Source of the DNA: an uncultured Ruminococcus sp.
GTDB lineage: Bacteria; Bacillota; Clostridia; Oscillospirales; Ruminococcaceae
Length of the DNA stretch: 64,000 bases
Assembly: GCA_947566125.1 (NCBI GenBank)
Contig: CANOIR010000001.1
Coordinates: 1 to 64,000, forward strand
Reading direction: 5' to 3'
Position numbers and translations under genes: made by a program. The notes beneath the pieces were generated by a model. The model was not told the DNA's origin, did not search any database, and saw nothing but the letters and a program-made list of their open reading frames with translations. Of this stretch, positions 1 to 64,000 are shown one piece after another. The first letter of the stretch is position 1, and every line of letters starts with the position of its first letter.

Positions 1-1
1 G

Positions 2-1780
2 CGTCTTGCCGGCGTGTATCTATTTGTAGTATCTTATTTTATGGTTTATCATCGGTCTTTCGTTGAAGATCATTCGTACAAAGCGATTTCCAATTGGCAG
101 GATTATCGTAATGCAATTTCTCTGCCAGTAGTGCTTATTATAACAATTGCAGGATTTATCATAGCAACATTACTGAAGTCAGCATTTCTCAAAAACACAA
201 GAACGGATAGCTATTTCTGCATAGGCGGTCTTGTTGCATTTTCACTTATATCATTATGGAGATGCGATAATTTTTACTATGCTGTAGTATTCATTCTTAT
301 AACTGCTTTACTTGGTTATTTTGCATATAAATATGACAGAAACCATTCGAAGGTAAGACTTCATGGAATAGCAGCAGCAATCTTCATTACTTTCTGTTTA
401 TTGATTTCTGGAGGATTTATTGCATTATTTACAGTGTATAGATATAAATCATATGGTACTTCATGTTTTGATGCTGGAATCTTCACTCAGATGTACCATT
501 CAATGATAAATGATCTTTCATTGATAACTACTTGTGAGCGTAATAGATTTTTATCTCACTTTGCTGTTCACTGTTCGCCTATATACTATTTACTGCTTCC
601 GTTTTATTATTTCTTTCCAAGTACACAAACTCTTCTGATTTCTCAAGCTGTTCTTGTAGCAATTGGTGTAATTCCTCTTGTGCTTATCTGTAAGAAAAAT
701 AATTTTACAAATTCAGTTATAGTATTTTTCAGCATGACATATCTGTTCTGTGCTGAACTTATAGGTCCTTGTTTTTATGATTACCATGAAAATTCATTTT
801 TGCCGCCACTGCTTATGTGGCTGTTCTATGCGATTGAAGGCAAGAAAAAGATTTTACTGTATGTCTTTACTGTTTTAGTTATGCTTGTAAAGGAAGATGC
901 ACCTATTTATATAGTATGTATAGGTGTATATCTATTATTTAGCAAAGACAAGCAGGGAATTCGTAAGCATGGTGCAATTATGTCAGGTCTGGCAGCTGCT
1001 TATTTTGTAGTAGTTACTACACTTATGGGAATACATGGAGAAGGCGTTATGACGTCCAGAACCTATGGTAACCTTATGATCGACTATGATGCTGGTTTTG
1101 GTGAGGTAATCAAAACAGTTATTATGAATCCGGCATATTTCTTAAGCCAGCTTATAACTGAAGATAACCTGGTATTCTTCCTTACTGTTATGATCCCACT
1201 TGGAATGATGCCGTTTTTCACCAAAAAGTTCTCACGTCTTATGTTAGTCGTTCCATTTATTTTAATGAATCTTGCAAGCGGATATGCCTATGCAAGAGAA
1301 ATCGGTTTCCAATATGTATTTGGTACATCCACTTGTCTGATATATGCTACAATTATAAATACAGCTGATCTAAGACCTAAGAAACGTCAAGTGATATCGG
1401 CATATACAGCTATGGCATCACTTTATATGTCTACAGCATTTCTTTCTGGAAAAGTTTATTTTTATGAACTTTACTCCAACAATCAGGAAAAATATCAAAA
1501 GCAGGATGAGCTTTTGGAAAGCATTCCTGAAGATGCTTCACTTGCTTGCGATACATTTTATATACCGCAAACTGCTAACAGAAAAGAAGTATACCTGCTG
1601 GATGATGCAAGTGCTCCAATTATTCCGACTACTGATTTTGTCGTTATTCGCCTTGATGTTGAATATGAATTTGAAGAAAGCAAAGTAGCACAGCTTTTAA
1701 ATGATGGCTACACATACTATAATGGGGATGAATCTATTATGGCAATTTATGTAAGTCCTGATTATGAATTTAAAAACTGA
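2..1780 (+). CDS. DUF2079 family membrane protein (5' end outside window)
   Basis: The frame is open to the left edge, so the N-terminus is missing; the GTG at 14 is probably internal. About 590 residues are visible, with many hydrophobic helices and the family-like segment DAGIFTQMYHS followed by SHFAVHCSPIYYLLLPFYY, which I recognise as DUF2079, predicted multi-pass membrane proteins distantly resembling GT-C glycosyltransferases. The C-terminal 100 residues are soluble and probably extracytoplasmic. It lies 55 bp upstream of a polyprenyl-phosphate-type glycosyltransferase on the same strand, so the two probably work together in moving or adding sugars at the envelope. The substrate is unknown. 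Family assignment is fairly secure; the function is inferred. Confidence 0.75.
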   Translation, partial: RLAGVYLFVVSYFMVYHRSFVEDHSYKAISNWQDYRNAISLPVVLIITIAGFIIATLLKSAFLKNTRTDSYFCIGGLVAFSLISLWRCDNFYYAVVFILITALLGYFAYKYDRNHSKVRLHGIAAAIFITFCLLISGGFIALFTVYRYKSYGTSCFDAGIFTQMYHSMINDLSLITTCERNRFLSHFAVHCSPIYYLLLPFYYFFPSTQTLLISQAVLVAIGVIPLVLICKKNNFTNSVIVFFSMTYLFCAELIGPCFYDYHENSFLPPLLMWLFYAIEGKKKILLYVFTVLVMLVKEDAPIYIVCIGVYLLFSKDKQGIRKHGAIMSGLAAAYFVVVTTLMGIHGEGVMTSRTYGNLMIDYDAGFGEVIKTVIMNPAYFLSQLITEDNLVFFLTVMIPLGMMPFFTKKFSRLMLVVPFILMNLASGYAYAREIGFQYVFGTSTCLIYATIINTADLRPKKRQVISAYTAMASLYMSTAFLSGKVYFYELYSNNQEKYQKQDELLESIPEDASLACDTFYIPQTANRKEVYLLDDASAPIIPTTDFVVIRLDVEYEFEESKVAQLLNDGYTYYNGDESIMAIYVSPDYEFKN

Positions 1781-1834
1781 TTGCTGATCAAAGGATTTAC
1801 TATATGAAAAAATTAAAAAGAAAGGTTTTAGATA

Positions 1835-2815
1835 ATGAACAAACAGGATAAAATCACTATTATTGTCCCATGTTATAATGAGGAAGAAACGATTCCTATT
1901 TTTATCGAAGAAATGAATAAGATATATAAACTGATGCATAAGAAGTATAACGTTCAGATGGAATATCTGTTTGTAGACGATGGTTCAAAGGATAATACTC
2001 TTGAAGTTATGCAAGAAGCTGCTGAAAAGCATTCTCATATAAGCTATATATCTTTTTCACGAAACTTTGGTAAAGAGGCTGCAATGTTTGCAGGATTGGA
2101 AAATGCTGATGGTGACTATGTAGTTATTATTGATGTTGACTTACAAGACCCACCAGAACTTGTTGAAGAGATGTATGTAACATTAAAAAACAACAAAAAA
2201 TATGATTGTGTTGCATCAAGAAGAGTGGATCGTAAAGGTGAGTCTGCTATCCGTTCATTTTTTGCAGAAATGTTTTATAAAATCATCCGCAAACTTTCAA
2301 AAGTAAATATTGTTTCAGGTGCACGTGATTTTCGTATGATGAAACGTCAAATGGTTGATTCCATTGTATCTTTAAGAGAATATAATAGATTCTCCAAAGG
2401 AATTTTCCAGTGGGTTGGTTTTGAAACTAAATGGATTGATTTTGAAAACAGAAATCGTGTGGCAGGTTCAACTAAATGGTCATTCTGGGGACTTTTGCTA
2501 TATGCAATTGATGGTATGATCGCATTTTCTACTGCACCGCTTGCATTATCATCTATTATGGGAATTGTTTTCTGTATCATTGCACTTATAATGGTTTTAG
2601 TATTCTTTGTACGTGCTATGATATGGGGTGATCCTGTATCAGGTTGGCCATCGCTTGCATGTATTATTTGTTTTATTGCAGGAATCCAGCTGTTTTGCAA
2701 TGGAATTACCGGATTATATCTGTCTAAAACATATTCTGAAGTTAAGGGCAGACCTCAATACATTATAAAAACTAAACACAAGTGTTTAGAAGATTCAAAA
2801 GAAAATAACGACTAA
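1835..2815 (+). CDS. Family 2 glycosyltransferase, GtrB/DPM1-like, membrane anchored
   Basis: A 326-residue protein with an N-terminal GT-A fold: VPCYNEEETI (about 11-20), VDDGSKDN (47-54) and the metal/nucleotide-binding DVDLQDP (100-106). Two hydrophobic helices near 228-255 and 268-292 anchor the C-terminus, the layout of bactoprenol-phosphate glucosyltransferases (GtrB, YkoT, Csb). Such enzymes move a sugar from a nucleotide donor to undecaprenyl phosphate on the cytoplasmic face. AGAAAGG precedes the ATG at 1835. It follows the DUF2079 protein and ends in a strong terminator at 2848. The sugar and final acceptor cannot be read from sequence. Confidence 0.88.
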   Translation: MNKQDKITIIVPCYNEEETIPIFIEEMNKIYKLMHKKYNVQMEYLFVDDGSKDNTLEVMQEAAEKHSHISYISFSRNFGKEAAMFAGLENADGDYVVIIDVDLQDPPELVEEMYVTLKNNKKYDCVASRRVDRKGESAIRSFFAEMFYKIIRKLSKVNIVSGARDFRMMKRQMVDSIVSLREYNRFSKGIFQWVGFETKWIDFENRNRVAGSTKWSFWGLLLYAIDGMIAFSTAPLALSSIMGIVFCIIALIMVLVFFVRAMIWGDPVSGWPSLACIICFIAGIQLFCNGITGLYLSKTYSEVKGRPQYIIKTKHKCLEDSKENND

Positions 2816-2847
2816 ATAATTATCAAGTGATTTTCTAAAATAAAGAA

Positions 2848-2885
2848 AGGCTGTTGCAAAGATTTGAGTTGCAACAGCCTTTTTG
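2848..2885 (+). terminator. Intrinsic terminator after the glycosyltransferase
   Basis: A perfect 12-bp stem (AGGCTGTTGCAA / TTGCAACAGCCT, 2848-2859 and 2869-2880) with a 9-nt loop, followed by TTTTTGTT. A near-identical hairpin occurs inverted at 61433-61465 (see findings). It may also end the minus-strand synthetase gene at 2915. Confidence 0.93.
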
Positions 2886-2914
2886 TTATTTCATATTTGA
2901 TTTAAATCTAAAAT

Positions 2915-4924
2915 TTAATTTTCCTTTATTTGAACAAATTGACTTTCATGACGTGTAAAGAAATCTGTACGTGGAGGTAAGAATTTTAGCTTATGATTTT
3001 TTTCAGTGAAATAGGTGAGTGGTTCAAAGATAGTATCCCATGACCAAAATCTTTCATCTACCTGCAAATACTCACGCAGTTTTTCTGTGCCGATCGGTGC
3101 CATTGGATGTAAAAGTATAGCAGTCGTACGAATCATGTGGAAGAGATTAGCAAGAATCTGTGAAAGCTCATCTTTAGAAAGCATATCAGGTTTAAGTGTT
3201 TTTGACATATATTTGCTGGCATTACGTATATAGCTATCAAGAACGTAGGTGCATTGATGGAATGCGAATTTAGACATATGACGTTCATATTCAAGAACGG
3301 CTTTTTTAGCATCAGCAATAATATTTTCTTCCGGCTTAATATCAGGCATAACACCGTCAAGTTCCTTTTGAGTGGTATAAAAAGCAGTACGAATTATTCT
3401 GTTATAAACATTAGACAAAAGCAAGCCGTCCTTTACCACTGGATCAGCATCTTCTGGTTTAGCATCGGGATTATATGGTTTTGGCATAAAGCTTACTGAA
3501 CGCTGACCTAATCCCAGGCCAAGCCAATGCATTCTAAGCTGCTCAGATGTATAATAATTAAGCAAATCATCAGCCATAGGAGGTTTTACAGCACTTGAAC
3601 TTGATGCTTTTTTATCAAGGAATAAGATATGGTGATTTGCCACAATTACGGGCAGCTGGAGTTCTCCATCAGCAGGATCACAAGTTTTTTCATCGCCAGA
3701 TTGCTGTGCCATCCACATTGCCGGTTCAGCAATACCATAAAAATAAATATTATCCTGTCCGATAAACTGATAAACAGTAGATTCCTTACTGCACCAATAA
3801 TCTTTCCACTCGTCAGAGTTATGACCTTCTTTTTCAAGATAAGTTTTTGTAAATGAAATAGGTGCCCAAAGTGATTCTGGCCATACCCAAACAGTAAGCC
3901 CTTCGGAATCCTCTAGGTTTGGTGCTGGTACACCCCATTCAATATTGCCTGTCAGACGGAATGGAACAAGTGTTTTACCAGTACGATAACGAATTTGATT
4001 TTCAGTTAAGATCTTGCAAGCCTCATCACAATCAGAAAGCGTTTTGAATTCAATTGTGAAGGATGGCTTTTTCTTTTCTTCCAAATATTCATGTTTAGGC
4101 ATATTTTCACGAAGTTCAAAATACTTCTCTTCAAACTCACGCTTTACATAAATAACTGGAGGCTTCAGAAATTCTGAAATAGTTTTGTGTACAACAGGTC
4201 TTACATCTTTACGCTTCTGCATTTCAATAACCCAATCTTTAAGCAGATTTTCATAATTACGAAGCTTAAAATACCAATTAGTAACTGGTTTCATCGTAGG
4301 TGTTTCACCGGTAAAAGTGCTTACAGGATTCAAAAGATTTTCCGGCATATACTGATGTCCAAGGTCGCATTCATCAGCATATCCTTTTTCAGATGTACAA
4401 CCTTCAACCGGACATTTACCTATAACTTGTCTGCCATTAAGAAAAACGCCTGCCTTTTCATCGAAAAACTGCATTGTTGTTATACGTTCAAGCTGACCTT
4501 TATCATACAATGACTGTAAAAACTCAAGAGTATATTTTGCATGAACATCTTTTGCCGGATCAAGTCCGGATGCTCCAAAAAAGTTTGGAGAAATAGCATA
4601 GGAATCCAGAGTTTCCTTTTGTTTTTTATGATTTCTTTCTACAAAGTCAACCAATGAGCCTTCAAACTCACCTTTAGCACACTTCTGTCTCCAGCTTTCT
4701 GCAATAGGAGAGCCATAGCAATCTGTGCCACTTACAAAAATCACATTTTCTTTACCAATACGGTCACGAAGAAAACGTGCATAAGTATCAGCAAATACAA
4801 GCATTCCACCAACATGACCAAAATGAAGTTCTTTATTGCCATATGGCATACCGCCAGTAACAACGGCTCTTTTGGGGAATTTTGGTCTCGGTATCTCAAA
4901 ACTTTTCTTATTTTTATCCTGCAT
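2915..4924 (-). CDS. Class I tRNA ligase, methionyl-tRNA synthetase-like with divergent KMSKS loop
   Basis: A 669-residue class I synthetase. The Rossmann half has VVTGGMPYGN and the HIGH-type HFGH (34-37), then a zinc-knuckle-like insert with Cys171, Cys176, Cys186 and His190 and the MetRS-like INP/ALTGxTP region (LLNPVSTFTGETP, about 197-209). WVWPESLWAPISF and FIGQDNIYFYG (about 346-397) match the MetRS active site. The KMSKS position reads KKASSSS (438-444), so the second catalytic Lys is replaced by Ser. Residues 262-325 look like an insertion. A helical anticodon-binding-like domain follows, but no C-terminal tRNA-binding domain. The ATG at 4924 has AAAGGA in front; no T-box was seen upstream. 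It may be a functional divergent MetRS or a paralogue with another role. Confidence 0.72.
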   Translation of the reverse strand: MQDKNKKSFEIPRPKFPKRAVVTGGMPYGNKELHFGHVGGMLVFADTYARFLRDRIGKENVIFVSGTDCYGSPIAESWRQKCAKGEFEGSLVDFVERNHKKQKETLDSYAISPNFFGASGLDPAKDVHAKYTLEFLQSLYDKGQLERITTMQFFDEKAGVFLNGRQVIGKCPVEGCTSEKGYADECDLGHQYMPENLLNPVSTFTGETPTMKPVTNWYFKLRNYENLLKDWVIEMQKRKDVRPVVHKTISEFLKPPVIYVKREFEEKYFELRENMPKHEYLEEKKKPSFTIEFKTLSDCDEACKILTENQIRYRTGKTLVPFRLTGNIEWGVPAPNLEDSEGLTVWVWPESLWAPISFTKTYLEKEGHNSDEWKDYWCSKESTVYQFIGQDNIYFYGIAEPAMWMAQQSGDEKTCDPADGELQLPVIVANHHILFLDKKASSSSAVKPPMADDLLNYYTSEQLRMHWLGLGLGQRSVSFMPKPYNPDAKPEDADPVVKDGLLLSNVYNRIIRTAFYTTQKELDGVMPDIKPEENIIADAKKAVLEYERHMSKFAFHQCTYVLDSYIRNASKYMSKTLKPDMLSKDELSQILANLFHMIRTTAILLHPMAPIGTEKLREYLQVDERFWSWDTIFEPLTYFTEKNHKLKFLPPRTDFFTRHESQFVQIKEN

Positions 4925-5086
4925 ATTTTCCAGTCCTTTCGGATATTGATATTAGATTCACTAACTAAGTAATTATATCATAATTTCCAATAAATTGCAA
5001 TACCTTTTTCCCTGCATTTTAAACTTTGAAAAAGTATGTGAACTATATAAAAATACTAAAAAAACAATTAAATTATATCATTCAAC

Positions 5087-5115
5087 TTGACATATAACAT
5101 TTAAGTGATTATAAT
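5087..5115 (+). promoter_or_regulatory. Sigma-A-type promoter and about 120-nt leader of the ArsB-like gene
   Basis: TTGACA (5087-5092), a 17-nt spacer and TATAAT (5110-5115) fit consensus exactly. Transcription would start near 5122, giving a leader of about 120 nt to 5242. The leader contains a TTGGAAA / TTTCCAA hairpin near 5134-5159 with no T-run, and no riboswitch class I could name. The rest of the 4925-5242 gap shows nothing further. Confidence 0.75.
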
Positions 5116-5242
5116 TATATGTGACTGTATTTTTTGGAAATTGCTGTTGATTTTCCAATTCAAGCTTTGCATTTTGTCAGCTTGCTTACAGTTAAATGAG
5201 AATTTCTCAAAAGCGATATTTATATGAAAGGGGTCTATATCT

Positions 5243-6598
5243 ATGACAGCAGCATCTATAGTAGCAATAATAATATTTGTTGCTATGTTCATCTTGATTA
5301 TCACAGAAAAAATCGAGAAGCAAATCACAACCCTTTGTTGTGGCGCACTTACACTTATCTTTGTATTTGGTGTTTGTCTGCGTGATCTCGGTGCTATCTG
5401 GGATACTATCAATCTTTCAGCAATTGTAAATCCGGAGTTCTGGCATTCAACTGGTGCAGAGGCAGAATCCGGCGGCATTGACTGGTCAACTATCTTATTC
5501 CTTGCAGGCATGATGATAATGGTTGAAGGAATGGCAAGAGTTGGATTTTTCCGTTGGCTCTGTATGCTTATTGCCAAACTTGTACATTACAAGACAATTC
5601 CAATATTTATTGCCTTTATGTGTATGTCGTTTGTTTTGGCAATGTTCATTGACAGTATAACTGTTATTTTGTTCCTTGCATCAATAACAATCGAACTTGC
5701 ACGACTGCTTAAGTTTCCACCAGTTCCAATGATTCTTGCAGAAATATTCTGTGCAAACCTTGGCGGTTCTGCCACAATGTGCGGTGATCCACCTAATATT
5801 ATCATTGGTACTCAGCTTGGATACACATTTACAGACTTTATCACACATACTGGTCTTATTGCAATCATTTCATTTGCATTTATTTTGGTATATTTCTATC
5901 TGGTTATGCACAAAGAATTATCTGTTAATTCAGTATCACCTGAAGATTTTTCAAATCTTCCATCACCATCAAGTGCAATCACTGATAAAACGGGATTTAT
6001 TATAAATACAATAATTTTCATTGCAGCAGTTGTTCTTCTTGTTACTCATGCTACCACACACCTTACTGTAGCATTTATAGGTGTAGCTGTTGCAGCAGTT
6101 ACTTTGATCACTTCAGGAAAGCATATACCAGAAATTTTGAAAAAAGTGGACTACAAAACACTCTTGTTCTTTACCGGATTATTTGTAGTTGTAGCCGGAC
6201 TTGAGAAAACAGGAGTTCTTGAAATTATAGCTAAATTTATTCAGAATATAAGCGGCGGCAATATATACCTCATGGTTGCTATTATAATATGGATATCTGC
6301 GATTGCGAGTGCATTTATTGATAATATTCCTTTTGCAGCTACTATGGTTCCGGTTATCAAAGCTCTTTCAGCAACAACAGGTGTACACATTGATGTACTT
6401 GCGTGGTCACTTGCAATGGGTACTGATGTAGGCGGAAGTGCAACACCTATTGGTGCATCTGCAAATGTTGTAGGTACATCAGCGGCTGCTAAAGCTGGTC
6501 ATCCAATTGGATGGGGTAAATACTGTAAAAAAATGGCACCTGCAACTATAATTGTTCTTGTAATCAGTACAATATTTATATGTGCTTTCTATCTATAA
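5243..6598 (+). CDS. ArsB/NhaD-type (SLC13-like) ion transporter
   Basis: A 451-residue protein with about 11 hydrophobic helices and the two inverted hairpin motifs of the ArsB/NhaD/CitM superfamily: FCANLGGSATMCGDPPNIII (about 171-190) and the second-half counterpart GTDVGGSATPIGASANVVGT (about 393-412). The family moves anions (arsenite, dicarboxylates, phosphate) or Na+/H+ across the membrane; the substrate cannot be read. GAAAGGGG lies upstream of the ATG. It has its own promoter and sits 31 bp ahead of a cytidylate-kinase-like gene, so the two are probably cotranscribed. No arsR or arsC is nearby, so arsenic resistance is not supported by context. Confidence 0.85.
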   Translation: MTAASIVAIIIFVAMFILIITEKIEKQITTLCCGALTLIFVFGVCLRDLGAIWDTINLSAIVNPEFWHSTGAEAESGGIDWSTILFLAGMMIMVEGMARVGFFRWLCMLIAKLVHYKTIPIFIAFMCMSFVLAMFIDSITVILFLASITIELARLLKFPPVPMILAEIFCANLGGSATMCGDPPNIIIGTQLGYTFTDFITHTGLIAIISFAFILVYFYLVMHKELSVNSVSPEDFSNLPSPSSAITDKTGFIINTIIFIAAVVLLVTHATTHLTVAFIGVAVAAVTLITSGKHIPEILKKVDYKTLLFFTGLFVVVAGLEKTGVLEIIAKFIQNISGGNIYLMVAIIIWISAIASAFIDNIPFAATMVPVIKALSATTGVHIDVLAWSLAMGTDVGGSATPIGASANVVGTSAAAKAGHPIGWGKYCKKMAPATIIVLVISTIFICAFYL

Positions 6599-6629
6599 TA
6601 GTTTATAATAGTGTAAAGGAGGATAATAC

Positions 6630-7238
6630 ATGAGCAAACAATTGATTATTTCTATCAGCCGTGAATATGGAAGCGGCGGTCATGAAATTGCAAAACGACT
6701 TTCAGAAAGTCTGGGAATTTCATTTTATGATAGAAATATGCTTGATGAAATTGCCAATGAAATGAATGTTGATGTAGCTAATTTCCATAAATATGATGAA
6801 AAAAGAAAAAAGCCAATTATTTCCAGAACAGTACGTGGTCATTCCAATTCACCAGAGGAAATTATTGCTGATATTCAATTTGATTATTTAAAGAAAAAAG
6901 CTGATTCCGGAGAATCATTTGTAATTGTAGGACGTTGTTCTGAGTATGTTTTGCGTGAATATTCTGGAATGATCCCTATATTTATTATTGGCGATGAAGC
7001 TGAAAAAATAAATCGTGTTAAGGCAGTGAGAAACGTATCAGAATCAGAAGCTATTAGTATTATGAAACGTCATGATAAAACACGTAAAGCTTATCACAAT
7101 TACCATTGTCCAAATAAATGGGGGGATTCAAGAGGCTATGAAATATCAATAAATTCAAGCAAGCTTGGAATTGACCATACTGTTGACCTGCTTGTAGATT
7201 TCATAAATATTCGCATGGGAAATGTTGATAAAACATAA
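6630..7238 (+). CDS. Cytidylate kinase-like family protein
   Basis: A 202-residue P-loop-type protein starting ISISREYGSGGHEIAKRLSE, the signature of the cytidylate-kinase-like family (distinct from Cmk), followed by FYDRNMLDEIA. FVIVGRCSEYVLRE and the RHDKTRKAYHNYH segment also match. The classical GxxGxGK Walker A is absent, as in this family. AAAGGAGG lies 7 nt before the ATG. It follows the transporter and ends at a terminator at 7251. In Clostridia such proteins often sit beside transporter genes; the true substrate is unknown, so CMP kinase activity is an inference. Confidence 0.8.
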   Translation: MSKQLIISISREYGSGGHEIAKRLSESLGISFYDRNMLDEIANEMNVDVANFHKYDEKRKKPIISRTVRGHSNSPEEIIADIQFDYLKKKADSGESFVIVGRCSEYVLREYSGMIPIFIIGDEAEKINRVKAVRNVSESEAISIMKRHDKTRKAYHNYHCPNKWGDSRGYEISINSSKLGIDHTVDLLVDFINIRMGNVDKT

Positions 7239-7250
7239 GTATAAGCTTTT

Positions 7251-7295
7251 AAATCTGCTGTAATTTTAATATCTAAAGTTACAGCAGATTTTTAT
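7251..7295 (+). terminator. Intrinsic terminator of the transporter-kinase operon
   Basis: A 13-bp stem (AAATCTGCTGTAA at 7251-7263, TTACAGCAGATTT at 7279-7291) with a 15-nt loop and a T-run into 7293. Confidence 0.9.
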
Positions 7296-7327
7296 AAAAA
7301 ACAAATATAAAAATTGGAGATGTATAA

Positions 7328-9562
7328 ATGAAAAATAAATCAAAACTTATTGTACTCATGATAACAAGTGCATTGCTTTCAAATTTTGCCAGTGGCTGTT
7401 CTGATAATAACATCAGTAACAAAACTAAAAAAGATCTATTTGACGATGATTCTCAGACCAGTGATATATCATCATCTGATAATGAATACAGCGACATAAT
7501 CGACAATGTTGATAGTGGCAGTGAAACTGGAAAAGTATATTCTCAAACTATTATGATCTATATGGTTGGCTCTGATCTTGAATCAATGCATGGTGCAGCT
7601 ACTCTCGACCTTACTGAGATGGAAGAAGCTATGCCGTCAACAGGAGATAATAATATCGTTGTTTGTACAGGTGGAGCTTCCAAGTGGCAAAACACTTTAA
7701 TATCTGAAGATGAACAGACGATTTTGCATCTTGAAGATGGTGCTTTTACTGTTGTTGATACTGTTGAATCAGAAAATATGGGAGAAGCCGAAAATCTTGG
7801 CGGTTTTATAAGTCAGTGCATGGAGCAATATGATACAGATCTTTATAGCCTTATCCTATGGGATCATGGTGCAGGGCCAATTCTCGGATATGGTCTTGAT
7901 GAAAACTTTAACGATATTATGACACTTCCGGAAATGCAATCAGCACTTGAAAGTTCAGTAGGTCAATCAGGCAAAAAACTCGAATGGATAGGCTTTGACG
8001 CTTGTCTTATGAGTTCCATGGAGATTTGTGATGCATTTGCACCATATGCTAACTATATTATCGCTTCTCAGGAAACTGAACCCGGTTGGGGCTGGGATTA
8101 TGAATTTTTATCATCCCTTTCACAGCCTGATATGGACGGTGCACATCTTGGAAAGCAAATAATTGATTCCTACATGGCATACGGAGAGGAAATCTTCGAA
8201 ATGAATCCAAGAAGCTATGCAGATCTTACATTGTCATGTCTTGACCTTAATAAATATCAGCAGGCAGAAGACGCTCTTAACAACTTCTTTTCAGAAACTC
8301 ATAAAACATTATCTACAGAAACATTTCCTCTTGCTGTACAGAAAAGAGGACGTGTAAAGGAATTTGGCGGATTTTCTTCGAGTTTCAGCTATTGTCTTGT
8401 AGATGCAGTAGACTTGATCGACAAGCTTGCTGATGATGAATCAGCAATTGAATATGGTAATGTTATTGACGCTATAGAAAATATGATTGTATATATGCGT
8501 ACGAATGTTGAAAATGCTAATGGTATATCTATATGCTATCCTAACAATTCAGATAATGAATATTCTGAAATATGTTTGAAACTTGATGAATCAATAGATT
8601 TTGCTGAGAATTATGTAAAATATCTAAACGACTTTTATGCTATCCGCAATGGTGAAACTATTGCAAGCGATTGGAATATATCCGGTGATGAAGGCTATGT
8701 CTATGACATTGATGTTCCAGATGATGATGACTACTATGACGATGATTACAATGATGACGTAATCAGTGATGATAATGACGATGACGATAAAGATGATAAA
8801 GACACGGATATAGACGAAGATAACATTTATGCTAATGTTCAGTCCGGTAAGGATATATGTTTGCAGCTTACTCCACAGCAGAAAGACAATTTCGGAAGCG
8901 CTACATACTACATTCTTTGTAAGGCAAAAGAAGGCGGATTTACAGATAATATGGACGATGAGCGAATTGACGATATGTATGTATTTGTACATGGTGGCAA
9001 AAATGTAAAAATGGATAATAACGGCGTTCTTCATGCTTATTATAGCAATAATGCAGTTTATATCAAAGATGCGTCCGGCAAGCTTTCTGATATACCAATG
9101 GTACTTATTGACAACGATTCTTCATCTAAAGAAAAGCGTTATATGAGTTCTGTTGTACTAACATATGCTGCTGATGATATATCTGATTGGGATGTAAATT
9201 CCGCAAATCTTCAAATAATCGTAGACGATGCTCATCCAAACGGTGAAATAAGAAGTGCTGTTCCTATAATTCCAGATGATGAGATCCAAAGAGCAAGCAA
9301 ACAGCTTCTGTCTCTTGATGATTATACTTATATGTCTGTTACAGGTACTTGTAATTATTTAACAAAAGATGAAAAGGGAAATCTTCTCCCATTCTTTGAA
9401 TGGGAGAAATCCGGCTGGCTTATGGGCTTTGAACAGGATCTTACAGAAGAATATTCTCTTGAAGTAACATCTATCAAAGACCCAGAAAATTATGTGTGTA
9501 TGTTTGTAGTAACTGATTCACAGGGAAATATATCTGTATCTGATCTCATTCCATTAAAATAA
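7328..9562 (+). CDS. Clostripain-related (C11) cysteine peptidase lipoprotein
   Basis: A 744-residue surface protein. A lipoprotein signal peptide ends at ASGC with lipid Cys24. The peptidase fold carries IYMVGSDLES (about 77-86), the catalytic His180 in LWDHGAG and the catalytic Cys226 in GFDACLM, the dyad of clan CD family C11 (clostripain, PmC11). A stretch near 455-490 is almost all Asp, Tyr and Glu, possibly a Ca2+-binding or spacer region. The C-terminal 200 residues look like a beta-rich domain. C11 enzymes cleave after Arg or Lys and often need Ca2+. The ATG follows TTGGAGATGTATAA. It stands alone between two terminators. Confidence 0.88.
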   Translation: MKNKSKLIVLMITSALLSNFASGCSDNNISNKTKKDLFDDDSQTSDISSSDNEYSDIIDNVDSGSETGKVYSQTIMIYMVGSDLESMHGAATLDLTEMEEAMPSTGDNNIVVCTGGASKWQNTLISEDEQTILHLEDGAFTVVDTVESENMGEAENLGGFISQCMEQYDTDLYSLILWDHGAGPILGYGLDENFNDIMTLPEMQSALESSVGQSGKKLEWIGFDACLMSSMEICDAFAPYANYIIASQETEPGWGWDYEFLSSLSQPDMDGAHLGKQIIDSYMAYGEEIFEMNPRSYADLTLSCLDLNKYQQAEDALNNFFSETHKTLSTETFPLAVQKRGRVKEFGGFSSSFSYCLVDAVDLIDKLADDESAIEYGNVIDAIENMIVYMRTNVENANGISICYPNNSDNEYSEICLKLDESIDFAENYVKYLNDFYAIRNGETIASDWNISGDEGYVYDIDVPDDDDYYDDDYNDDVISDDNDDDDKDDKDTDIDEDNIYANVQSGKDICLQLTPQQKDNFGSATYYILCKAKEGGFTDNMDDERIDDMYVFVHGGKNVKMDNNGVLHAYYSNNAVYIKDASGKLSDIPMVLIDNDSSSKEKRYMSSVVLTYAADDISDWDVNSANLQIIVDDAHPNGEIRSAVPIIPDDEIQRASKQLLSLDDYTYMSVTGTCNYLTKDEKGNLLPFFEWEKSGWLMGFEQDLTEEYSLEVTSIKDPENYVCMFVVTDSQGNISVSDLIPLK

Positions 9563-9585
9563 AAATATATAAAGAAATAGGTAGA

Positions 9586-9626
9586 AAAAGCAGGCAGTTG
9601 TTCAATTCAACTGCCTGCTTTTGTTT
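9586..9626. terminator. Bidirectional terminator between C11 peptidase and ABC-F gene
   Basis: A 15-bp stem (AAAAGCAGGCAGTTG at 9586-9600, its complement at 9608-9622) with a 7-nt loop. There is a T-run on each strand, so it serves both convergent genes. Confidence 0.93.
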
Positions 9627-9640
9627 AAATATAGAATTAT

Positions 9641-11434
9641 TTAATCAGTATCTCCATTTGCAATTTTTTCAGCAAGTTCACTTAAATATACCCATCTATC
9701 CATTTTTTCTGAAAGCTGGATTTCAAGCTGATCTTTTTCATCAGACAATTCTTGAAGTTTAACATAATCAGATATACACTCCGAAATTTCTTTTTCAATA
9801 TTTTTTATTTTTTGTTCAATCTCAGCTATATCATCATCAATGGTTTCAAACTCTCTTTGTTCCTTAAAGGAAAATTTTAATTTTTTCTTTCCTATAAAAG
9901 TACGTTTTTTCTTTTCAGTATAATTTTTTGATTGTTCAATATCGTCAATGTTTTGTTTGATATTTTCCATATAATCGCTATAATTTCCATTGTACCTATT
10001 TATTATCCCGCTGCCGCTTAACTCCCAGATCTCCGTTGCCATTTTATCAAGAAAATACCTGTCATGTGAAATTGTAATTACTGCACCGTTAAATTTGTCA
10101 AGGTAATCTTCCAAAATTGTTAAAGTTTCTATATCAAGGTCATTTGTAGGCTCATCAAGAATAAGAATATTAGGAGCAGTCATAAGAATTTTTAAAAGAT
10201 AAAGTCTTTTTCTTTCACCACCAGACAACTTTTCAATTTTATTCCACTGAAGTTCAGGCGTAAATAAAAATCTTTCCAACATTTTTGCTGCTGTTATAAT
10301 ACCATCATTTGTCTGAATATTTTCAGCTGTATCTTTTATATAATCAATAACTCTCTGAGATGTATCCATGCTTTCGCATTCCTGTGAAAAATATCCTATA
10401 TTTACTGTATCGCCAATTGTGATCAAGCCTTTATCAGGCGCATATTCACCGATGATTGTTTTTACAAGTGTACTTTTTCCAGTGCCATTATGACCAACGA
10501 TTCCTATTCTTGCATCTCTTGCAAGTATAAATGAAAAATCATCTATAAGAGTTTTTCCGTCAATAGACTTTGAAACGTTTTTTAATTCTATAGTTTTCTT
10601 TCCCAATCTTGATGAAACAGACTGCAATTGTAATTTTTCTGTTTCACAAGGTTTTTCCCTATTTTCAAGCTCATGAAATCTTTCTATTCTGTCCTTTGAT
10701 TTTGTACCTCTTGCACGAACTCCACGTCTTATCCATTCAAGTTCCTGTCTGTAAATTGTACGGTTTTTACGTTCTTTTGCTTCCATATCAGCTTCACGCT
10801 GAGCCTTTAATTCAAGATATTTACTATAGTTGCCATCATATTCAAAAATATTGCCTTTATCGACCTCTACTATTTTATGAGTAATGCTGTTTAAAAAATA
10901 TCTGTCATGTGTAACCATAACAATTGCACCACGATATTTTTTTAATTGTTCTTCGAGTAATTGTATCGTTTCATTATCAATATGGTTGGTAGGCTCATCA
11001 AGCAAAAGTACATCACTTGGCTGAATAAGTGAAGCGGCTATTCCTGCACGTCTTTTTTCTCCACCGGAAAGTGTGCCTATGTCCTTTGTAAAGTTTGTTA
11101 TTCCAAATTTACCAAGAATCGACTTTGCTTCAAATTCTTTTGATTCTTTCAAATCTGCCGGAAGATATTTGATTACTTGTTCAATTATACTTCCATGTTC
11201 TTCAAATTCAGGTATTTGAGGAAGATATGATATCCTAATTCCACCTGTATGTATTATTTTGCCATTATCAGGTTCTTCTGCTCCAGCAAGAATTCTAAGC
11301 AGGGTAGATTTACCTGTTCCATTTATTCCAATAATACCGATTTTATCACCTTCATTTAGAAAAAATGAAACGTTATCCAGAACTTTTCGTTCCATATATG
11401 TTTTTGAAATATTTTGTGCTGACAATAATATCAT
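9641..11434 (-). CDS. ABC-F family ATPase (Uup-like)
   Basis: A 597-residue soluble tandem ABC protein with no membrane segments. The first cassette has Walker A GINGTGKST, signature LSGGEKRRAG and Walker B LLLDEPTNHID. The second has GHNGTGKST, LSGGERKRL and LILDEPTNDLD. The linker RQELEWIRRGVRARGTKSKDR is of Uup type, and a charged coiled coil of about 80 residues ends the protein (from about 520), also as in Uup. ABC-F proteins act on ribosomes or nucleic acids rather than in transport. It could also be an antibiotic-resistance ABC-F, but the linker favours a housekeeping Uup. It is a single gene with its own upstream AT-rich region. Confidence 0.87.
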   Translation of the reverse strand: MILLSAQNISKTYMERKVLDNVSFFLNEGDKIGIIGINGTGKSTLLRILAGAEEPDNGKIIHTGGIRISYLPQIPEFEEHGSIIEQVIKYLPADLKESKEFEAKSILGKFGITNFTKDIGTLSGGEKRRAGIAASLIQPSDVLLLDEPTNHIDNETIQLLEEQLKKYRGAIVMVTHDRYFLNSITHKIVEVDKGNIFEYDGNYSKYLELKAQREADMEAKERKNRTIYRQELEWIRRGVRARGTKSKDRIERFHELENREKPCETEKLQLQSVSSRLGKKTIELKNVSKSIDGKTLIDDFSFILARDARIGIVGHNGTGKSTLVKTIIGEYAPDKGLITIGDTVNIGYFSQECESMDTSQRVIDYIKDTAENIQTNDGIITAAKMLERFLFTPELQWNKIEKLSGGERKRLYLLKILMTAPNILILDEPTNDLDIETLTILEDYLDKFNGAVITISHDRYFLDKMATEIWELSGSGIINRYNGNYSDYMENIKQNIDDIEQSKNYTEKKKRTFIGKKKLKFSFKEQREFETIDDDIAEIEQKIKNIEKEISECISDYVKLQELSDEKDQLEIQLSEKMDRWVYLSELAEKIANGDTD

Positions 11435-11582
11435 AATTTAATTTATACTCCTTTCACAAAAACAGACTATAAAATCACATTTTAATTATATCATAAAGCT
11501 AAGTTAATTAAAATGATTTTTTATGCTATCTTTATGATTTTTTTGTCATGACATCTCATATAAAATGAAATTAAAAATGTCA

Positions 11583-11611
11583 TTGACTTAAGAATACGTA
11601 TATGATATAAT
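11583..11611 (+). promoter_or_regulatory. Sigma-A promoter of the cysteine synthase gene
   Basis: TTGACT (11583-11588), 17-nt spacer, TATAAT (11606-11611). The leader is only about 30 nt with AGAAGGAG before the ATG at 11649, leaving no room for a riboswitch. Confidence 0.85.
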
Positions 11612-11648
11612 AATTAAGTTAAATAATTTTCCAGAAGGAGCCAATGCA

Positions 11649-12578
11649 ATGATATATAATAATATATTAGAAGGAATAGGTCATACACCGCTTATTCGCC
11701 TTAACAGAATGACTGATCCTGATAGTGCTGAAGTACTTGTAAAATTTGAAGGATTAAATGTAGGCGGCTCAATAAAAACAAGAACAGCTTATAATATGAT
11801 TACTCAAGCTGAGCAGCAGGGACTTATCAATGAAAATTCTGTTATAGTAGAACCTACAAGCGGTAATCAGGGAATAGGTCTTGCACTTATTGGTGCAGTA
11901 AAAGGATATAGAACTATAATAATAATGCCGGATTCTGTAAGTGAAGAAAGACGAAAGCTTGTACGCCATTATGGAGCAGAGGTCATACTCATTCACGATG
12001 CGGGAAATATAGGCGATTGTATTGAAGAATGCCTTAAAACAGCACTTCGCCTAAAAGAAGAAAATCCTAATGTTTATGTTCCTCAGCAATTTGAAAATAT
12101 GGCTAATCCACAGGTTCATAAGCATCATACCGGAATGGAAATAATGGAACAAGCAGGCAGAGAAATTCACGGTTTTTGTTCAGGAATAGGAACAGGCGGT
12201 ACTATAACCGGAATAGGTGAGGTATTAAAAGCACAAAATCCTGATATAGAAATATGGGCAGTAGAACCTGAAAATGCAGCTATACTTGCTGGTGGAACTA
12301 TAGGAACTCATTTGCAAATGGGAATTGGTGACGGAGTGATTCCTGCAATTCTGAATCAGAATATATATGATTATATTTATGTTGTAACTGATGAAGAGGC
12401 AATAAAAACTGCTCAAGATCTTTCAAGACTTGAAGGAATAATGTGCGGAATCTCAAGTGGTACTAATGTTGCAGCTGCATTAAAACTTGCTAAAAAGCTT
12501 GGAAAAGGTAAGACAGTTGTTACGGTTTTACCTGATACGGCAGAACGCTATTTTTCCACGCCGCTTTTTGATGAATAA
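11649..12578 (+). CDS. cysK: Cysteine synthase family PLP enzyme
   Basis: A 309-residue fold-type II PLP enzyme, the usual length for O-acetylserine sulfhydrylase. The PLP lysine is Lys43 in GGSIKTR. The substrate-carboxylate (asparagine) loop reads PTSGNQG (69-75) where most CysK have SGNTG, so Thr is replaced by Gln74. The phosphate-binding GIGTGGT lies near 180-186, and GISSGTN near 270 supplies the pyridine-N Ser. The reaction is O-acetylserine (or a related activated serine) plus sulfide to cysteine. It is monocistronic, with a consensus promoter and a terminator at 12601; no cysE is adjacent. The Gln substitution leaves open a different acceptor or donor. Confidence 0.85.
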   Translation: MIYNNILEGIGHTPLIRLNRMTDPDSAEVLVKFEGLNVGGSIKTRTAYNMITQAEQQGLINENSVIVEPTSGNQGIGLALIGAVKGYRTIIIMPDSVSEERRKLVRHYGAEVILIHDAGNIGDCIEECLKTALRLKEENPNVYVPQQFENMANPQVHKHHTGMEIMEQAGREIHGFCSGIGTGGTITGIGEVLKAQNPDIEIWAVEPENAAILAGGTIGTHLQMGIGDGVIPAILNQNIYDYIYVVTDEEAIKTAQDLSRLEGIMCGISSGTNVAAALKLAKKLGKGKTVVTVLPDTAERYFSTPLFDE

Positions 12579-12600
12579 ATAAGAATATTTATTATAAATT

Positions 12601-12630
12601 AGAGCCGACGTTATTCGCCGGTTCTTTTTC
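12601..12630 (+). terminator. Intrinsic terminator of cysK
   Basis: A 9-bp stem with one G-T pair and one A-C mismatch (AGAGCCGAC / GCCGGTTCT, 12601-12625), a 7-nt loop, then TTTT. Confidence 0.8.
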
Positions 12631-12684
12631 TTGTTGTGATTAGTTTTAATTTTATATTAAATACAAAAAAATCACCAAGTCTTA

Positions 12685-12713
12685 TTGACAAATTGCATGC
12701 ATGATTGTATAAT
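12685..12713 (+). promoter_or_regulatory. Sigma-A promoter of the dockerin esterase gene
   Basis: TTGACA (12685-12690), 17-nt spacer, TATAAT (12708-12713): both hexamers match consensus. Confidence 0.87.
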
Positions 12714-12766
12714 AATAATTGGAATGTAAATTCCAAAAACATTAGCGAAAAGAGGAAAACAAGAAT

Positions 12767-14170
12767 ATGAATATCAAGAAGAAAATAAAAAGCTGCTTAT
12801 ATGCTGCAATGAGCATTATAATCGCAACAGGATCTTTTGCTGGTGCGGCTGCAACTTCTCAAAATGTAGTTGCTGATGCTGAAAATTCAGAAAAAATATA
12901 TAAAATAATGTGTATGGGAGATTCCATAACACATGGTTATATAAATGGAGATAATGGTTATAGAAAATATCTCTGTTATTACTTACAGCAGGATGATATA
13001 TCATATGATATGGTAGGAGCTAACAATAATTGGACTAATGAATCAACTTATAATTGGAACGGCACTGAAATTACTTACGATCCGGCTCATTGTGGATATA
13101 GTGGATATGCAATCAAACAGTATAATGGAAGAAGTGGTTTGTATGAAACTCTCTTTGGCGGAGGAAATATGATACAAACTTATGATCCAGATATTATGCT
13201 TTTGCAGATCGGTACAAATGATTTGCTAGATGCTCGTCTTAACGCTATTGATAATATGGGCGATATAACAAGTCAAACTTCTGCACTTCAAAGACTGGAA
13301 AGCCTTGTAGATGAAATTATAATCAATATGGACAATACTGATATGCTCTTCTTAGCAAGTATTCCAGATATTGATGCAGAAATTCGTGCCGACTGGTTGA
13401 GTGCATATGGATATCTTATACACGTTGATGTAAACAACACTGCTGAATTACAAGCAAAAGTTGATGAATATGTAGACACATACAATGCCGGCGTAAAAGC
13501 TTTGGTAGATAAGAAGAAAGCAGAAGGTGTAAATATTGGCTTTGCAGATATTAACAGTGTAGTTGATATGAAAGCAGGCCTGTACGATGGTGTTCATCCA
13601 AATGAAACAGGATATGCTGCTATGGGAAAACTGTGGAGTGATACGCTTAAAGATTATATCGATAACGCTGGAGATATAACACAAACAACAACTACTACCA
13701 CAAATACTACTACCACCACTACAACAACGACTACTACAACCACTGAATTAACAGCATCAATAACAACTACTATTGAGTCAACTACAACTGAATCAACAAC
13801 TGAGTTAACAACAACGTCAGAAGTTACAACTACAACACCTGAGTTAACAACATCTGAATCTGAAACAATCACAACATCATCAACACCTGAAACTACAGAA
13901 AGCACCACTTCAACAACAGAGGCTACTACAACTACTGTAACTACAACAAATTCAACGACAACTACAACAACTGGACCAGATTCAAACCTCGGAGATGCAA
14001 ATTGGGACAATAATATAAATATGTCAGATTATATAGCTCTTAGAAAGTATCTGGTAAAAGCAATAAGCATTTATGATATAAATGCTAAAAATTGTGATAT
14101 GGATGGAAATGGCAAATTAAATATATTTGACGCTGCTATTCTTATTCAAATGATTATTGATAAAAATTAA
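12767..14170 (+). CDS. Secreted SGNH/GDSL esterase with C-terminal dockerin
   Basis: A 467-residue secreted enzyme. The signal peptide spans about 1-30. The SGNH hydrolase domain has block I GDSITHG with nucleophile Ser53, block III GTND (149-152) and block V DGVHPNE with Asp274 and His277. A Thr/Ser-rich linker fills about 305-400. A type I dockerin follows, with Ca2+ loops DANWDNNINMSDY and DMDGNGKLNIFDA (about 408-458). SGNH enzymes of this kind often deacetylate xylan or other plant polysaccharides; the dockerin would dock it to a cohesin scaffold. It has its own promoter and terminator. The domain order is certain; the substrate is inferred. Confidence 0.92.
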   Translation: MNIKKKIKSCLYAAMSIIIATGSFAGAAATSQNVVADAENSEKIYKIMCMGDSITHGYINGDNGYRKYLCYYLQQDDISYDMVGANNNWTNESTYNWNGTEITYDPAHCGYSGYAIKQYNGRSGLYETLFGGGNMIQTYDPDIMLLQIGTNDLLDARLNAIDNMGDITSQTSALQRLESLVDEIIINMDNTDMLFLASIPDIDAEIRADWLSAYGYLIHVDVNNTAELQAKVDEYVDTYNAGVKALVDKKKAEGVNIGFADINSVVDMKAGLYDGVHPNETGYAAMGKLWSDTLKDYIDNAGDITQTTTTTTNTTTTTTTTTTTTTELTASITTTIESTTTESTTELTTTSEVTTTTPELTTSESETITTSSTPETTESTTSTTEATTTTVTTTNSTTTTTTGPDSNLGDANWDNNINMSDYIALRKYLVKAISIYDINAKNCDMDGNGKLNIFDAAILIQMIIDKN

Positions 14171-14194
14171 ATTTACAAAAATATAAACTCTATT

Positions 14195-14237
14195 AACAGA
14201 CTACTTTTAAGTGAGTATAAAGGTAGTCTGTTTTTTA
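14195..14237 (+). terminator. Intrinsic terminator of the esterase gene
   Basis: AACAGACTAC (14195-14204) pairs with GTAGTCTGTT (14223-14232), followed by six T. Confidence 0.88.
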
Positions 14238-14369
14238 ATGCTTATATATATACCGTGGAAGATTTAGCCAATATAAATTGTGCATTTATACAAAAATAAA
14301 TTTTTAATGCAACAAATCAAGCTAAAAGAAGCACATATTATACAAATAACATATTGTGAGGTGATTTTT

Positions 14370-14864
14370 ATGACAGAGGATGTAAAGCTTGCACAGAAGG
14401 GTGATACAGAAGCTTTTGCAAGGTTATATGCAACAGTATATAAAGATATGTATCACATGGCTTATTACGCTTTGCGAAACAATGAGCATGATGCATCAGA
14501 TGTCGTAAGTGATACAATAGTAGATGCTTTTGCAACTATTGGAAAATTGAAGGAATCAAGTGCATTCAAAAGTTGGATATTTAGTATACTCAGCAAAAAA
14601 ATCAAGAAAAAACAGCAGAATTATTATAATTATCCTGAAGACATCGATGAAGCAAAACTTTCAAGTGATTTTGAATACAATTCATCTGAGCTTAAGGATG
14701 TACTAGATACACTTCCTAAAAATGACAGATTGATTCTTTCTTTATCCGTATTATGTGGTTATACCGGAAAAGAAATAGGGAATATATGCGGGATAAAGCC
14801 ATCAACAATTCGTTCACGTTTATCACGTATAAAAGCTGCTCTTAGATTGCAGCTGCAAGATTGA
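14370..14864 (+). CDS. ECF-type RNA polymerase sigma factor
   Basis: 164 residues from the ATG at 14370, chosen because GAGGTGA sits just upstream; an in-frame start at 14280 lacks a site. Region 2 shows FARLYATVYKDMYHMAYYAL and HDASDVVSDTIVDAFATIGK. Region 4 shows LPKNDRLILSLSVLCGYTGK and IKPSTIRSRLSRIKAAL, a helix-turn-helix. It lies 13 bp upstream of a membrane-anchored beta-propeller protein with a short cytoplasmic N-terminus, so that protein is the likely anti-sigma partner. The promoters it recognises are unknown. Confidence 0.88.
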   Translation: MTEDVKLAQKGDTEAFARLYATVYKDMYHMAYYALRNNEHDASDVVSDTIVDAFATIGKLKESSAFKSWIFSILSKKIKKKQQNYYNYPEDIDEAKLSSDFEYNSSELKDVLDTLPKNDRLILSLSVLCGYTGKEIGNICGIKPSTIRSRLSRIKAALRLQLQD

Positions 14865-14877
14865 AAGGAGCTTAACT

Positions 14878-16824
14878 ATGAATAATAATGATGAGATCAA
14901 AAAAATTCTCGATGAGCCGCCTGTACCGGAACATTTATCTCCTGAATCAATAAAAAACAGACTTGATGTTATTAAATCACAAGACAAAATAAAAAGAATA
15001 CATTTAGGTTCAGCACTTAAATGGTGTTCTGGAATTGCAGCTTGTGCAGTACTTTTGAGTACAGGAGGTTTTCTTGCCAAAAAAATTCAAGATAATTCCG
15101 ATTCCTTAGTTATTACAAACGGCAATTATATTACAGCCGCAAAAGATTACAAGCAAGTATATAAGTATATGAAAGAATACATGAAAGAAATCGATAACGA
15201 TAAGTGTTATGATTATGTTGAAGAAGTAGTTTATGATGAGGCTGAAGCAAATGGAACGGTCAGCGAGAGTGAGAACGTTGGTGAAACTTCTGAAATATCA
15301 GAATTGTATAATCAAGAAGCTGGCGTACTTGAAGGCGACATTGTACAAACAGACGGCAAAAAAATCTATTCTGTAAGAGATGATGATAATATACCATACA
15401 TCAACATTGCAGAAACAGATGGAAAAGCTTTTACATCAAATGATACTATATGTTTGCTTGATTATCTTCCAGAAACTGTAGAATACGGATATATTTGTTC
15501 TATGTATCTTGAAAATGACAAACTTATAATTGCTTTAGATACAGATGAATCAAAAAATGACAAAAGTTTTAATCGAACTCATGTCCTTGTATTTGAAGCT
15601 AGTGAAGAGTTAGAACTGTTAGGCGACTATTCTCAAGATGGAGATTATAGTGATATTCGCCTTATGGAAGATGGTGTGCTTTATATTATTTCAAATTATA
15701 ATTGGACACGCTTTTATGATGACAGAAATCGCAATAAATGCATACCTGCTTATTATACAGATGAAGAAAAATGCACTGTTTTACCTGATGATATTTTACT
15801 GCCTGAAGATGATCCTTCCAATGATGACAACGATTTTGTGTTTAGCTCTTCTTTTAAAAATATAGGAAGCATAAATGTATTTTCTGATTCTCCAAGTACA
15901 GTAATAGATTTTAAAAGTCTTGCAGGATTCAAAGGCGAGTTTTATTGTTCTCTTAATAATATTTATATTGCAAGCAGCTATTGGAAAAAAGGCGAGTATA
16001 ATACCGATTTTACAAGAATAAATATAAATGATGGTAATATAGTGCCGGAAGCAAATGTAAATGTAAGAGGTAAAGTAAAAGACCAATTTTCTATGAGTGA
16101 ATATAATGGCTTTTTTAGAGCAGCAGTTTCACGTGGATTTAATGAATCAAGCGACAATGCTGTATATATTTTCGATATGAATCTCAACAAAATAGGGGAT
16201 ATAGGAGGTTTTGGGGTAGATGAAACTATACAATCCGCAAGCTTCCAGGGCGATTTGGCGTATATTGTAACATTCAAGCAAACAGATCCACTATATGCTA
16301 TTGATTTATCTGACCCATATTCACCAGTCATTCTTGACGAACATAAAATAACAGGTTACAGCAGTTATATGCAGCAATGGAATGATAATCTTTTGCTTGG
16401 ATTTGGAATAGATGGAGATGAAGAGGGAAACAAGATTGGCTTAAAACTTGTAATGTTTGATAACAGTGATCCAAACAATCTTATAGAGCAAAGTGTGGCA
16501 ACCATTCATGCATCTGATGTTGATGAACAGTATTTTGATGAAGAAATCGACTTGATATATTCAGAAGCTGTATATAATAGAAAAGCATTGCTTATATCAC
16601 CTGAAAAAAATATCATAGCAGTTCCTTTCGGATCTATTAATAGTGATGGATTTGTATTTTATTCATATGATGACGACGCTCTTAAAGAGAAAAAAGTTAT
16701 TTATTCAAGGAATCCTGTTAAAAGAGCATTATATATAAATAATACAATATTTATAATTGGGAATTATGATATGATTGCTATTGATATGGAAACTATGTCA
16801 GAAAATGACCATTTATACTTTTAA
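14878..16824 (+). CDS. Membrane-anchored beta-propeller protein, probable anti-sigma/sensor
   Basis: A 648-residue protein. Residues 1-45 are cytoplasmic, hydrophilic and Pro/Glu-rich; one membrane helix lies near 46-66 (ALKWCSGIAACAVLLSTGGF). The rest is extracytoplasmic and matches the secreted C-terminal beta-propeller family distantly related to WD-40 repeats (COG4880 type): EGDIVQTDGKKIYSV, LDYLPETVE, FKQTDPLYAIDLSDPYSPVI. The gene starts 13 bp after the ECF sigma gene with AAAGGAG, so it is translationally linked. By position and topology the cytoplasmic tail should hold the sigma factor while the propeller senses an outside signal; this is inference. No zinc anti-sigma motif (HxxxCxxC) is present. 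Confidence 0.8.
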   Translation: MNNNDEIKKILDEPPVPEHLSPESIKNRLDVIKSQDKIKRIHLGSALKWCSGIAACAVLLSTGGFLAKKIQDNSDSLVITNGNYITAAKDYKQVYKYMKEYMKEIDNDKCYDYVEEVVYDEAEANGTVSESENVGETSEISELYNQEAGVLEGDIVQTDGKKIYSVRDDDNIPYINIAETDGKAFTSNDTICLLDYLPETVEYGYICSMYLENDKLIIALDTDESKNDKSFNRTHVLVFEASEELELLGDYSQDGDYSDIRLMEDGVLYIISNYNWTRFYDDRNRNKCIPAYYTDEEKCTVLPDDILLPEDDPSNDDNDFVFSSSFKNIGSINVFSDSPSTVIDFKSLAGFKGEFYCSLNNIYIASSYWKKGEYNTDFTRININDGNIVPEANVNVRGKVKDQFSMSEYNGFFRAAVSRGFNESSDNAVYIFDMNLNKIGDIGGFGVDETIQSASFQGDLAYIVTFKQTDPLYAIDLSDPYSPVILDEHKITGYSSYMQQWNDNLLLGFGIDGDEEGNKIGLKLVMFDNSDPNNLIEQSVATIHASDVDEQYFDEEIDLIYSEAVYNRKALLISPEKNIIAVPFGSINSDGFVFYSYDDDALKEKKVIYSRNPVKRALYINNTIFIIGNYDMIAIDMETMSENDHLYF

Positions 16825-16855
16825 TTTAATTTCTAAATAATAATTAAAATTAAAA

Positions 16856-16914
16856 ATAGAGCATATTTTTAGAGACGTCTGTTAAAACAGATAATACACT
16901 AAAATATGCTCTAT
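16856..16914. terminator. Bidirectional terminator with nested hairpin
   Basis: A 14-bp outer stem (ATAGAGCATATTTT at 16856-16869, its complement at 16901-16914) encloses a second palindrome, TCTGTTAAAACAGA. It separates the convergent propeller and recombinase genes. Confidence 0.8.
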
Positions 16915-16919
16915 AATTA

Positions 16920-17930
16920 TTATGCAGGATCATTATCATCATTTTTATCTTTTGATGATACAAAATTTGCAAGCGGCGAACTTTCTGTAGCTTGTCTTAT
17001 ATTTTCATTAGTTAAATGTGTATAAATTTCAGTTGTAGAAGTACTGGCGTGTCCAAGTACTTCTTTTAATGTAAGAGCATCAACATTTCCATATTGATAC
17101 ATAAGTGTTGCAGCTGTATGACGTAATTTATGAGTAGAATATCCTTGACCGCTAAGTCCGGCAGCAGATAAAGCATTTTCTACAATTTGTTGAACACGTC
17201 TTTTACTTATTCTTGTATGACGTTTACTCAAAAATAATGCACGTCCAGAATCATCGTTACGCATTTGCTCACGAATATTCATATATTGTAAAATTGCTTG
17301 CATACAAGCAGAATTAAGAAACACCATACGTTCTTTATTGCCTTTTCCAAGTACACGCATCTGACATTCATCAAGCATTAGATCAGTTGTATTAAGTCCC
17401 ACAAGTTCACTAAGTCGTATTCCGCAATTTAAAAATAATGTTATTATACAAAAATCCCTTTCAAAAAAAGCCGTATCTATAGATTCAAGCAGTTTTCTGC
17501 TTTGTTCAAGGGTTAAATATTTTGGGATACTTTTTTTAGTTGATGGCAATTCCAGACGTTCTGTTGGATCATGATCAATAATGCCTTGATTGTTGTATAG
17601 AAACCCAAAAAAGCTTTTTAAAGCTGAGGTTTTTCTTCCACGTGCCAATTCCTGATTTTCACGTTCTTCACGAATATAATATAAAAATTCATAAATAGTT
17701 TGTAATTGCACTTGATTTACTATATCAATGGACATATCTTTGATTGAAATATCTATTATATTATCAACATCAGCACAGCTTGGATCTTTCATCATGCGGA
17801 GATATTTCAAAAACAATCTTATATCTAAATAATATTCCTGTACAGTACGTGTAGATAAACCTTTAGTTACAGTTATATGGAAAATATAATTCAATAGAAA
17901 CTCTGGACATTCTGTACGATCTATTTCCAA
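16920..17930 (-). CDS. Tyrosine recombinase, XerC/XerD type
   Basis: 336 residues with an N-terminal SAM-like core-binding domain (about 10-125) and a catalytic domain. The catalytic set is Arg172 (CGIRLSEL), Lys near 197 (GKGNKER), His267 and Arg270 (STHKLRHT), His294 (LGHAS) and Tyr303 (IYTHL). It starts with TTG at 17930, since GAAAGGAAG lies 9-10 nt upstream and the next Met would delete the core-binding domain. The length and intact motifs suit chromosome-dimer resolution, and no phage genes surround it. It is the last gene of the ACT-PFL-flavoprotein run; a stem-loop at 17963 separates it from the preceding gene. The C-terminal 20 residues are Asp-rich. Confidence 0.88.
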   Translation of the reverse strand: MEIDRTECPEFLLNYIFHITVTKGLSTRTVQEYYLDIRLFLKYLRMMKDPSCADVDNIIDISIKDMSIDIVNQVQLQTIYEFLYYIREERENQELARGRKTSALKSFFGFLYNNQGIIDHDPTERLELPSTKKSIPKYLTLEQSRKLLESIDTAFFERDFCIITLFLNCGIRLSELVGLNTTDLMLDECQMRVLGKGNKERMVFLNSACMQAILQYMNIREQMRNDDSGRALFLSKRHTRISKRRVQQIVENALSAAGLSGQGYSTHKLRHTAATLMYQYGNVDALTLKEVLGHASTSTTEIYTHLTNENIRQATESSPLANFVSSKDKNDDNDPA

Positions 17931-17962
17931 AATAAGTCACTTCCTTTCAAAAGTCACTTCTT

Positions 17963-17990
17963 ATTGCACCAAATTTGTATTTGGTGCAAT
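17963..17990 (-). other. Perfect stem-loop upstream of the recombinase gene
   Basis: ATTGCACCAAA / TTTGGTGCAAT, an 11-bp perfect stem with a 6-nt loop, between the COG2509-type gene and the recombinase. On the minus strand no clean T-run follows, so it may be a partial terminator, an mRNA processing hairpin or a protein-binding palindrome. Confidence 0.6.
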
Positions 17991-18011
17991 AGCTTTTATT
18001 TGTTCCCTTCT

Positions 18012-19622
18012 TTATTTTAGTGTTGAAATAAGAGCCTCTGCACATTTGATTCCATCAACAGCTGCTGACGTGATTCCGCCAGCGTAACCAGCACCTTCGC
18101 CACATGGATATAATCCAGATAAACTTATTGATTGATAGCAATCATTACGTAATATTCGTACTGGTGATGAGCTGCGGCTTTCAATACCTGTGAGTATGGC
18201 TTCAGAGTCATTAAATAATTTTAATTTGCATCCCATTTCCGGAATTCCAAGTCTAAGCGTTTCTGTCATAAATTCAGGCAGGTATTCATCAGGCAATGCG
18301 AATTTAGTATTTGGAATATATGTAGGCTTAACTTTACCAAATGATGTAGAAACTTTATGTTCCAAAAAATCTCCTACAAGATTTACAGGTGCTTTAAAAT
18401 CACCACCGCCAGCTATAAATGCTAAATGTTCCAACTTTTCTTGCAAAACCATTCCAGCAAGCGGATCGTTATCTGGAAACATATCAGGTGATATTCCTAC
18501 AAGTAATGCACTATTTGCGTTTTTGCCATCTCTTTTATGGTAGCTCATTCCATTTACTACAAGACGATTTTCTTCCGATGACGCAGCCACAACTTCTCCA
18601 CCGGGACACATGCAAAATGTGTACAAACTATGTCCATTAGGAAGATGTACCGCAATTTTATAATCTGCCGGCGGCAATGATTTGTTGCCGGCATTTTTTC
18701 CATACATACACTTATCTAAATCAGCCTGTAAATGTTCTATACGTACGCCCATAGCAAAATTTTTGGCAGCAAGTGATACGTTTCTATCTTTTAAAATACG
18801 AAAAACATCTCTTGAACTGTGACCTGTTGCAAGTATACAATGATCAGTTGCAATAGAATATTCTGTATTATCATACATATAAAAAACACTTTTCAGATTA
18901 TTATTACAATCTGATTCATATCCCGTAAATTTAGATTCAAATTTTACTTCTCCGCCTAGATTTTCTATTTCTTTGCGAATGCTCTGAACTACATTTATAA
19001 GATAATCAGTGCCTATATGTGGCTTAGCTGTATATAAAATATCTTTCGGTGCACCATGTTTTACAAATGTTTCAAGCACATATCTGATTCTGAAATCATT
19101 TATGCCTGTATTAAGCTTTCCATCTGAGAATGTACCTGCACCGCCTTCGCCAAACTGTATATTACATTTTGTATCAAGTTTACCAGTTTTTCTAAATACA
19201 TAAACTGCCTGCTTACGCTTAATTGCTGAATAGCCTCTTTCAAGAATAATAGGTCTTAAACCTGCTTTTGCAAGAAGTAGTCCTGCAAACATTCCAGCAG
19301 GTCCAAAACCAACTATTACAGGTCTAGGCGACTTTGTAATAACTAATGAAGGTTCAACGTAATTATAAGGTTTATATTCAGTTATATTATTGTTATTAAA
19401 AAATCGCTTTAGTATTTTATTTTCATTTTTTACACTAACTGCAATTGTTATAACATATTGAATGTTTTCTTTTTTTCGTGCATCAATTGACTTCTTTATA
19501 TATTTCACTTCATTTATATCACTTAAATCAACTTTAAGTTTTCTTGCAGCTAATTCTTTTAAAGAAATATCAGAATTGTTTAGCGGAATATTTATATTAG
19601 ATATTTTTATCAAAATAGTCAC
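18012..19622 (-). CDS. FAD-dependent dehydrogenase, COG2509 type
   Basis: 536 residues from the GTG at 19622. This start overlaps the stop of the preceding gene (TAGTG), implying coupled translation; reading further upstream gives no family-like sequence. An N-terminal domain of about 90 residues (LKELAARKLKVDLSDINEVK, charged) precedes the Rossmann dinucleotide site VGFGPAGMFAGLLLA. GEGGAGTFSDGKLNTG, LATGHSSRDVF and a C-terminal YPCGEGAGYAGGITSAAVDG bind FAD, all typical of COG2509 proteins of unknown substrate. It follows an HI0933-type flavoprotein in the same operon, so two uncharacterised flavoproteins are coupled. Confidence 0.85.
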   Translation of the reverse strand: MTILIKISNINIPLNNSDISLKELAARKLKVDLSDINEVKYIKKSIDARKKENIQYVITIAVSVKNENKILKRFFNNNNITEYKPYNYVEPSLVITKSPRPVIVGFGPAGMFAGLLLAKAGLRPIILERGYSAIKRKQAVYVFRKTGKLDTKCNIQFGEGGAGTFSDGKLNTGINDFRIRYVLETFVKHGAPKDILYTAKPHIGTDYLINVVQSIRKEIENLGGEVKFESKFTGYESDCNNNLKSVFYMYDNTEYSIATDHCILATGHSSRDVFRILKDRNVSLAAKNFAMGVRIEHLQADLDKCMYGKNAGNKSLPPADYKIAVHLPNGHSLYTFCMCPGGEVVAASSEENRLVVNGMSYHKRDGKNANSALLVGISPDMFPDNDPLAGMVLQEKLEHLAFIAGGGDFKAPVNLVGDFLEHKVSTSFGKVKPTYIPNTKFALPDEYLPEFMTETLRLGIPEMGCKLKLFNDSEAILTGIESRSSSPVRILRNDCYQSISLSGLYPCGEGAGYAGGITSAAVDGIKCAEALISTLK

Positions 19623-20875
19623 TACCCTTTCTTTAATGAATCCACAGCACTGCGAGCCGCACAGACTCCGCTGCACCATGCCCACGCAAGATTATATCCG
19701 CCACATTCTCCAGTAATATCCAATATTTCGCCTGAAAAGTACATACCTGGACAGGTTTTTGATTCGAGATTTTCATCTATCTCATTACGTGCAAGACCGC
19801 CGGAAGTTGTCTGAGCTTGAGTCCAATCGCCAAAATATAAAACAGGAAATTTCCACGCTTTGATTGTTTTAGTTAATTTCTCAATGTCATACGGATTTAA
19901 TTTATATACAGGTAAATTTAAATCTGTAGATATTTTGCTGCTTTTAAATAATGCAGGGCACATTTTCTTTTGAAAAATCCCTGAAAGCATATCAGCAATA
20001 CTCCATGCGGAACGTTGGGCGTATATTTCCCATAAAAGCTCCGATACTTCTGATTCTTTAAGATGCGGAAGCAAGTCGAATTGAATATACATATTTTTTT
20101 CTTTAGCAAATGCAGCTAAATTAAAAACACATATGCCTGATAATGTCTTGTCTGTAAACTGTACTTCTCCGGTATCGGAACAAATCAATTTATTTTCACT
20201 ATTGTATAAAGACACCTTTCCTATTGCACGTATTCCTTTTAATCCCTTGATCATCAATGGATCGGTATACGCAGGACAAAGAGCAGGTCTTATAGGGGTA
20301 AAATAGTTGTTTATTGACTTCAATACTTTATAAAGATTACCGTCAGTACCAAACATAGGAGCTGCTTTTCCTCCGCATGAAATAATAACTTTTTTTGTAT
20401 TGATTTTTTTCAAATCAGAATTAGAATTAGTACTAATTTCCCATAGACCTAATTTATATTTTAAGTTAACCACTTCTGTATCGGTAAAAACATCAACGTT
20501 AAGGTCATTCAGCTGAAATCGAAGTGCATCTAAAACAGAAGCGGCATGATTACTGTACGGATACAGTCTGCCGCTGTCTGATTTGCATATTACACCGAGG
20601 GACTTAAAAAAACTTTCTGAACCTTCAAATTTATTAAAAAGCGGTTCAATAAGATCAACGCATGAACCAGAATAATGGCTCGACTTATTTTCCTCAATAT
20701 TGCCAAGATTACATCTGCCATTTCCAGTAGCAAGAATCTTTTTTCCAAGTCTGGAATTTTTCTCTATAACAGCAATATGACAGTTTGCACCGCCATATTG
20801 CTTAGCTTCAATCGCTGCAGCAAGACCTGATGCACCGCCGCCGATAACAGCAATGTCATAAAAGAATGACTGCAT
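19622..20875 (-). CDS. HI0933/YhiN-type NAD(P)/FAD-dependent flavoprotein
   Basis: A 417-residue flavoprotein. The Rossmann motif IGGGASGLAAAIEA (about 11-24) is followed by LGKKILATGNGRCNLGN, the diagnostic HI0933-family segment, and ISCGGKAAPMFGTDG near 165-180. The C-terminal TSGGLARNEID and SGEILDITGECGGYNLAWAW complete the FAD site. The family includes BaiN, an oxidoreductase involved in bile-acid dehydroxylation; other members have no known substrate. The ATG at 20875 lies 11 bp after the PFL-family gene, and its stop overlaps the next gene by 1 nt, so it belongs to one operon. Confidence 0.88.
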   Translation of the reverse strand: MQSFFYDIAVIGGGASGLAAAIEAKQYGGANCHIAVIEKNSRLGKKILATGNGRCNLGNIEENKSSHYSGSCVDLIEPLFNKFEGSESFFKSLGVICKSDSGRLYPYSNHAASVLDALRFQLNDLNVDVFTDTEVVNLKYKLGLWEISTNSNSDLKKINTKKVIISCGGKAAPMFGTDGNLYKVLKSINNYFTPIRPALCPAYTDPLMIKGLKGIRAIGKVSLYNSENKLICSDTGEVQFTDKTLSGICVFNLAAFAKEKNMYIQFDLLPHLKESEVSELLWEIYAQRSAWSIADMLSGIFQKKMCPALFKSSKISTDLNLPVYKLNPYDIEKLTKTIKAWKFPVLYFGDWTQAQTTSGGLARNEIDENLESKTCPGMYFSGEILDITGECGGYNLAWAWCSGVCAARSAVDSLKKG

Positions 20876-20885
20876 ATTTCACCTC

Positions 20886-22256
20886 TTAGTTTTTTATACT
20901 ATGCATAGGAGCTGGTATACGTCCGCCACGTTCAATAAAGCGTGCAGAAGATTTACGACTTACAGGCATAACAGGTGCACTGCCAAAAAGTCCTCCGAAT
21001 TCAAGCATATCCCCTTCTTTCATTCCAATAGCAGGGATAACACGTACAGCTGTAGTTTTATTATTAACCATACCAATTGCCATTTCATCAGCAATAATTG
21101 CAGATATAGTAGTTGGATCAACATCACCCGGAATAGCGATCATATCAAGACCAACAGAACATACTGCTGTCATTGCTTCAAGTTTGCTAAGTGTAAGAGT
21201 GCCGTCAACAGCAGCATTTATCATACCTGCATCTTCAGAAACTGGTATAAACGCACCAGATAATCCGCCAACATTTGAAGACGCCATAACGCCGCCCTTC
21301 TTTACTGCATCATTGAGCATTGCCAACGCCGCTGTTGTACCATGAGTTCCGCAAACCTCCAGTCCCATTGCTTCTAAAATATGTGCTACGCTATCGCCTA
21401 CTGCTGGTGTAGGTGCAAGCGAAAGGTCAACTATACCAAATTCAACTCCGAGCATTTTAGATGCCTTAGCACCAACCAATTGACCCATTCTTGTAATTTT
21501 AAATGCAGTCTTTTTAATAATATCAGCAAGCTGATCAAGTGAAAGATCTGGATATTTAGTAATTGTAGAACGAACTACACCAGGACCAGATACACCAACA
21601 TTGATTACACAATCAGATTCGCCAACACCATGGAAAGCACCTGCCATAAAAGGATTATCTTCTGGTGCATTACAAAATACTACAAGTTTAGATGGACCTA
21701 CACACTGCCTATCAGCAGTGATTTTTGCAGATTCAAGTACAACTTCACCAAGCATCTTAACAGCATCCATGTTTATTCCGCTTCTTGTTGAACCAACATT
21801 TACAGATGAACAAAGTCTTGTTGTAATGTCAAGAGCTTCAGGAATAGAACGTATAAGTTCAATATCACCTGCACTAAAGCCTTTGTGAACAAGTGCAGAA
21901 TAGCCACCTACAAAATTTACGCCGCAAGTTTCAGCAGCTCTCTGAAGAGCCTTTGCAAATTTTACAGGTTTTTTCTCTTGACAAGCGGCTGAGATCATTG
22001 CAATAGGTGTTACTGAAATTCTCTTGTTGATAATCGGTATTCCATATTCCTTTTCAATTTTCTCACCTGTTTCAACAAGCTTTTCTGCCTTGCGAGTGAT
22101 TTTATCATAAACCTTTTCACAAGCCTTGTCAATATCAGGGTCAATGCAGTCAAGCAGTGAAATGCCCATTGTTATAGTACGAATATCCAAACATTCGTCC
22201 TGAATCATACGAATAGTTTCAAGAATATCCGTTGCATTAAACATAGAATTATTCAT
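20886..22256 (-). CDS. PFL family protein (UPF0210/DUF711)
   Basis: 456 residues matching the PFL-like DUF711/UPF0210 family over the full length: [25 protein letters not shown] at the N-terminus, then [28 protein letters not shown] and [10 protein letters not shown] at the end. The structure resembles pyruvate-formate lyase but no radical Gly site is evident; the biochemical role is unknown. It is preceded by a 45-nt gap and an ACT-domain gene, a pairing conserved in Firmicutes and archaea, suggesting the ACT protein regulates it. Confidence 0.9.
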
Positions 22257-22300
22257 TTAAATGTACTCCTGTTTATATTATTATTATGTATTTTAATATT

Positions 22301-22570
22301 TTATATACGGTGCATAGCATTAAAAATGTCTTCATGCATACTGTGAATTGAAAGACCAAGTTCGCTTCCCAGTTTTATAAGCTCATCATTAAGCACTATA
22401 AAATCATCATTCATTTTTGAAATGTCTACTAACATGATCATTGCAAACATATCTTGAAGTACGCTTTGTGTAACTTCCAAAACGTTTGCTTGATATTTAG
22501 CACATACGCCGCTTACCTTATTCAAAATTCCAACATTATCGTGTCCAATTACTGTAATTACCGCTCTCAT
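22301..22570 (-). CDS. ACT domain regulatory protein (UPF0237)
   Basis: An 89-residue single ACT domain (MRAVITVIGHDNVGILNKVS, EVTQSVLQDMFAMIMLVDIS), of the GcvR-like UPF0237 type. ACT domains bind amino acids or similar small ligands and regulate partners. GGAGGTACC lies before the ATG at 22570. It is the first gene of the operon and probably the ligand-sensing partner of the PFL protein just downstream. Confidence 0.9.
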   Translation of the reverse strand: MRAVITVIGHDNVGILNKVSGVCAKYQANVLEVTQSVLQDMFAMIMLVDISKMNDDFIVLNDELIKLGSELGLSIHSMHEDIFNAMHRI

Positions 22571-22761
22571 GAGGGTACCTCCTTAAGATATATTCCTTTA
22601 TTTTAGCATATTACGCATATAAAGCACAACACTTTTATTATTATAGCCACAGGATAAACCTGTACAACTTATTATATTATACAAAATATTGGCTAAAAAA
22701 TCAAGGCATATTAAAAATTTTTTCTTCAAAAAATAATTTTGGCAAGAATCACATAATTATC

Positions 22762-22790
22762 TTGTAAATTACACATTGCTATGATATAAT
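22762..22790 (+). promoter_or_regulatory. Promoter of the small alarmone synthetase 1 operon
   Basis: TTGTAA (22762-22767), 17-nt spacer, TATAAT (22785-22790). Confidence 0.75.
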
Positions 22791-22842
22791 ATATAAAATA
22801 AAGACTATAATCAAAAGTTATTTTTATGTTGAGGTGATTTTA

Positions 22843-23523
22843 ATGAACGACAAAGAATTTTATTTAGACGCTATTCGTGATATGGTTCCTGAAAAAGACG
22901 AAAATCAATTGCTTACAATTTTCTATTCTTTTCTTGAACTTGAACATTTATATGATTCTGCAATTGAACTTGTAAAAGTCCAGTTAAATATTTTTGACAA
23001 TGAGTTTAGTATGCGTTTTCAACGCAATCCAATTCATAATATCGAAAGTAGAATCAAATCTCCTCAGAGCATTGTAGGAAAGCTTCAAAGAAAGGGATTT
23101 TCTATTTCACCCGAAGCTGCAAGAAAAAATCTGCTTGATATTGCTGGCGTACGTGTTATTTGTTGTTATATTGATGATATATATGCAATTGCGGAACTTC
23201 TTGCTAAAGGCAGTGGTTTTAATGTTATAAAAGTAAAAGATTACATAAAGAACCCTAAATCAAATGGATATAGAAGCTTTCATATGATAGTAAATGTACC
23301 TGTGCATATGTCTACCGGTTTACAAATGGCTCCTGTTGAAATTCAAATAAGAACTATTGCTATGGATTTCTGGGCAAGTCTTGAGCATCAATTGCATTAT
23401 AAATCTATTGGCAATAAAGATATTTCATCTACTTTAACTGATAAGCTTAAAGTTTGTGCAGATTCTATCTATGAAATAGACGGTCAAATGCAGGATATGT
23501 TTAAACAGATAAATGAACTTTAA
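22843..23523 (+). CDS. Small alarmone synthetase 1 (RelA/SpoT synthetase domain)
   Basis: 226 residues from the ATG at 22843, chosen because GAGGTGA lies 6 nt upstream (the in-frame GTG at 22834 overlaps that site). A single ppGpp synthetase domain with no HD hydrolase, TGS or ACT regions: RNPIHNIESRIKSPQSIVGK, DIAGVRVICCYIDDIY, KDYIKNPKSNGYRSFHMIV and VEIQIRTIAMDFWASLEHQL carry the catalytic pattern. The product would be (p)ppGpp or pGpp from GTP/GDP and ATP. The nitrilase gene follows by 30 bp. A paralogue is at 30202. Confidence 0.9.
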   Translation: MNDKEFYLDAIRDMVPEKDENQLLTIFYSFLELEHLYDSAIELVKVQLNIFDNEFSMRFQRNPIHNIESRIKSPQSIVGKLQRKGFSISPEAARKNLLDIAGVRVICCYIDDIYAIAELLAKGSGFNVIKVKDYIKNPKSNGYRSFHMIVNVPVHMSTGLQMAPVEIQIRTIAMDFWASLEHQLHYKSIGNKDISSTLTDKLKVCADSIYEIDGQMQDMFKQINEL

Positions 23524-23553
23524 TATATATCTTTTAAATTCAAGGAGATAATT

Positions 23554-24327
23554 ATGAAACTGGCGATTTGTCAATCTGAAATAAAATATCTTGACTTTGA
23601 GTATAATCTTCAACACGCCAAAAAAGCAATTCATGAGGCAGCATGCAATAAATCTGATTGTATTGTGTTTCCTGAAATGAGCTTTACCGGATTTTCTATG
23701 AATACAAAACTTACATCAAGATATAGTAATTCTTCTTTAGAATCAATGAAGTCATTTGCAGCTGCTGACAATATCACAATTGGATTTGGCTGGACAGAAA
23801 TGCAAAGCGATAACATATCATATAATCATTATTCATTTATCTCTTCAAATGGCGATATTATTTTGGACTATATAAAGATTCATCCATTTTCATATGCCGG
23901 TGAAGATCTTTATTTCAAAGGCGGTACCTCCCTGCCACGTTCATCAATGTTCAATGTTGACTTTCAATGTGCAATATGCTATGACTTGCGTTTTCCAGAG
24001 ATTTTTCGCATAAATCCAGATAAGATTCAAGCTGTAATTATTCCAGCCAATTGGCCTGAAAAACGTTTGCAGCATTGGAAAGTACTTCTTCAGGCACGTG
24101 CGATTGAAAATCAAGTATACATTATTGGCGTTAACTGTACCGGTGTTCAGGATGGTCTTTTATATTCTGGAGGAAGTATGGCAATATCGCCGGACGGTTC
24201 TATAATATGCAATTGTGGCGATAAGCCTGGATTATATTATACAGATATAAATCCACTAAATGTTAAGAATATTCGAAAGAATTTTCCAGTATTAAATGAC
24301 AGACGCAGAGAATTATATAATATTTAA
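23554..24327 (+). CDS. Carbon-nitrogen hydrolase (nitrilase superfamily, omega-amidase-like)
   Basis: 257 residues with the Glu-Lys-Cys triad: Glu41 (FPEMSFTGF), Lys108 (DYIKIHPF) and Cys142 (ICYDLRFPE). The FSYAGED segment and ANWPEKR resemble YafV/Nit2 omega-amidases that hydrolyse alpha-ketoglutaramate or related amides. AAGGAGA precedes the ATG. It is cotranscribed with the alarmone synthetase, a pairing without an obvious biochemical link. It could act on another small amide. Confidence 0.85.
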   Translation: MKLAICQSEIKYLDFEYNLQHAKKAIHEAACNKSDCIVFPEMSFTGFSMNTKLTSRYSNSSLESMKSFAAADNITIGFGWTEMQSDNISYNHYSFISSNGDIILDYIKIHPFSYAGEDLYFKGGTSLPRSSMFNVDFQCAICYDLRFPEIFRINPDKIQAVIIPANWPEKRLQHWKVLLQARAIENQVYIIGVNCTGVQDGLLYSGGSMAISPDGSIICNCGDKPGLYYTDINPLNVKNIRKNFPVLNDRRRELYNI

Positions 24328-24338
24328 ATAAAACAAAG

Positions 24339-24371
24339 AAAATCGAGCTGGAGGCAGCTCGATTTTTATAA
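24339..24371. terminator. Terminator between nitrilase and pyruvate kinase genes
   Basis: A 12-bp stem AAAATCGAGCTG / CAGCTCGATTTT with loop GAGG and a T-run on the plus strand; the A-run opposite also gives T on the minus strand. Confidence 0.92.
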
Positions 24372-24401
24372 TATAGAGATTATACGAACCGATTCTAAGC
24401 G

Positions 24402-25829
24402 TTATCGTGTATGATCTACACGTTCAACTTTCATTAGATTTGTAGTATGAGAACAGCCAACTGGTACACCGGCAGTAATTACAACTATATCATCTTTATC
24501 AACCATTTCGTTTTCGAGTGCGGCTTCAACAGCTGCTGAAAACAGCTCATCTGTATTATTCTTTTCGCCAATTACAAGAGGCATTACTCCCCAGCTCAGA
24601 TTTGTCTGACGCCATACAATTTCACTTACTGTACAACTGATAATAGGGCAGCTTGGACGATATTTAGATATTTCTCTTGCAGTTATACCGCTCATTGTAA
24701 CAGTAAGTATTGCTCTTGCATCAAGGTCATGTGCTGTTGTAACGGTAGCGTGCGCAATTGCATTGGCTATATCCTGACTTCCCGGTTTGCAAGTAGCATG
24801 AAGTTCTTTGTAATCTATATTATCCTCTGTTGTTTTTGCAATTCTATCCATAGTTCTTACAACTTCAGCAGGATATGCACCGGCTGCAGTTTCTCCAGAA
24901 AGCATGATAGCACTTGTGCCATCATAAATAGCATTGGCAACGTCAGTTATTTCAGCTCTTGTAGGACGTGGATTTGTTATCATAGACTCAAGCATTTGTG
25001 TTGCAGTAATAACTTGTTTTCCGGCTTGATAGCCTTTTCTTATAAGCTCTTTCTGTACAGCTGGAATCTGTTCAAATGGTATCTCTACACCAAGATCACC
25101 TCTTGCAACCATAATACCATCAGCAGACTTTAAAATCTCATCAATATTACGAACGCCTTCAAGATTTTCAATCTTTGCGATTATACGAACATTAAACCAA
25201 CCAAGACTATGTGTATATTTACGCAAATAGTCAATATCAGCAGCTGTGCTTACAAAGCTAGCTGCAATAAAATCAAAACCCATTTTAGCACCAAACTCAA
25301 GGTCATTCATATCACTTGTACTAAGATAAGGCATTGACAATTTAACACCAGGAACATTTATACCTTTATTGTTTGACAGCACACCTCCATGTATTATACG
25401 ACATACTATATCTGTACGTGAAATGCGTTCTACAACCATTTCAATAACACCGTCATTGATAAGGATATGTGTACCAGGCTTTACATCATGAGATAAGTTT
25501 TTAAATGAAATGCTTCCTACTTTATCATCGCAAACAACGTCACGTGTAGTAAGGGTGTAAGTATCTCCTGAATGAATAGTAACAGGCTTATCATCTACGA
25601 ATTTGCCAAGTCGAATTTCCGGACCCTTTGTATCCATTAGCGTCGCAATAGGCAGACCAAGTTCTTCACGCAAACGTGAAACCTGTTCAAAACGTTTTTT
25701 ATGCATTTCATAGTCACCGTGTGAGAAATTAAAACGTGCCACATTCATTCCAGCAGACATTACATCTCTCATCACGTTATCATCATCAGTTGCAGGGCCT
25801 ATTGTACATACAATTTTGGTTTTTCTCAT
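24402..25829 (-). CDS. pyk: Pyruvate kinase
   Basis: 475 residues, the length of the short form without the extra C-terminal PEP-utiliser domain of Bacillus. RKTKIVCTIGPATDD opens the protein. MDTKGPEIRLGKF, the catalytic-Lys strand IIAKIENLEG, MVARGDLGVEIPFEQIP and TQMLESMITNPRPTRAE are all present. It converts phosphoenolpyruvate and ADP to pyruvate and ATP. It is monocistronic with AAGGAGT before the ATG; a near-palindrome lies just inside the predicted transcript start (see regulatory entry). The pyruvate-consuming nifJ is 5.5 kb away. Confidence 0.96.
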   Translation of the reverse strand: MRKTKIVCTIGPATDDDNVMRDVMSAGMNVARFNFSHGDYEMHKKRFEQVSRLREELGLPIATLMDTKGPEIRLGKFVDDKPVTIHSGDTYTLTTRDVVCDDKVGSISFKNLSHDVKPGTHILINDGVIEMVVERISRTDIVCRIIHGGVLSNNKGINVPGVKLSMPYLSTSDMNDLEFGAKMGFDFIAASFVSTAADIDYLRKYTHSLGWFNVRIIAKIENLEGVRNIDEILKSADGIMVARGDLGVEIPFEQIPAVQKELIRKGYQAGKQVITATQMLESMITNPRPTRAEITDVANAIYDGTSAIMLSGETAAGAYPAEVVRTMDRIAKTTEDNIDYKELHATCKPGSQDIANAIAHATVTTAHDLDARAILTVTMSGITAREISKYRPSCPIISCTVSEIVWRQTNLSWGVMPLVIGEKNNTDELFSAAVEAALENEMVDKDDIVVITAGVPVGCSHTTNLMKVERVDHTR

Positions 25830-25870
25830 AATTTTACTCCTTAAACATCATTTATTACTTTTTGTAACAT

Positions 25871-25899
25871 AACAGTACCGTTATAATATTTATATTATA
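25871..25899 (-). promoter_or_regulatory. Candidate -10 and operator upstream of pyk
   Basis: On the minus strand TATAAT lies at 25894-25899 with no good -35. Just downstream, AACGGTACTGTT (25871-25882) is a 12-bp near-palindrome with one mismatched pair. It could be a repressor site, inferred from position only. Confidence 0.4.
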
Positions 25900-25977
25900 T
25901 CATATTTTACATAAAAATAAAATAAAATTTAATGTTAACATTAAAAAAATAAATATATACTGCAATTAAATCTTTAG

Positions 25978-26781
25978 TTAACTCTTTCTTATCCATTCTA
26001 TAAAGTTTTCTGAAAGTATCTTTTTGTTTTCAGTATCTGTAAGATCAAGTTTAAAGAATCGGTCAAGCTCTTCCTTATGATCCCACATTGGAAAATCTAC
26101 TCCAAAGAAACAGTTTTCAACGCCATATTTTCGTATAAAATCAACAGCTTTTTCAGGCGGCATAAAACTAAGACTACTGCTTGTGTCAAATTTTAATCTT
26201 TCAGATGGTTTTAATACCTCAATTGCCTCATTCCAACGCTGATACCCGCCCAAATGAGCTGCAATTACTTTAAGCTTTGGAAAATCATCAAGCACTTTAA
26301 CCAAACGGCTTGGCAGTGAATGCGTTTTATTTGGGTCACCCATATGCATTAGTATAGGCAATCCAGAATCTTCTATCATTTCATATAGAGAATATACTTT
26401 TCTATCATCAATATCAAATTGCTGAAAATCAGGGTGAAGTTTTATACCCTTAAATTGCAATTTAAGAATCTTCTCCATTTCGGACAGCATTGATTCTGAA
26501 TATGGATGGATCGTTGCAAATCCTATGCATTGTTGATATTGCTTACAAACTAGTTCTATGTAGTGATTTATCGCCTTAGTTTGGGACGGATGAGTTGCTG
26601 CTGAACATACAAGATAACCATCTATACCAACTTTATCACCGCTTGCAAAAAGTTCGTGTACATTTCCTTGATGGCTCATAGGTATATCATAAAATTCTGA
26701 AATACCATCTGTTGCCTTTCCTGCGATTTTATCTGGGAAAATATGTGCATGAGCATCGATTACTGTATAACCATTATACAT
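25978..26781 (-). CDS. Metal-dependent amidohydrolase (amidohydrolase_2 type)
   Basis: 267 residues forming a TIM-barrel hydrolase. The N-terminal metal ligands are in DAHAHIFP (His11, His13), with KLHPDFQ, IAAHLGGYQRW and the late Asp in FGVDFPMWDH. The family covers decarboxylases and hydrolases of small cyclic or carboxylated substrates. AGGAGGA lies before the ATG. It starts 19 nt after the pcrA stop, so it is read as the last gene of ttcA-pcrA-amidohydrolase. The substrate is unknown. Confidence 0.83.
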   Translation of the reverse strand: MYNGYTVIDAHAHIFPDKIAGKATDGISEFYDIPMSHQGNVHELFASGDKVGIDGYLVCSAATHPSQTKAINHYIELVCKQYQQCIGFATIHPYSESMLSEMEKILKLQFKGIKLHPDFQQFDIDDRKVYSLYEMIEDSGLPILMHMGDPNKTHSLPSRLVKVLDDFPKLKVIAAHLGGYQRWNEAIEVLKPSERLKFDTSSSLSFMPPEKAVDFIRKYGVENCFFGVDFPMWDHKEELDRFFKLDLTDTENKKILSENFIEWIRKS

Positions 26782-26799
26782 TTTTATTTGTCCTCCTTT

Positions 26800-29178
26800 T
26801 TATTTAGCGGTTTTATTTATTTTAGCAAAATTTGCCATAAGCTTCTTTGTCCCTACTTTATCAAACGCCACTTCCAACATAGAATCATTTGCCATTTTGG
26901 TTACATTAAGTACAATTCCATTTCCAAATATATTATGACTTACGCAATCACCTACTTCAAATGTTTTTTTAGTAGAGCTTGATTTTGACTTTGAATTTTT
27001 GGCAAGCTGTTCCTGCAATGATATTGATTTGTATGAACCAATATCTTCTGATTCTGTTTCTGATTTGATTCCGTTGTCTAAATCTTCACTTATCTTTTTA
27101 TCAATAAGCTCAAAATTTATCTCATTAAGAAATCTTGAACGGCTATTATACTGTGTTGAACCAAATAACTTTCTTTTATAAGCACTTATAAGAGAAAGAT
27201 GTTTCTTTGCTCTTGTTATTGCAACATATGCAAGACGCCGTTCTTCTTCCATATCAGTCATATCTATTGAATTTATAGAACGTATTCCCGGAAAAACGCC
27301 TTCTTCAAAGCCAACAAGAAAAACATTATCAAATTCCAATCCTTTTGCAGAATGTATTGTCATCATAAGAACTTTATCTTGATCTGGTTCATATCTGTCT
27401 ACATCAGTAAAAAGTGCAATTTCTTCAAGGAATCCGCTAAGTGATACCTCTTCAGCTTCTTCTGTATAAGCCGTAATAGAAGATTTAAGTTCTTCTATAT
27501 TTTCAAGGCGTGACTCGCCTTCTATGCCTTGTGACTTAAGATAATCAGCATAACCTGTTTTGTCCATCAGCACATCAAGTAATTCATCCAAAGGAAGTTC
27601 ATTTACTTTAGCAGACAGTTCATCTATAATATTAGCAAATTGCTTTAGAGGTTTTGACCGCTTCTTTAAAACAGGAAAGTTGTCTGCTTCACGCATAACT
27701 TCAATTGGTGAAATATGCAGATCATTTGAAATATTATCTATAAGTGCTACTGTAGCTTCACCAATTCCTCTTTTAGGCTCATTTATTATACGATGAAAAC
27801 GTACTATATCATTTTCATTATTTATAACACTTAAATAAGCTATAACATCTTTTATTTCCTTACGGTCATAAAACCTTGTGCCGCCATATATACGATAAGG
27901 TATATTATTTCTTATAAACATACGCTCAAGTGCATTAGATTGAGCATTCATACGATATAAAACAGCAAAATTATTATAGCTGTTTCCATTGGCTATACTA
28001 TCGACTATAGACTTAGCGACAAAAGCTGCTTCATCAGTTTCATCAGCTGCACAATACCATGTTATAAGCTCACCCTCACCGGCCTCTGTCCAAAGATGTT
28101 TTTCTTTTCTGCTTTGGTTATTAGCAATTACTTCATTTGCAGCATTGAGTATTCTTTGTGTAGAACGATAATTCTGCTCAAGCCTTATAACTTTGCTTCC
28201 TGTAAACGTCTGCTCAAAGCTTAGAATATTCTCAATAGTTGCACCACGAAAACGATATATACTTTGGTCGTCATCACCAACTACACATAAATTATTATAT
28301 CTGGCAGAAAGAAGTTCTATCATTCTGAATTGTGAATGGTTTGTATCCTGATATTCATCTACAAGAATATATCGGAAACGATTTTGATAATACTCAAGTT
28401 CTTCCGGATAATTTTCAAATAAACGAACTGTCATATAAATCAAATCATCAAAATCAAGAGCATTTGCAGTTTGCAAACGACTTTGATATTCTTTATAAAT
28501 ATTAGATGTAATAGACTTTCTATAATCCCCTTCTGAATTCATTTTCATATCTTCAGGTGAAATCATTCTATCTTTTGCAAAACTTATTTCATTCAAGACG
28601 CTTTTATAAGAAATTGACCTATCAGATATATCAAGGTCTTTCATGCATTTTTTTATAAGCTGTTTGCTATCATCAGAATCATATATTGTAAAATCACGGC
28701 CATATCCAAGCAAATGTATACTTCTTCTGAGTATTCTAATACATATAGAATGAAACGTAGACACATTTACATCCAAAGCTTCTTCTTCACTTAACATATT
28801 TATAAGACGAGATCTCATCTCGCCAGCTGCTTTATTAGTAAATGTAATCGCAAGAATATTCCACGGACGTATTGGATATACTGATAAAATATCACGAAGA
28901 CGTGATATGTTTTCCTCTGCATTTCCATTGATATATTCGTTTAAGTATTCATAATCATCAGGAAAAATATTTCCATCTGCCCTATCCCAAGCATCTCCGA
29001 AATAAATCATTCCTACAATTCTGTTCATTATTGCTGTTGTTTTACCGCTTCCTGCTCCTGCCAATACAAGCACAGGACCTTTTATACTAAATACTGTTTC
29101 CTGCTGAGGTTTGTTTAACGCTCTGAAATAATATTCTAAGGATTTTCGTTTCAGTTCAATTACTTCGTTTTCTGTCAT
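26800..29178 (-). CDS. pcrA: ATP-dependent DNA helicase PcrA/UvrD
   Basis: A 792-residue SF1A helicase. Walker A is LAGAGSGKTTAI; there is an insert of about 50 residues after motif I (DAWDRADGNIFPDDYEY onwards). ILAITFTNKAAGEMR, the DEYQDTNHSQF motif II, GDDDQSIYRFRGA, TIHSAKGLEFDNVFLVGFEE and VAITRAKK follow. The Lys/Ser-rich tail ends in a KOW-like patch (FEVGDCVSHNIFGNGIV) as in Gram-positive PcrA that touches RNA polymerase. Roles are DNA repair and rolling-circle replication. GGAGGTAAGG precedes the ATG. Confidence 0.95.
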   Translation of the reverse strand: MTENEVIELKRKSLEYYFRALNKPQQETVFSIKGPVLVLAGAGSGKTTAIMNRIVGMIYFGDAWDRADGNIFPDDYEYLNEYINGNAEENISRLRDILSVYPIRPWNILAITFTNKAAGEMRSRLINMLSEEEALDVNVSTFHSICIRILRRSIHLLGYGRDFTIYDSDDSKQLIKKCMKDLDISDRSISYKSVLNEISFAKDRMISPEDMKMNSEGDYRKSITSNIYKEYQSRLQTANALDFDDLIYMTVRLFENYPEELEYYQNRFRYILVDEYQDTNHSQFRMIELLSARYNNLCVVGDDDQSIYRFRGATIENILSFEQTFTGSKVIRLEQNYRSTQRILNAANEVIANNQSRKEKHLWTEAGEGELITWYCAADETDEAAFVAKSIVDSIANGNSYNNFAVLYRMNAQSNALERMFIRNNIPYRIYGGTRFYDRKEIKDVIAYLSVINNENDIVRFHRIINEPKRGIGEATVALIDNISNDLHISPIEVMREADNFPVLKKRSKPLKQFANIIDELSAKVNELPLDELLDVLMDKTGYADYLKSQGIEGESRLENIEELKSSITAYTEEAEEVSLSGFLEEIALFTDVDRYEPDQDKVLMMTIHSAKGLEFDNVFLVGFEEGVFPGIRSINSIDMTDMEEERRLAYVAITRAKKHLSLISAYKRKLFGSTQYNSRSRFLNEINFELIDKKISEDLDNGIKSETESEDIGSYKSISLQEQLAKNSKSKSSSTKKTFEVGDCVSHNIFGNGIVLNVTKMANDSMLEVAFDKVGTKKLMANFAKINKTAK

Positions 29179-29199
29179 TCACCCTTACCTCCTATTATG

Positions 29200-30027
29200 C
29201 TAGTTTAAATCATCATAATTATCCATAAAGCAGTGCTTTTTATCACCTAAATGATATGATATTAAATGCTTTAAATCAACATTCCATACACTTCTAAAAA
29301 TATGATGTTCTATATCAGGATTTTTTAACTTAAGTGTTTTTATAAGTTCTTTTACCTCTTGACGTTTTGAAATATTTTGATTATAATCATTCTGATTTGA
29401 AGTGACTTTACAGGAACACCTAATAAATTTAAGCTCATTTTCTTCAGTCCACTTTATAATTTCATCTTCATGTACATAATACATAGGTCTTATTAACTGC
29501 ATATTTTCATAATTATCACTATGTAGTTTAGGCATCATTGTCTGTACTTGTCCACCATAGATCATTCCCATAAGTATAGTTTCTATTACATCATTAAAAT
29601 GATGACCAAGGGCGATTTTATTACAGCCACGTTCCATTGCAGCTTTATATAAAGCACCTCTTCTTAATCTTGAGCAGAGAAAGCAAGGATTGTTCTTTTC
29701 TCTTTCAATTGAATCAAATATTTTTGTATTAAATATATCAAGAAAGAGTCCAAGACGATTTGCATTATTAAGGATGATTTCAAGATTTTCAGAATTATAA
29801 CCCGGATCCATACAAATGTACTTTACTAAAAATGACACACCGCTTATTTTTTGATATTTTTCTATGCATTTTGCAAGAATCATTGAATCTTTTCCGCCTG
29901 AAACACATACCGCTATTTTATCGCCCGGACTTATCATATTAAATTCTCTTACACCTTTGGTAAAATTATTCCATATAGTCTTACGATAATTTTTCATTAT
30001 GCTATCCATCACAAGATCATTTTCCAA
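29200..30027 (-). CDS. ttcA: TtcA-family tRNA thiolation enzyme
   Basis: 275 residues with the PP-loop SGGKDS (43-48), the CxxC pair Cys115/Cys118 (PCFLCSRLRRG) and Cys204/Cys206 (RCSCKVT), a layout that fits the [4Fe-4S]-dependent TtcA family. TtcA makes 2-thiocytidine at tRNA position 32. It starts with TTG at 30027 because GAGGTG is 8 nt upstream; the next Met is six codons inside. It precedes pcrA by 21 nt. Gram-positive members may use other positions or substrates, so the exact modification is inferred. Confidence 0.82.
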   Translation of the reverse strand: MENDLVMDSIMKNYRKTIWNNFTKGVREFNMISPGDKIAVCVSGGKDSMILAKCIEKYQKISGVSFLVKYICMDPGYNSENLEIILNNANRLGLFLDIFNTKIFDSIEREKNNPCFLCSRLRRGALYKAAMERGCNKIALGHHFNDVIETILMGMIYGGQVQTMMPKLHSDNYENMQLIRPMYYVHEDEIIKWTEENELKFIRCSCKVTSNQNDYNQNISKRQEVKELIKTLKLKNPDIEHHIFRSVWNVDLKHLISYHLGDKKHCFMDNYDDLN

Positions 30028-30090
30028 AATCTGTACACCTCACATTCAGGTATTATTATATCTTATAGCCGCTTATTTGTCAATTACAAA

Positions 30091-30178
30091 ATAAAAAGGA
30101 CAGCTTTTTTGATATGCATCCTTAAAGATTCCTAAAAAGATGTTTAACTTTTAGTACGCATATCATTTTCTGTCCAAT
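30091..30178 (-). terminator. Elaborate nested terminator of small alarmone synthetase 2
   Basis: Read on the minus strand, GGACAG / CTGTCC (30170-30175 with 30098-30103) closes a structure that also pairs GATATGC / GCATATC (30158-30164 with 30111-30117) and CTAAAAG with CTTTTTAG inside. It ends in TTTTTATTTT. At about 80 nt it is much larger than the other terminators here. Confidence 0.7.
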
Positions 30179-30201
30179 TTTAATATTTTTTACTATTACT
30201 A

Positions 30202-30909
30202 TTATTCTAATAATTTCTTATCCAGCTGAACTTTATCTCTAAGCATGTCCATTTTTGAGTCAAGCTCTTCACTTAATTTAGCACATAAAAAAAGTTCTTT
30301 TGCCATATCGTCAGTAAATTCTACATTTTTCTTATATCTTAGCTGATGCTCAAGTGTTGCCCAGAAATCCATTGCAATAGTTCTTAGCTGTATCTCTACC
30401 TTCATTATTCGCTTTTCATGAGCTAAAAAGATTGGTACTGTTACAATAAGATGCAAACTGCGATAACCATTTGGCTTGGGATTTTTTATGTAGTCCTTTC
30501 TGGCGATTACAGTTATATCATCTTGCTTTGTAAATGCATTTGCAAGCATATAAACATCATCTGTAAATGAACATACAACACGTATACCAGCCACGTCATT
30601 AAGATGTTCTTCAATAGCATCAAGCGTAAAAGGATAGCCATTCTTTGTCAGCTTTTCTTTAATGCTATTGATTTTCTTTAGACGACTTTTTATACTGCTT
30701 ATGGGATTTCTTTCATATTGAAGTGAAAATTCTTCATTAAGGACATTAAACTTTGTGGCAATTTCCATCATTGCACAACGATAATATGCCATAAGCTTTT
30801 GATAATTATAAAAATTGGAATATTGATCTTGATTTGATTCACTTACAAAAAAATCATCTATATCTGAAATATTTATCTGTTCTTTTTTACTTTTTTCTTG
30901 GTTTATCAC
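30202..30909 (-). CDS. Small alarmone synthetase 2 (RelA/SpoT synthetase domain)
   Basis: 235 residues from the GTG at 30909: AAGGAG lies 9 nt upstream, whereas the longer open frame adds 44 hydrophobic residues unlike the family. The single synthetase domain has RNPISSIKSRLKKINSIKEK, DVAGIRVVCSFTDDVYML, KDYIKNPKPNGYRSLHLIV and VEIQLRTIAMDFWATLEHQL. No hydrolase domain is present. It is about the same length as the copy at 22843 and clearly paralogous, with an extra N-terminal 30 residues rich in Ser and Gln. It probably makes (p)ppGpp under a different trigger. Confidence 0.9.
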   Translation of the reverse strand: MINQEKSKKEQINISDIDDFFVSESNQDQYSNFYNYQKLMAYYRCAMMEIATKFNVLNEEFSLQYERNPISSIKSRLKKINSIKEKLTKNGYPFTLDAIEEHLNDVAGIRVVCSFTDDVYMLANAFTKQDDITVIARKDYIKNPKPNGYRSLHLIVTVPIFLAHEKRIMKVEIQLRTIAMDFWATLEHQLRYKKNVEFTDDMAKELFLCAKLSEELDSKMDMLRDKVQLDKKLLE

Positions 30910-31005
30910 CGTACTCAACTCCTTACTTATATTATACAACATTTTATAAAAAATTGCAACATATATCAGACAAAATATATGAGAGAAATATGTAAATATA
31001 TATAT

Positions 31006-31046
31006 CAGCAATGCCGCCCAATAAAAAATTACTGGCGGCATTGCTG
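31006..31046. other. GC-rich hairpin between divergent alarmone synthetase and nifJ genes
   Basis: CAGCAATGCCGCC (31006-31018) pairs perfectly with GGCGGCATTGCTG (31034-31046), loop 15 nt. It lacks a clear T-run on either strand and lies between divergent genes, where a terminator is not expected. Confidence 0.6.
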
Positions 31047-31090
31047 TTATATGGGATTATATTTATTAAGTAGAGGATTTCAAAAATAAA

Positions 31091-31237
31091 TTGTAAACTG
31101 CTTTAATTTTCTGTTCTGTTTACAATAATTATTATACTACTCTAAAAACAAAATTTCAATGATAAAAACAATCATGTTTATTGCATATTTAATCATAATC
31201 TTATTTTTATAAATAAATATAACAAATTTGTTGTTAT
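31091..31237 (+). promoter_or_regulatory. Two inverted repeats upstream of nifJ
   Basis: TTGTAAAC / GTTTACAA (31091-31098 and 31118-31125) and ATAACAA / TTGTTAT (31219-31225 and 31231-31237, 5-nt centre) are operator-like. I could not place a convincing -35/-10 pair. They are candidate binding sites for a redox or carbon regulator, inferred only from symmetry and position. Confidence 0.35.
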
Positions 31238-31295
31238 GCAATAATATCATACTTTCAGCACATAATACTTCTAATCAGTAGAAAAGAGGTGCGTT

Positions 31296-34200
31296 ATGAA
31301 AAGAGAAAAGAAAACTATGGATGGTAATCAAGCAGCCGCTCATGTCGCATATGCATATACAGAAACGGCTGCTATATACCCTATCACACCAGCTTCTGGC
31401 ATGGCAGAATATATGGACGAATGGTCAGCAACAGGACGAAAAAATATATTAGGTCAAACTGTAAAAGTAATTGAAATGCAATCTGAAGCAGGTGCTGCCG
31501 GCACTGTTCACGGCTCTTTAGCAGCTGGTGCATTAACATCAACATTTACAGCCTCTCAAGGGCTGCTGCTTATGCTTCCAAATATATACAAAATATCAGG
31601 TGAACTGCTTCCCGGAGTTTTTTATGTTGCAGCAAGAACTATTGCATCTCACGCACTTTCCATATTCGGTGATCATTCTGATGTATACGCTTGTCGTCAG
31701 GCAGGTGCAGCAATGCTTTGTTCATGCAATGTTCAGGAAGTAATGGATCTTGCACCAGTTGCACATATAGCTGCTTTAAAAGGTAAATTGCCATGTATTT
31801 ATTTTTTTGATGGATTTCGTACTTCACATGAAATTCAAAAAATTGACGTGTGGAGCTATGAAAGTCTTTATACACTAATGGATTTTAATTCACTTGAAGA
31901 ATTTAGAAATAATTCTCTAAATCCATATCATCAAAAAATAATGGGGTCGGCACAGAATCCGGATATTTATTTTCAAAATAGAGAAGCTGTAAATTTATGT
32001 TATGAGAATTTTCCTAAGATCGTCAAAAGTATTATGAATAAAATAAACGATACTATTGGAACAGATTATGATTTATTTAATTATTATGGTGATGATAATG
32101 CTGAACATATTATTATAGCAATGGGTTCGGTATGCGAAACAGCTTTGGAAACCATAAAATATTTAAACAGTAAGGGCGGAAAATTTGGCATCATAAAAGT
32201 ACGTCTTTATAGACCATTTTGTATAGAAAATTTTCTTGAAAAAATTCCAGATTCTGTAAAACAAATAACTGTTCTTGACCGAACAAAAGAACCAGGCTCT
32301 GTAGGCGAACCACTTTATCTTGATGTTGCCGCAGCACTTCTCAACAGCAAATTTGAAAAAATAACTGTATTTTCAGGAAGATATGGTTTAAGCTCTAAGG
32401 ATACAACTCCGGCTCAAATTGCAGCTGTTCTATATAATAATCAAAAAAGCAGGTTTACAATTGGTATTATAGATGATGTTACAAAACTTTCTCTAACAAA
32501 TATAGAAAATATAGATCCGCTTAATTATAATATATTTCAGTGTAAATTTTGGGGACTTGGCGGTGATGGAACTATTAGTGCCAATAAATCATCAATAAAA
32601 ATTATTGGCGATAATACAAATATGCAAGTACAAGCATATTTTGAATATGATTCCAAGAAATCACGTGGACTTACAATTTCACATCTTCGTTTTGGAAATC
32701 ATTCAATTCATGCACCTTATCTCATAAAAAAAGCTGATTTTGCAGCTTGTCATAATCCTGTATATATGCATAAATTTAATATAGTAGAAGAAGTAAAAGA
32801 CGGCGGAATATTTCTACTTAATTGTGGATTTAAAGAAGATAAACTAAGTGAGTATTTGCCAGGACAAGTAAAAAAATATATTGCTGAGCACAATATAAAA
32901 TTTTTTATAATAGATGCCTTTGCAATAGGAAAGAAAATTGGGCTCAACAGCAAAATAAGTACTATTTTGCAGGCAGCTTTTTTTAAGACAACAGGCATTA
33001 TACAAGAAGATAAGGCAAAGCAACTTATGAAAAATGCTGCTAAAATGGCGTATGAAAAAAAAGGCAGTAAAATTATTGAGATGAATTACCAAGCCATTTG
33101 TATGGGATTAGATGAAGTGCATAAAGTTGATGTGCCCGCAGAATGGAAAGATTCAAAACCTACTCCGCTATCTGAAAAGCTTATTCCTGATAAAAATGAA
33201 ATTATAGATTATGTAAAAAATATTCAAAAGCCTATTGCAATGCAGTGTGGCGACAAGCTCCCTGTATCAGCGTTTTTAAAGTATAAAGATGGAAGCTTTC
33301 CAATGGGTACAACTGCTCATGAAAGACGAAATATAGCTGTAGATATTCCAGTTTGGATTCCAGAAAATTGCATTCAATGCTGTCTTTGTTCATATGTATG
33401 TCCTCATGCCGTAATAAGACCTATTGTTATGACAAAAAAAGAACTTGAATCTGCTCCTGATGGAATGAAGAATATTTCTCTTATTGGCTTAAAAAGTAAT
33501 GAACAATACAGTTTATCAATCATTATATCTGAAACTGATTGCACAGGATGTGGTTCATGTGCAGGTGTATGTCCAGGAAAAAAGGGCAATAAAGCTCTTG
33601 AAATGAAACCAGCTTTTCAAAAAGCAGAGCATCAAGAATATTTTGATTATGGAAAATCACTGCAAGATAAAAATGAAATAAAGCAAAGATTTAAAATAAG
33701 CACTATAAAAGGCAGCCAGCTCAGACAGCCGCTGCTTGAATTTAGCGGAGCTTGTGCTGGATGTGGTGAAACACCTTATGCTAAGCTTGCCACTCAACTT
33801 TTCGGAGAAAGAATGTATATTGCCAATGCTACCGGCTGTTCATCTATATGGGCTAATTCCTCTCCTTCTGCTGCATATTGTATATCGCATAACGGAAAAG
33901 CTCCTGCATGGTCAAATTCATTATTTGAAGACGGTGCTGAATTTGGACTTGGTATGGCTATGGCTCATTGTGCAGTTAGAACACGTATGAAATCTCTTTC
34001 AGAATCACTTATGTCATATGAAAATATTCCTTTCGAAGTAAAATCTGCTATAAGTAAGTGGATCGAAACTTATGAAAGTGGTGAGGAAAATTCATTTGCA
34101 AGTGATGAACTTATTAAAATATTAAACGCAGTGCCATTTGAAAATAGAACTTATGAAATAAATGAGCTTATAAATCATAAAGAATATATTTCAAAAAAAT

Positions 34201-34859
34201 CTTTCTGGGTATTCGGCGGCGACGGCTTTGCATATGACATCGGATTCGGAGGAATTGACCATATAATAGCAAGTGGATATGATGTAAACATCCTAGTTTT
34301 TGATACTGAGGTTTATTCCAATACAGGAGGACAGTCATCAAAAGCTACACCAATAGGTGCAGAAGCAAAATTTGCCTCAGGCGGAAAGAAAACTGTTAAA
34401 AAAAGTCTTGCAGCAATGATGATGACTTATAAAAATGTATATGTAGCACAAGTTGCAATGGGTGCAGATTATAATCAAACATTAAAAGCAATGGTCGAAG
34501 CTGAACGTTATAATGGTCCATCATTGATAATCGCTTATTCCCCTTGCATTAGTCATGGTATAAAAGCTGGACTTGGCAGTTCGCAAAATGAACAAGCTAA
34601 AGCAGTTCGATCCGGTTATTGGCAACTTTTTAGATTTAATCCCGAATTTTATTCTCAAGGAAAAAGTCCATTGATTATTGACAGCAGTGAGCCTACTCTT
34701 GATTTTAATGAATTTCTTTCAGGAGAACTGCGTTTTGAAGCGACTAAAAAAATCAATCCTGAACATGCAGAAGGTCTTGAGGCTAAATCAAAAGAATATT
34801 CTGATGAAAGATATAAATGGCTTAAAACATTGCAGGAAATTTACAGACTTGACATCTAA
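31296..34859 (+). CDS. nifJ: Pyruvate:ferredoxin (flavodoxin) oxidoreductase
   Basis: A 1187-residue single-chain enzyme, the full homodimer-type length. Domain order: PFOR N-terminal with YPITPASGMAEY; transketolase-C-like (KVRLYRPF near 305); gamma domain; ferredoxin domain with two 4Fe-4S clusters, CIQCCLCSYVCP (about 692) and CTGCGSCAGVCP (about 749); then the TPP domain with GACAGCGETPY (about 818) for the proximal cluster and GDGFAYDIGFGG (about 975). It oxidises pyruvate with CoA to acetyl-CoA, CO2 and reduced ferredoxin, the central step of anaerobic clostridial metabolism. GAGGTG precedes the ATG. It is monocistronic with a terminator at 34876. Confidence 0.97.
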   Translation: MKREKKTMDGNQAAAHVAYAYTETAAIYPITPASGMAEYMDEWSATGRKNILGQTVKVIEMQSEAGAAGTVHGSLAAGALTSTFTASQGLLLMLPNIYKISGELLPGVFYVAARTIASHALSIFGDHSDVYACRQAGAAMLCSCNVQEVMDLAPVAHIAALKGKLPCIYFFDGFRTSHEIQKIDVWSYESLYTLMDFNSLEEFRNNSLNPYHQKIMGSAQNPDIYFQNREAVNLCYENFPKIVKSIMNKINDTIGTDYDLFNYYGDDNAEHIIIAMGSVCETALETIKYLNSKGGKFGIIKVRLYRPFCIENFLEKIPDSVKQITVLDRTKEPGSVGEPLYLDVAAALLNSKFEKITVFSGRYGLSSKDTTPAQIAAVLYNNQKSRFTIGIIDDVTKLSLTNIENIDPLNYNIFQCKFWGLGGDGTISANKSSIKIIGDNTNMQVQAYFEYDSKKSRGLTISHLRFGNHSIHAPYLIKKADFAACHNPVYMHKFNIVEEVKDGGIFLLNCGFKEDKLSEYLPGQVKKYIAEHNIKFFIIDAFAIGKKIGLNSKISTILQAAFFKTTGIIQEDKAKQLMKNAAKMAYEKKGSKIIEMNYQAICMGLDEVHKVDVPAEWKDSKPTPLSEKLIPDKNEIIDYVKNIQKPIAMQCGDKLPVSAFLKYKDGSFPMGTTAHERRNIAVDIPVWIPENCIQCCLCSYVCPHAVIRPIVMTKKELESAPDGMKNISLIGLKSNEQYSLSIIISETDCTGCGSCAGVCPGKKGNKALEMKPAFQKAEHQEYFDYGKSLQDKNEIKQRFKISTIKGSQLRQPLLEFSGACAGCGETPYAKLATQLFGERMYIANATGCSSIWANSSPSAAYCISHNGKAPAWSNSLFEDGAEFGLGMAMAHCAVRTRMKSLSESLMSYENIPFEVKSAISKWIETYESGEENSFASDELIKILNAVPFENRTYEINELINHKEYISKKSFWVFGGDGFAYDIGFGGIDHIIASGYDVNILVFDTEVYSNTGGQSSKATPIGAEAKFASGGKKTVKKSLAAMMMTYKNVYVAQVAMGADYNQTLKAMVEAERYNGPSLIIAYSPCISHGIKAGLGSSQNEQAKAVRSGYWQLFRFNPEFYSQGKSPLIIDSSEPTLDFNEFLSGELRFEATKKINPEHAEGLEAKSKEYSDERYKWLKTLQEIYRLDI

Positions 34860-34875
34860 AATTGGAATTTAAATT

Positions 34876-34941
34876 AAAGGCAGAACAGCATATTATATAA
34901 ATTATATTATAAAAAATTCTAAATGCAGTTCTGCCTTTTAT
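34876..34941. terminator. Bidirectional terminator between nifJ and the Spo0A-like gene
   Basis: AAAGGCAGAAC (34876-34886) pairs with GTTCTGCCTTT (34928-34938) around an AT-rich loop. Runs of T follow on both strands. Confidence 0.85.
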
Positions 34942-34942
34942 T

Positions 34943-35617
34943 TTATAATCCCCATGTTCTAATCGTATCAGCAGCAAATATAATAAGTTCAGTATTGCTC
35001 GGCTTTGCTACAGGATAATTAAACTTTTCACTTATTTTCTTGGGACATCTCTCATAGGCAAGTTCGATTGAATTTCTTATTGCACGTTCAACGCTACTGC
35101 TCTGCACATTGTATTTCTTAGCTATAACATCATATATTTCATATGTTGAATGTTCCATTATTTCAGGTTTTAATGAAGCACAGACTATTCCAGTTCGAAG
35201 GTATTTATAGCCTTTTAAATTTGTTTGTATCCCCATTTCACGGATAAAACTAGAGGCTAACCGTTCAGCTTTAACTTTGTCGCCGCCGCAATTAGTATGA
35301 AATTTTATAAGGCTGCATATACTGTTCACACCTATATTTTTTGATACATATAACATATTGTCATTGTATAAAATCATATCTATGATATTCTTATCACTGC
35401 TTATTACTATTACCTGAACACAACTTTGAATATACTTTTCAGGATTATCGGTTACAATAATTCTATATTTTTCAAAAAACATTTCTTTATCAAAAGTTTT
35501 TATCTCTTCGTCGCTGACAACAGCGTATACACCTAACTTTTGCAGTTCAGATGCTAATTTTATTCCAAAGCTCTTATCAGTCATTTCAATTAAAATTTTC
35601 ACACTTAAACTAATCAT
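34943..35617 (-). CDS. Spo0A-like regulator with degenerate receiver
   Basis: 224 residues. The C-terminal 115 residues match the Spo0A DNA-binding domain: IREMGIQTNLKGYKYLRTGI, YDVIAKKYNVQSSSVERAIR (recognition helix) and AKPSNTELIIFAADTIR. The N-terminal 110 residues keep the approximate size of a receiver but lack the paired acidic residues after the first strand. The only Asp in a plausible phospho-site position is in IVTDNPEKY, so normal phosphorelay control is doubtful. ATG at 35617 with AGGAAG upstream. Its promoter is bracketed by two perfect 0A boxes. It may be a paralogue of the true Spo0A rather than the sporulation master regulator; no spoIVB is adjacent. Confidence 0.82.
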   Translation of the reverse strand: MISLSVKILIEMTDKSFGIKLASELQKLGVYAVVSDEEIKTFDKEMFFEKYRIIVTDNPEKYIQSCVQVIVISSDKNIIDMILYNDNMLYVSKNIGVNSICSLIKFHTNCGGDKVKAERLASSFIREMGIQTNLKGYKYLRTGIVCASLKPEIMEHSTYEIYDVIAKKYNVQSSSVERAIRNSIELAYERCPKKISEKFNYPVAKPSNTELIIFAADTIRTWGL

Positions 35618-35672
35618 ATTTCAACTTCCTATATAGTATTCTTTAATAATCCGCTTCTCTTGCGTTGAGTTT

Positions 35673-35736
35673 TGTCGAATTATGTAATATATTATACTTA
35701 CTGCGGAAATTTATGTAAATACCTAATTTTGTCGAA
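35673..35736 (-). promoter_or_regulatory. Spo0A-like gene promoter flanked by two 0A boxes
   Basis: On the minus strand TTTACA (35714-35719), 17-nt spacer and TATAAT (35691-35696) form a promoter. The consensus 0A box TGTCGAA (plus-strand reading), in the identical context TTTTGTCGAAT, occurs at 35730-35736 just upstream of the -35 and at 35673-35679 near +6 to +12. This suggests combined activation and repression by Spo0A or by the encoded protein itself. Confidence 0.78.
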
Positions 35737-35830
35737 TGATGACATGATTTATATAATCCCTTGATTATCATATGATATTTATGTATTCTGATTTATTGTG
35801 TGAAAAAAGTGTGAAACTTTCAATTTTGTG

Positions 35831-35859
35831 TTTTCATATTATTTGAAATATGATATAAT
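35831..35859 (+). promoter_or_regulatory. Promoter of the zinc-ribbon/DUF5685/DnaJ/PP2C operon
   Basis: TTTTCA (35831-35836), 17-nt spacer, TATAAT (35854-35859). The spacer contains the inverted repeat CATATT / AATATG. The 0A boxes lie 95-160 bp upstream. Confidence 0.65.
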
Positions 35860-35954
35860 ATAAAGAGTATTCCTTATTTATGGACAAATGTAAACAGTTG
35901 TTTTTTATGTGGGAATTATGGGGATTTTTATCTGTACAGAAAGGAAACATTATC

Positions 35955-36350
35955 ATGAATTTCAGAGATAAAATGAACAACTTCTTTCGTGGACGCTATG
36001 GCTATGATGAGCTTAATAAATTTTTACTTGTAATGTACATAATATTTATCATGATAAATTTATTTACAAGATTTTATTTACTTAATATTCTCTCTTTTGT
36101 TATAGCCGTTATACTGTTGTTTAGGATATTTTCTAAAAATATAGAAAAAAGATATGCTGAAAACAGAAAATTTATGGATATTACAGCCCCGATTCGTGTT
36201 TGGTTTGATAATATACGAAATTCATCTAAATCTTCAAGCAAGGTTTTCGTTTGTTCAAAGTGTCACCAAAAAGTACGTGTTCCAAAAGGAAAAGGCAAAA
36301 TCGAAATAACTTGCCCTAAATGCAATTATAAATTTATAAAGCGGAGTTGA
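35955..36350 (+). CDS. Small membrane protein with C-terminal zinc ribbon
   Basis: 131 residues from the ATG at 35955, which has GAAAGGAAA upstream; an in-frame start at 35880 lacks a site. Residues about 20-60 contain two hydrophobic stretches (LLVMYIIFIMINLF and LLNILSFVIAVILLF). The C-terminal 40 residues carry CSKCHQKVRVPKGKGKIEIT followed by CPKCNY, a four-cysteine zinc ribbon of the zinc-ribbon/MJ0042 kind. It is the first gene of a run of four with gaps of 3 nt, an overlap of 4 nt and 41 nt. Function unknown; the arrangement suggests a membrane adaptor for the J-domain and DUF5685 proteins. Confidence 0.78.
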   Translation: MNFRDKMNNFFRGRYGYDELNKFLLVMYIIFIMINLFTRFYLLNILSFVIAVILLFRIFSKNIEKRYAENRKFMDITAPIRVWFDNIRNSSKSSSKVFVCSKCHQKVRVPKGKGKIEITCPKCNYKFIKRS

Positions 36351-36353
36351 ATT

Positions 36354-37223
36354 ATGTATGGATATATTCAGATTTGCAAACCCGAACTTAAATTCCGAGA
36401 ATTTGATTCGTATCGCACTTATTACTGTGGACTCTGCCACTCTCTTCATGAAAAATTCGGTTCTATAGGGCAATTCCTTTTAAGTTATGATATTACATTT
36501 TTAACACTTTTGCTTGATAGTCTTTATGAACCCAAAGAAATTTGCACAAGCAAAAGGTGCATAGCACATCCAATAAAAAAACAGCCTTATATACAAAGTG
36601 AAGTTACAGAATATGCTGCTGATATGAGCTTGCTTTTGTCAGCATATAAACTTGAAGATGATTGGTACGATGATAATAGCTATTTAAAAAAAATAATTTA
36701 TAAGCTAATATTTAAAAAAAATAATAAACTCAAAAAAATATACATTAAAAAAGTTAGTATAATTGAAGAAGAACTAAAGAAATTGCATGAATTAGAGAAA
36801 AATAACTCTTCTGATCCAATGCTTCCAGCAATATGCTTTGGTAATATTTTATCTGAAATACTTGCTTTTAAAGAAGATGTGTGGGAAGAAAAACTTCGTA
36901 TTATAGGTTTTCATCTTGGATGTTATATATATATATTAGATGCTTTTGATGACTTACCTGAAGATAAAAAGAAAAATAGTTATAATCCGTTTTTATCAAA
37001 AGATGTGAATGATGTTAAATTTATTGATGAAACCGAAGAACTTTTGCGTATAATAATTGCACCAGCTGCAGAAGCTTTTGAGTATTTGCCCGTTGTTAAA
37101 AATGTTGAGATTCTCCGTAATATATTATATGCAGGAATATGGACATCATTTAAAAAACGTAAAAGTGAATATCTTAATAATATAAATGAAAAAGATGAAA
37201 AGCAACAAGGAGGAAATATATGA
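36354..37223 (+). CDS. DUF5685 family protein
   Basis: 289 residues. The N-terminus [20 protein letters not shown] and the motif [14 protein letters not shown] identify the DUF5685 family, with a CxxCH pair that might bind metal or a cofactor. The body is helical, with [20 protein letters not shown] near 190-210, an Asp-rich segment resembling the second Asp motif of the prenyltransferase/terpenoid fold. That similarity is visual and not established. It starts 3 nt after the zinc-ribbon gene and its last codons overlap the J-domain gene. Confidence 0.75.
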
Positions 37224-37828
37224 AAGATCCATATCAGATTCTTGGCGTATCACATGATGCTTCTGAGGATGAGATAAAAAAGGCTTATAGAAAGCTTTGC
37301 CGTAAATATCATCCAGACCTTAATATGGACAAGCCTAATGCTGATGAATATGAGGCTCGCTTTAGAGAAATACAATCTGCATATCAAGAAATCATGGATC
37401 AAAGACAAGGAAAAAGCAACGATAATGATTTCTTTGGCAGAAGTAATTATCATACTTCAAATGATGATGAAGATTCAATGCATAAAAAAGCAGCTATAAA
37501 TTTTGTGCAGAATCGAAGATTTGCTGAAGCTGTTAATGTTCTTAATTCAATAAAAAACCGTGATGCCGAATGGTATTATATAAGTGCTGTCGCTCAATCA
37601 GGAATGAGAAACGATGTTATGGCATTACAATATGCTCGTACAGCAGCAAATATGGAACCGGGTAATGTTCAATATCAGATGCTTTTAAGACAGCTTGAAA
37701 ATCCTTCCTTCCGATATCAAGAAATGCAATCGCCATATTCTCAAAATGATGGAACATCTGAATGTTTAAGATGTTGTGCATATAATCTTATATGCAATGC
37801 ATTGCTTTCATGCTGTTGTAGATTTTAA
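37220..37828 (+). CDS. J-domain protein with helical repeats and Cys-rich tail
   Basis: 202 residues. A full J domain spans 1-70 ([20 protein letters not shown], catalytic HPD in YHPDLN). The central 80 residues look like TPR-type helices ([36 protein letters not shown]). The tail has six cysteines, in [12 protein letters not shown] and SCCCRF. It lacks the Gly/Phe and zinc-finger regions of true DnaJ, so it is a specialised co-chaperone that would stimulate DnaK for a particular client. AAGGAGG precedes the ATG, which overlaps the DUF5685 stop. Confidence 0.87.
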
Positions 37829-37869
37829 TAAACTGTCTGCTAAAAAATATATAATGAAAGGAAACAATA

Positions 37870-38793
37870 ATGAATTACAATTCATCGCTTTCTGATGCAA
37901 ATAATCTTTTAGATTTTGAAAATAATTTAAACAACATTTTTGGAAACGAAAATGAAATGGATCCTATGTCTTCTGAAATTACACCTTATCGTCTTCGTGT
38001 TTCTGTTTCTACGCACATTGGTAAGGTTCGTGGCAATCACGAGGATAATTTCTATTTAAAGGGAATTTATCTGCACGAACACTTTCGTAATGATTTTTCA
38101 GCAACATATACTATAGATAATCCAGACGGTATGTACTTTGCCGTTTTTGATGGTATGGGTGGTGCTGCATATGGAGAGATCGCATCAGAAATTGCAATGC
38201 AGATACTTAGAAAATATGAAAATGATTTGGAAAATGCTGAAAATACCCGAATCGTTGACCAAATTGTTTCCGAATATACAAAAGAGGCTAATAATGCCGT
38301 GGTGGAAATGCTTCGTGAAAAACAGTCTTTAAGCGGTGGTACAACATTTGCTATGCTTTATTTTATGGGCGGTCAGGCAAGACTGTATTATCTTGGCGAT
38401 AGCCGTATTTACCTGGAACAAGAATCCGGAATTGTATGTTTGACTCGTGATCACACGCTTGCCAATCAAAAGCTTGATGCTGGAATTTACACTGAAAGTG
38501 AAGCTGCAAACAGTCCTGATAATCACCGTTTAACACTTTATATTGGATCAGATAAAAGTGAAGTAGGTCTTAATGCTGACACTCGTATGCCGATTCCGAT
38601 TCGTCCTAAAAACAAATTTGTAATTTGTTCAGATGGTTTGAGCAATATGTGTTCTGATAAGGTAATTCATGAGCTTCTGTCTCAAAATTATTTCAATGAA
38701 GCTGCTATACTTGTACAAGAGGCACTTAATCGTGGTGGTGCAGATAATGTAACTTGTATTGTTCTGGAAGTTATTTCCGATGACGAGGAATAA
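37870..38793 (+). CDS. PP2C-type Ser/Thr protein phosphatase 1
   Basis: 307 residues with all PP2C metal motifs: VRGNHEDNFY, VFDGMGGAAYGEIAS, SGGTTFAMLYF, YLGDSRIYL, LTRDHTLANQ, CSDGLSNM and GGADNVTCIVL. An N-terminal extension of about 45 residues is specific to this copy. Such enzymes reverse Hanks-type kinase phosphorylation using Mn2+/Mg2+. It is the last gene of the zinc-ribbon operon and ends in a terminator at 38839. A second PP2C lies at 62451. Confidence 0.92.
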   Translation: MNYNSSLSDANNLLDFENNLNNIFGNENEMDPMSSEITPYRLRVSVSTHIGKVRGNHEDNFYLKGIYLHEHFRNDFSATYTIDNPDGMYFAVFDGMGGAAYGEIASEIAMQILRKYENDLENAENTRIVDQIVSEYTKEANNAVVEMLREKQSLSGGTTFAMLYFMGGQARLYYLGDSRIYLEQESGIVCLTRDHTLANQKLDAGIYTESEAANSPDNHRLTLYIGSDKSEVGLNADTRMPIPIRPKNKFVICSDGLSNMCSDKVIHELLSQNYFNEAAILVQEALNRGGADNVTCIVLEVISDDEE

Positions 38794-38838
38794 GAGTTGT
38801 TTTTATATTTATTATACTTTTGCAGATAATTATAAAGC

Positions 38839-38876
38839 AAACAAGCAGTTGATGTAAAACAGCTGCTTGTTTTGTA
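38839..38876 (+). terminator. Terminator of the PP2C operon
   Basis: AAACAAGCAGTTG (38839-38851) pairs with CAGCTGCTTGTTT (38860-38872), 13 bp with one G-T pair, then TTGTAATAT. Confidence 0.88.
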
Positions 38877-38941
38877 ATATACAATAAAATATATAATGAG
38901 GTGCAATATTATTATAAGAAAACAAGTTTTTAATCCTTTGT

Positions 38942-39759
38942 ATGTCTGTAGCATATGGCAAAGGCGGATATTTTGATCCTATAAGTGTTGCTTGCGATAC
39001 ACCTGCCGGAAAATATAAATTTTTAGGTCATATACATTATCCAGATGGCTGACCTATGAAAAAGTTTGTATGTTTTGATCCGGGTGTTATAAATGATAAT
39101 GGTACTATTCGTATTTATTATGTGATTATGAACAAAGTGACAATTGTAAAAATGATGAAGATATAATAGAAAAAGAAATGGCTATGTTTGAAAAATCAAG
39201 AGAAGAAATTCTTACGACTGATTGCAGCGTTATGGGTGCTTGTATGGTTGTTGTGGAAGACGATATGCTGACAGTAAAAGAAGAAGCAAAGCATATTATT
39301 CCATATAATATAAAAGGTACAAGTTTTAAAGCTCACCCATTTTTTGAAGCAAGTTCTATGCGAAAAGTCAAAGACACCTATTATTTTATATATTCATCTA
39401 AGCAGAATCATGAACTTTGTTATGCTACAAGTAAATATCCAGATCGTGACTTTGTATTTGGTGGAACAATTATATCAAACGGAGATATTGGACTAAATGG
39501 ACGAAGTGAAAGTGAACGCCTTAATATGACAGGCACTACCCATGGAAGCATTGAGTGTATAAATTGTCAATGGTATGTATTCTATCATAGACTTACACAC
39601 AAATCAGACTATAGTAGACAAGCATGTGCAGAAAAAATTAATATAGAAGAAGATAGCTCAATAAAGCAAGTTGAAATGACATCATGTGGGCTTAATAACG
39701 GGTTTCTTATTGCTAAAGGCGAATATCCTGCTGCAATAGCCTGCAATATTAAACATTGA
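38942..39759 (+). pseudogene. Remnant of a family 43 glycoside hydrolase gene
   Basis: A degraded reading frame. From 38942 it reads MSVAYGKGGYFDPIS and DTPAGKYKFLGHIHYPDG, typical of GH43 (beta-xylosidase/arabinofuranosidase), then hits TGA at 39050-39052. It continues in frame as PMKKFVCFDPGVINDNG and changes frame near 39120-39126. From there to 39759 it is open (EKEMAMFEKSREEI, HPFFEASSMRK, YFIYSSKQNHELCYATSKYP, GTTHGSIECINCQWYVFYHR). The 5' part of the gene, including the first blade and probable nucleophile region, is missing. The 3' fragment of 193 codons has no ribosome binding site. Decay appears recent because the protein sequence is still clear. Confidence 0.85.
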
Positions 39760-39779
39760 TAAATATATATCAAAGTTCA

Positions 39780-39808
39780 TTGACGTATATTAAAATAAGT
39801 GATATAAT
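39780..39808 (+). promoter_or_regulatory. Promoter of the unknown gene at 39865
   Basis: TTGACG (39780-39785), 17-nt spacer, TATAAT (39803-39808). Confidence 0.78.
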
Positions 39809-39864
39809 AATTAGTGGCAAATAAATTCGTTTTATAATATATAGTGTAAGTTTAAGGAGATTTT

Positions 39865-40323
39865 ATGATAAAATATGGTTATAGAATTATGATGACAGAA
39901 CGTTGTGAGCTTCCGGAAACTGTTTCAATGGAACCCGGATGTACCGATGGCTTTTCAGAAGCTCCGTATCTTATTGATGATATAGTTTATGATACATTAG
40001 AAGATGCTGAAGAAGTTTTAAAACAATATCGTTCTATAAAATCAGGATATATTACCGATTCTTCATTCAATAGAATTTATAGTGCACGTGAATTTTATAT
40101 AGAAAAAATTAAAGTCGGTGAATATGAAAGAAAACTTAAATCATACGGTGCAGTAAAATATGCACAGTTTGAGTCATTTGAAAAAGGCAGAGAACCAATA
40201 TTCTGCACCGAACCGCCGGAAGTAATAAAATGGTGTCATAAAAAGAATTATTGCGGTCCGATTGAAGAAAATATAGTGTATAAAAATAAAAGAAGGAAGA
40301 AAACTGAGGTTAAAACAAACTAA
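39865..40323 (+). CDS. Unknown soluble protein
   Basis: 152 residues that I do not recognise. AAGGAGA precedes the ATG and a consensus promoter lies upstream, so it is a genuine gene. It opens MIKYGYRIMMTERCELPETV, has many Tyr, Glu and Lys residues, and carries a central LEDAEEVLKQYRSIKSGYI. There are four Cys (ERCELP, PGCTDG, FCTEPPEVIKWCHKK, YCGPIEEN), a spacing that is not an obvious zinc finger. The tail is basic (YKNKRRKKTEVK). No signal peptide or membrane helix is seen. It is monocistronic between the GH43 remnant and the valS T-box. Confidence 0.7.
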   Translation: MIKYGYRIMMTERCELPETVSMEPGCTDGFSEAPYLIDDIVYDTLEDAEEVLKQYRSIKSGYITDSSFNRIYSAREFYIEKIKVGEYERKLKSYGAVKYAQFESFEKGREPIFCTEPPEVIKWCHKKNYCGPIEENIVYKNKRRKKTEVKTN

Positions 40324-40428
40324 TATATTTTATATTAAAGTATAATGATAAAATCACATAGAAATCGACATTGGATAATTTTTAATATAAAATACGATAA
40401 CGAATATTCAATTTATAAAGAATAAAAC

Positions 40429-40457
40429 TTGACAAAATAAGGTTTATATTATATAAT
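40429..40457 (+). promoter_or_regulatory. Promoter of the T-box-valS-folC operon
   Basis: TTGACA (40429-40434), 17-nt spacer, TATAAT (40452-40457), both consensus; the start is expected near 40464. Confidence 0.9.
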
Positions 40458-40463
40458 ATTTAA

Positions 40464-40760
40464 TGAGTAAATGCTATGATGAGAAGTAGTAAATGTGGCT
40501 CTAATGTTCAGAGAGAAAACGTTTGGTGAAAGTTTTTCATTATCCATATTGAAGTAGTCTTGGAGCACTGTAAGTGAAGTTTTGATAAGTAATTTAAGTA
40601 TTATTTATATGTGTAGCTTATGGCGGTAATCTCCCGTTATAGAGATGTGCTTATAATTTAGCACATGAGTGCAGGCTTTTATCAGCTTGAATTCAGGTGG
40701 TACCACGGACAAACTGTTCGCCCTGAGCTTTTTCTTTATTGAAAAATCTCAGTTTTTTTG
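40464..40760 (+). ncRNA. T-box riboswitch, valine specific
   Basis: A T-box leader of about 300 nt. Stem I shows the AG-rich element (TGAGAAGTAGTAAAT) and the distal CAGAGAG / GTTTGGTGAAAG loops. The specifier loop reads GAAGTAGTCTTGGAGCAC with candidate codon GTA at 40554-40556, a Val codon matching the downstream gene. The T-box itself is TTCAGGTGGTACCACGG (about 40693-40709). The terminator is CTGAG..TTTTTC (40723-40734) with GAAAAATCTCAG (40741-40752) and seven T. Uncharged tRNA-Val would favour the antiterminator and raise valS expression. Confidence 0.94.
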
Positions 40761-40793
40761 TACCCAATTAAATAATCACAAGGAGTTTTAAGA

Positions 40794-43415
40794 ATGAGAA
40801 AAGAACTGGCAAAGGCTTATCAACCAAAAGAGTTTGAAGACCGTATATATGCCCTATGGAATGAAAAGGAATGCTTTAAAGCTGTTCCAGATTCAAAGAA
40901 AAAGCCATATACAATAGTTATTCCTCCACCCAATATAACAGGTCAGCTGCATATGGGTCACGCACTTGATGAAACACTTCAGGATATACTTATTCGTTGG
41001 AAAAGAATGTCCGGATATTGTACATTATGGCTTCCTGGTACAGACCATGCAGCTATTGCAACAGAAGCAAAAATTGTTGCAGCCATGCGTGAAGAAGGTA
41101 TTACAAAAGAAGACCTTGGCAGAGAAGGCTTTATGAAACGTGCATGGGAATGGAAAAAACAATATGGCGGAAGAATTGTTGAACAGCTGAAAAAACTTGG
41201 TTCTTCATGTGATTGGTCAAGAGAAAGATTTACAATGGACGAAGGCTGTTCAAAGGCAGTAAAAGAAGTTTTCATTAAATACTATGAAAAAGGTTTGATC
41301 TATAGAGGCGAAAGAATCATAAACTGGTGTCCAAAATGTAAAACATCACTTTCTGATGCTGAAGTAAATTATGAAGATCAAGCAGGTCATTTCTGGCACC
41401 TCAGATATAAAATCAAAGATTCTGATGGTTATCTTGAACTGGCCACAACACGTCCGGAAACACTTCTCGGCGATACAGCTGTTGCAGTTAACCCTGATGA
41501 TGAACGTTATAAGAACTTGATAGGAAAGACTGTTATCCTGCCTATAGTTCATCGAGAGATCCCGATAGTTGCTGACAATTACGTTGAAATGGATTTCGGT
41601 ACAGGTGTTGTTAAAATCACACCGGCCCATGACCCTAATGACTTTGAAGTAGGTCTTCGTCATAATCTACCTGTTATAAATGTTATGACTGAAGATGCCA
41701 AAATTACAGATGATTATCCCAAATATGCAGGCATGGATAGATATGAAGCAAGAAAAGTGATCGTTGCTGATTTGAAAGCTGAAGGTGCACTTGTAAAGGT
41801 TGAGGATTATAATCACAATGTTGGTACTTGCTACAGATGCGGAACTACAGTTGAACCAAGGGTTTCTACGCAGTGGTTTGTAAAAATGAAGCCTCTTGCA
41901 CAGCCGGCTATAGATGCAGTAAAAAATGGAGATACAAAGTTTGTACCTGAACGTTTTGACAAGATTTATTTCCACTGGCTGGAAAATATTCGTGATTGGT
42001 GTATTTCAAGACAGATCTGGTGGGGACATCAAATACCTGCATTTTATTGCGATGATTGCGGCGAAATGGTTGTTACAAAAGAAAATAGTGCTGTTTGTCC
42101 TAAATGTGGTAAGCCTATGCGTCAGGATCCTGATACACTTGATACATGGTTCAGTTCTGCATTGTGGCCGTTTTCAACACTTGGCTGGCCTGATAAAACA
42201 GAAGACTTAGACTATTTTTATCCTACAAACACCTTAGTTACAGGTTATGATATTATCTTTTTCTGGGTTATCAGAATGATGTTCAGTGGTCTTGAAAATA
42301 TGGGCAAGGTTCCTTTCAATACTGTTCTTATTCATGGTTTGGTACGTGACTCACAGGGAAGAAAAATGTCAAAATCTCTTGGAAACGGTATAGATCCACT
42401 TGAAATTATAGATGAATATGGTGCAGATGCACTGAGATTTATGCTTGCTACAGGCAACTCTCCAGGAAATGACATGAGATATATTGACGATAAAGTAAAG
42501 GCTGCAAGAAACTTTGCTAATAAGCTTTGGAATGCTTCAAGATTCATCATGATGAATTTACCTGATGATTTTAAGTTTACAGGTTTACCGTCTGATTTAC
42601 GTATAGAGGATAAGTGGATCATATCTAAATTTAATGATCTTACAAAAGAAGTAGTTGAAAACCTTGATAAATATGAAATCGGTATTGCAAGTGCAAAGAT
42701 TTATGATTTTATTTGGGATGTATTTTGCGACTGGTACATTGAACTTACAAAGCCAAGAATCATTGCAGGTGGTCAATCTATGGCTGATGCACAGGCTGTT
42801 CTTGTTTGGGTAATGCGTGGAATGCTTAAGCTTTTGCATCCGTTTATGCCATATATTACAGAAGAAATCTGGCAAGTTCTTACTGATGGAGAATCCATGA
42901 TAATTCTTGAAAATTATCCTGTATATGATGAAAAATATAACTATTCTGAAAGTGCTGATCAGTTTGAAAAGGTTATAGCAGCTATTAAGGCTGTAAGAAA
43001 CTGCCGTACAGAAATGAATGTTCCACCGTCAAGAAAGGCTAAGATCTTCATTGAAACAAATGAAGGAGATTTGTATAAATCAGCTGCAATATTCTTTGAG
43101 AAATTAGCGTCTGCGTCTGAAGTTGAAGTTGGAACAATATTTGATGTTTCTGATGCGGTTATGGCTGTAACAGATACTGCTCGTCTTTTCATTCCTATGG
43201 ATGAGCTTATTGATAAAGATAAAGAAATTGCACGTCTTAATAAAGAAAAAGAAAAGGTACAGAAGGACATTGACTTTTTAAGCAAAAAATTGTCTAATCA
43301 AGGATTTATTGCTAAAGCACCTAAGCAGCTTGTTGAAGCTGAACAGGCTAAACTTGATAAGGCTAATGAAAAAATGACTAAGCTTAATCAATCTATTGAA
43401 AGTATGATGGCTTGA
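40794..43415 (+). CDS. valS: Valyl-tRNA synthetase
   Basis: 873 residues, normal for bacterial ValRS. PPPNITGQLHMGHALDETLQ carries the HIGH motif (HMGH, near 47-50), TTRPETLLGDTAVAVNP the editing domain, EPRVSTQWFVKM and ISRQIWWGHQIPA flank the catalytic core, and GRKMSKSLGNGIDP is the KMSKS loop. A C-terminal coiled coil (DKEIARLNKEKEKVQKDIDF, about 805 onward) binds tRNA-Val. It charges tRNA-Val with valine and edits Thr. AAGGAG precedes the ATG. Control is by the T-box. folC follows by 52 nt. Confidence 0.98.
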   Translation: MRKELAKAYQPKEFEDRIYALWNEKECFKAVPDSKKKPYTIVIPPPNITGQLHMGHALDETLQDILIRWKRMSGYCTLWLPGTDHAAIATEAKIVAAMREEGITKEDLGREGFMKRAWEWKKQYGGRIVEQLKKLGSSCDWSRERFTMDEGCSKAVKEVFIKYYEKGLIYRGERIINWCPKCKTSLSDAEVNYEDQAGHFWHLRYKIKDSDGYLELATTRPETLLGDTAVAVNPDDERYKNLIGKTVILPIVHREIPIVADNYVEMDFGTGVVKITPAHDPNDFEVGLRHNLPVINVMTEDAKITDDYPKYAGMDRYEARKVIVADLKAEGALVKVEDYNHNVGTCYRCGTTVEPRVSTQWFVKMKPLAQPAIDAVKNGDTKFVPERFDKIYFHWLENIRDWCISRQIWWGHQIPAFYCDDCGEMVVTKENSAVCPKCGKPMRQDPDTLDTWFSSALWPFSTLGWPDKTEDLDYFYPTNTLVTGYDIIFFWVIRMMFSGLENMGKVPFNTVLIHGLVRDSQGRKMSKSLGNGIDPLEIIDEYGADALRFMLATGNSPGNDMRYIDDKVKAARNFANKLWNASRFIMMNLPDDFKFTGLPSDLRIEDKWIISKFNDLTKEVVENLDKYEIGIASAKIYDFIWDVFCDWYIELTKPRIIAGGQSMADAQAVLVWVMRGMLKLLHPFMPYITEEIWQVLTDGESMIILENYPVYDEKYNYSESADQFEKVIAAIKAVRNCRTEMNVPPSRKAKIFIETNEGDLYKSAAIFFEKLASASEVEVGTIFDVSDAVMAVTDTARLFIPMDELIDKDKEIARLNKEKEKVQKDIDFLSKKLSNQGFIAKAPKQLVEAEQAKLDKANEKMTKLNQSIESMMA

Positions 43416-43467
43416 TAAGGCTTGATAATACGAATAGAATAATTATGATTTAAGTAGGTGATTATTT

Positions 43468-44733
43468 ATGACATATCAAGAATCTATGGCATATATCAGA
43501 AGCTTTAGTAAAAGTGGTTCTCCGGTAAAAAATCTCTCAAGAATAAAAAATCTTTTAAATGAACTTGAAAACCCTCAGGATGATTTGAAGTTTGTACACA
43601 TTGCAGGTACAAATGGAAAGGGTTCTACGCTTGCATTAAGTTCGTCTGCCGCTATTGAAGCAGGATTTAAAACAGGACAGTTCACTTCTCCATATATGAT
43701 TCGTTACAATGACCGTATTCGTATAAATAATGAGAATATTTCTGATGATGATGTAGCTGAACTTTGCACTAAAGTATCAAAATGTCATGTGGCCTCTGAA
43801 TGTTCACAATTTGAGATAACATTTGCCATCGCACTGTTATATTTTTTAAAGGAAAAATGCGACATTGTTTTTTTAGAAACAGGTCTTGGCGGATTGCTTG
43901 ATGCTACAAATGTTATCAAATCACCTCTTGTAAGTGTAATTACTTCTATTTCCCCAGATCATACAAATATTCTTGGTGAAACAATTGAAGAAATTGCAGT
44001 TCATAAAGCAGGAATAATCAAGCGTAACTGCTCAGTTGTTTTGTCAGCTGATAATGAAGACACTGTTACAGATATAATTGTCAAAACTGCTAATGAAAAA
44101 TGTTCTGATGTTATAATTCCTAATTTATATGATTGCCATATAATTGATAAATCACTTGATAAAACAACATTTCAATATCATAGTATTGATTATACACTTA
44201 AGATGCCGGGAATGCACCAGGTTTACAACGCTCTTACAGCTATTGAAGTTGTTCGTATACTTAGTATGCATGGATACCTTATTACTGCCAAAAACGTTGT
44301 AGATGCCTTTAAAAAAGTATCTGTTCCCGCAAGAATTCAAAAAATAAGTGATAATCCGCCGGTTTTATTAGACGGCAGCCACAATCAAGGAGGTATAATT
44401 GCTCTTACAAATGTTTTGAGAAGTTCCAATTGTACACCTATTGTAATAATATGTGGTATGCTTTATACCAAGGATTACAAGACTGCGTGTCATATTATTT
44501 CACAGATTGCAGACTATGTTATATGTGTAGATAATTTTTCTGACTCATCTGTTCCAAAAGAAAAGCTTGAAACGTATTTTTATGACTCATGTAAGGTAAA
44601 GTCGCTTTCACTTGATGAGGCACTTCCTTTTGCATATGAATTAGTTGGGAATTCTAATGGAATAATTGCAATAAGCGGTTCGCTTTATCTTGCAAGTTAT
44701 TTCTTGGGAAATAACGAGTCAGATGCCGTTTAA
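43468..44733 (+). CDS. folC: Folylpolyglutamate synthase / dihydrofolate synthase
   Basis: 421 residues of the Mur ligase superfamily: the P-loop is HIAGTNGKGSTLA (about 47-59), followed by the FolC segment FTSPYMIRYNDRIRIN, FLETGLGGLLDATNVI, ISPDHTNILGETIEEIAVHK with the Lys that is carbamylated in the family (HKAGIIK), and DGSHNQGGI in the C-terminal domain. It adds glutamate to (dihydro)folates or dihydropteroate. AGTAGGTGA lies upstream of the ATG. It shares the transcript of valS, a common pairing in Firmicutes. Confidence 0.94.
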   Translation: MTYQESMAYIRSFSKSGSPVKNLSRIKNLLNELENPQDDLKFVHIAGTNGKGSTLALSSSAAIEAGFKTGQFTSPYMIRYNDRIRINNENISDDDVAELCTKVSKCHVASECSQFEITFAIALLYFLKEKCDIVFLETGLGGLLDATNVIKSPLVSVITSISPDHTNILGETIEEIAVHKAGIIKRNCSVVLSADNEDTVTDIIVKTANEKCSDVIIPNLYDCHIIDKSLDKTTFQYHSIDYTLKMPGMHQVYNALTAIEVVRILSMHGYLITAKNVVDAFKKVSVPARIQKISDNPPVLLDGSHNQGGIIALTNVLRSSNCTPIVIICGMLYTKDYKTACHIISQIADYVICVDNFSDSSVPKEKLETYFYDSCKVKSLSLDEALPFAYELVGNSNGIIAISGSLYLASYFLGNNESDAV

Positions 44734-44758
44734 TACAATTTAAGTAATATATAATTTA

Positions 44759-44796
44759 AAGCTGCCGCATCACACAGACACGGCAGCTTATATTTT
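44759..44796. terminator. Terminator of valS-folC, possibly bidirectional
   Basis: AAGCTGCCG (44759-44767) pairs with CGGCAGCTT (44781-44789). TATATTTTAA follows on the plus strand and TTTAAATTAT on the minus strand, where it could end read-through from the noncoding locus. Confidence 0.85.
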
Positions 44797-45059
44797 AATA
44801 TTAAATTTTACTTAAGTTTAATTTGAAAGAACTTTCATTCTTTCGCATGAATTTCGATGGGACTCACTCCTTATTCTTATGGATTAAACATTACAAAAGC
44901 ATTTTTTATTTTCATAACAATCACATCTTTTTAAATTAAATATAATGCAACATTTAGGTATATTAAGCCATTGGAATCACCATTTTTTATAAAAATTATA
45001 TAAATTAAGAATAAACTTCAAAAACAAATTTCAATATTAAAGCGTGTTTTACTTAAATC
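44797..45059. other. AT-rich stretch without a gene
   Basis: No coding frame or conserved RNA is evident. On the minus strand a small hairpin GAAAGAA / TTCTTTC lies near 44825-44844. The segment GATTCCAATGGC near 44965-44976 faintly resembles the repeated core of the adjacent RNA locus. Both are weak. Confidence 0.5.
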
Positions 45060-45084
45060 ATTAAAATTGGTTTTTCAACCGGTG

Positions 45085-45258
45085 CGAATTTATTACTTAT
45101 AAATGGTACTCACTACAATTCAGTAGTCCTCACTCATTAACTCTCGCTAATCGTATACTCATCTAACCAAAATAACAACCACGCTATTCACTTTATTTGC
45201 CATTGGATTTTACCATCCTTTTTGTTATCATTCAGCATTTATTTAAAGGCATTTAGCC
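45085..45258 (-). repeat. Domain B of the tandem structured RNA
   Basis: Downstream copy: GGC-TAAAT-GCC hairpin (45258-45248), GGAT..ATCC hairpin (45218-45205), ATGGCAAATAAAG from 45203, CGATTAGCGA, then GG-ACTAC-TGAATT-GTAGT-GAGTA-CC (45129-45105) and a final AGTAATAAATTCG ending at 45085. From ATGG to TTCG it is 119 nt, the same as domain A. Confidence 0.65.
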
Positions 45259-45363
45259 GAAAATTCAGAGTCGTCATCACTCTAAATTACGTTCACCTAT
45301 GCTGTCTATGACATAACATTTAAATTCATACAGTTACATCTGCTAAATCAGCTAACGTCAATA

Positions 45364-45534
45364 CGAAATAAATTACTACAATGGGGTATGCTGTTTGTTT
45401 CAACAGCCCTTACGCTCCGCTCTTCGTCACCAATCGCTTACTGACCCAGACAGCATATGTACTGTGATTCTTCATTTGCCATCGGATCTCAACCTCCTTG
45501 CCGACCTTCATCATTTCACAAAAGACCAAGTCTT
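45364..45534 (-). repeat. Domain A of the tandem structured RNA
   Basis: Upstream copy: AAGAC-TTG-GTCTT hairpin (45534-45522), GGA..TCC hairpin (45497-45484), ATGGCAAATGAAG from 45482, CGATTGGTGA, then GG-GCTGTT-GAAACA-AACAGC-ATA-CC (45409-45385) and AGTAATTTATTTCG ending at 45364. From ATGG to TTCG it is 119 nt. Confidence 0.65.
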
Positions 45535-45609
45535 AAACCTTGTAAAATACATCGCTGAAAGATTTCTTTGTGATTACCTTACTTTGTATCACTCTCTTTC
45601 CTTGATTAT

Positions 45610-45638
45610 ATAATACCATAGTTTCTGAACATTGTCAA
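45610..45638 (-). promoter_or_regulatory. Strong promoter of the noncoding RNA locus
   Basis: Read on the minus strand: TTGACA (45633-45638), exactly 17 nt, then TATTAT (45610-45615) preceded by an extended TGG. Nothing downstream encodes a protein. Confidence 0.85.
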
Positions 45639-45776
45639 GAGCTTTTATTAAAAATGCACTAAAAATATTGATTTATTAGATTTGTAAAGTAAACTTACGC
45701 ATCCTCTTAATATTTCAAAAGTAATATATCAAAACAACGCAATTAAAACTAAACTTCACTTTGATTTATTAACTAT

Positions 45777-45809
45777 ACTAAAAAAGCGAGCTAAAAACAG
45801 CTCGCTTTT
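45777..45809 (-). terminator. Terminator of the pseudokinase gene
   Basis: AAAAGCGAGCT / AGCTCGCTTTT (45782-45792 and 45799-45809), loop 6 nt, and a run of T on the minus strand. It separates the gene from the RNA locus 140 bp further on. Confidence 0.93.
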
Positions 45810-45824
45810 GTTTATATTAAATTA

Positions 45825-47696
45825 TTATCCTGCCGAATTATCTGATGAATCTTGAGGAGGATCTGTTACTACTGGTGGAGGATCTGTTGCTGGTGGATTT
45901 GTTGCAGGTGGTTCAGTCACCGGAGCCGGTGGTTCTGTTACAACAGGAGCTACGGCGTAATATACAACAATTTCATTTCGAGCTTCAAGGTCATATGTAG
46001 AATTAGCATCTACACTTAATCTTGATACAGTGTTAGCTGTACAATCCGATCTGGTTTCAGCTTCAAGTCTATATACAACTCCAAGTTCATCAAGAGTTTT
46101 TGTATAATCTCCTACATATACATTCACATAATCAGGAAGAGTAATCTTTGAAGGACCCTTGCTTACTTTGATTTTTACAGCAACGGAAGTATTAAAATAT
46201 TCCCCTTCTGGTATCTCCTGCCATATTATCTGACCTGCTGGATACTCATCGCTATAGACTTCTTCAACATTAAATTTCATCCAGGAGCTATATCGATTAA
46301 GTTGAGTTTCATATGTCTTTCCAATCAGGTTAGGCATTATTCCATCTCCCTCAGGAGTTGTACTGTCGGATTCTTCTTTTGATGTAGTGACAGTAACTTT
46401 AGTTGTATTAACACTTGACATTGTGTTAGAATCACCATTTCCTTTTAGAAATAGAAAATATACCATTACTAAAAGTATAACCAAGAGCAGCATTCCTATA
46501 ATTAAAGGTATTTTTACACGATCTATAGCAGTGGGCTGCGGTTCATTATATGTATTTCTTTCATATATTTCATTAGAATACCCATCATATGAATAATCAT
46601 CTGTATAACCTTCAGGTTGTTCATAATCATCATATTGATCTTCATCTTTGTTATAGTATTCATTTTGCTCATACTTTTGAGTATTTTGATGTGACGATAC
46701 AGCAGATGACCTGTTTCTGTTATTTCCAGAACTACGATTATTGTCATTAAAAAGCTGATTGACAAGTTCTGGAATTGTTTTAATTCTATCTGCACTTACA
46801 AGGTTCAGACCTTTCATTATAACATCTGAAACATGACGTGAAATATTTGTATTTAAAAGACATGGTGCAATTAAATTATCATTCTCCATACGGCTCATTG
46901 CACTTGTAGGCATACTTCCTGTAAGAACTCGATATAAAACAGCACATACGGCATAAACATCAGTCCATGTTCCCTGCCTGTTGCTTGCAGAATATTGCTC
47001 TGGAGCAGCGTATCCTTCAAATATTTCACAATCAAGCTCTGTGCCGGCAGTACGTGCAGCCGCTATTGAAAAGTCCGTTAATTTAAGTTCACATTTTTTT
47101 GTAACATATATAGTTTCAGGACTTATAGCACGATGCAGCACGCCATTGTTATGAAGAATACTGATAGTAGTAAGAAATGAAGGCAGCATACTTGAAATTT
47201 GTCCCCAACTAAGCTCGCCGGCATTTTCTTTAAGAAAATCAATAAAACGCAATCCATCAATATATTCATATACAATATAGGCTGTATTGTTTTCTGAAAA
47301 CATATCAATTACTTTATTTATTTGCACTTGTTCACGTATTTGTGCAAGTGATTTGTTTAGGTCGGAAAATTCCTCCATAAGAACCTTATACTTTGGCAAA
47401 CTTGTACTATCTATGCATATTTTTGAAGAATTTGCATCACGCATACAAAAGTTCAACGGCATATATTCTCGCAATAATACACGACAGTTGATAGATCGGT
47501 CAAGTGCAATATAAGTAATTCCCTCTCCGTTCATAGAAAGAGCAGTACCTACTATATATCTATTATTCAACTCAGTTCCTGGTTGAATAAATGTTTCATT
47601 TATAGGAACATTTTCATTATAACCACAGCGTTGACATATTCCGCCAACATAATCTGTATGCATCATACAGCCATAGCATAATTTATGTTCTCCCAT
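45825..47696 (-). CDS. PASTA-domain Hanks-type pseudokinase, membrane spanning
   Basis: 623 residues. An N-terminal zinc ribbon has Cys7, Cys10, Cys21 and Cys24. A kinase-like domain spans about 47-320 with GITYIALD, but the VAIK lysine position reads VLLREYMP (Arg76) and the HRD catalytic loop reads HRAISPETI (188-196), so the catalytic Asp is Ala. DFS (208-210) keeps the metal Asp, and AAPEQY is intact. A Gln/Asp/Tyr-rich linker precedes one membrane helix (about 392-412). Outside are two PASTA domains (MPNLIGKTYETQLNRY and ITLPDYVNVYVGDYTKTL) and a Pro/Thr-rich tail of PPATDPPP type. PASTA domains bind peptidoglycan or lipid II. It probably signals allosterically instead of phosphorylating. 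Confidence 0.85.
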   Translation of the reverse strand: MGEHKLCYGCMMHTDYVGGICQRCGYNENVPINETFIQPGTELNNRYIVGTALSMNGEGITYIALDRSINCRVLLREYMPLNFCMRDANSSKICIDSTSLPKYKVLMEEFSDLNKSLAQIREQVQINKVIDMFSENNTAYIVYEYIDGLRFIDFLKENAGELSWGQISSMLPSFLTTISILHNNGVLHRAISPETIYVTKKCELKLTDFSIAAARTAGTELDCEIFEGYAAPEQYSASNRQGTWTDVYAVCAVLYRVLTGSMPTSAMSRMENDNLIAPCLLNTNISRHVSDVIMKGLNLVSADRIKTIPELVNQLFNDNNRSSGNNRNRSSAVSSHQNTQKYEQNEYYNKDEDQYDDYEQPEGYTDDYSYDGYSNEIYERNTYNEPQPTAIDRVKIPLIIGMLLLVILLVMVYFLFLKGNGDSNTMSSVNTTKVTVTTSKEESDSTTPEGDGIMPNLIGKTYETQLNRYSSWMKFNVEEVYSDEYPAGQIIWQEIPEGEYFNTSVAVKIKVSKGPSKITLPDYVNVYVGDYTKTLDELGVVYRLEAETRSDCTANTVSRLSVDANSTYDLEARNEIVVYYAVAPVVTEPPAPVTEPPATNPPATDPPPVVTDPPQDSSDNSAG

Positions 47697-47746
47697 TTCC
47701 TTCCCTCCATTCTTAATATTTTTACAGATAATACCTCATCTTATTT

Positions 47747-47775
47747 ATTTTATCATGCATTTTCTTTTATGTCAA
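47747..47775 (-). promoter_or_regulatory. Promoter of the pseudokinase gene
   Basis: Minus strand TTGACA (47770-47775), 17-nt spacer, TAAAAT (47747-47752). Confidence 0.8.
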
Positions 47776-47849
47776 CTAATTTATAAAATTAAAATTGTAC
47801 ACTAGCAAATTGTATTTTTTCTGTAATAATGCTGAAAGTTTTTTGTATT

Positions 47850-49124
47850 TTATAATGAAATTGATCCTTGTTCAAGCATTTTTTGTGCAGCCATAAGAAT
47901 GCCTATCTTCCCGCTTGTATATGTAACTCCTCCTTGCAGCCATGCAGCATATGGTTCACGCAGCGGACCGTCTGCTGAAAGTTCTATTGAAGCACCCATT
48001 GTAAATGCTCCGGCTGCCATTATAACCTCACTTGTATAGCCTGGCATATCCCAAGGCTCTGGTGAAACATACGCATCAATAGGAGAACCTGCTTGTATTC
48101 CTTGACAAAATGATATAAGATTCTTATCTGTCTTAAGACAGATCGCCTCTACTATATCTCCACGTTTCTCTCCAATACGTGGAAAACATTCAAATCCAAG
48201 TTTTTCAAAAAGTGCAGCAGCAAAAGTCACCGTCTTTAAAGCATTTGCAACACATTCAGGTGCATGAAAAAATCCAAGGAACATTTCCCTGTTCATACCA
48301 AGAGTACATCCCACTTCCTTGCCAAGTCCTACACAAGTAAGTCTAAATGCACATTTTTCCACCAATTCTTTTTTACCAGCAATATAGCCGCCTGTTCTTG
48401 CTATACCGCCGCCTGCGTTCTTTATAAGCGAACCGATTATAAGATCTGCACCATTCTGAGTTGGTTCTGTTTCTTCTACAAATTCACCATAACAATTATC
48501 AACCATTATAATTGCATCGGGATTTCCTCGGCGTACTGCCTCTGTCATTTTACGCATTTGCTCCATAGTATATGCAGGTCTTAAAGAATATCCTCTTGAA
48601 CGCTGTATATATGCAATTTTCGCACCAGAAACACTATTTTCAATACTATCATAATCAGGTGTGCCATCCTCAAGCAAATCTACCTGAGAGTACTCAACAC
48701 CATAATCTCTAAGAGAACCGCTGCCAGGTTCGCCGGAGATTCCCAAAACCTCTTCTAAAGTATCATAAGGCTTTCCTGTTATGGAAACCATCTTATCGCC
48801 TGTTCTTAAAATACCAAACAGTGCAACTGTAAGTGCATGAGTTCCTGATACAAAATTATGACGTACAAGAGCATCTTCTGCACCAAATACATCTGCAAAT
48901 ACACGATCAAGAACATCTCTTCCTATATCGCCGTAACCATAACCTGTACTTCCATAAAAGCATTGCTCATTTACACGGTTTTTCTGAAATGCTGAAAGAA
49001 CTTTAACACCATTATATGCTGTCACTTCTTCAATACGCTGAAAATCCTTTTCCGCAGCTTTTTCGGCAGATTTTGCTATATCAAGCAGTCTGTCATCTAT
49101 ATTAAAGAAATCCTTTATATTCAT
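47850..49124 (-). CDS. Methionine gamma-lyase family protein (PLP, YnbB type)
   Basis: 424 residues of the fold-type I PLP family annotated as methionine-gamma-lyase family or aluminium-resistance protein. FYGSTGYGYGDIGRDVLDRV and ALVRHNFVSGTHALTVALFG open the domain; VDNCYGEFVEETEPTQNGAD carries the PLP-contact Asp; the PLP Lys is in GSLIKNAGGGIARTGGYIAG. GASIELSADGPLREPYAAWL ends it. The real reaction of this group is not settled. The ATG lies 2 nt after the GNAT stop, and it ends the murD-to-GNAT run. Confidence 0.88.
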   Translation of the reverse strand: MNIKDFFNIDDRLLDIAKSAEKAAEKDFQRIEEVTAYNGVKVLSAFQKNRVNEQCFYGSTGYGYGDIGRDVLDRVFADVFGAEDALVRHNFVSGTHALTVALFGILRTGDKMVSITGKPYDTLEEVLGISGEPGSGSLRDYGVEYSQVDLLEDGTPDYDSIENSVSGAKIAYIQRSRGYSLRPAYTMEQMRKMTEAVRRGNPDAIIMVDNCYGEFVEETEPTQNGADLIIGSLIKNAGGGIARTGGYIAGKKELVEKCAFRLTCVGLGKEVGCTLGMNREMFLGFFHAPECVANALKTVTFAAALFEKLGFECFPRIGEKRGDIVEAICLKTDKNLISFCQGIQAGSPIDAYVSPEPWDMPGYTSEVIMAAGAFTMGASIELSADGPLREPYAAWLQGGVTYTSGKIGILMAAQKMLEQGSISL

Positions 49125-49126
49125 AT

Positions 49127-49924
49127 TTATTGTAACGCTCCTTTTTCTGTTCCTTCTTTTTTAATATCTACTCTTTCAAGAACATATTCTGTTTCTACCT
49201 CTTCAAATCCTATTTGCTGATAAAAACTTCTTCTTATATCAAGTGCATATAATACGGCATCTTTGCCGAGTTCGCCCAGCCATGCGGCAAGCCATTTAAG
49301 GAAATCCCTTGCATAGCCACTTCCACGGTTAGCTATACGTGTAGCTACTTGTCCTATCATAACATGATTCTCTTGGTCAAAAACTATAGTGACAGTAGTG
49401 CTGTTCTTATATGTAAGAACATGGCTAACACCATGTCTGCATCTATGTGAGGTATCTGTAAGCCATAGAGGATAATCTGTAAGATTCGGAAAACCTTCTT
49501 TTAAAATATCATAAACATCTGAAAGCTTTGGATTAAACTCTACATCAGATTCATCAAATGTTGCGGATATATTATCAGATTTCAATGCAAAAAGAGTTCT
49601 ACGCAGCTGCTGATAGTTTGACATTTTGCTAAGATAAGCAAGCATATTCTGTGGACATTCAACTCTAAACGGAAGATGCATTTTTATAAAATCAGTAATT
49701 TCTTCAGTTGGAAGTATGTCATTTGAACATATTACCAAAGTAGAATTCAGCATGAACATATAGCCTTCTGCATTTTCATTATCTTCATACTTAGCAAGAA
49801 AAAACTGACAAAAATCATATTCTCCACCATATGCCTTAAAATAAGCAAGAAGCTTTTTACCACGCCAGCTTTTTTGAAGTTCTGCTTTTTGCTTTAAAGA
49901 AAAATCATATACACGTGTTATCAT
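49127..49924 (-). CDS. GNAT-family N-acetyltransferase
   Basis: 265 residues. The N-terminal half (about 1-125) is family-specific and contains YGGEYDFCQFFLAKYED. The C-terminal half is a GNAT fold with acetyl-CoA pyrophosphate-loop region IGQVATRIANRGSGYARDFL and LYALDIRRSFYQQIGFEEVE near the end. It acetylates an unknown small molecule or peptide. Its ATG overlaps the stop of the upstream M42 gene (ATGA), so it is translated together with the peptidases. Confidence 0.82.
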   Translation of the reverse strand: MITRVYDFSLKQKAELQKSWRGKKLLAYFKAYGGEYDFCQFFLAKYEDNENAEGYMFMLNSTLVICSNDILPTEEITDFIKMHLPFRVECPQNMLAYLSKMSNYQQLRRTLFALKSDNISATFDESDVEFNPKLSDVYDILKEGFPNLTDYPLWLTDTSHRCRHGVSHVLTYKNSTTVTIVFDQENHVMIGQVATRIANRGSGYARDFLKWLAAWLGELGKDAVLYALDIRRSFYQQIGFEEVETEYVLERVDIKKEGTEKGALQ

Positions 49925-50946
49925 ATTTCAACAGCCTTTTCTATCATTGCTTTTGTAAGCTTAAGACAATTTTGTATATCATTCAAATCTGCAACTGAAG
50001 ACGGTGAATGAAGATACCTACACGGAGCAGAAACAGCAATGGTACGTACTCCGCCACGACTCATGTGTATAGCACCACTATCGTTTCCACCTGCAATGCG
50101 TGTTTTAGTCTGACATGGAATATCCATTCTTTTACACTCTGCAAAAGCAAGGTTATAAAGTTCTCTATCATAAATAGTACTTCTATCCATAAATGAAACA
50201 ACAGGTCCGTTTCCGAGTGAACAAACTTTAGCATCGCCATTTGCTCCTGAAATATCAGCGGCAGTTGTAGCTTCAAGAACAATAGCAATATCAGGATTTA
50301 CTGAAAACGCAGCTGCTTTTGCACCTCTAAGACCAACTTCTTCCTGAACAAGAAAAGCAAATGTTACATCATATGGAATCTCTTCTTTTATAAGTTCAAG
50401 CATTATGGCACAGCCTATTCTATCATCAAGTGCTTTGCTGCAAACTTTGATATCACCAATTATATTAAAAGACGGCAAGAAATGAACATATGTTCCAAGA
50501 GATATCAATTCTTCTGCCTGCTTTTTGTTTTTAGCACCAATATCAAGATAAAGCTCCGAAAATTTTGGAAGTTCTTTACGTTGATTGCTGTTTAATAAAT
50601 GAACAGGTTTAGCACCTATTACTCCGTTTATATTATTATCGCCTACTACAACAGGTCTTCCTATTACAACAGAGGCATCTATACCGCCTACAGGAGCGAT
50701 CTGCATTGTTCCATCATCATTTATATATGTTATAATAAGTCCAACTTCGTCCATATGAGCACTTATCATTAACTTTTTAGGAGATTGTTTTCTTCCCTTT
50801 TTCTCTGCAATAACACTGCCGAGCGGATCGATTTTAATACTATCTGCATAATGCTTTATATTCTCACAAATATATTCTCTTACAGCTTTTTCATTTCCAG
50901 ATGCTGCACACAAAAGACAAAGTTCTTCTAAATATTTATTCAACAT
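49921..50946 (-). CDS. M42 family aminopeptidase 1
   Basis: 341 residues with the M42 di-metal site: SAHMDEVGLI (first His and Asp), ALDDRIGCAI (bridging Asp), QEEVGLRGA (catalytic and ligand Glu) and the final His in YLHSPSS. The family forms tetrahedral dodecamers (TET) that trim peptides. It overlaps the other M42 gene by 7 nt and the GNAT by 4 nt. The two M42 copies are distinct enough to suggest different peptide preferences or a hetero-oligomer. Confidence 0.93.
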   Translation of the reverse strand: MLNKYLEELCLLCAASGNEKAVREYICENIKHYADSIKIDPLGSVIAEKKGRKQSPKKLMISAHMDEVGLIITYINDDGTMQIAPVGGIDASVVIGRPVVVGDNNINGVIGAKPVHLLNSNQRKELPKFSELYLDIGAKNKKQAEELISLGTYVHFLPSFNIIGDIKVCSKALDDRIGCAIMLELIKEEIPYDVTFAFLVQEEVGLRGAKAAAFSVNPDIAIVLEATTAADISGANGDAKVCSLGNGPVVSFMDRSTIYDRELYNLAFAECKRMDIPCQTKTRIAGGNDSGAIHMSRGGVRTIAVSAPCRYLHSPSSVADLNDIQNCLKLTKAMIEKAVEI

Positions 50947-51962
50947 GAAACACTCCTCCTAATCCATTCTGCAAGAAGTTTACCTGTATTCTGAACATCA
51001 GTTACAGATATGATTTCAGACGGAGTATGCATATATCTAAGTGGAATAGATAAAGTACAGCTTTTAACTCCGCCACGACTTACAGAAAAACGATCAGCAT
51101 TTGTACCTGTTGTACCGTTCATAATTTCAGTTTGCCAAGGAATATTGTTGGATTTGGCAGTATCTATAAGGCTGTCACTTATCTCTTTTGAAAGAGTTGG
51201 AGAAATGCCAATCATAGGACCTGCATTAATCTTACCGCACTTTATAGGGTCATCATTATGACTAAGTGCAAATGAAACGTCAACTGCAATAGCTATATCA
51301 GGATTGATATTATAAACGGCGGTTTCCGCACCGCACTCTCCTACTTCTTCCTGAGAGGAAAAAAGAACTGTTAAATTATATGGTATCTCATTATCAGAAA
51401 TAAGTTCAAGTGCATATATAATTGATGCAATGCCGCATCGGTCATCTAATGAATGAGCAGCTATACATTCATTGGCAAGCTTCATAAAAGGAGTATCAAA
51501 AGTTACTCTATTTCCAAGAGATATTATTTCGCTAAGTTCTGATTTGCTATATCCGGTATCAATTAGTAAATCTGTAATATCTAAAACCTTTTGCTCATCG
51601 CCACTTAAATGTGGCGGTATTGAAGCTATAACACCATTTATCGCCTTTTTGCCGTGAATAATTACATTCTGTGCAGGCATAAGACGCATATCCAGTCCAC
51701 CTACATTTCCAACTTTAATGAAACCCTCTTCTGTAATAGATGTTACAATAAAGCCAACTTGGTCAAGATGTGCATCAAGAAGTATATGTGGTGCTTTTTT
51801 ATCATTAGAGTATATATTGCCTATAACATTACCCATTTTATCAATATAAGCATCGGGACAATACTTTTTCAAAAGCGAAAGAGCTGTCATTCCTGCGTTA
51901 TTTTCATTTCCTGATACTCCGTCAACTGATGATAAATTGTCCAGTATTTCCAAAAGATTCAT
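50940..51962 (-). CDS. M42 family aminopeptidase 2
   Basis: 340 residues with LDAHLDQVGFIV, HSLDDRCGIAS, SSQEEVGECGA and RYMHTPSEI, the same catalytic set as the neighbour. VDVSFALSHNDDP carries the Asp that ligates the second metal. It begins exactly where murD stops (TAATG overlap), so it is translationally coupled to murD. The role is cytoplasmic peptide turnover, possibly recycling. Confidence 0.92.
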   Translation of the reverse strand: MNLLEILDNLSSVDGVSGNENNAGMTALSLLKKYCPDAYIDKMGNVIGNIYSNDKKAPHILLDAHLDQVGFIVTSITEEGFIKVGNVGGLDMRLMPAQNVIIHGKKAINGVIASIPPHLSGDEQKVLDITDLLIDTGYSKSELSEIISLGNRVTFDTPFMKLANECIAAHSLDDRCGIASIIYALELISDNEIPYNLTVLFSSQEEVGECGAETAVYNINPDIAIAVDVSFALSHNDDPIKCGKINAGPMIGISPTLSKEISDSLIDTAKSNNIPWQTEIMNGTTGTNADRFSVSRGGVKSCTLSIPLRYMHTPSEIISVTDVQNTGKLLAEWIRRSVSC

Positions 51963-53359
51963 TATTTACTTTCAAGCTCCTTTACAAGTCCTTTGTAGTG
52001 ATTTCCTCTTATTTCAAAATTAGGATAAAGGTCAAAGCTTGCACATGCAGGAGATAATGTTACAATATCTCCCTTTTCAGCAATTTCTCTTGCCTTCTCT
52101 ACAGCATCTTCCATAGATTCGGCATGGATGATTACAGGACAACCTTCTTTATAATTAGAACAGCTTGTAATGGCAGCTTCAATTTTAAGTGCTGTAAGTC
52201 CCATAAGTATCATAACTTTTACCTTTTCACAAACTGTTTTTGCCATAGGTTCAAATGGTATTTTTTTATCATATCCGCCCATGATTACGATAAGTTTTTG
52301 ATTGAAAGAATTAAGACCTGCCAGTACACGTGTGGGACTTGTTGCAATGCTGTCATTATACCACTTCACGCCATTAAGTTCACGTACAAATTCAATTCTA
52401 TGCTCTACTCCACCGAAATTCTTTGCAACATTAACTATTGTGTCAACAGATACTTCTCCCCATACTGCACTTATAGCAGCAAGATAATTTTCTACATTAT
52501 GCATACCCGGAATTCTTATATCATTCATATGCATTATAGGTGTTACGTTACCCATGTTATTGTAGCAAAGCATATCATCTTCTCTTAAAAATGCACCACG
52601 CTCAGGTTTTGACTTTCTAGAAAACTTTACAAGATTTCCTCTTACTTTATAAGAAAGATTATTGGTAAGATCATTATCAAGATTAAGTACAGTTTTTGAA
52701 AATGCATTCTGATGAGCAATAAGATTTACCTTAGCATCAATATATTCCTCCATTGTACCGTGGACATCAAGATGATTTGGAGCAATATTTGTAATTACTG
52801 CAACATCAGGAGATTGACGCATTGAGAGTAGCTGAAAGCTTGAAAGCTCTACTACAGCAGCATCATTTTCTTTGATCTCTTCAATAATAGGCAGAAGTGC
52901 ACGTCCAATATTGCCACCCTTGTGAACAGTTATGCCAGACGCAGAAAGAAATTCTGATATAACTGATGTAGTTGTAGTTTTTCCGTCCGAACCTGTTACT
53001 GCATATATTTTACAAGGACAAAGCTCAAAGAATACTTCCATTTCCGTTGTAACAGAAACACCGTTTATACGTGCTTCTGTAAGCTTTTTATTATTAAAAT
53101 ACATACCCGGTGAACGAAATACAATATCAAAATCAATAAGAGAATCAAGATAACTCTCTCCCAGTACGAATTCCACACCGGCTGCTTTAAATTCATTATA
53201 AATATCTCCAAGCTGTTCAGGCTGCTTTTTATCAAGAAGAGTTACACTTATACCCTTCTTTAAAAATAAACGTATAATATCAGTATTTGTAACACCTACG
53301 CCAATAAATGCAATCTTTTTATGCTGCATTTCATTAAAAAAAGAATCAATCTGCTTCAT
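51962..53359 (-). CDS. murD: UDP-N-acetylmuramoylalanine-D-glutamate ligase
   Basis: 465 residues. The N-terminal domain has IAFIGVGVTNTDIIRLFLKK; the ATP P-loop reads VTGSDGKTTTTSVI (about 120-133) with Asp where many MurD have Asn; HKGGNIGRALL, ELSSFQL and ITNIAPNHLDVHGTMEEYI are family motifs with the carbamyl-Lys region; VKWYNDSIATSPTRVLAGL opens the C-terminal domain. It adds D-Glu to UDP-MurNAc-L-Ala in the cytoplasm. GGAGGC precedes the ATG. No other mur genes are adjacent; it leads the peptidase genes instead. Confidence 0.95.
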   Translation of the reverse strand: MKQIDSFFNEMQHKKIAFIGVGVTNTDIIRLFLKKGISVTLLDKKQPEQLGDIYNEFKAAGVEFVLGESYLDSLIDFDIVFRSPGMYFNNKKLTEARINGVSVTTEMEVFFELCPCKIYAVTGSDGKTTTTSVISEFLSASGITVHKGGNIGRALLPIIEEIKENDAAVVELSSFQLLSMRQSPDVAVITNIAPNHLDVHGTMEEYIDAKVNLIAHQNAFSKTVLNLDNDLTNNLSYKVRGNLVKFSRKSKPERGAFLREDDMLCYNNMGNVTPIMHMNDIRIPGMHNVENYLAAISAVWGEVSVDTIVNVAKNFGGVEHRIEFVRELNGVKWYNDSIATSPTRVLAGLNSFNQKLIVIMGGYDKKIPFEPMAKTVCEKVKVMILMGLTALKIEAAITSCSNYKEGCPVIIHAESMEDAVEKAREIAEKGDIVTLSPACASFDLYPNFEIRGNHYKGLVKELESK

Positions 53360-53394
53360 AATATGCCTCCAGAATTTTTTTGCAATTGCACATA

Positions 53395-53428
53395 AAAAGG
53401 CACCTCTCTCTATAGAAATGTGCCTTTT
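53395..53428 (-). terminator. Hairpin between cyclophilin and murD genes
   Basis: AAAAGGCAC (53395-53403) and GTGCCTTTT (53420-53428), 9 bp. On the minus strand it is followed by TTTATGTGC, so it is a moderate terminator or attenuator that may let some transcription reach murD. Confidence 0.7.
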
Positions 53429-53444
53429 CTTTGATTTTAAGAAA

Positions 53445-54086
53445 TTATTTAGCTACAGGAATATCATCCATTGTAATCTGTACGCGTGGATTTCCGTTAT
53501 CATCAGCTTCTATCATAACAGCTTTAGAAATAGTTATTGGTGATGTAGGAACTGCAACCTCTCCCATACTGTTTGCGGTACGCTCAACCTTGAGGAATGA
53601 ATCAACAACATCCATGCCATCTGTTACTTCGCCAAATGCAGCATAATCGCCATCGAGGAATGAACAGTCGCCATAACATATAAAGAACTGGCTTGATGCA
53701 CTATCAGGATCCATTGAACGTGCCATTGATACAACGCCCTTTTGATGTGATAAACTATTTTCTACACCATTGGAAGAAAACTCGCCCTTTATAGTTTTTG
53801 GACTTCCGCCTGTTCCATCACCATTTGGGTCACCACCTTGTGCCATGAATCCATCAACTACACGGTGGAATTTAAGTCCGTCATAAAAGCCGTCATTTAC
53901 AAGACCTTCAAAATTTTCACAGCTTATTGGAGCAACGTCCGGACGAAGTGTGATAATAAATGTATTTCCATCTGCTGATGCACTTTCGCCATCCTTCTTT
54001 TTGCTGTCGTCTTTAGAACAGCCTGCAAATGTACCCATCATCATAACAGCAGCCAGAGCTGTTGCAAAAATTTTTGTATACTTCAT
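53445..54086 (-). CDS. Cyclophilin-type peptidyl-prolyl isomerase lipoprotein 1
   Basis: 213 residues from the ATG at 54086, which has AAAGGAA 8 nt upstream. The lipoprotein signal ends at TFAGC. The cyclophilin domain has DVAPISCENFEGLVNDGFYD, LKFHRVVDGFMAQGGDPNGD (active-site Arg and Gln), SHQKGVVSMARSMDPDSASS and SQFFICYG. It catalyses cis/trans Pro isomerisation outside the membrane and so helps exported proteins fold. A paralogue lies immediately upstream. Confidence 0.93.
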   Translation of the reverse strand: MKYTKIFATALAAVMMMGTFAGCSKDDSKKKDGESASADGNTFIITLRPDVAPISCENFEGLVNDGFYDGLKFHRVVDGFMAQGGDPNGDGTGGSPKTIKGEFSSNGVENSLSHQKGVVSMARSMDPDSASSQFFICYGDCSFLDGDYAAFGEVTDGMDVVDSFLKVERTANSMGEVAVPTSPITISKAVMIEADDNGNPRVQITMDDIPVAK

Positions 54087-54174
54087 AGTTGTATTTCCTT
54101 TCAAAGATGTATTTCAATAAAATTATATCACAATGCAAAAGATAATGCAAGTGTTTTTATAATTTATAAAAAAA

Positions 54175-55002
54175 TTAGCCTACTGTATTGTCATCAGTTA
54201 TAGGTTCAGTATTTTTTTCGTTTTCAGGTGATATTTCATAAATGTTTTCAGATGAATATACAACATCTTCATCATTACTTGTACTTGTTTCTGAATTTGC
54301 TTCAGTAGAAACTGTTGTTTCAGTTGTACTTTGTGGTACAGTTTCGATGTTGGTAGTTGATGTTGACGTACTGCTTGATGCAGAACTGTCAATATCAATT
54401 AAAAACTGTATTCTTGGATTGCCAGCTGAATCAGCCTCAATAATACCTGAATATTTTATATAAATGGGTGTATCTGGTGATGACAACTCACCCATTCTGC
54501 CAACGCTTCTTGGAACATTCAGAAAATTATCTATAACTTCCATACCTTCTGTAACATTAGCAAAAGCAGCGTATGAACCATCAAGATATGTCAAATCACT
54601 CAAGCATATAAAAAATTGACAAGTTGCACTATCAAAATCATCTGCACGTGCCATTGATACGGTAGATCGAACATGAGATAAATTATTAGCAACTCCATTT
54701 TCAGAAAATTCACCCTTGATCGATTCGCTGCTTGAACCAGTTCCATCACCATTAGGGTCGCCGCCTTGAACAACAAAATCATCTACAACACGGTGAAAGG
54801 TCAAGCCATTATAAAATCCCTCATCTACAAGCTTTTGAAAATTTTCACAAGTAATGGGTGCTATATCAGGATATAATGTCATAATAAAACTGTTTTCACC
54901 AATAACTGCACCATCAAGAGGGTTTTCCTTACTGCACCCACTAAACATTGATACAGCCATTACTGAAACCAAAACGCAAGTTATTCCTTTTGTTTTTTTC
55001 AT
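54175..55002 (-). CDS. Cyclophilin-type peptidyl-prolyl isomerase lipoprotein 2
   Basis: 275 residues from the ATG at 55002 (AAAGG 9 nt upstream). The lipobox is MFSGC. The cyclophilin domain has DIAPITCENFQKLVDEGFYN, LTFHRVVDDFVVQGGDPNGD and CQFFICLSD. Unlike copy 1 it carries a 60-residue Ser/Thr/Glu-rich tail, perhaps a wall spacer. It is about 60 percent similar to copy 1 by eye, pointing to tandem duplication. It has its own promoter and an 88-nt gap to copy 1. Confidence 0.92.
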   Translation of the reverse strand: MKKTKGITCVLVSVMAVSMFSGCSKENPLDGAVIGENSFIMTLYPDIAPITCENFQKLVDEGFYNGLTFHRVVDDFVVQGGDPNGDGTGSSSESIKGEFSENGVANNLSHVRSTVSMARADDFDSATCQFFICLSDLTYLDGSYAAFANVTEGMEVIDNFLNVPRSVGRMGELSSPDTPIYIKYSGIIEADSAGNPRIQFLIDIDSSASSSTSTSTTNIETVPQSTTETTVSTEANSETSTSNDEDVVYSSENIYEISPENEKNTEPITDDNTVG

Positions 55003-55035
55003 AGAAGTCAACCTTTCCGTAGTTTCAATATTTTT

Positions 55036-55064
55036 ATTATACCACATTTCCTTAAATAAATCAA
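55036..55064 (-). promoter_or_regulatory. Promoter of the cyclophilin genes
   Basis: Minus strand TTGATT (55059-55064), 17-nt spacer ending in an extended TGG, TATAAT (55036-55041). Confidence 0.82.
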
Positions 55065-55104
55065 GTTTTTTTCCAATTTTAGTGCAGCTAATCTTACATA
55101 CACA

Positions 55105-57705
55105 TTAAAAGAAATGATAAATATATTTCATAACTATATAGATAAATATATTTTTATCTTTAGCAAGCTCATTGACAATTGAATTTACATATTTTACAGA
55201 AGACTCTATATCTGCTTTTGATGGTGCTTTTCCACCCATATCGGCAGCAAGAGCAAGTTTAATAATATCATTTGCTCCTTTTCCATCAATTCCTATTGAA
55301 TTAAGTTTATTTTCAGCAATTTCTGCAAAATCAAGCAGCTGTTCATTTTGCGGAGTAATAGATTGATATTTTAGTAAAATCATAAGAAATTCGTAAATGC
55401 TTATTATACTCATAATAGTATTTGAATTATTGAATGCATCGTTTCGTTTTTTCAAAGCATAATTTCGTGATAAAATAAATCCATATATAATAATAGCAAT
55501 CACAGCTATCCCTATTATTATATAAAGTATAACTTTAAATAATGTTTCAAATATTCCATTTGAGCTTTTAGTTTTATTTGATGGTTTATTGTTTTCAGTT
55601 GTTAAAGCTGTAGTATTTTCTGGAGCGTAATCAGTTATAGTAGTAACAGTTGTAGTGACTGTTGTTGTAATAATTTCAGATGTTTCGGTTTGTGCATCTG
55701 TATCTATATTATTTTCTTCGCCAATAATTTCTGTTTGATCTAATTCAGCATTAGTGTCATAATATCCTGGTGTCAATTCATATGGTACCCATCCATATCC
55801 ATCAATATAGTATTCGCACCAAGCATGTGCTGCCGAATCCGGAATACTTACAACAACTGAACCATCGTCACTTTTATCACCATTTGCAATTATATCAGCA
55901 GATACGATGTATCCTTCACAATATCGTGTAGGAATTCCGAAATATCTTGCAATTACTGCACCAGCTGTAGCAAAATGCATACAGTAGCCTTTATTGTTTT
56001 CCAATAAGAAATAATTTACAAAATCACGTGTGGACGGTGTTTCTCCGGGTGACAGCGTGTATTCACTTGTATCAGAAAGATATTTACGTATTGCTGCAAG
56101 GATTTTTAATGAATCTTCGCTTTCTGCAGCTTCATAAACTTCCTGTGGCAGTGAAGCATAAACTTTATCAAGTCCTTCTGAAGAAAATGGTACAGTATAG
56201 GTATCGTGAACAAATTGCCTGTATGCATAACTTTCAGTTAATGATGCTTGAAGTGCCTGTGCTTTATATTTAGAATTTTCTATATAAGGCGAATCAAGAG
56301 ATGATACATATATTGATTCCTGAGATGTATCAATATCAAGATTGCTAAAAAATTCAGCTGTTGATGGATCATTGAAATTAAAACCATTAGTTGGCAGATA
56401 ATAATGATTCATAGGCATTGATGATATATTATAAAAATTCTGCATGAGTGATATTGAATAACTATATTCATCTTTATTTTTTCCAACAGAACAGCTGGTG
56501 TCATGTAAATATGAATAATTCTGTCCATATGCTGCATAAGGAAGAAGTGTTGATTCTGATTTTTGCAAAGACTTTATTTTTATAGAAGCATTTGTATCTT
56601 CACCATATATATTTTGATTATTCATAAAAGGCAAAATCTGGGGTACACATTCAAATTTTGAAAACAATGCATCAAGCTCTTCGTTCTTTTTCCATTCATC
56701 TTCTGGAAGTGATTCCCATTTGTTGTCCTCATAAATAGAACCAGTGAAGTTTTTTAGATATAAGCTTTGATTTATTGGTTCACTTAATGTTATTTGAACG
56801 TTATCCTCATTGCGATATTTAATATTGCTTTTAGTGCCTAGTTTACGTGTATCAGGGTCGTTTATAAGACCAAGTGATATGCCAATATTATTTACGCTTT
56901 TTACAAAGTCTTCCCATTTAAAGTTTTCAATGCTTTCACGCATTTCATCTCTTTTATTTTGTATTTTTTTATCTGTTGTTAAATTGAATGCATTACAAAG
57001 CATAACTGAAATTAAAACTGCCGCAACAGTAACCGCCAGCATTGCAATACCGCAATTTGCTATATTGGCATTTTGCAAAGCCTTTTTTCCGCTTCTGCTG
57101 TATGATGCGATCTGTATTGAAAGAACGCAAAACCATGTAACAACGAGAATCAATATTGATGGAATATTCATTTTTAAGCCTTCATAAAGACCAAATTCAA
57201 TCGGAATGAATGTAAGCAAAAAATAAAATATAAAATAAGGCTTTCTTATAACCACCCGAGCTATAAGACTGCAAAGAATTATTGAAGTACAGCAAATAAA
57301 CCATAACATATCAATATCAATTGAAAGCGTGCTTTTTAATTCAAAGAATTGTGTTTCTGTATGATGAGCTACACAATAATATAAATTATAAATATATTTA
57401 AATCCCGAAATAAAAGGAGCACGTTTCCAAAAAGTGAGTAATATGCCTATAAAAAGAGGAGTATATCCTATAAAATGCATTTTTTTGGGCATAAGACTAA
57501 AAACACTTGTACTTAAAACAGATAGGCACGTTACAGTCCAAAATAACATTTTGTTATATTCTTCAAAATGTATCATTGAAAAACATACAGAAAATGTGCA
57601 TATAGAACCGACTAAAGCAATCAGTATAAGAAGTATAGGCTTAATAGAAATTGCATTATGTTTTGTAGTTATAACAATGTTTTGTCTTACCTGAAATTCA
57701 TTCAT
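55105..57705 (-). CDS. Transglutaminase-like membrane protein
   Basis: 866 residues. Five to six membrane helices fill about 18-235. A long extracytoplasmic region follows, with a transglutaminase-like domain near 560-690: the catalytic Cys is in NKGYCMHFATAG, the His in AHAWCEYYIDGYGW, and the third position reads VPYELTPG, with Glu in place of the usual Asp. A Thr-rich linker, a further helix near 745-770 and a short cytoplasmic tail end it. It overlaps the DUF58 gene by 4 nt (ATGA). The MoxR-DUF58-transglutaminase set is widespread and probably handles surface-protein or envelope assembly; the reaction is unknown. Confidence 0.87.
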   Translation of the reverse strand: MNEFQVRQNIVITTKHNAISIKPILLILIALVGSICTFSVCFSMIHFEEYNKMLFWTVTCLSVLSTSVFSLMPKKMHFIGYTPLFIGILLTFWKRAPFISGFKYIYNLYYCVAHHTETQFFELKSTLSIDIDMLWFICCTSIILCSLIARVVIRKPYFIFYFLLTFIPIEFGLYEGLKMNIPSILILVVTWFCVLSIQIASYSRSGKKALQNANIANCGIAMLAVTVAAVLISVMLCNAFNLTTDKKIQNKRDEMRESIENFKWEDFVKSVNNIGISLGLINDPDTRKLGTKSNIKYRNEDNVQITLSEPINQSLYLKNFTGSIYEDNKWESLPEDEWKKNEELDALFSKFECVPQILPFMNNQNIYGEDTNASIKIKSLQKSESTLLPYAAYGQNYSYLHDTSCSVGKNKDEYSYSISLMQNFYNISSMPMNHYYLPTNGFNFNDPSTAEFFSNLDIDTSQESIYVSSLDSPYIENSKYKAQALQASLTESYAYRQFVHDTYTVPFSSEGLDKVYASLPQEVYEAAESEDSLKILAAIRKYLSDTSEYTLSPGETPSTRDFVNYFLLENNKGYCMHFATAGAVIARYFGIPTRYCEGYIVSADIIANGDKSDDGSVVVSIPDSAAHAWCEYYIDGYGWVPYELTPGYYDTNAELDQTEIIGEENNIDTDAQTETSEIITTTVTTTVTTITDYAPENTTALTTENNKPSNKTKSSNGIFETLFKVILYIIIGIAVIAIIIYGFILSRNYALKKRNDAFNNSNTIMSIISIYEFLMILLKYQSITPQNEQLLDFAEIAENKLNSIGIDGKGANDIIKLALAADMGGKAPSKADIESSVKYVNSIVNELAKDKNIFIYIVMKYIYHFF

Positions 57706-58907
57706 TCACGAATCACCTCCATTGTTGAGAGCTTTTTTAAATTCTCTGAGATAGATTCTTCTCTTATAAAAATAATATTTTTATTTTCAGAAGAATTCTG
57801 TGATAGTGATGAAGGATTCGATGTGATAATATAAAAGTGATTATTATAAAATGTTTTAAAGCATCTTTCAATTTCATTAACAGCAAAATTAGGTGTGCAG
57901 TAGTATATGGCATTAGTAGAATGTATAGCCAATAAATCAGAAGCTTGTGTAAGAAGTTCTTTTGAATCCTCAACAGGTAGATTTGAAAGTAATATTGTAA
58001 AACAATCATTCAGCTCTGATATGGAATGAATGTCATTCCATACAAGTTTTTGTGACTTTTCGGATAACCAATATATCACAACAGGAACTTCTTGTTTTAC
58101 AAGTGCCATAGAAAGAGAATAAGCAGCTTCCAAAGTAGAATCCATTAAATCAGCAGATGGATTGCTTGCATTTGAATAATCAATCAAAATAGCTGCTCGC
58201 TGTTTTATAGGCAAACTATATTCTTTTACCCACATTGTATCAGTACGGCTGCTTAATTTCCAGTGAATACGTTTTGGCATATCACCGGGATGATATTCAC
58301 GAATGCGATAAATTTCAGATGGATCATCTCCGGAATGAAGTTTTGAATAAACATTACTTTCTTCATCTGTTACACTGCATGGAACATGAATTTTATAGTT
58401 AAGCTCTGTACCGGATGGTAATGTTAAAACAGATATAGATTGAGTTTTGCGTATGCTCTTTTTTAATAATCTTATATAATCAGTGATTTCAAATCGATTT
58501 AACTTTATTTCAGTCAATCCACAATGAGGTATAGTAATAGTTAATTCGACTATTGTAACATTTTTTGCCGACACTGGAAACGTTACTGCAATAGGAATCT
58601 GTTCACCGGTTACAACGCTTGAACAAGTTAGTTTAGCAGCGGCTTTGCTTATAGGAAAAATACACTTGTTTTCTATTACAAGCTGAACAGTCTGAGGTTT
58701 GTTGCGATAATAAGAAACAACAGGAGTTTTTATTGATATATTAAGTCTGAATCTTATATACAGTAAAATTGTTTTTAAGAAGATAGGGAGCATTATAATA
58801 ATGCATAAAAACAAAATTGAGAATTCACCTGAATATAAAACAGAAAAAAGAAGTGCAACAATAAGAATAATTGCATATGTGAATTTCATATAAAAAGTTT
58901 GTATCAT
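57702..58907 (-). CDS. DUF58 domain protein, membrane anchored
   Basis: 401 residues. Two hydrophobic helices lie at about 10-50. The DUF58 core appears near 195-240 as GDDPSEIYRIREYHPGDMPK followed by RIHWKLSSR. The region after it is vWA-like: AAILIDYSNASNPSADLMDS. DUF58 proteins partner with MoxR AAA ATPases. It overlaps genes on both sides by 4 nt, so all three are translated together. Confidence 0.9.
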   Translation of the reverse strand: MIQTFYMKFTYAIILIVALLFSVLYSGEFSILFLCIIIMLPIFLKTILLYIRFRLNISIKTPVVSYYRNKPQTVQLVIENKCIFPISKAAAKLTCSSVVTGEQIPIAVTFPVSAKNVTIVELTITIPHCGLTEIKLNRFEITDYIRLLKKSIRKTQSISVLTLPSGTELNYKIHVPCSVTDEESNVYSKLHSGDDPSEIYRIREYHPGDMPKRIHWKLSSRTDTMWVKEYSLPIKQRAAILIDYSNASNPSADLMDSTLEAAYSLSMALVKQEVPVVIYWLSEKSQKLVWNDIHSISELNDCFTILLSNLPVEDSKELLTQASDLLAIHSTNAIYYCTPNFAVNEIERCFKTFYNNHFYIITSNPSSLSQNSSENKNIIFIREESISENLKKLSTMEVIRE

Positions 58908-59869
58908 AATTTTACACCATCGGGACGTGGTACAGGTACTTTTCTTATAATATCCTGTATTACCTGCAATGCTGAACCGGAATTTCTGCTTTGTTCACGC
59001 ATAACGATTCTGTGTACAAATACATCTTGACATATTGCAGCAATATCATCAGCTAAAACATAATCACGACCCCTCATGAAAGCCATTCCACGTGCTGCAT
59101 CTGTAAGTGCCAATGTTCCACGTGGGCTTACACCAAGTAAAATTGCCGGATGATGTCTTGTTTCGTCTACAAGACTTGCAATATAATGATAGATTTTAGG
59201 ATTTATTGTTACTCTTGATACAGCTTCACGCATTTCTATAAGCATCTTAGCATCAACTATAGGCTGGATAGTATCGATTGGATTGCCATTTTCCCTTGAA
59301 CGCAGAATTTCTATTTCATGCTGCATATCCGGATAACCCATTTCTAAATGAAACATAAAACGATCCATCTGAGATTCAGGGAGCATTTGAGTGCCTATAG
59401 AGCCGATAGGATTTTGTGTAGCAATAACAGTATGCGGCTGTGGCAAATGATATGTCACGCCGTCAACAGTAACGTTTCCTTCCTCCATAACTTCAAGCAG
59501 AGCAGATTGAGTTTTGCTTGATGTACGATTTATTTCATCGGCAAGAAAAAGCTGGCAGAATAAAGCACCGGGTTGAAATTGAAACTTTTCAGTTTTTTTG
59601 TTGTATATTGAAAAGCCGGTTAAATCTGCCGGCAAAACATCTGGTGTGAACTGCACACGTTTACAGTCAAGACGCATTGCTTTTGAAAATGCAAGTGCAA
59701 GAGTGGTTTTTCCTACGCCGGGCTTGTCTTCAATTAAAATATGACCTTTAGCTAGAATTGCCAAAAGAACCTTAGCTATCATTATATCCTTTCCTATTAC
59801 AGCCTTCTTTACTTCAGCTATTATGCGGTTAATATATTTGCCGTATTCGGCTACATATGAATATTGCAT
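58904..59869 (-). CDS. MoxR-family AAA+ ATPase
   Basis: 321 residues from the ATG at 59869, chosen because AAAGGAG is 5 nt upstream; the in-frame TTG 15 nt earlier overlaps that site. Walker A is EDKPGVGKTTLA, Walker B FLADEINRTSSKTQSALLEV, sensor 1 VIATQNPIGSIG, then ESQMDRFMFHLEMGYP and VSPRGTLALTDAARGMAFM. MoxR ATPases act as chaperones that insert or assemble cofactors and complexes. It is the first gene of the operon. Confidence 0.94.
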   Translation of the reverse strand: MQYSYVAEYGKYINRIIAEVKKAVIGKDIMIAKVLLAILAKGHILIEDKPGVGKTTLALAFSKAMRLDCKRVQFTPDVLPADLTGFSIYNKKTEKFQFQPGALFCQLFLADEINRTSSKTQSALLEVMEEGNVTVDGVTYHLPQPHTVIATQNPIGSIGTQMLPESQMDRFMFHLEMGYPDMQHEIEILRSRENGNPIDTIQPIVDAKMLIEMREAVSRVTINPKIYHYIASLVDETRHHPAILLGVSPRGTLALTDAARGMAFMRGRDYVLADDIAAICQDVFVHRIVMREQSRNSGSALQVIQDIIRKVPVPRPDGVKL

Positions 59870-59936
59870 ATAGACTCCTTTCAATAAATGGACATTGCAA
59901 AATATTTATTATAATCGTTATTTGATATTATACCAT

Positions 59937-59965
59937 TTTTTATGCATTATTGCAATAGATATAAT
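59937..59965 (-). promoter_or_regulatory. Promoter of the MoxR-DUF58-transglutaminase operon
   Basis: Minus strand TTGCAA (59960-59965), 17-nt spacer ending TGG, TATAAT (59937-59942). Confidence 0.78.
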
Positions 59966-60034
59966 TTATAATTAGCTGAAAAATAAATACTGCTTCTAAA
60001 AGTATTTAAACATGCAATAATACATAAAATTATC

Positions 60035-60063
60035 TTGAAATAGTTTTGAAAATATGATATAAT
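60035..60063 (+). promoter_or_regulatory. Promoter of the dockerin amidase gene
   Basis: TTGAAA (60035-60040), 17-nt spacer, TATAAT (60058-60063), 35 bp before the ATG. Confidence 0.82.
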
Positions 60064-60097
60064 AACTATGCATTAAAACGAAACGAGGGAATATGTT

Positions 60098-61363
60098 ATG
60101 TTCAAAAAAATAATATCATCTGCATTAGGAATTTCACTTATATGTGCTGCGATCTCAGCACCGCATGCAGTATATGCTGACACAAAATCTAATTTTATTG
60201 AAAAATATATGATTTCTGATTCAGAAGATTATGGCGGCAAAATATTTTATAATGATAATAGCGATGCAGGATATTTATATAAATCTACTAATCCTGTAAA
60301 TTCGCCTGATGAAGTTCCTATAAATGAATCTATTATAGGTCTTGATGAAAGTATAGTAAAGATAATGATCGATCCGGGACATTGCGGATATGAAAATCGT
60401 TCACCTGTATACAGTTCATATTATGAAAGCGTAATGACATGGAAACTTTCAAATTATCTGCAAGAAGAGTTAGAAGCTCTTGGTGCTCACGCAGACCTTA
60501 CAAAGAGTTCCCTTGAGGAAGAACCGCCTCTTCAAGTACGAGGTCAAAAATCAAAAGGATATGATTTTTTCATATCGATACATAGCAATGCAGCATCATA
60601 TAGTTCTATAGACAAGCCTGTTGCATTGTGCTATCAAAACCTTAGCTGGACAACTATTGACGATACAAGCAGAGAAATAGGCGGACTTCTGGCATCCAAG
60701 GTTGCAGAAGTGATGCAGACAAACCAAAAGGGAGAGATTTTTCAAAGACTTTCTGCGGAAGACCGTGATGGAAACGGTGTATGGGATGATGAATGGTATG
60801 GCGTTTTATGCGGTTCGAGATATGTAAGCACTCCTGGTGTATTGCTTGAACATTCATTCCATACAAATTACAGAGCTACTGTATGGCTTAGTAATGATGA
60901 TAATTTAAAAAAGCTGGCAAAAGAAGAAGCTGCTTTAATATTTAATTATTTTACAGAGAAAAAAGCAGAAGCAGGAATCACAGCACCAACTACCACTACA
61001 ACTACTACAGAAATGACATTTGAAACAACTACAGAAACAACAACACCTGAAAAATCAACAAACACAACAGAAACAACAACTACTACTGTAAGAATAGAAC
61101 CTGTTCCTGTAGAAAATGGAATATTGGGAGATGTAGATGGTAATGGTTCTGTATCTATAAATGATGCGATTCTGGTGCTTGAATATTATTCAAGAAATGC
61201 AGCTGGATTAGAAGCAAAATTTATATGGTCTGCCGATGATTTAGAGAGTGAAAAAATGATTTTTAATGCTGCCGATATGAATAAAAATGGAACTATAAAT
61301 ATTGATGATGCTATTTCTATATTAAGTCTATATGCGGCAAATGCTGCTGGAAAAACTGAATAA
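60098..61363 (+). CDS. Secreted N-acetylmuramoyl-L-alanine amidase with dockerin
   Basis: 421 residues. The signal peptide is about 1-27. The Amidase_3 domain (about 88-290) has zinc ligands His95 (IDPGHCG), Glu110 (YYESVMTWK) and His162 (FISIHSNAA), with catalytic Glu251 (VLLEHSFHTN), so it should be active on peptidoglycan. A Thr-rich linker (about 296-330) leads to a dockerin (about 345-421) with Ca2+ loops DVDGNGSVSINDA and DMNKNGTINIDDA. A dockerin on a cell-wall lytic enzyme suggests anchoring to a cohesin scaffold at the surface. It is monocistronic with its own promoter and terminator. Confidence 0.93.
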   Translation: MFKKIISSALGISLICAAISAPHAVYADTKSNFIEKYMISDSEDYGGKIFYNDNSDAGYLYKSTNPVNSPDEVPINESIIGLDESIVKIMIDPGHCGYENRSPVYSSYYESVMTWKLSNYLQEELEALGAHADLTKSSLEEEPPLQVRGQKSKGYDFFISIHSNAASYSSIDKPVALCYQNLSWTTIDDTSREIGGLLASKVAEVMQTNQKGEIFQRLSAEDRDGNGVWDDEWYGVLCGSRYVSTPGVLLEHSFHTNYRATVWLSNDDNLKKLAKEEAALIFNYFTEKKAEAGITAPTTTTTTTEMTFETTTETTTPEKSTNTTETTTTTVRIEPVPVENGILGDVDGNGSVSINDAILVLEYYSRNAAGLEAKFIWSADDLESEKMIFNAADMNKNGTINIDDAISILSLYAANAAGKTE

Positions 61364-61430
61364 ACGATCTGGCACCAACTCGACCGTCTTACGACCCATA
61401 CTTTCAATTTTTAATCATTTACAAAATAAA

Positions 61431-61467
61431 AAATGCTGTTGCAACTTAAATCTTTGCAACAGCATTT
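61431..61467. terminator. Bidirectional terminator between amidase and DUF368 genes
   Basis: AAATGCTGTTGCAA (61431-61444) pairs with TTGCAACAGCATTT (61454-61467), loop 9 nt, T-run on each strand. It is a near-copy in inverse orientation of the hairpin at 2848. Confidence 0.94.
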
Positions 61468-61489
61468 TTGGGTTTACTTATTATAAAAT

Positions 61490-62413
61490 TCAAGCATTAT
61501 TCTTTTCTTTCTTTTCCATGATAAAGCTTAAAAATTCAAGAACTGCAAGTACAACTCCGCCAATAATAAATGGCAGGATCAGAATAGGGTCACTTATTAC
61601 ATGAGAAATAGAAAGCGGTTCAAGAGCAGCTCCATCAACTGTATCAAGTGTTGTTGGACCTTGTGTTATAGCGTAAAGAGAACCTATCATTAAACCAATT
61701 ATAGTGTACATACTCTGATGACGATACTTTACCAAAGCACGATTAACAGCCTTTATAATCACGATCACTCCGGTTATTATTCCCAATCCTAATGCACATA
61801 TATAAGGAAGAGATTCAAAGCTTTCCATTTTTAATATTGATGAGATAGCTGTGGTTGTTGGAACATATATTCCAAACGCAAGCAATATAGTTGAGCCTGA
61901 AATTCCCGGAAGAACCATTGCGGAAATAGCTACCATACCTGCAACGAATGTAAACAATATTGCTCCAATATTAAATCCTTCAAACGCAATTCCACCGCCG
62001 CCGATGGTTTTGCTCAAAATAGAAATTCCAACTACTATTGCCACGCCTATGAGCGTGAATGGAATACAGCTTAGATGATGCTGCATTGTTTTTCGTTCCT
62101 CATAGATCACAACCGGAATTGCAAAAAGTGTGAGACCAAAAAACAAGGAACTTACAACATATATATGAGATTCAAATATTTTTGAAAGAATAAGCATCGC
62201 ACTCAAAAATCCTATTACCCATCCTATGCCAAGCTTAAGCAAGAATACAAGTGACTTTTTTCTTTCTTCTTTTGTGCCGCTTACAAGAGAATTTAATGCA
62301 AAAATAAATTTGTCATAAAATCCAAGAAGGAAAGCGATCGTTCCACCGGAAACACCCGGAACGCTGTCTGCCAGTGCCATACAAAGTCCACGAAACATAT
62401 TTAATAATAGCAT
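61490..62413 (-). CDS. popT: DUF368 / PopT-type polyprenyl-phosphate translocase
   Basis: 307 residues with 8-9 hydrophobic helices. The family signature GLCMALADSVPGVSGGTIAF opens it and repeats as MVLPGISGSTILLAFGIY in the second half, the internal duplication of DUF368. DUF368 members (PopT) have been shown to recycle undecaprenyl phosphate across the membrane; assignment here rests on the family. The C-terminus is Lys/Glu-rich. It lies 38 nt after the PP2C gene on the same strand and may share its transcript. It connects with the GtrB-like enzyme and murD, which depend on the same lipid carrier. Confidence 0.87.
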   Translation of the reverse strand: MLLLNMFRGLCMALADSVPGVSGGTIAFLLGFYDKFIFALNSLVSGTKEERKKSLVFLLKLGIGWVIGFLSAMLILSKIFESHIYVVSSLFFGLTLFAIPVVIYEERKTMQHHLSCIPFTLIGVAIVVGISILSKTIGGGGIAFEGFNIGAILFTFVAGMVAISAMVLPGISGSTILLAFGIYVPTTTAISSILKMESFESLPYICALGLGIITGVIVIIKAVNRALVKYRHQSMYTIIGLMIGSLYAITQGPTTLDTVDGAALEPLSISHVISDPILILPFIIGGVVLAVLEFLSFIMEKKEKNNA

Positions 62414-62450
62414 TTTTACATCTCCATTTTCATCGTTTTAATTATTTATT

Positions 62451-63257
62451 TTATAATATTTCAATTACAATAGCAGTAACATTATCTGTACCGCCTGCTT
62501 CAAGAGCCATATTTACAAGAGCTTGGGCATGATCATTTTGCTCAGGGTCTGATAATATTTCATAAAGTGTAAGATCACTACACATATCGGTAAGACCATC
62601 TGAACAAAGCAGAAATTTCATTCCCTTTTTTAATAAAATAGGCGGTTGTGCTGTGGCACTAAGTCCGTTTTTAGCTTTGTCCTCACCCAAAAAATGCATA
62701 AGTTTATTTCTATCATAACTCATTTCAGCTTGTTCAGGTGTATATACACCATTTTGAAGCATTTCTGCTGCTAATGTTTGATCTTTTGTCAATGCATATA
62801 AATCAAAGCCATCATAAAGATATATACGACTGTCGCCAATATAAAAAGGGTATGCATAATTTCCCTTGAACAGCAGCATTACAAGAGTAGTACCGCTATT
62901 GCCACAATTCCTTTGAGAAATCATATCACAAATACGGTCATTAGCATCAGTTGTATATGCAGAAACTGCCTGATTCAGCAAATTTTTTTTTGATTTTTTT
63001 ATATCCTGACAATGTTCTTTTAAAGTTTCAACAGCAAGTGCCGAAGCGTCCTCACCATATGATTCACCTCCCATTCCATCGCAAACTGCAAATATATGAC
63101 TCGTAAGTTTCATTTTATCAGTAGATATATAATTATCAATCTGAGGATTAGGATTTACAATGCCATCTGCAAAAAAATTATCTTCATTATTTGTTCGCAC
63201 TTTGCCTTGATTGGAAACCGCATATGCCTGTATATATAGACGTTTTGAACGGAACAC
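62451..63257 (-). CDS. PP2C-type Ser/Thr protein phosphatase 2
   Basis: 268 residues with QGKVRTNNEDNFF, AVCDGMGGESYGEDASALAV, NSGTTLVMLLF, YIGDSRIYLYD, LTKDQTLAAEM, LCSDGLTDMCSDLTLYEIL and GGTDNVTAIVI. It is similar in size and order to the copy at 37870 but lacks the N-terminal extension and is not next to a kinase. GGAGGTAA precedes the ATG. It probably counteracts Hanks-type kinases acting on division or wall proteins. Confidence 0.92.
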   Translation of the reverse strand: MFRSKRLYIQAYAVSNQGKVRTNNEDNFFADGIVNPNPQIDNYISTDKMKLTSHIFAVCDGMGGESYGEDASALAVETLKEHCQDIKKSKKNLLNQAVSAYTTDANDRICDMISQRNCGNSGTTLVMLLFKGNYAYPFYIGDSRIYLYDGFDLYALTKDQTLAAEMLQNGVYTPEQAEMSYDRNKLMHFLGEDKAKNGLSATAQPPILLKKGMKFLLCSDGLTDMCSDLTLYEILSDPEQNDHAQALVNMALEAGGTDNVTAIVIEIL

Positions 63258-63286
63258 AGCATTTACCTCCTTTTATTATAACAATA

Positions 63287-63344
63287 AACAATATAAATAT
63301 TGTTGTATTTATATTATTTTACCAGAACATATTATTTTTGTCAA
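63287..63344 (-). promoter_or_regulatory. Promoter and palindrome of the PP2C 2 gene
   Basis: Minus strand TTGACA (63339-63344), 17-nt spacer ending TGG, TAAAAT (63316-63321). Just downstream, AACAATAT-AA-ATATTGTT (63287-63304) has perfect 8-bp arms and could be an operator or a 5' mRNA hairpin. Confidence 0.7.
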
Positions 63345-63421
63345 CCGCTGTAAATTCTTTTTTTAAAATTTTATATTTAAAAAATATAGTAAAAATATTT
63401 GAACATCTAATAATCATAAAG

Positions 63422-63450
63422 TTGACAAAGTCATTTTGTTTTGTTATAAT
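63422..63450 (+). promoter_or_regulatory. Promoter of the GH3 lipoprotein gene
   Basis: TTGACA (63422-63427), 17-nt spacer, TATAAT (63445-63450), consensus. Confidence 0.87.
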
Positions 63451-63487
63451 ATTGTAATAATAGAAATTTTTATCTGTGAGGCATATT

Positions 63488-64000
63488 ATGAAAAAAAGAA
63501 CTTTTATTTCAATAATTGGAATGTCTACTGCTTTTGCATTGATAGCAAGCGGATGCAGCGGAAGATCAATAAATCAAACTTCAAATGATGACGAAGAAGA
63601 AATTGTCGACGTTGTTCAAACTTCTGAAATGGTTGAAATGCAAAACAAAACAACCGAAGAAACTGCGGTTACAGATCATACTGATGTTACAGAATTGTCA
63701 AAACTGACAAGCTGTACAACTCACACAACAATAGAAGAAAATCCATCAGTTATTGATGATATTATGAGCAAAATGACTCTTGATGAAAAAATTTATCAGA
63801 TGTTTATTGTTACTCCAGAAGCACTTACTAATTTTAATGGAAGTGTTACTCAAGCTGGAGATCTTACTAAATCTGCAATTGAATCTACACCTGTTGGCGG
63901 TATTATTTATTTTTCTCAAAATATTGAAAGTTGGCAGCAGACATATAATATGATTCATGATTCTCAGGAATACGCTCAGAAATCCAACAATGATATTGGT
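63488..64000 (+). CDS. Glycoside hydrolase family 3 lipoprotein (NagZ-like, 3' end outside window)
   Basis: 171 residues are visible before the right edge. The ATG at 63488 follows GTGAGGC. A lipoprotein signal ends at IASGC with lipid Cys23. A spacer of about 70 Thr/Glu-rich residues follows. The GH3 N-terminal barrel begins at MSKMTLDEKIYQMFIVTPE, with PVGGIIYFSQNIESW as the first loop, as in NagZ-type beta-N-acetylhexosaminidases. These release GlcNAc from peptidoglycan fragments or glycans. The catalytic His-Asp dyad and the nucleophile lie beyond the window, so activity cannot be judged. Confidence 0.85.
   Translation, partial: MKKRTFISIIGMSTAFALIASGCSGRSINQTSNDDEEEIVDVVQTSEMVEMQNKTTEETAVTDHTDVTELSKLTSCTTHTTIEENPSVIDDIMSKMTLDEKIYQMFIVTPEALTNFNGSVTQAGDLTKSAIESTPVGGIIYFSQNIESWQQTYNMIHDSQEYAQKSNNDIG

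Follow-up and report, generated by a model that had tools for sequence, protein, structure and literature searches.

A family-wide RNA gene of Ruminococcus with serial micro-ORFs, very probably a new RNA class and possibly a docking site for ribosomes

The window that we analyzed is a 64,000-nucleotide stretch of DNA from an uncultured Ruminococcus. On its minus strand, positions 45638-44756 hold an RNA gene: a near-perfect promoter is followed by about 850 nt of folded RNA and by what is probably a terminator. An earlier note on this DNA had pointed to this promoter, which we confirmed, and to about 545 nt without a credible ORF after it, which is too short: the transcription unit seems to run for about 850 nt, to about 44756. 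The features that define the gene are:

45610..45638, minus strand: promoter TTGACA-17-TATTAT with an extended TG before the -10 element, 11 of 12 matches to the consensus; the same promoter heads the homologues
44756..45603, minus strand: predicted transcript of about 850 nt, from the promoter to a terminator-like hairpin; homology runs along it
44825..44844, minus strand: hairpin GAAAGAATGAAAGTTCTTTC, retained across the genus
44756..44787, minus strand: terminator-like hairpin GCTGCCG..CGGCAGC, then TTTAAATT (judged by eye)

A terminator scan did not call the window's 3' hairpin, owing to its short T tract. The homologues have comparable hairpins at their 3' ends, several with longer T tracts. 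We found no conserved gene downstream of the RNA, and its flanks vary among the species of the genus. Because the RNA comes with a promoter of its own and precedes no conserved gene, we read it as an autonomous gene. We rejected a cis-regulatory leader or attenuator, as no downstream gene on the same strand is conserved and the window's RNA has the terminator-like hairpin and a convergent folC after it. We also rejected a functional link to the neighboring PASTA kinase, since this neighborhood is kept in only part of the genus; a genome scan with the kinase protein as the query gave no match. We found no second copy in the same genome, where the only candidate was a promoter-like match (at C59) ahead of an ordinary gene. 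(Elsewhere in the window, an ordinary T-box leader, RF00230 with 123 bits, lies at 40467-40728 on the plus strand, upstream of a valyl-tRNA-synthetase-like gene at 40794-43415.)

The earlier note had proposed blastn as a check for relatives, and these exist. Among 99 related genomes, blastn found matches in 12 of the 16 genomes from the genus (the window's own included). They include several Ruminococcus MAGs and the named type strain Ruminococcus callidus ATCC 27760, in which the RNA is amenable to testing. With blastn, a covariance model, and the start-motif pattern AAAGGTGAGTCCNATG, we found RNAs with this architecture in 14 or more additional genera of the family (for genomes without a species name, the search tool supplied the genus and family labels). 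The loci outside the genus, which we read individually, are L033, L034, L055-L057, L063, L066, L069-L077, L109, and L112. In many of these other genera, the RNA is divergent from a DUF1292 gene (PF06949) that has 6S RNA on its other side; in the window's genome, the DUF1292 gene sits on a separate contig. At L034, L055, L070-L074, L076, and L077, 6S RNA lies beyond the DUF1292 gene, with this small gene of unassigned function between the two RNA genes.

We rejected several other groups of matches. Those to the motif in other families of the order or class (L080-L082 and L096) are isolated and lie in coding or unrelated sequence. Model matches L058-L062, L064, and L065, as well as L036 and L037, have neither the promoter nor the motif series, and we took them to be chance or coding sequence; L104-L107 are coding sequence with one short word in common. 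We found no authentic copy in the other families that we searched. As far as searched, this RNA gene family appears to be confined to one bacterial family.

The RNA very probably represents a new class, as the earlier note had thought possible: it is absent from Rfam 15 and has covarying homologues. Rfam 15 gave no match at or above the gathering cutoff to the window's RNA (only chance-level matches at E ≤ 10 for the isolated region) and none to 14 homologous loci except for the neighboring 6S genes. The note had likened it to ROOL, OLE, and GOLLD and also named HEARO and raiA as models to search; none of these covariance models in Rfam 15 matches. Like ROOL, GOLLD, and OLE, this RNA is structured, stand-alone, and 500-900 nt long, and it comes from Firmicutes; unlike them, it is chromosomal, family-restricted, and without an Rfam match, it carries a series of start motifs and micro-ORFs, and its 5' domain is not conserved between genera. 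It is not 6S RNA (RF00013), which is the separate gene beyond DUF1292, nor tmRNA, as ARAGORN finds none in the window and Rfam has no match. In the open-access literature that we searched, we found no description of such an RNA. Even without a mechanism, it would be a new family-wide RNA gene, which annotation probably misses, given the shortness of its ORFs and the absence of an Rfam model.

The earlier note had envisaged a large RNA with internal pseudo-symmetry, built from two blocks (copies A and B) with an offset of 279 nt. There is a large structured minus-strand RNA with covarying helices, and the duplication is real, but it is not general. The symmetry reflects the duplication of one hairpin-plus-start-site module in one Ruminococcus sub-clade: copy B is present in the window, L022, L024, and L025 and not in L027-L032. 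The repeat (45470-45499 and 45191-45220) is 30 nt long and 80% identical. A covariance model (R1) of copy A, based on 12 homologues, detects the window's copy B with 29.9 bits (E = 1.6e-4 in a whole-genome search and 1.8e-5 in another search), so the repeat is more than chance. Two features belong to copy B:

45184..45260, minus strand: copy B, the hairpin-plus-start module recovered by R1; overlaps hairpin P5 and the Shine-Dalgarno site of ORF2 (45205-45221)
45105..45129, minus strand: last hairpin of copy B, ACUAC/GUAGU, as read off the sequence; positional equivalents in L022-L025 differ

The element that defines both blocks, GGA..TCC-ATGGCAAAT, is in fact a start site for translation. At the core of the architecture stands not the duplication but a series of micro-ORFs and AUG-less Shine-Dalgarno motifs. 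A purely noncoding locus, as in the earlier note, is not supported, nor is the region without a credible ORF: the transcript bears short ORFs with strong Shine-Dalgarno sites. In the Ruminococcus RNA, these ribosome-start signals open only peptides of two to about twenty amino acids:

45484..45499, minus strand: Shine-Dalgarno site of ORF1, AAGGAGGTTGAGATCC, conserved across the genus
45438..45482, minus strand: ORF1, MANEESQYICCLGQ and stop; the first ORF, retained in other genera and acidic at its N-terminus
45159..45203, minus strand: ORF2 of copy B, MANKVNSVVVILVR and stop; positional counterpart of MAGITPQNFSHLDWNCTR (and stop) and of similar ORFs in L022-L025
44963..44971, minus strand: two-codon minigene ATG-GCT-TAA, with start motif GGTGATTCCA at 44972-44986
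44877..44915, minus strand: ORF-K, MKIKNAFVMFNP and stop; its stop is 6 nt ahead of a start-less motif, as in several genera
44860..44870, minus strand: start-less motif GGAGTGAGTCC, then CATCGAAA

Across 32 homologous transcripts, 99 AUGs have a Shine-Dalgarno core ahead of them at normal spacing. Of these, 38 open an ORF of exactly two codons (AUG-NNN-stop), as compared to 25 of 458 AUGs without a Shine-Dalgarno core in the same transcripts (Fisher 3e-16, with the caveat that related loci are not independent and that statistics across loci ignore phylogeny, except for genus-level counts). At the genus level, one or more such two-codon ORFs occur in 11 of the 12 genera scored. The 38 in-frame stops at +6 compare to 7 and 8 in the neighboring two frames. 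The second codon is unconstrained (A, K, V, Y, N, I, R, T, E, or C).

The 3' part of the RNA consists of two kinds of repeated unit. One is A-rich-GGUGAGUCC-N-AUG, a few codons, and a stop. The other is ORF-K, its stop, 6-7 nt, and GGAGUGAGUCC without AUG. ORF-K has about 8-16 codons and is basic and hydrophobic (for example MKINVVFRLFNP, MKMNVMRLLNI, and MKMIVRMRLEIT). Its stop is typically 6-7 nt 5' of GGAGUGAGUCC, and most such GGAGUGAGUCC have no start codon (27-28 cases of the start-less motif). Short ORFs often end close to a randomly chosen position (401 of 1740), so the argument for ORF-K rests on this fixed distance and not on presence alone. In many genera, the start-less motifs have a common 3' extension, NCC(A/G)GAAA. 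Successive motifs cluster at spacings of 48-60 nt and 112-140 nt, and their number varies, up to about eight start motifs per RNA. At L034, L063, and L110, the unit of ORF-K and start-less GGAGUGAGUCC is duplicated, which suggests that the 3' part expands in whole modules.

Our preferred reading, which we hold tentatively, is that this is a multivalent RNA that docks or decoys ribosomes. Ribosomes (30S or 70S) would load at the GGUGANUCC-N-AUG start motifs. With an immediate stop codon, they would terminate or drop off near the initiation site, stay near the Shine-Dalgarno sequence, and travel too little to unfold the RNA. On its folded scaffold, one transcript could then hold several ribosomes, or a factor that recognizes this initiation-like motif, and the RNA would sequester, store, or count them. 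Occupancy and the fold would matter and the peptides would not. In favor of docking, we count the excess of two-codon ORFs, the normal spacing of the Shine-Dalgarno cores from their AUGs, the multiplication of whole units at the two spacings, and the autonomy of the gene. The recurrence of the motif without a start codon also fits docking rather than coding. As precedents, single minigenes work by ribosome occupancy (PMC8708949), and GOLLD binds ribosomes in pull-downs (PMC12286853).

A weak point of docking is the UCC in the start motif, which a Shine-Dalgarno interaction does not need. UCC is present at 70 of the 99 Shine-Dalgarno-preceded starts in the form GGUGAGUCC-N-AUG, but at none of 41 ordinary gene starts that have these cores (the controls are from long ORFs, with starts picked by a simple rule). 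At -4 to -2, UCC sits where pairing with the 16S tail during initiation is unlikely. The predicted pairing to the 16S tail averages -12.6 kcal/mol for motif starts and -11.4 kcal/mol for ordinary starts, which is just slightly stronger, and we rejected extended pairing as the reason for UCC. We also sought an intramolecular partner for the motif and found none.

This poor explanation of UCC by 16S rRNA keeps alive the idea of a sponge, in which GGUGAGUCC/GGAGUGAGUCC is a putative site for an RNA-binding protein that is titrated, much as CsrB and RsmZ titrate CsrA. The 3' extension of the start-less copies and the variable copy number would also fit. As in CsrB, RsmY, and RsmZ, many Shine-Dalgarno-like motifs, variable in number, lie on one stand-alone RNA; unlike in those RNAs, start and stop codons follow the motif and GGA is not required. 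CsrA itself is rejected as a general target: its family (PF02599) is present in 3 of the 12 RNA-bearing genomes, and it is absent from the window's genome and from two others of the genus. With no candidate protein, and with the excess of two-codon ORFs left unexplained by a protein site, we think a sponge is unlikely.

A second point against pure docking, which needs no coding constraint, is the moderately codon-like pattern of substitutions in ORF1 and ORF-K. Changes by codon position are 9/8/23 for ORF1 of genus g6 and 26/15/38 for ORF-K, which is an excess at third positions. This could mean that one or both peptides are active, as in a dual-function RNA or a peptide operon, and ORF-K is short, basic and hydrophobic, and at a fixed place in several genera. 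RNAIII is likewise a folded RNA with at least one short ORF, but our RNA has no family match and has up to about eight start motifs, many of which open just two codons. In most ORFs there are just two codons and the second residue is free to vary, which does not suggest a peptide product, and no export signal is evident by eye. The first ORF has 13-29 codons across genera, with an acidic start in many, but within Ruminococcus its nucleotides are kept across a change of frame (QYICC vs. QLHML), so RNA-level constraint is present there too. We consider a peptide product to be quite improbable.

We then turn to the fold of the 5' domain. In a plain MAFFT alignment of this domain from 11 species, nine helices are supported, with 93.1% of cells paired. 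Across these helices, 27 pairs have double changes, with 93 double-change cells as compared to 39 in shuffles, and none of 500 shuffles reached the covariation score. Slid controls were 41-47% paired, a comparison that favors the structure because it was derived from the same alignment. The AAGAC/GUCUU and GGC/GCC hairpins, which the earlier note saw as keeping their pairing, both covary in the homologues. The compensatory changes that it saw in the GCUGUU/AACAGC hairpin are borne out as well, as all five pairs are double-changed.

45509..45550, minus strand: hairpin P2, the first of copy A; covarying, 7 pairs with double changes over two helices
45449..45459, minus strand: 5' strand of P3, CATATGCTGTC, within ORF1; partner at 45296-45306; most pairs invariant in 11 species
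45296..45306, minus strand: 3' strand of P3, GACAGCATAGG, the partner of the 5' strand
45390..45408, minus strand: P7, the GCUGUU/AACAGC hairpin of copy A; 5 of 5 pairs double-changed, 78% of cells paired
45325..45367, minus strand: domain of helix P6; 7 pairs, of which 2 are double-changed; pairing in 88% of cells
45262..45288, minus strand: hairpin P4; 9 pairs, 100% paired, 7 with double changes; the clearest helix
45248..45258, minus strand: hairpin P5, GGC/GCC; 3 pairs, 100% paired, one double change (GC/AU)
45229..45240, minus strand: alternative partner (ATGCTG) of the 3' strand of P3; invariant in 11 species and preferred in single-sequence folding

This strong covariation would suit the view that the function lies in the folded 5' domain and that the minigenes only hold ribosomes as a shield against nucleases. 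A six-codon minigene with a strong Shine-Dalgarno site (LEE4) does shield the espADB mRNA from RNase E, and the two-codon minigenes axe-txe mg2 and EHEC LEE1 act in cis (PMC8708949). All three share with our RNA a Shine-Dalgarno site, an AUG, and a near-immediate stop. They are single, lie in an mRNA leader or body, and affect a neighboring gene in cis, whereas the minigenes of the Ruminococcus RNA are in series with no gene after them. Against this view, conservation between genera is lowest in the 5' domain (of which there is little in L034 and L069-L077), whereas the start motifs are retained. Protection in cis as the sole role of the minigenes is improbable.

The long-range helix P3, in which CAUAUGCUGUC (inside ORF1) pairs with GACAGCAUA, rests on conservation more than covariation, as most of its pairs are invariant. 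Since ORF1 contains its 5' strand, and an alternative, equally invariant partner (AUGCUG) exists for its 3' strand, translation of ORF1 would be expected to shift the balance between the two pairings. Similarly, a ribosome terminating at ORF-K, 6-7 nt from the start-less motif, would cover that motif. Through such changes of fold by ribosomes on either ORF, the RNA might report on the supply of ribosomes or tRNA. But P3 and its alternative are recognized only in the genus, and there is no downstream gene to control, so we regard such a translation-sensing switch as very unlikely.

Returning to docking, a fuller version is possible but rather doubtful: a new class of bacterial RNA on whose serial two-codon ORFs several ribosomes would load with no protein being made, a "pseudo-polysome" that would store, count, or sequester ribosomes or a GGUGAGUCC-recognizing factor, possibly with a phage-borne relative. 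If the docking reading is true, then a conserved RNA of common gut bacteria uses start-stop minigenes in series, for which we found no description in the open-access literature. It would also be a natural system for asking how ribosomes behave on AUG-NNN-stop sites and whether bacteria titrate or store them by means of RNA.

As for phage, a scan of viral contigs for the minigene motif turned up four IMG/VR contigs (L100-L103). On each, a gene that looks like a tail gene is followed by a stretch of about 330 nt that resembles an RNA gene (L100:480-870, minus strand; also in L101, L102, and L103). The stretch has no match in Rfam or in an annotated phage collection. It could be homologous to the Ruminococcus RNA or could share the initiation module alone. 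Its promoter is of the same style, its 5' end carries an SD-AUG-UAC/UAU-UAA minigene, and its terminator is strong.
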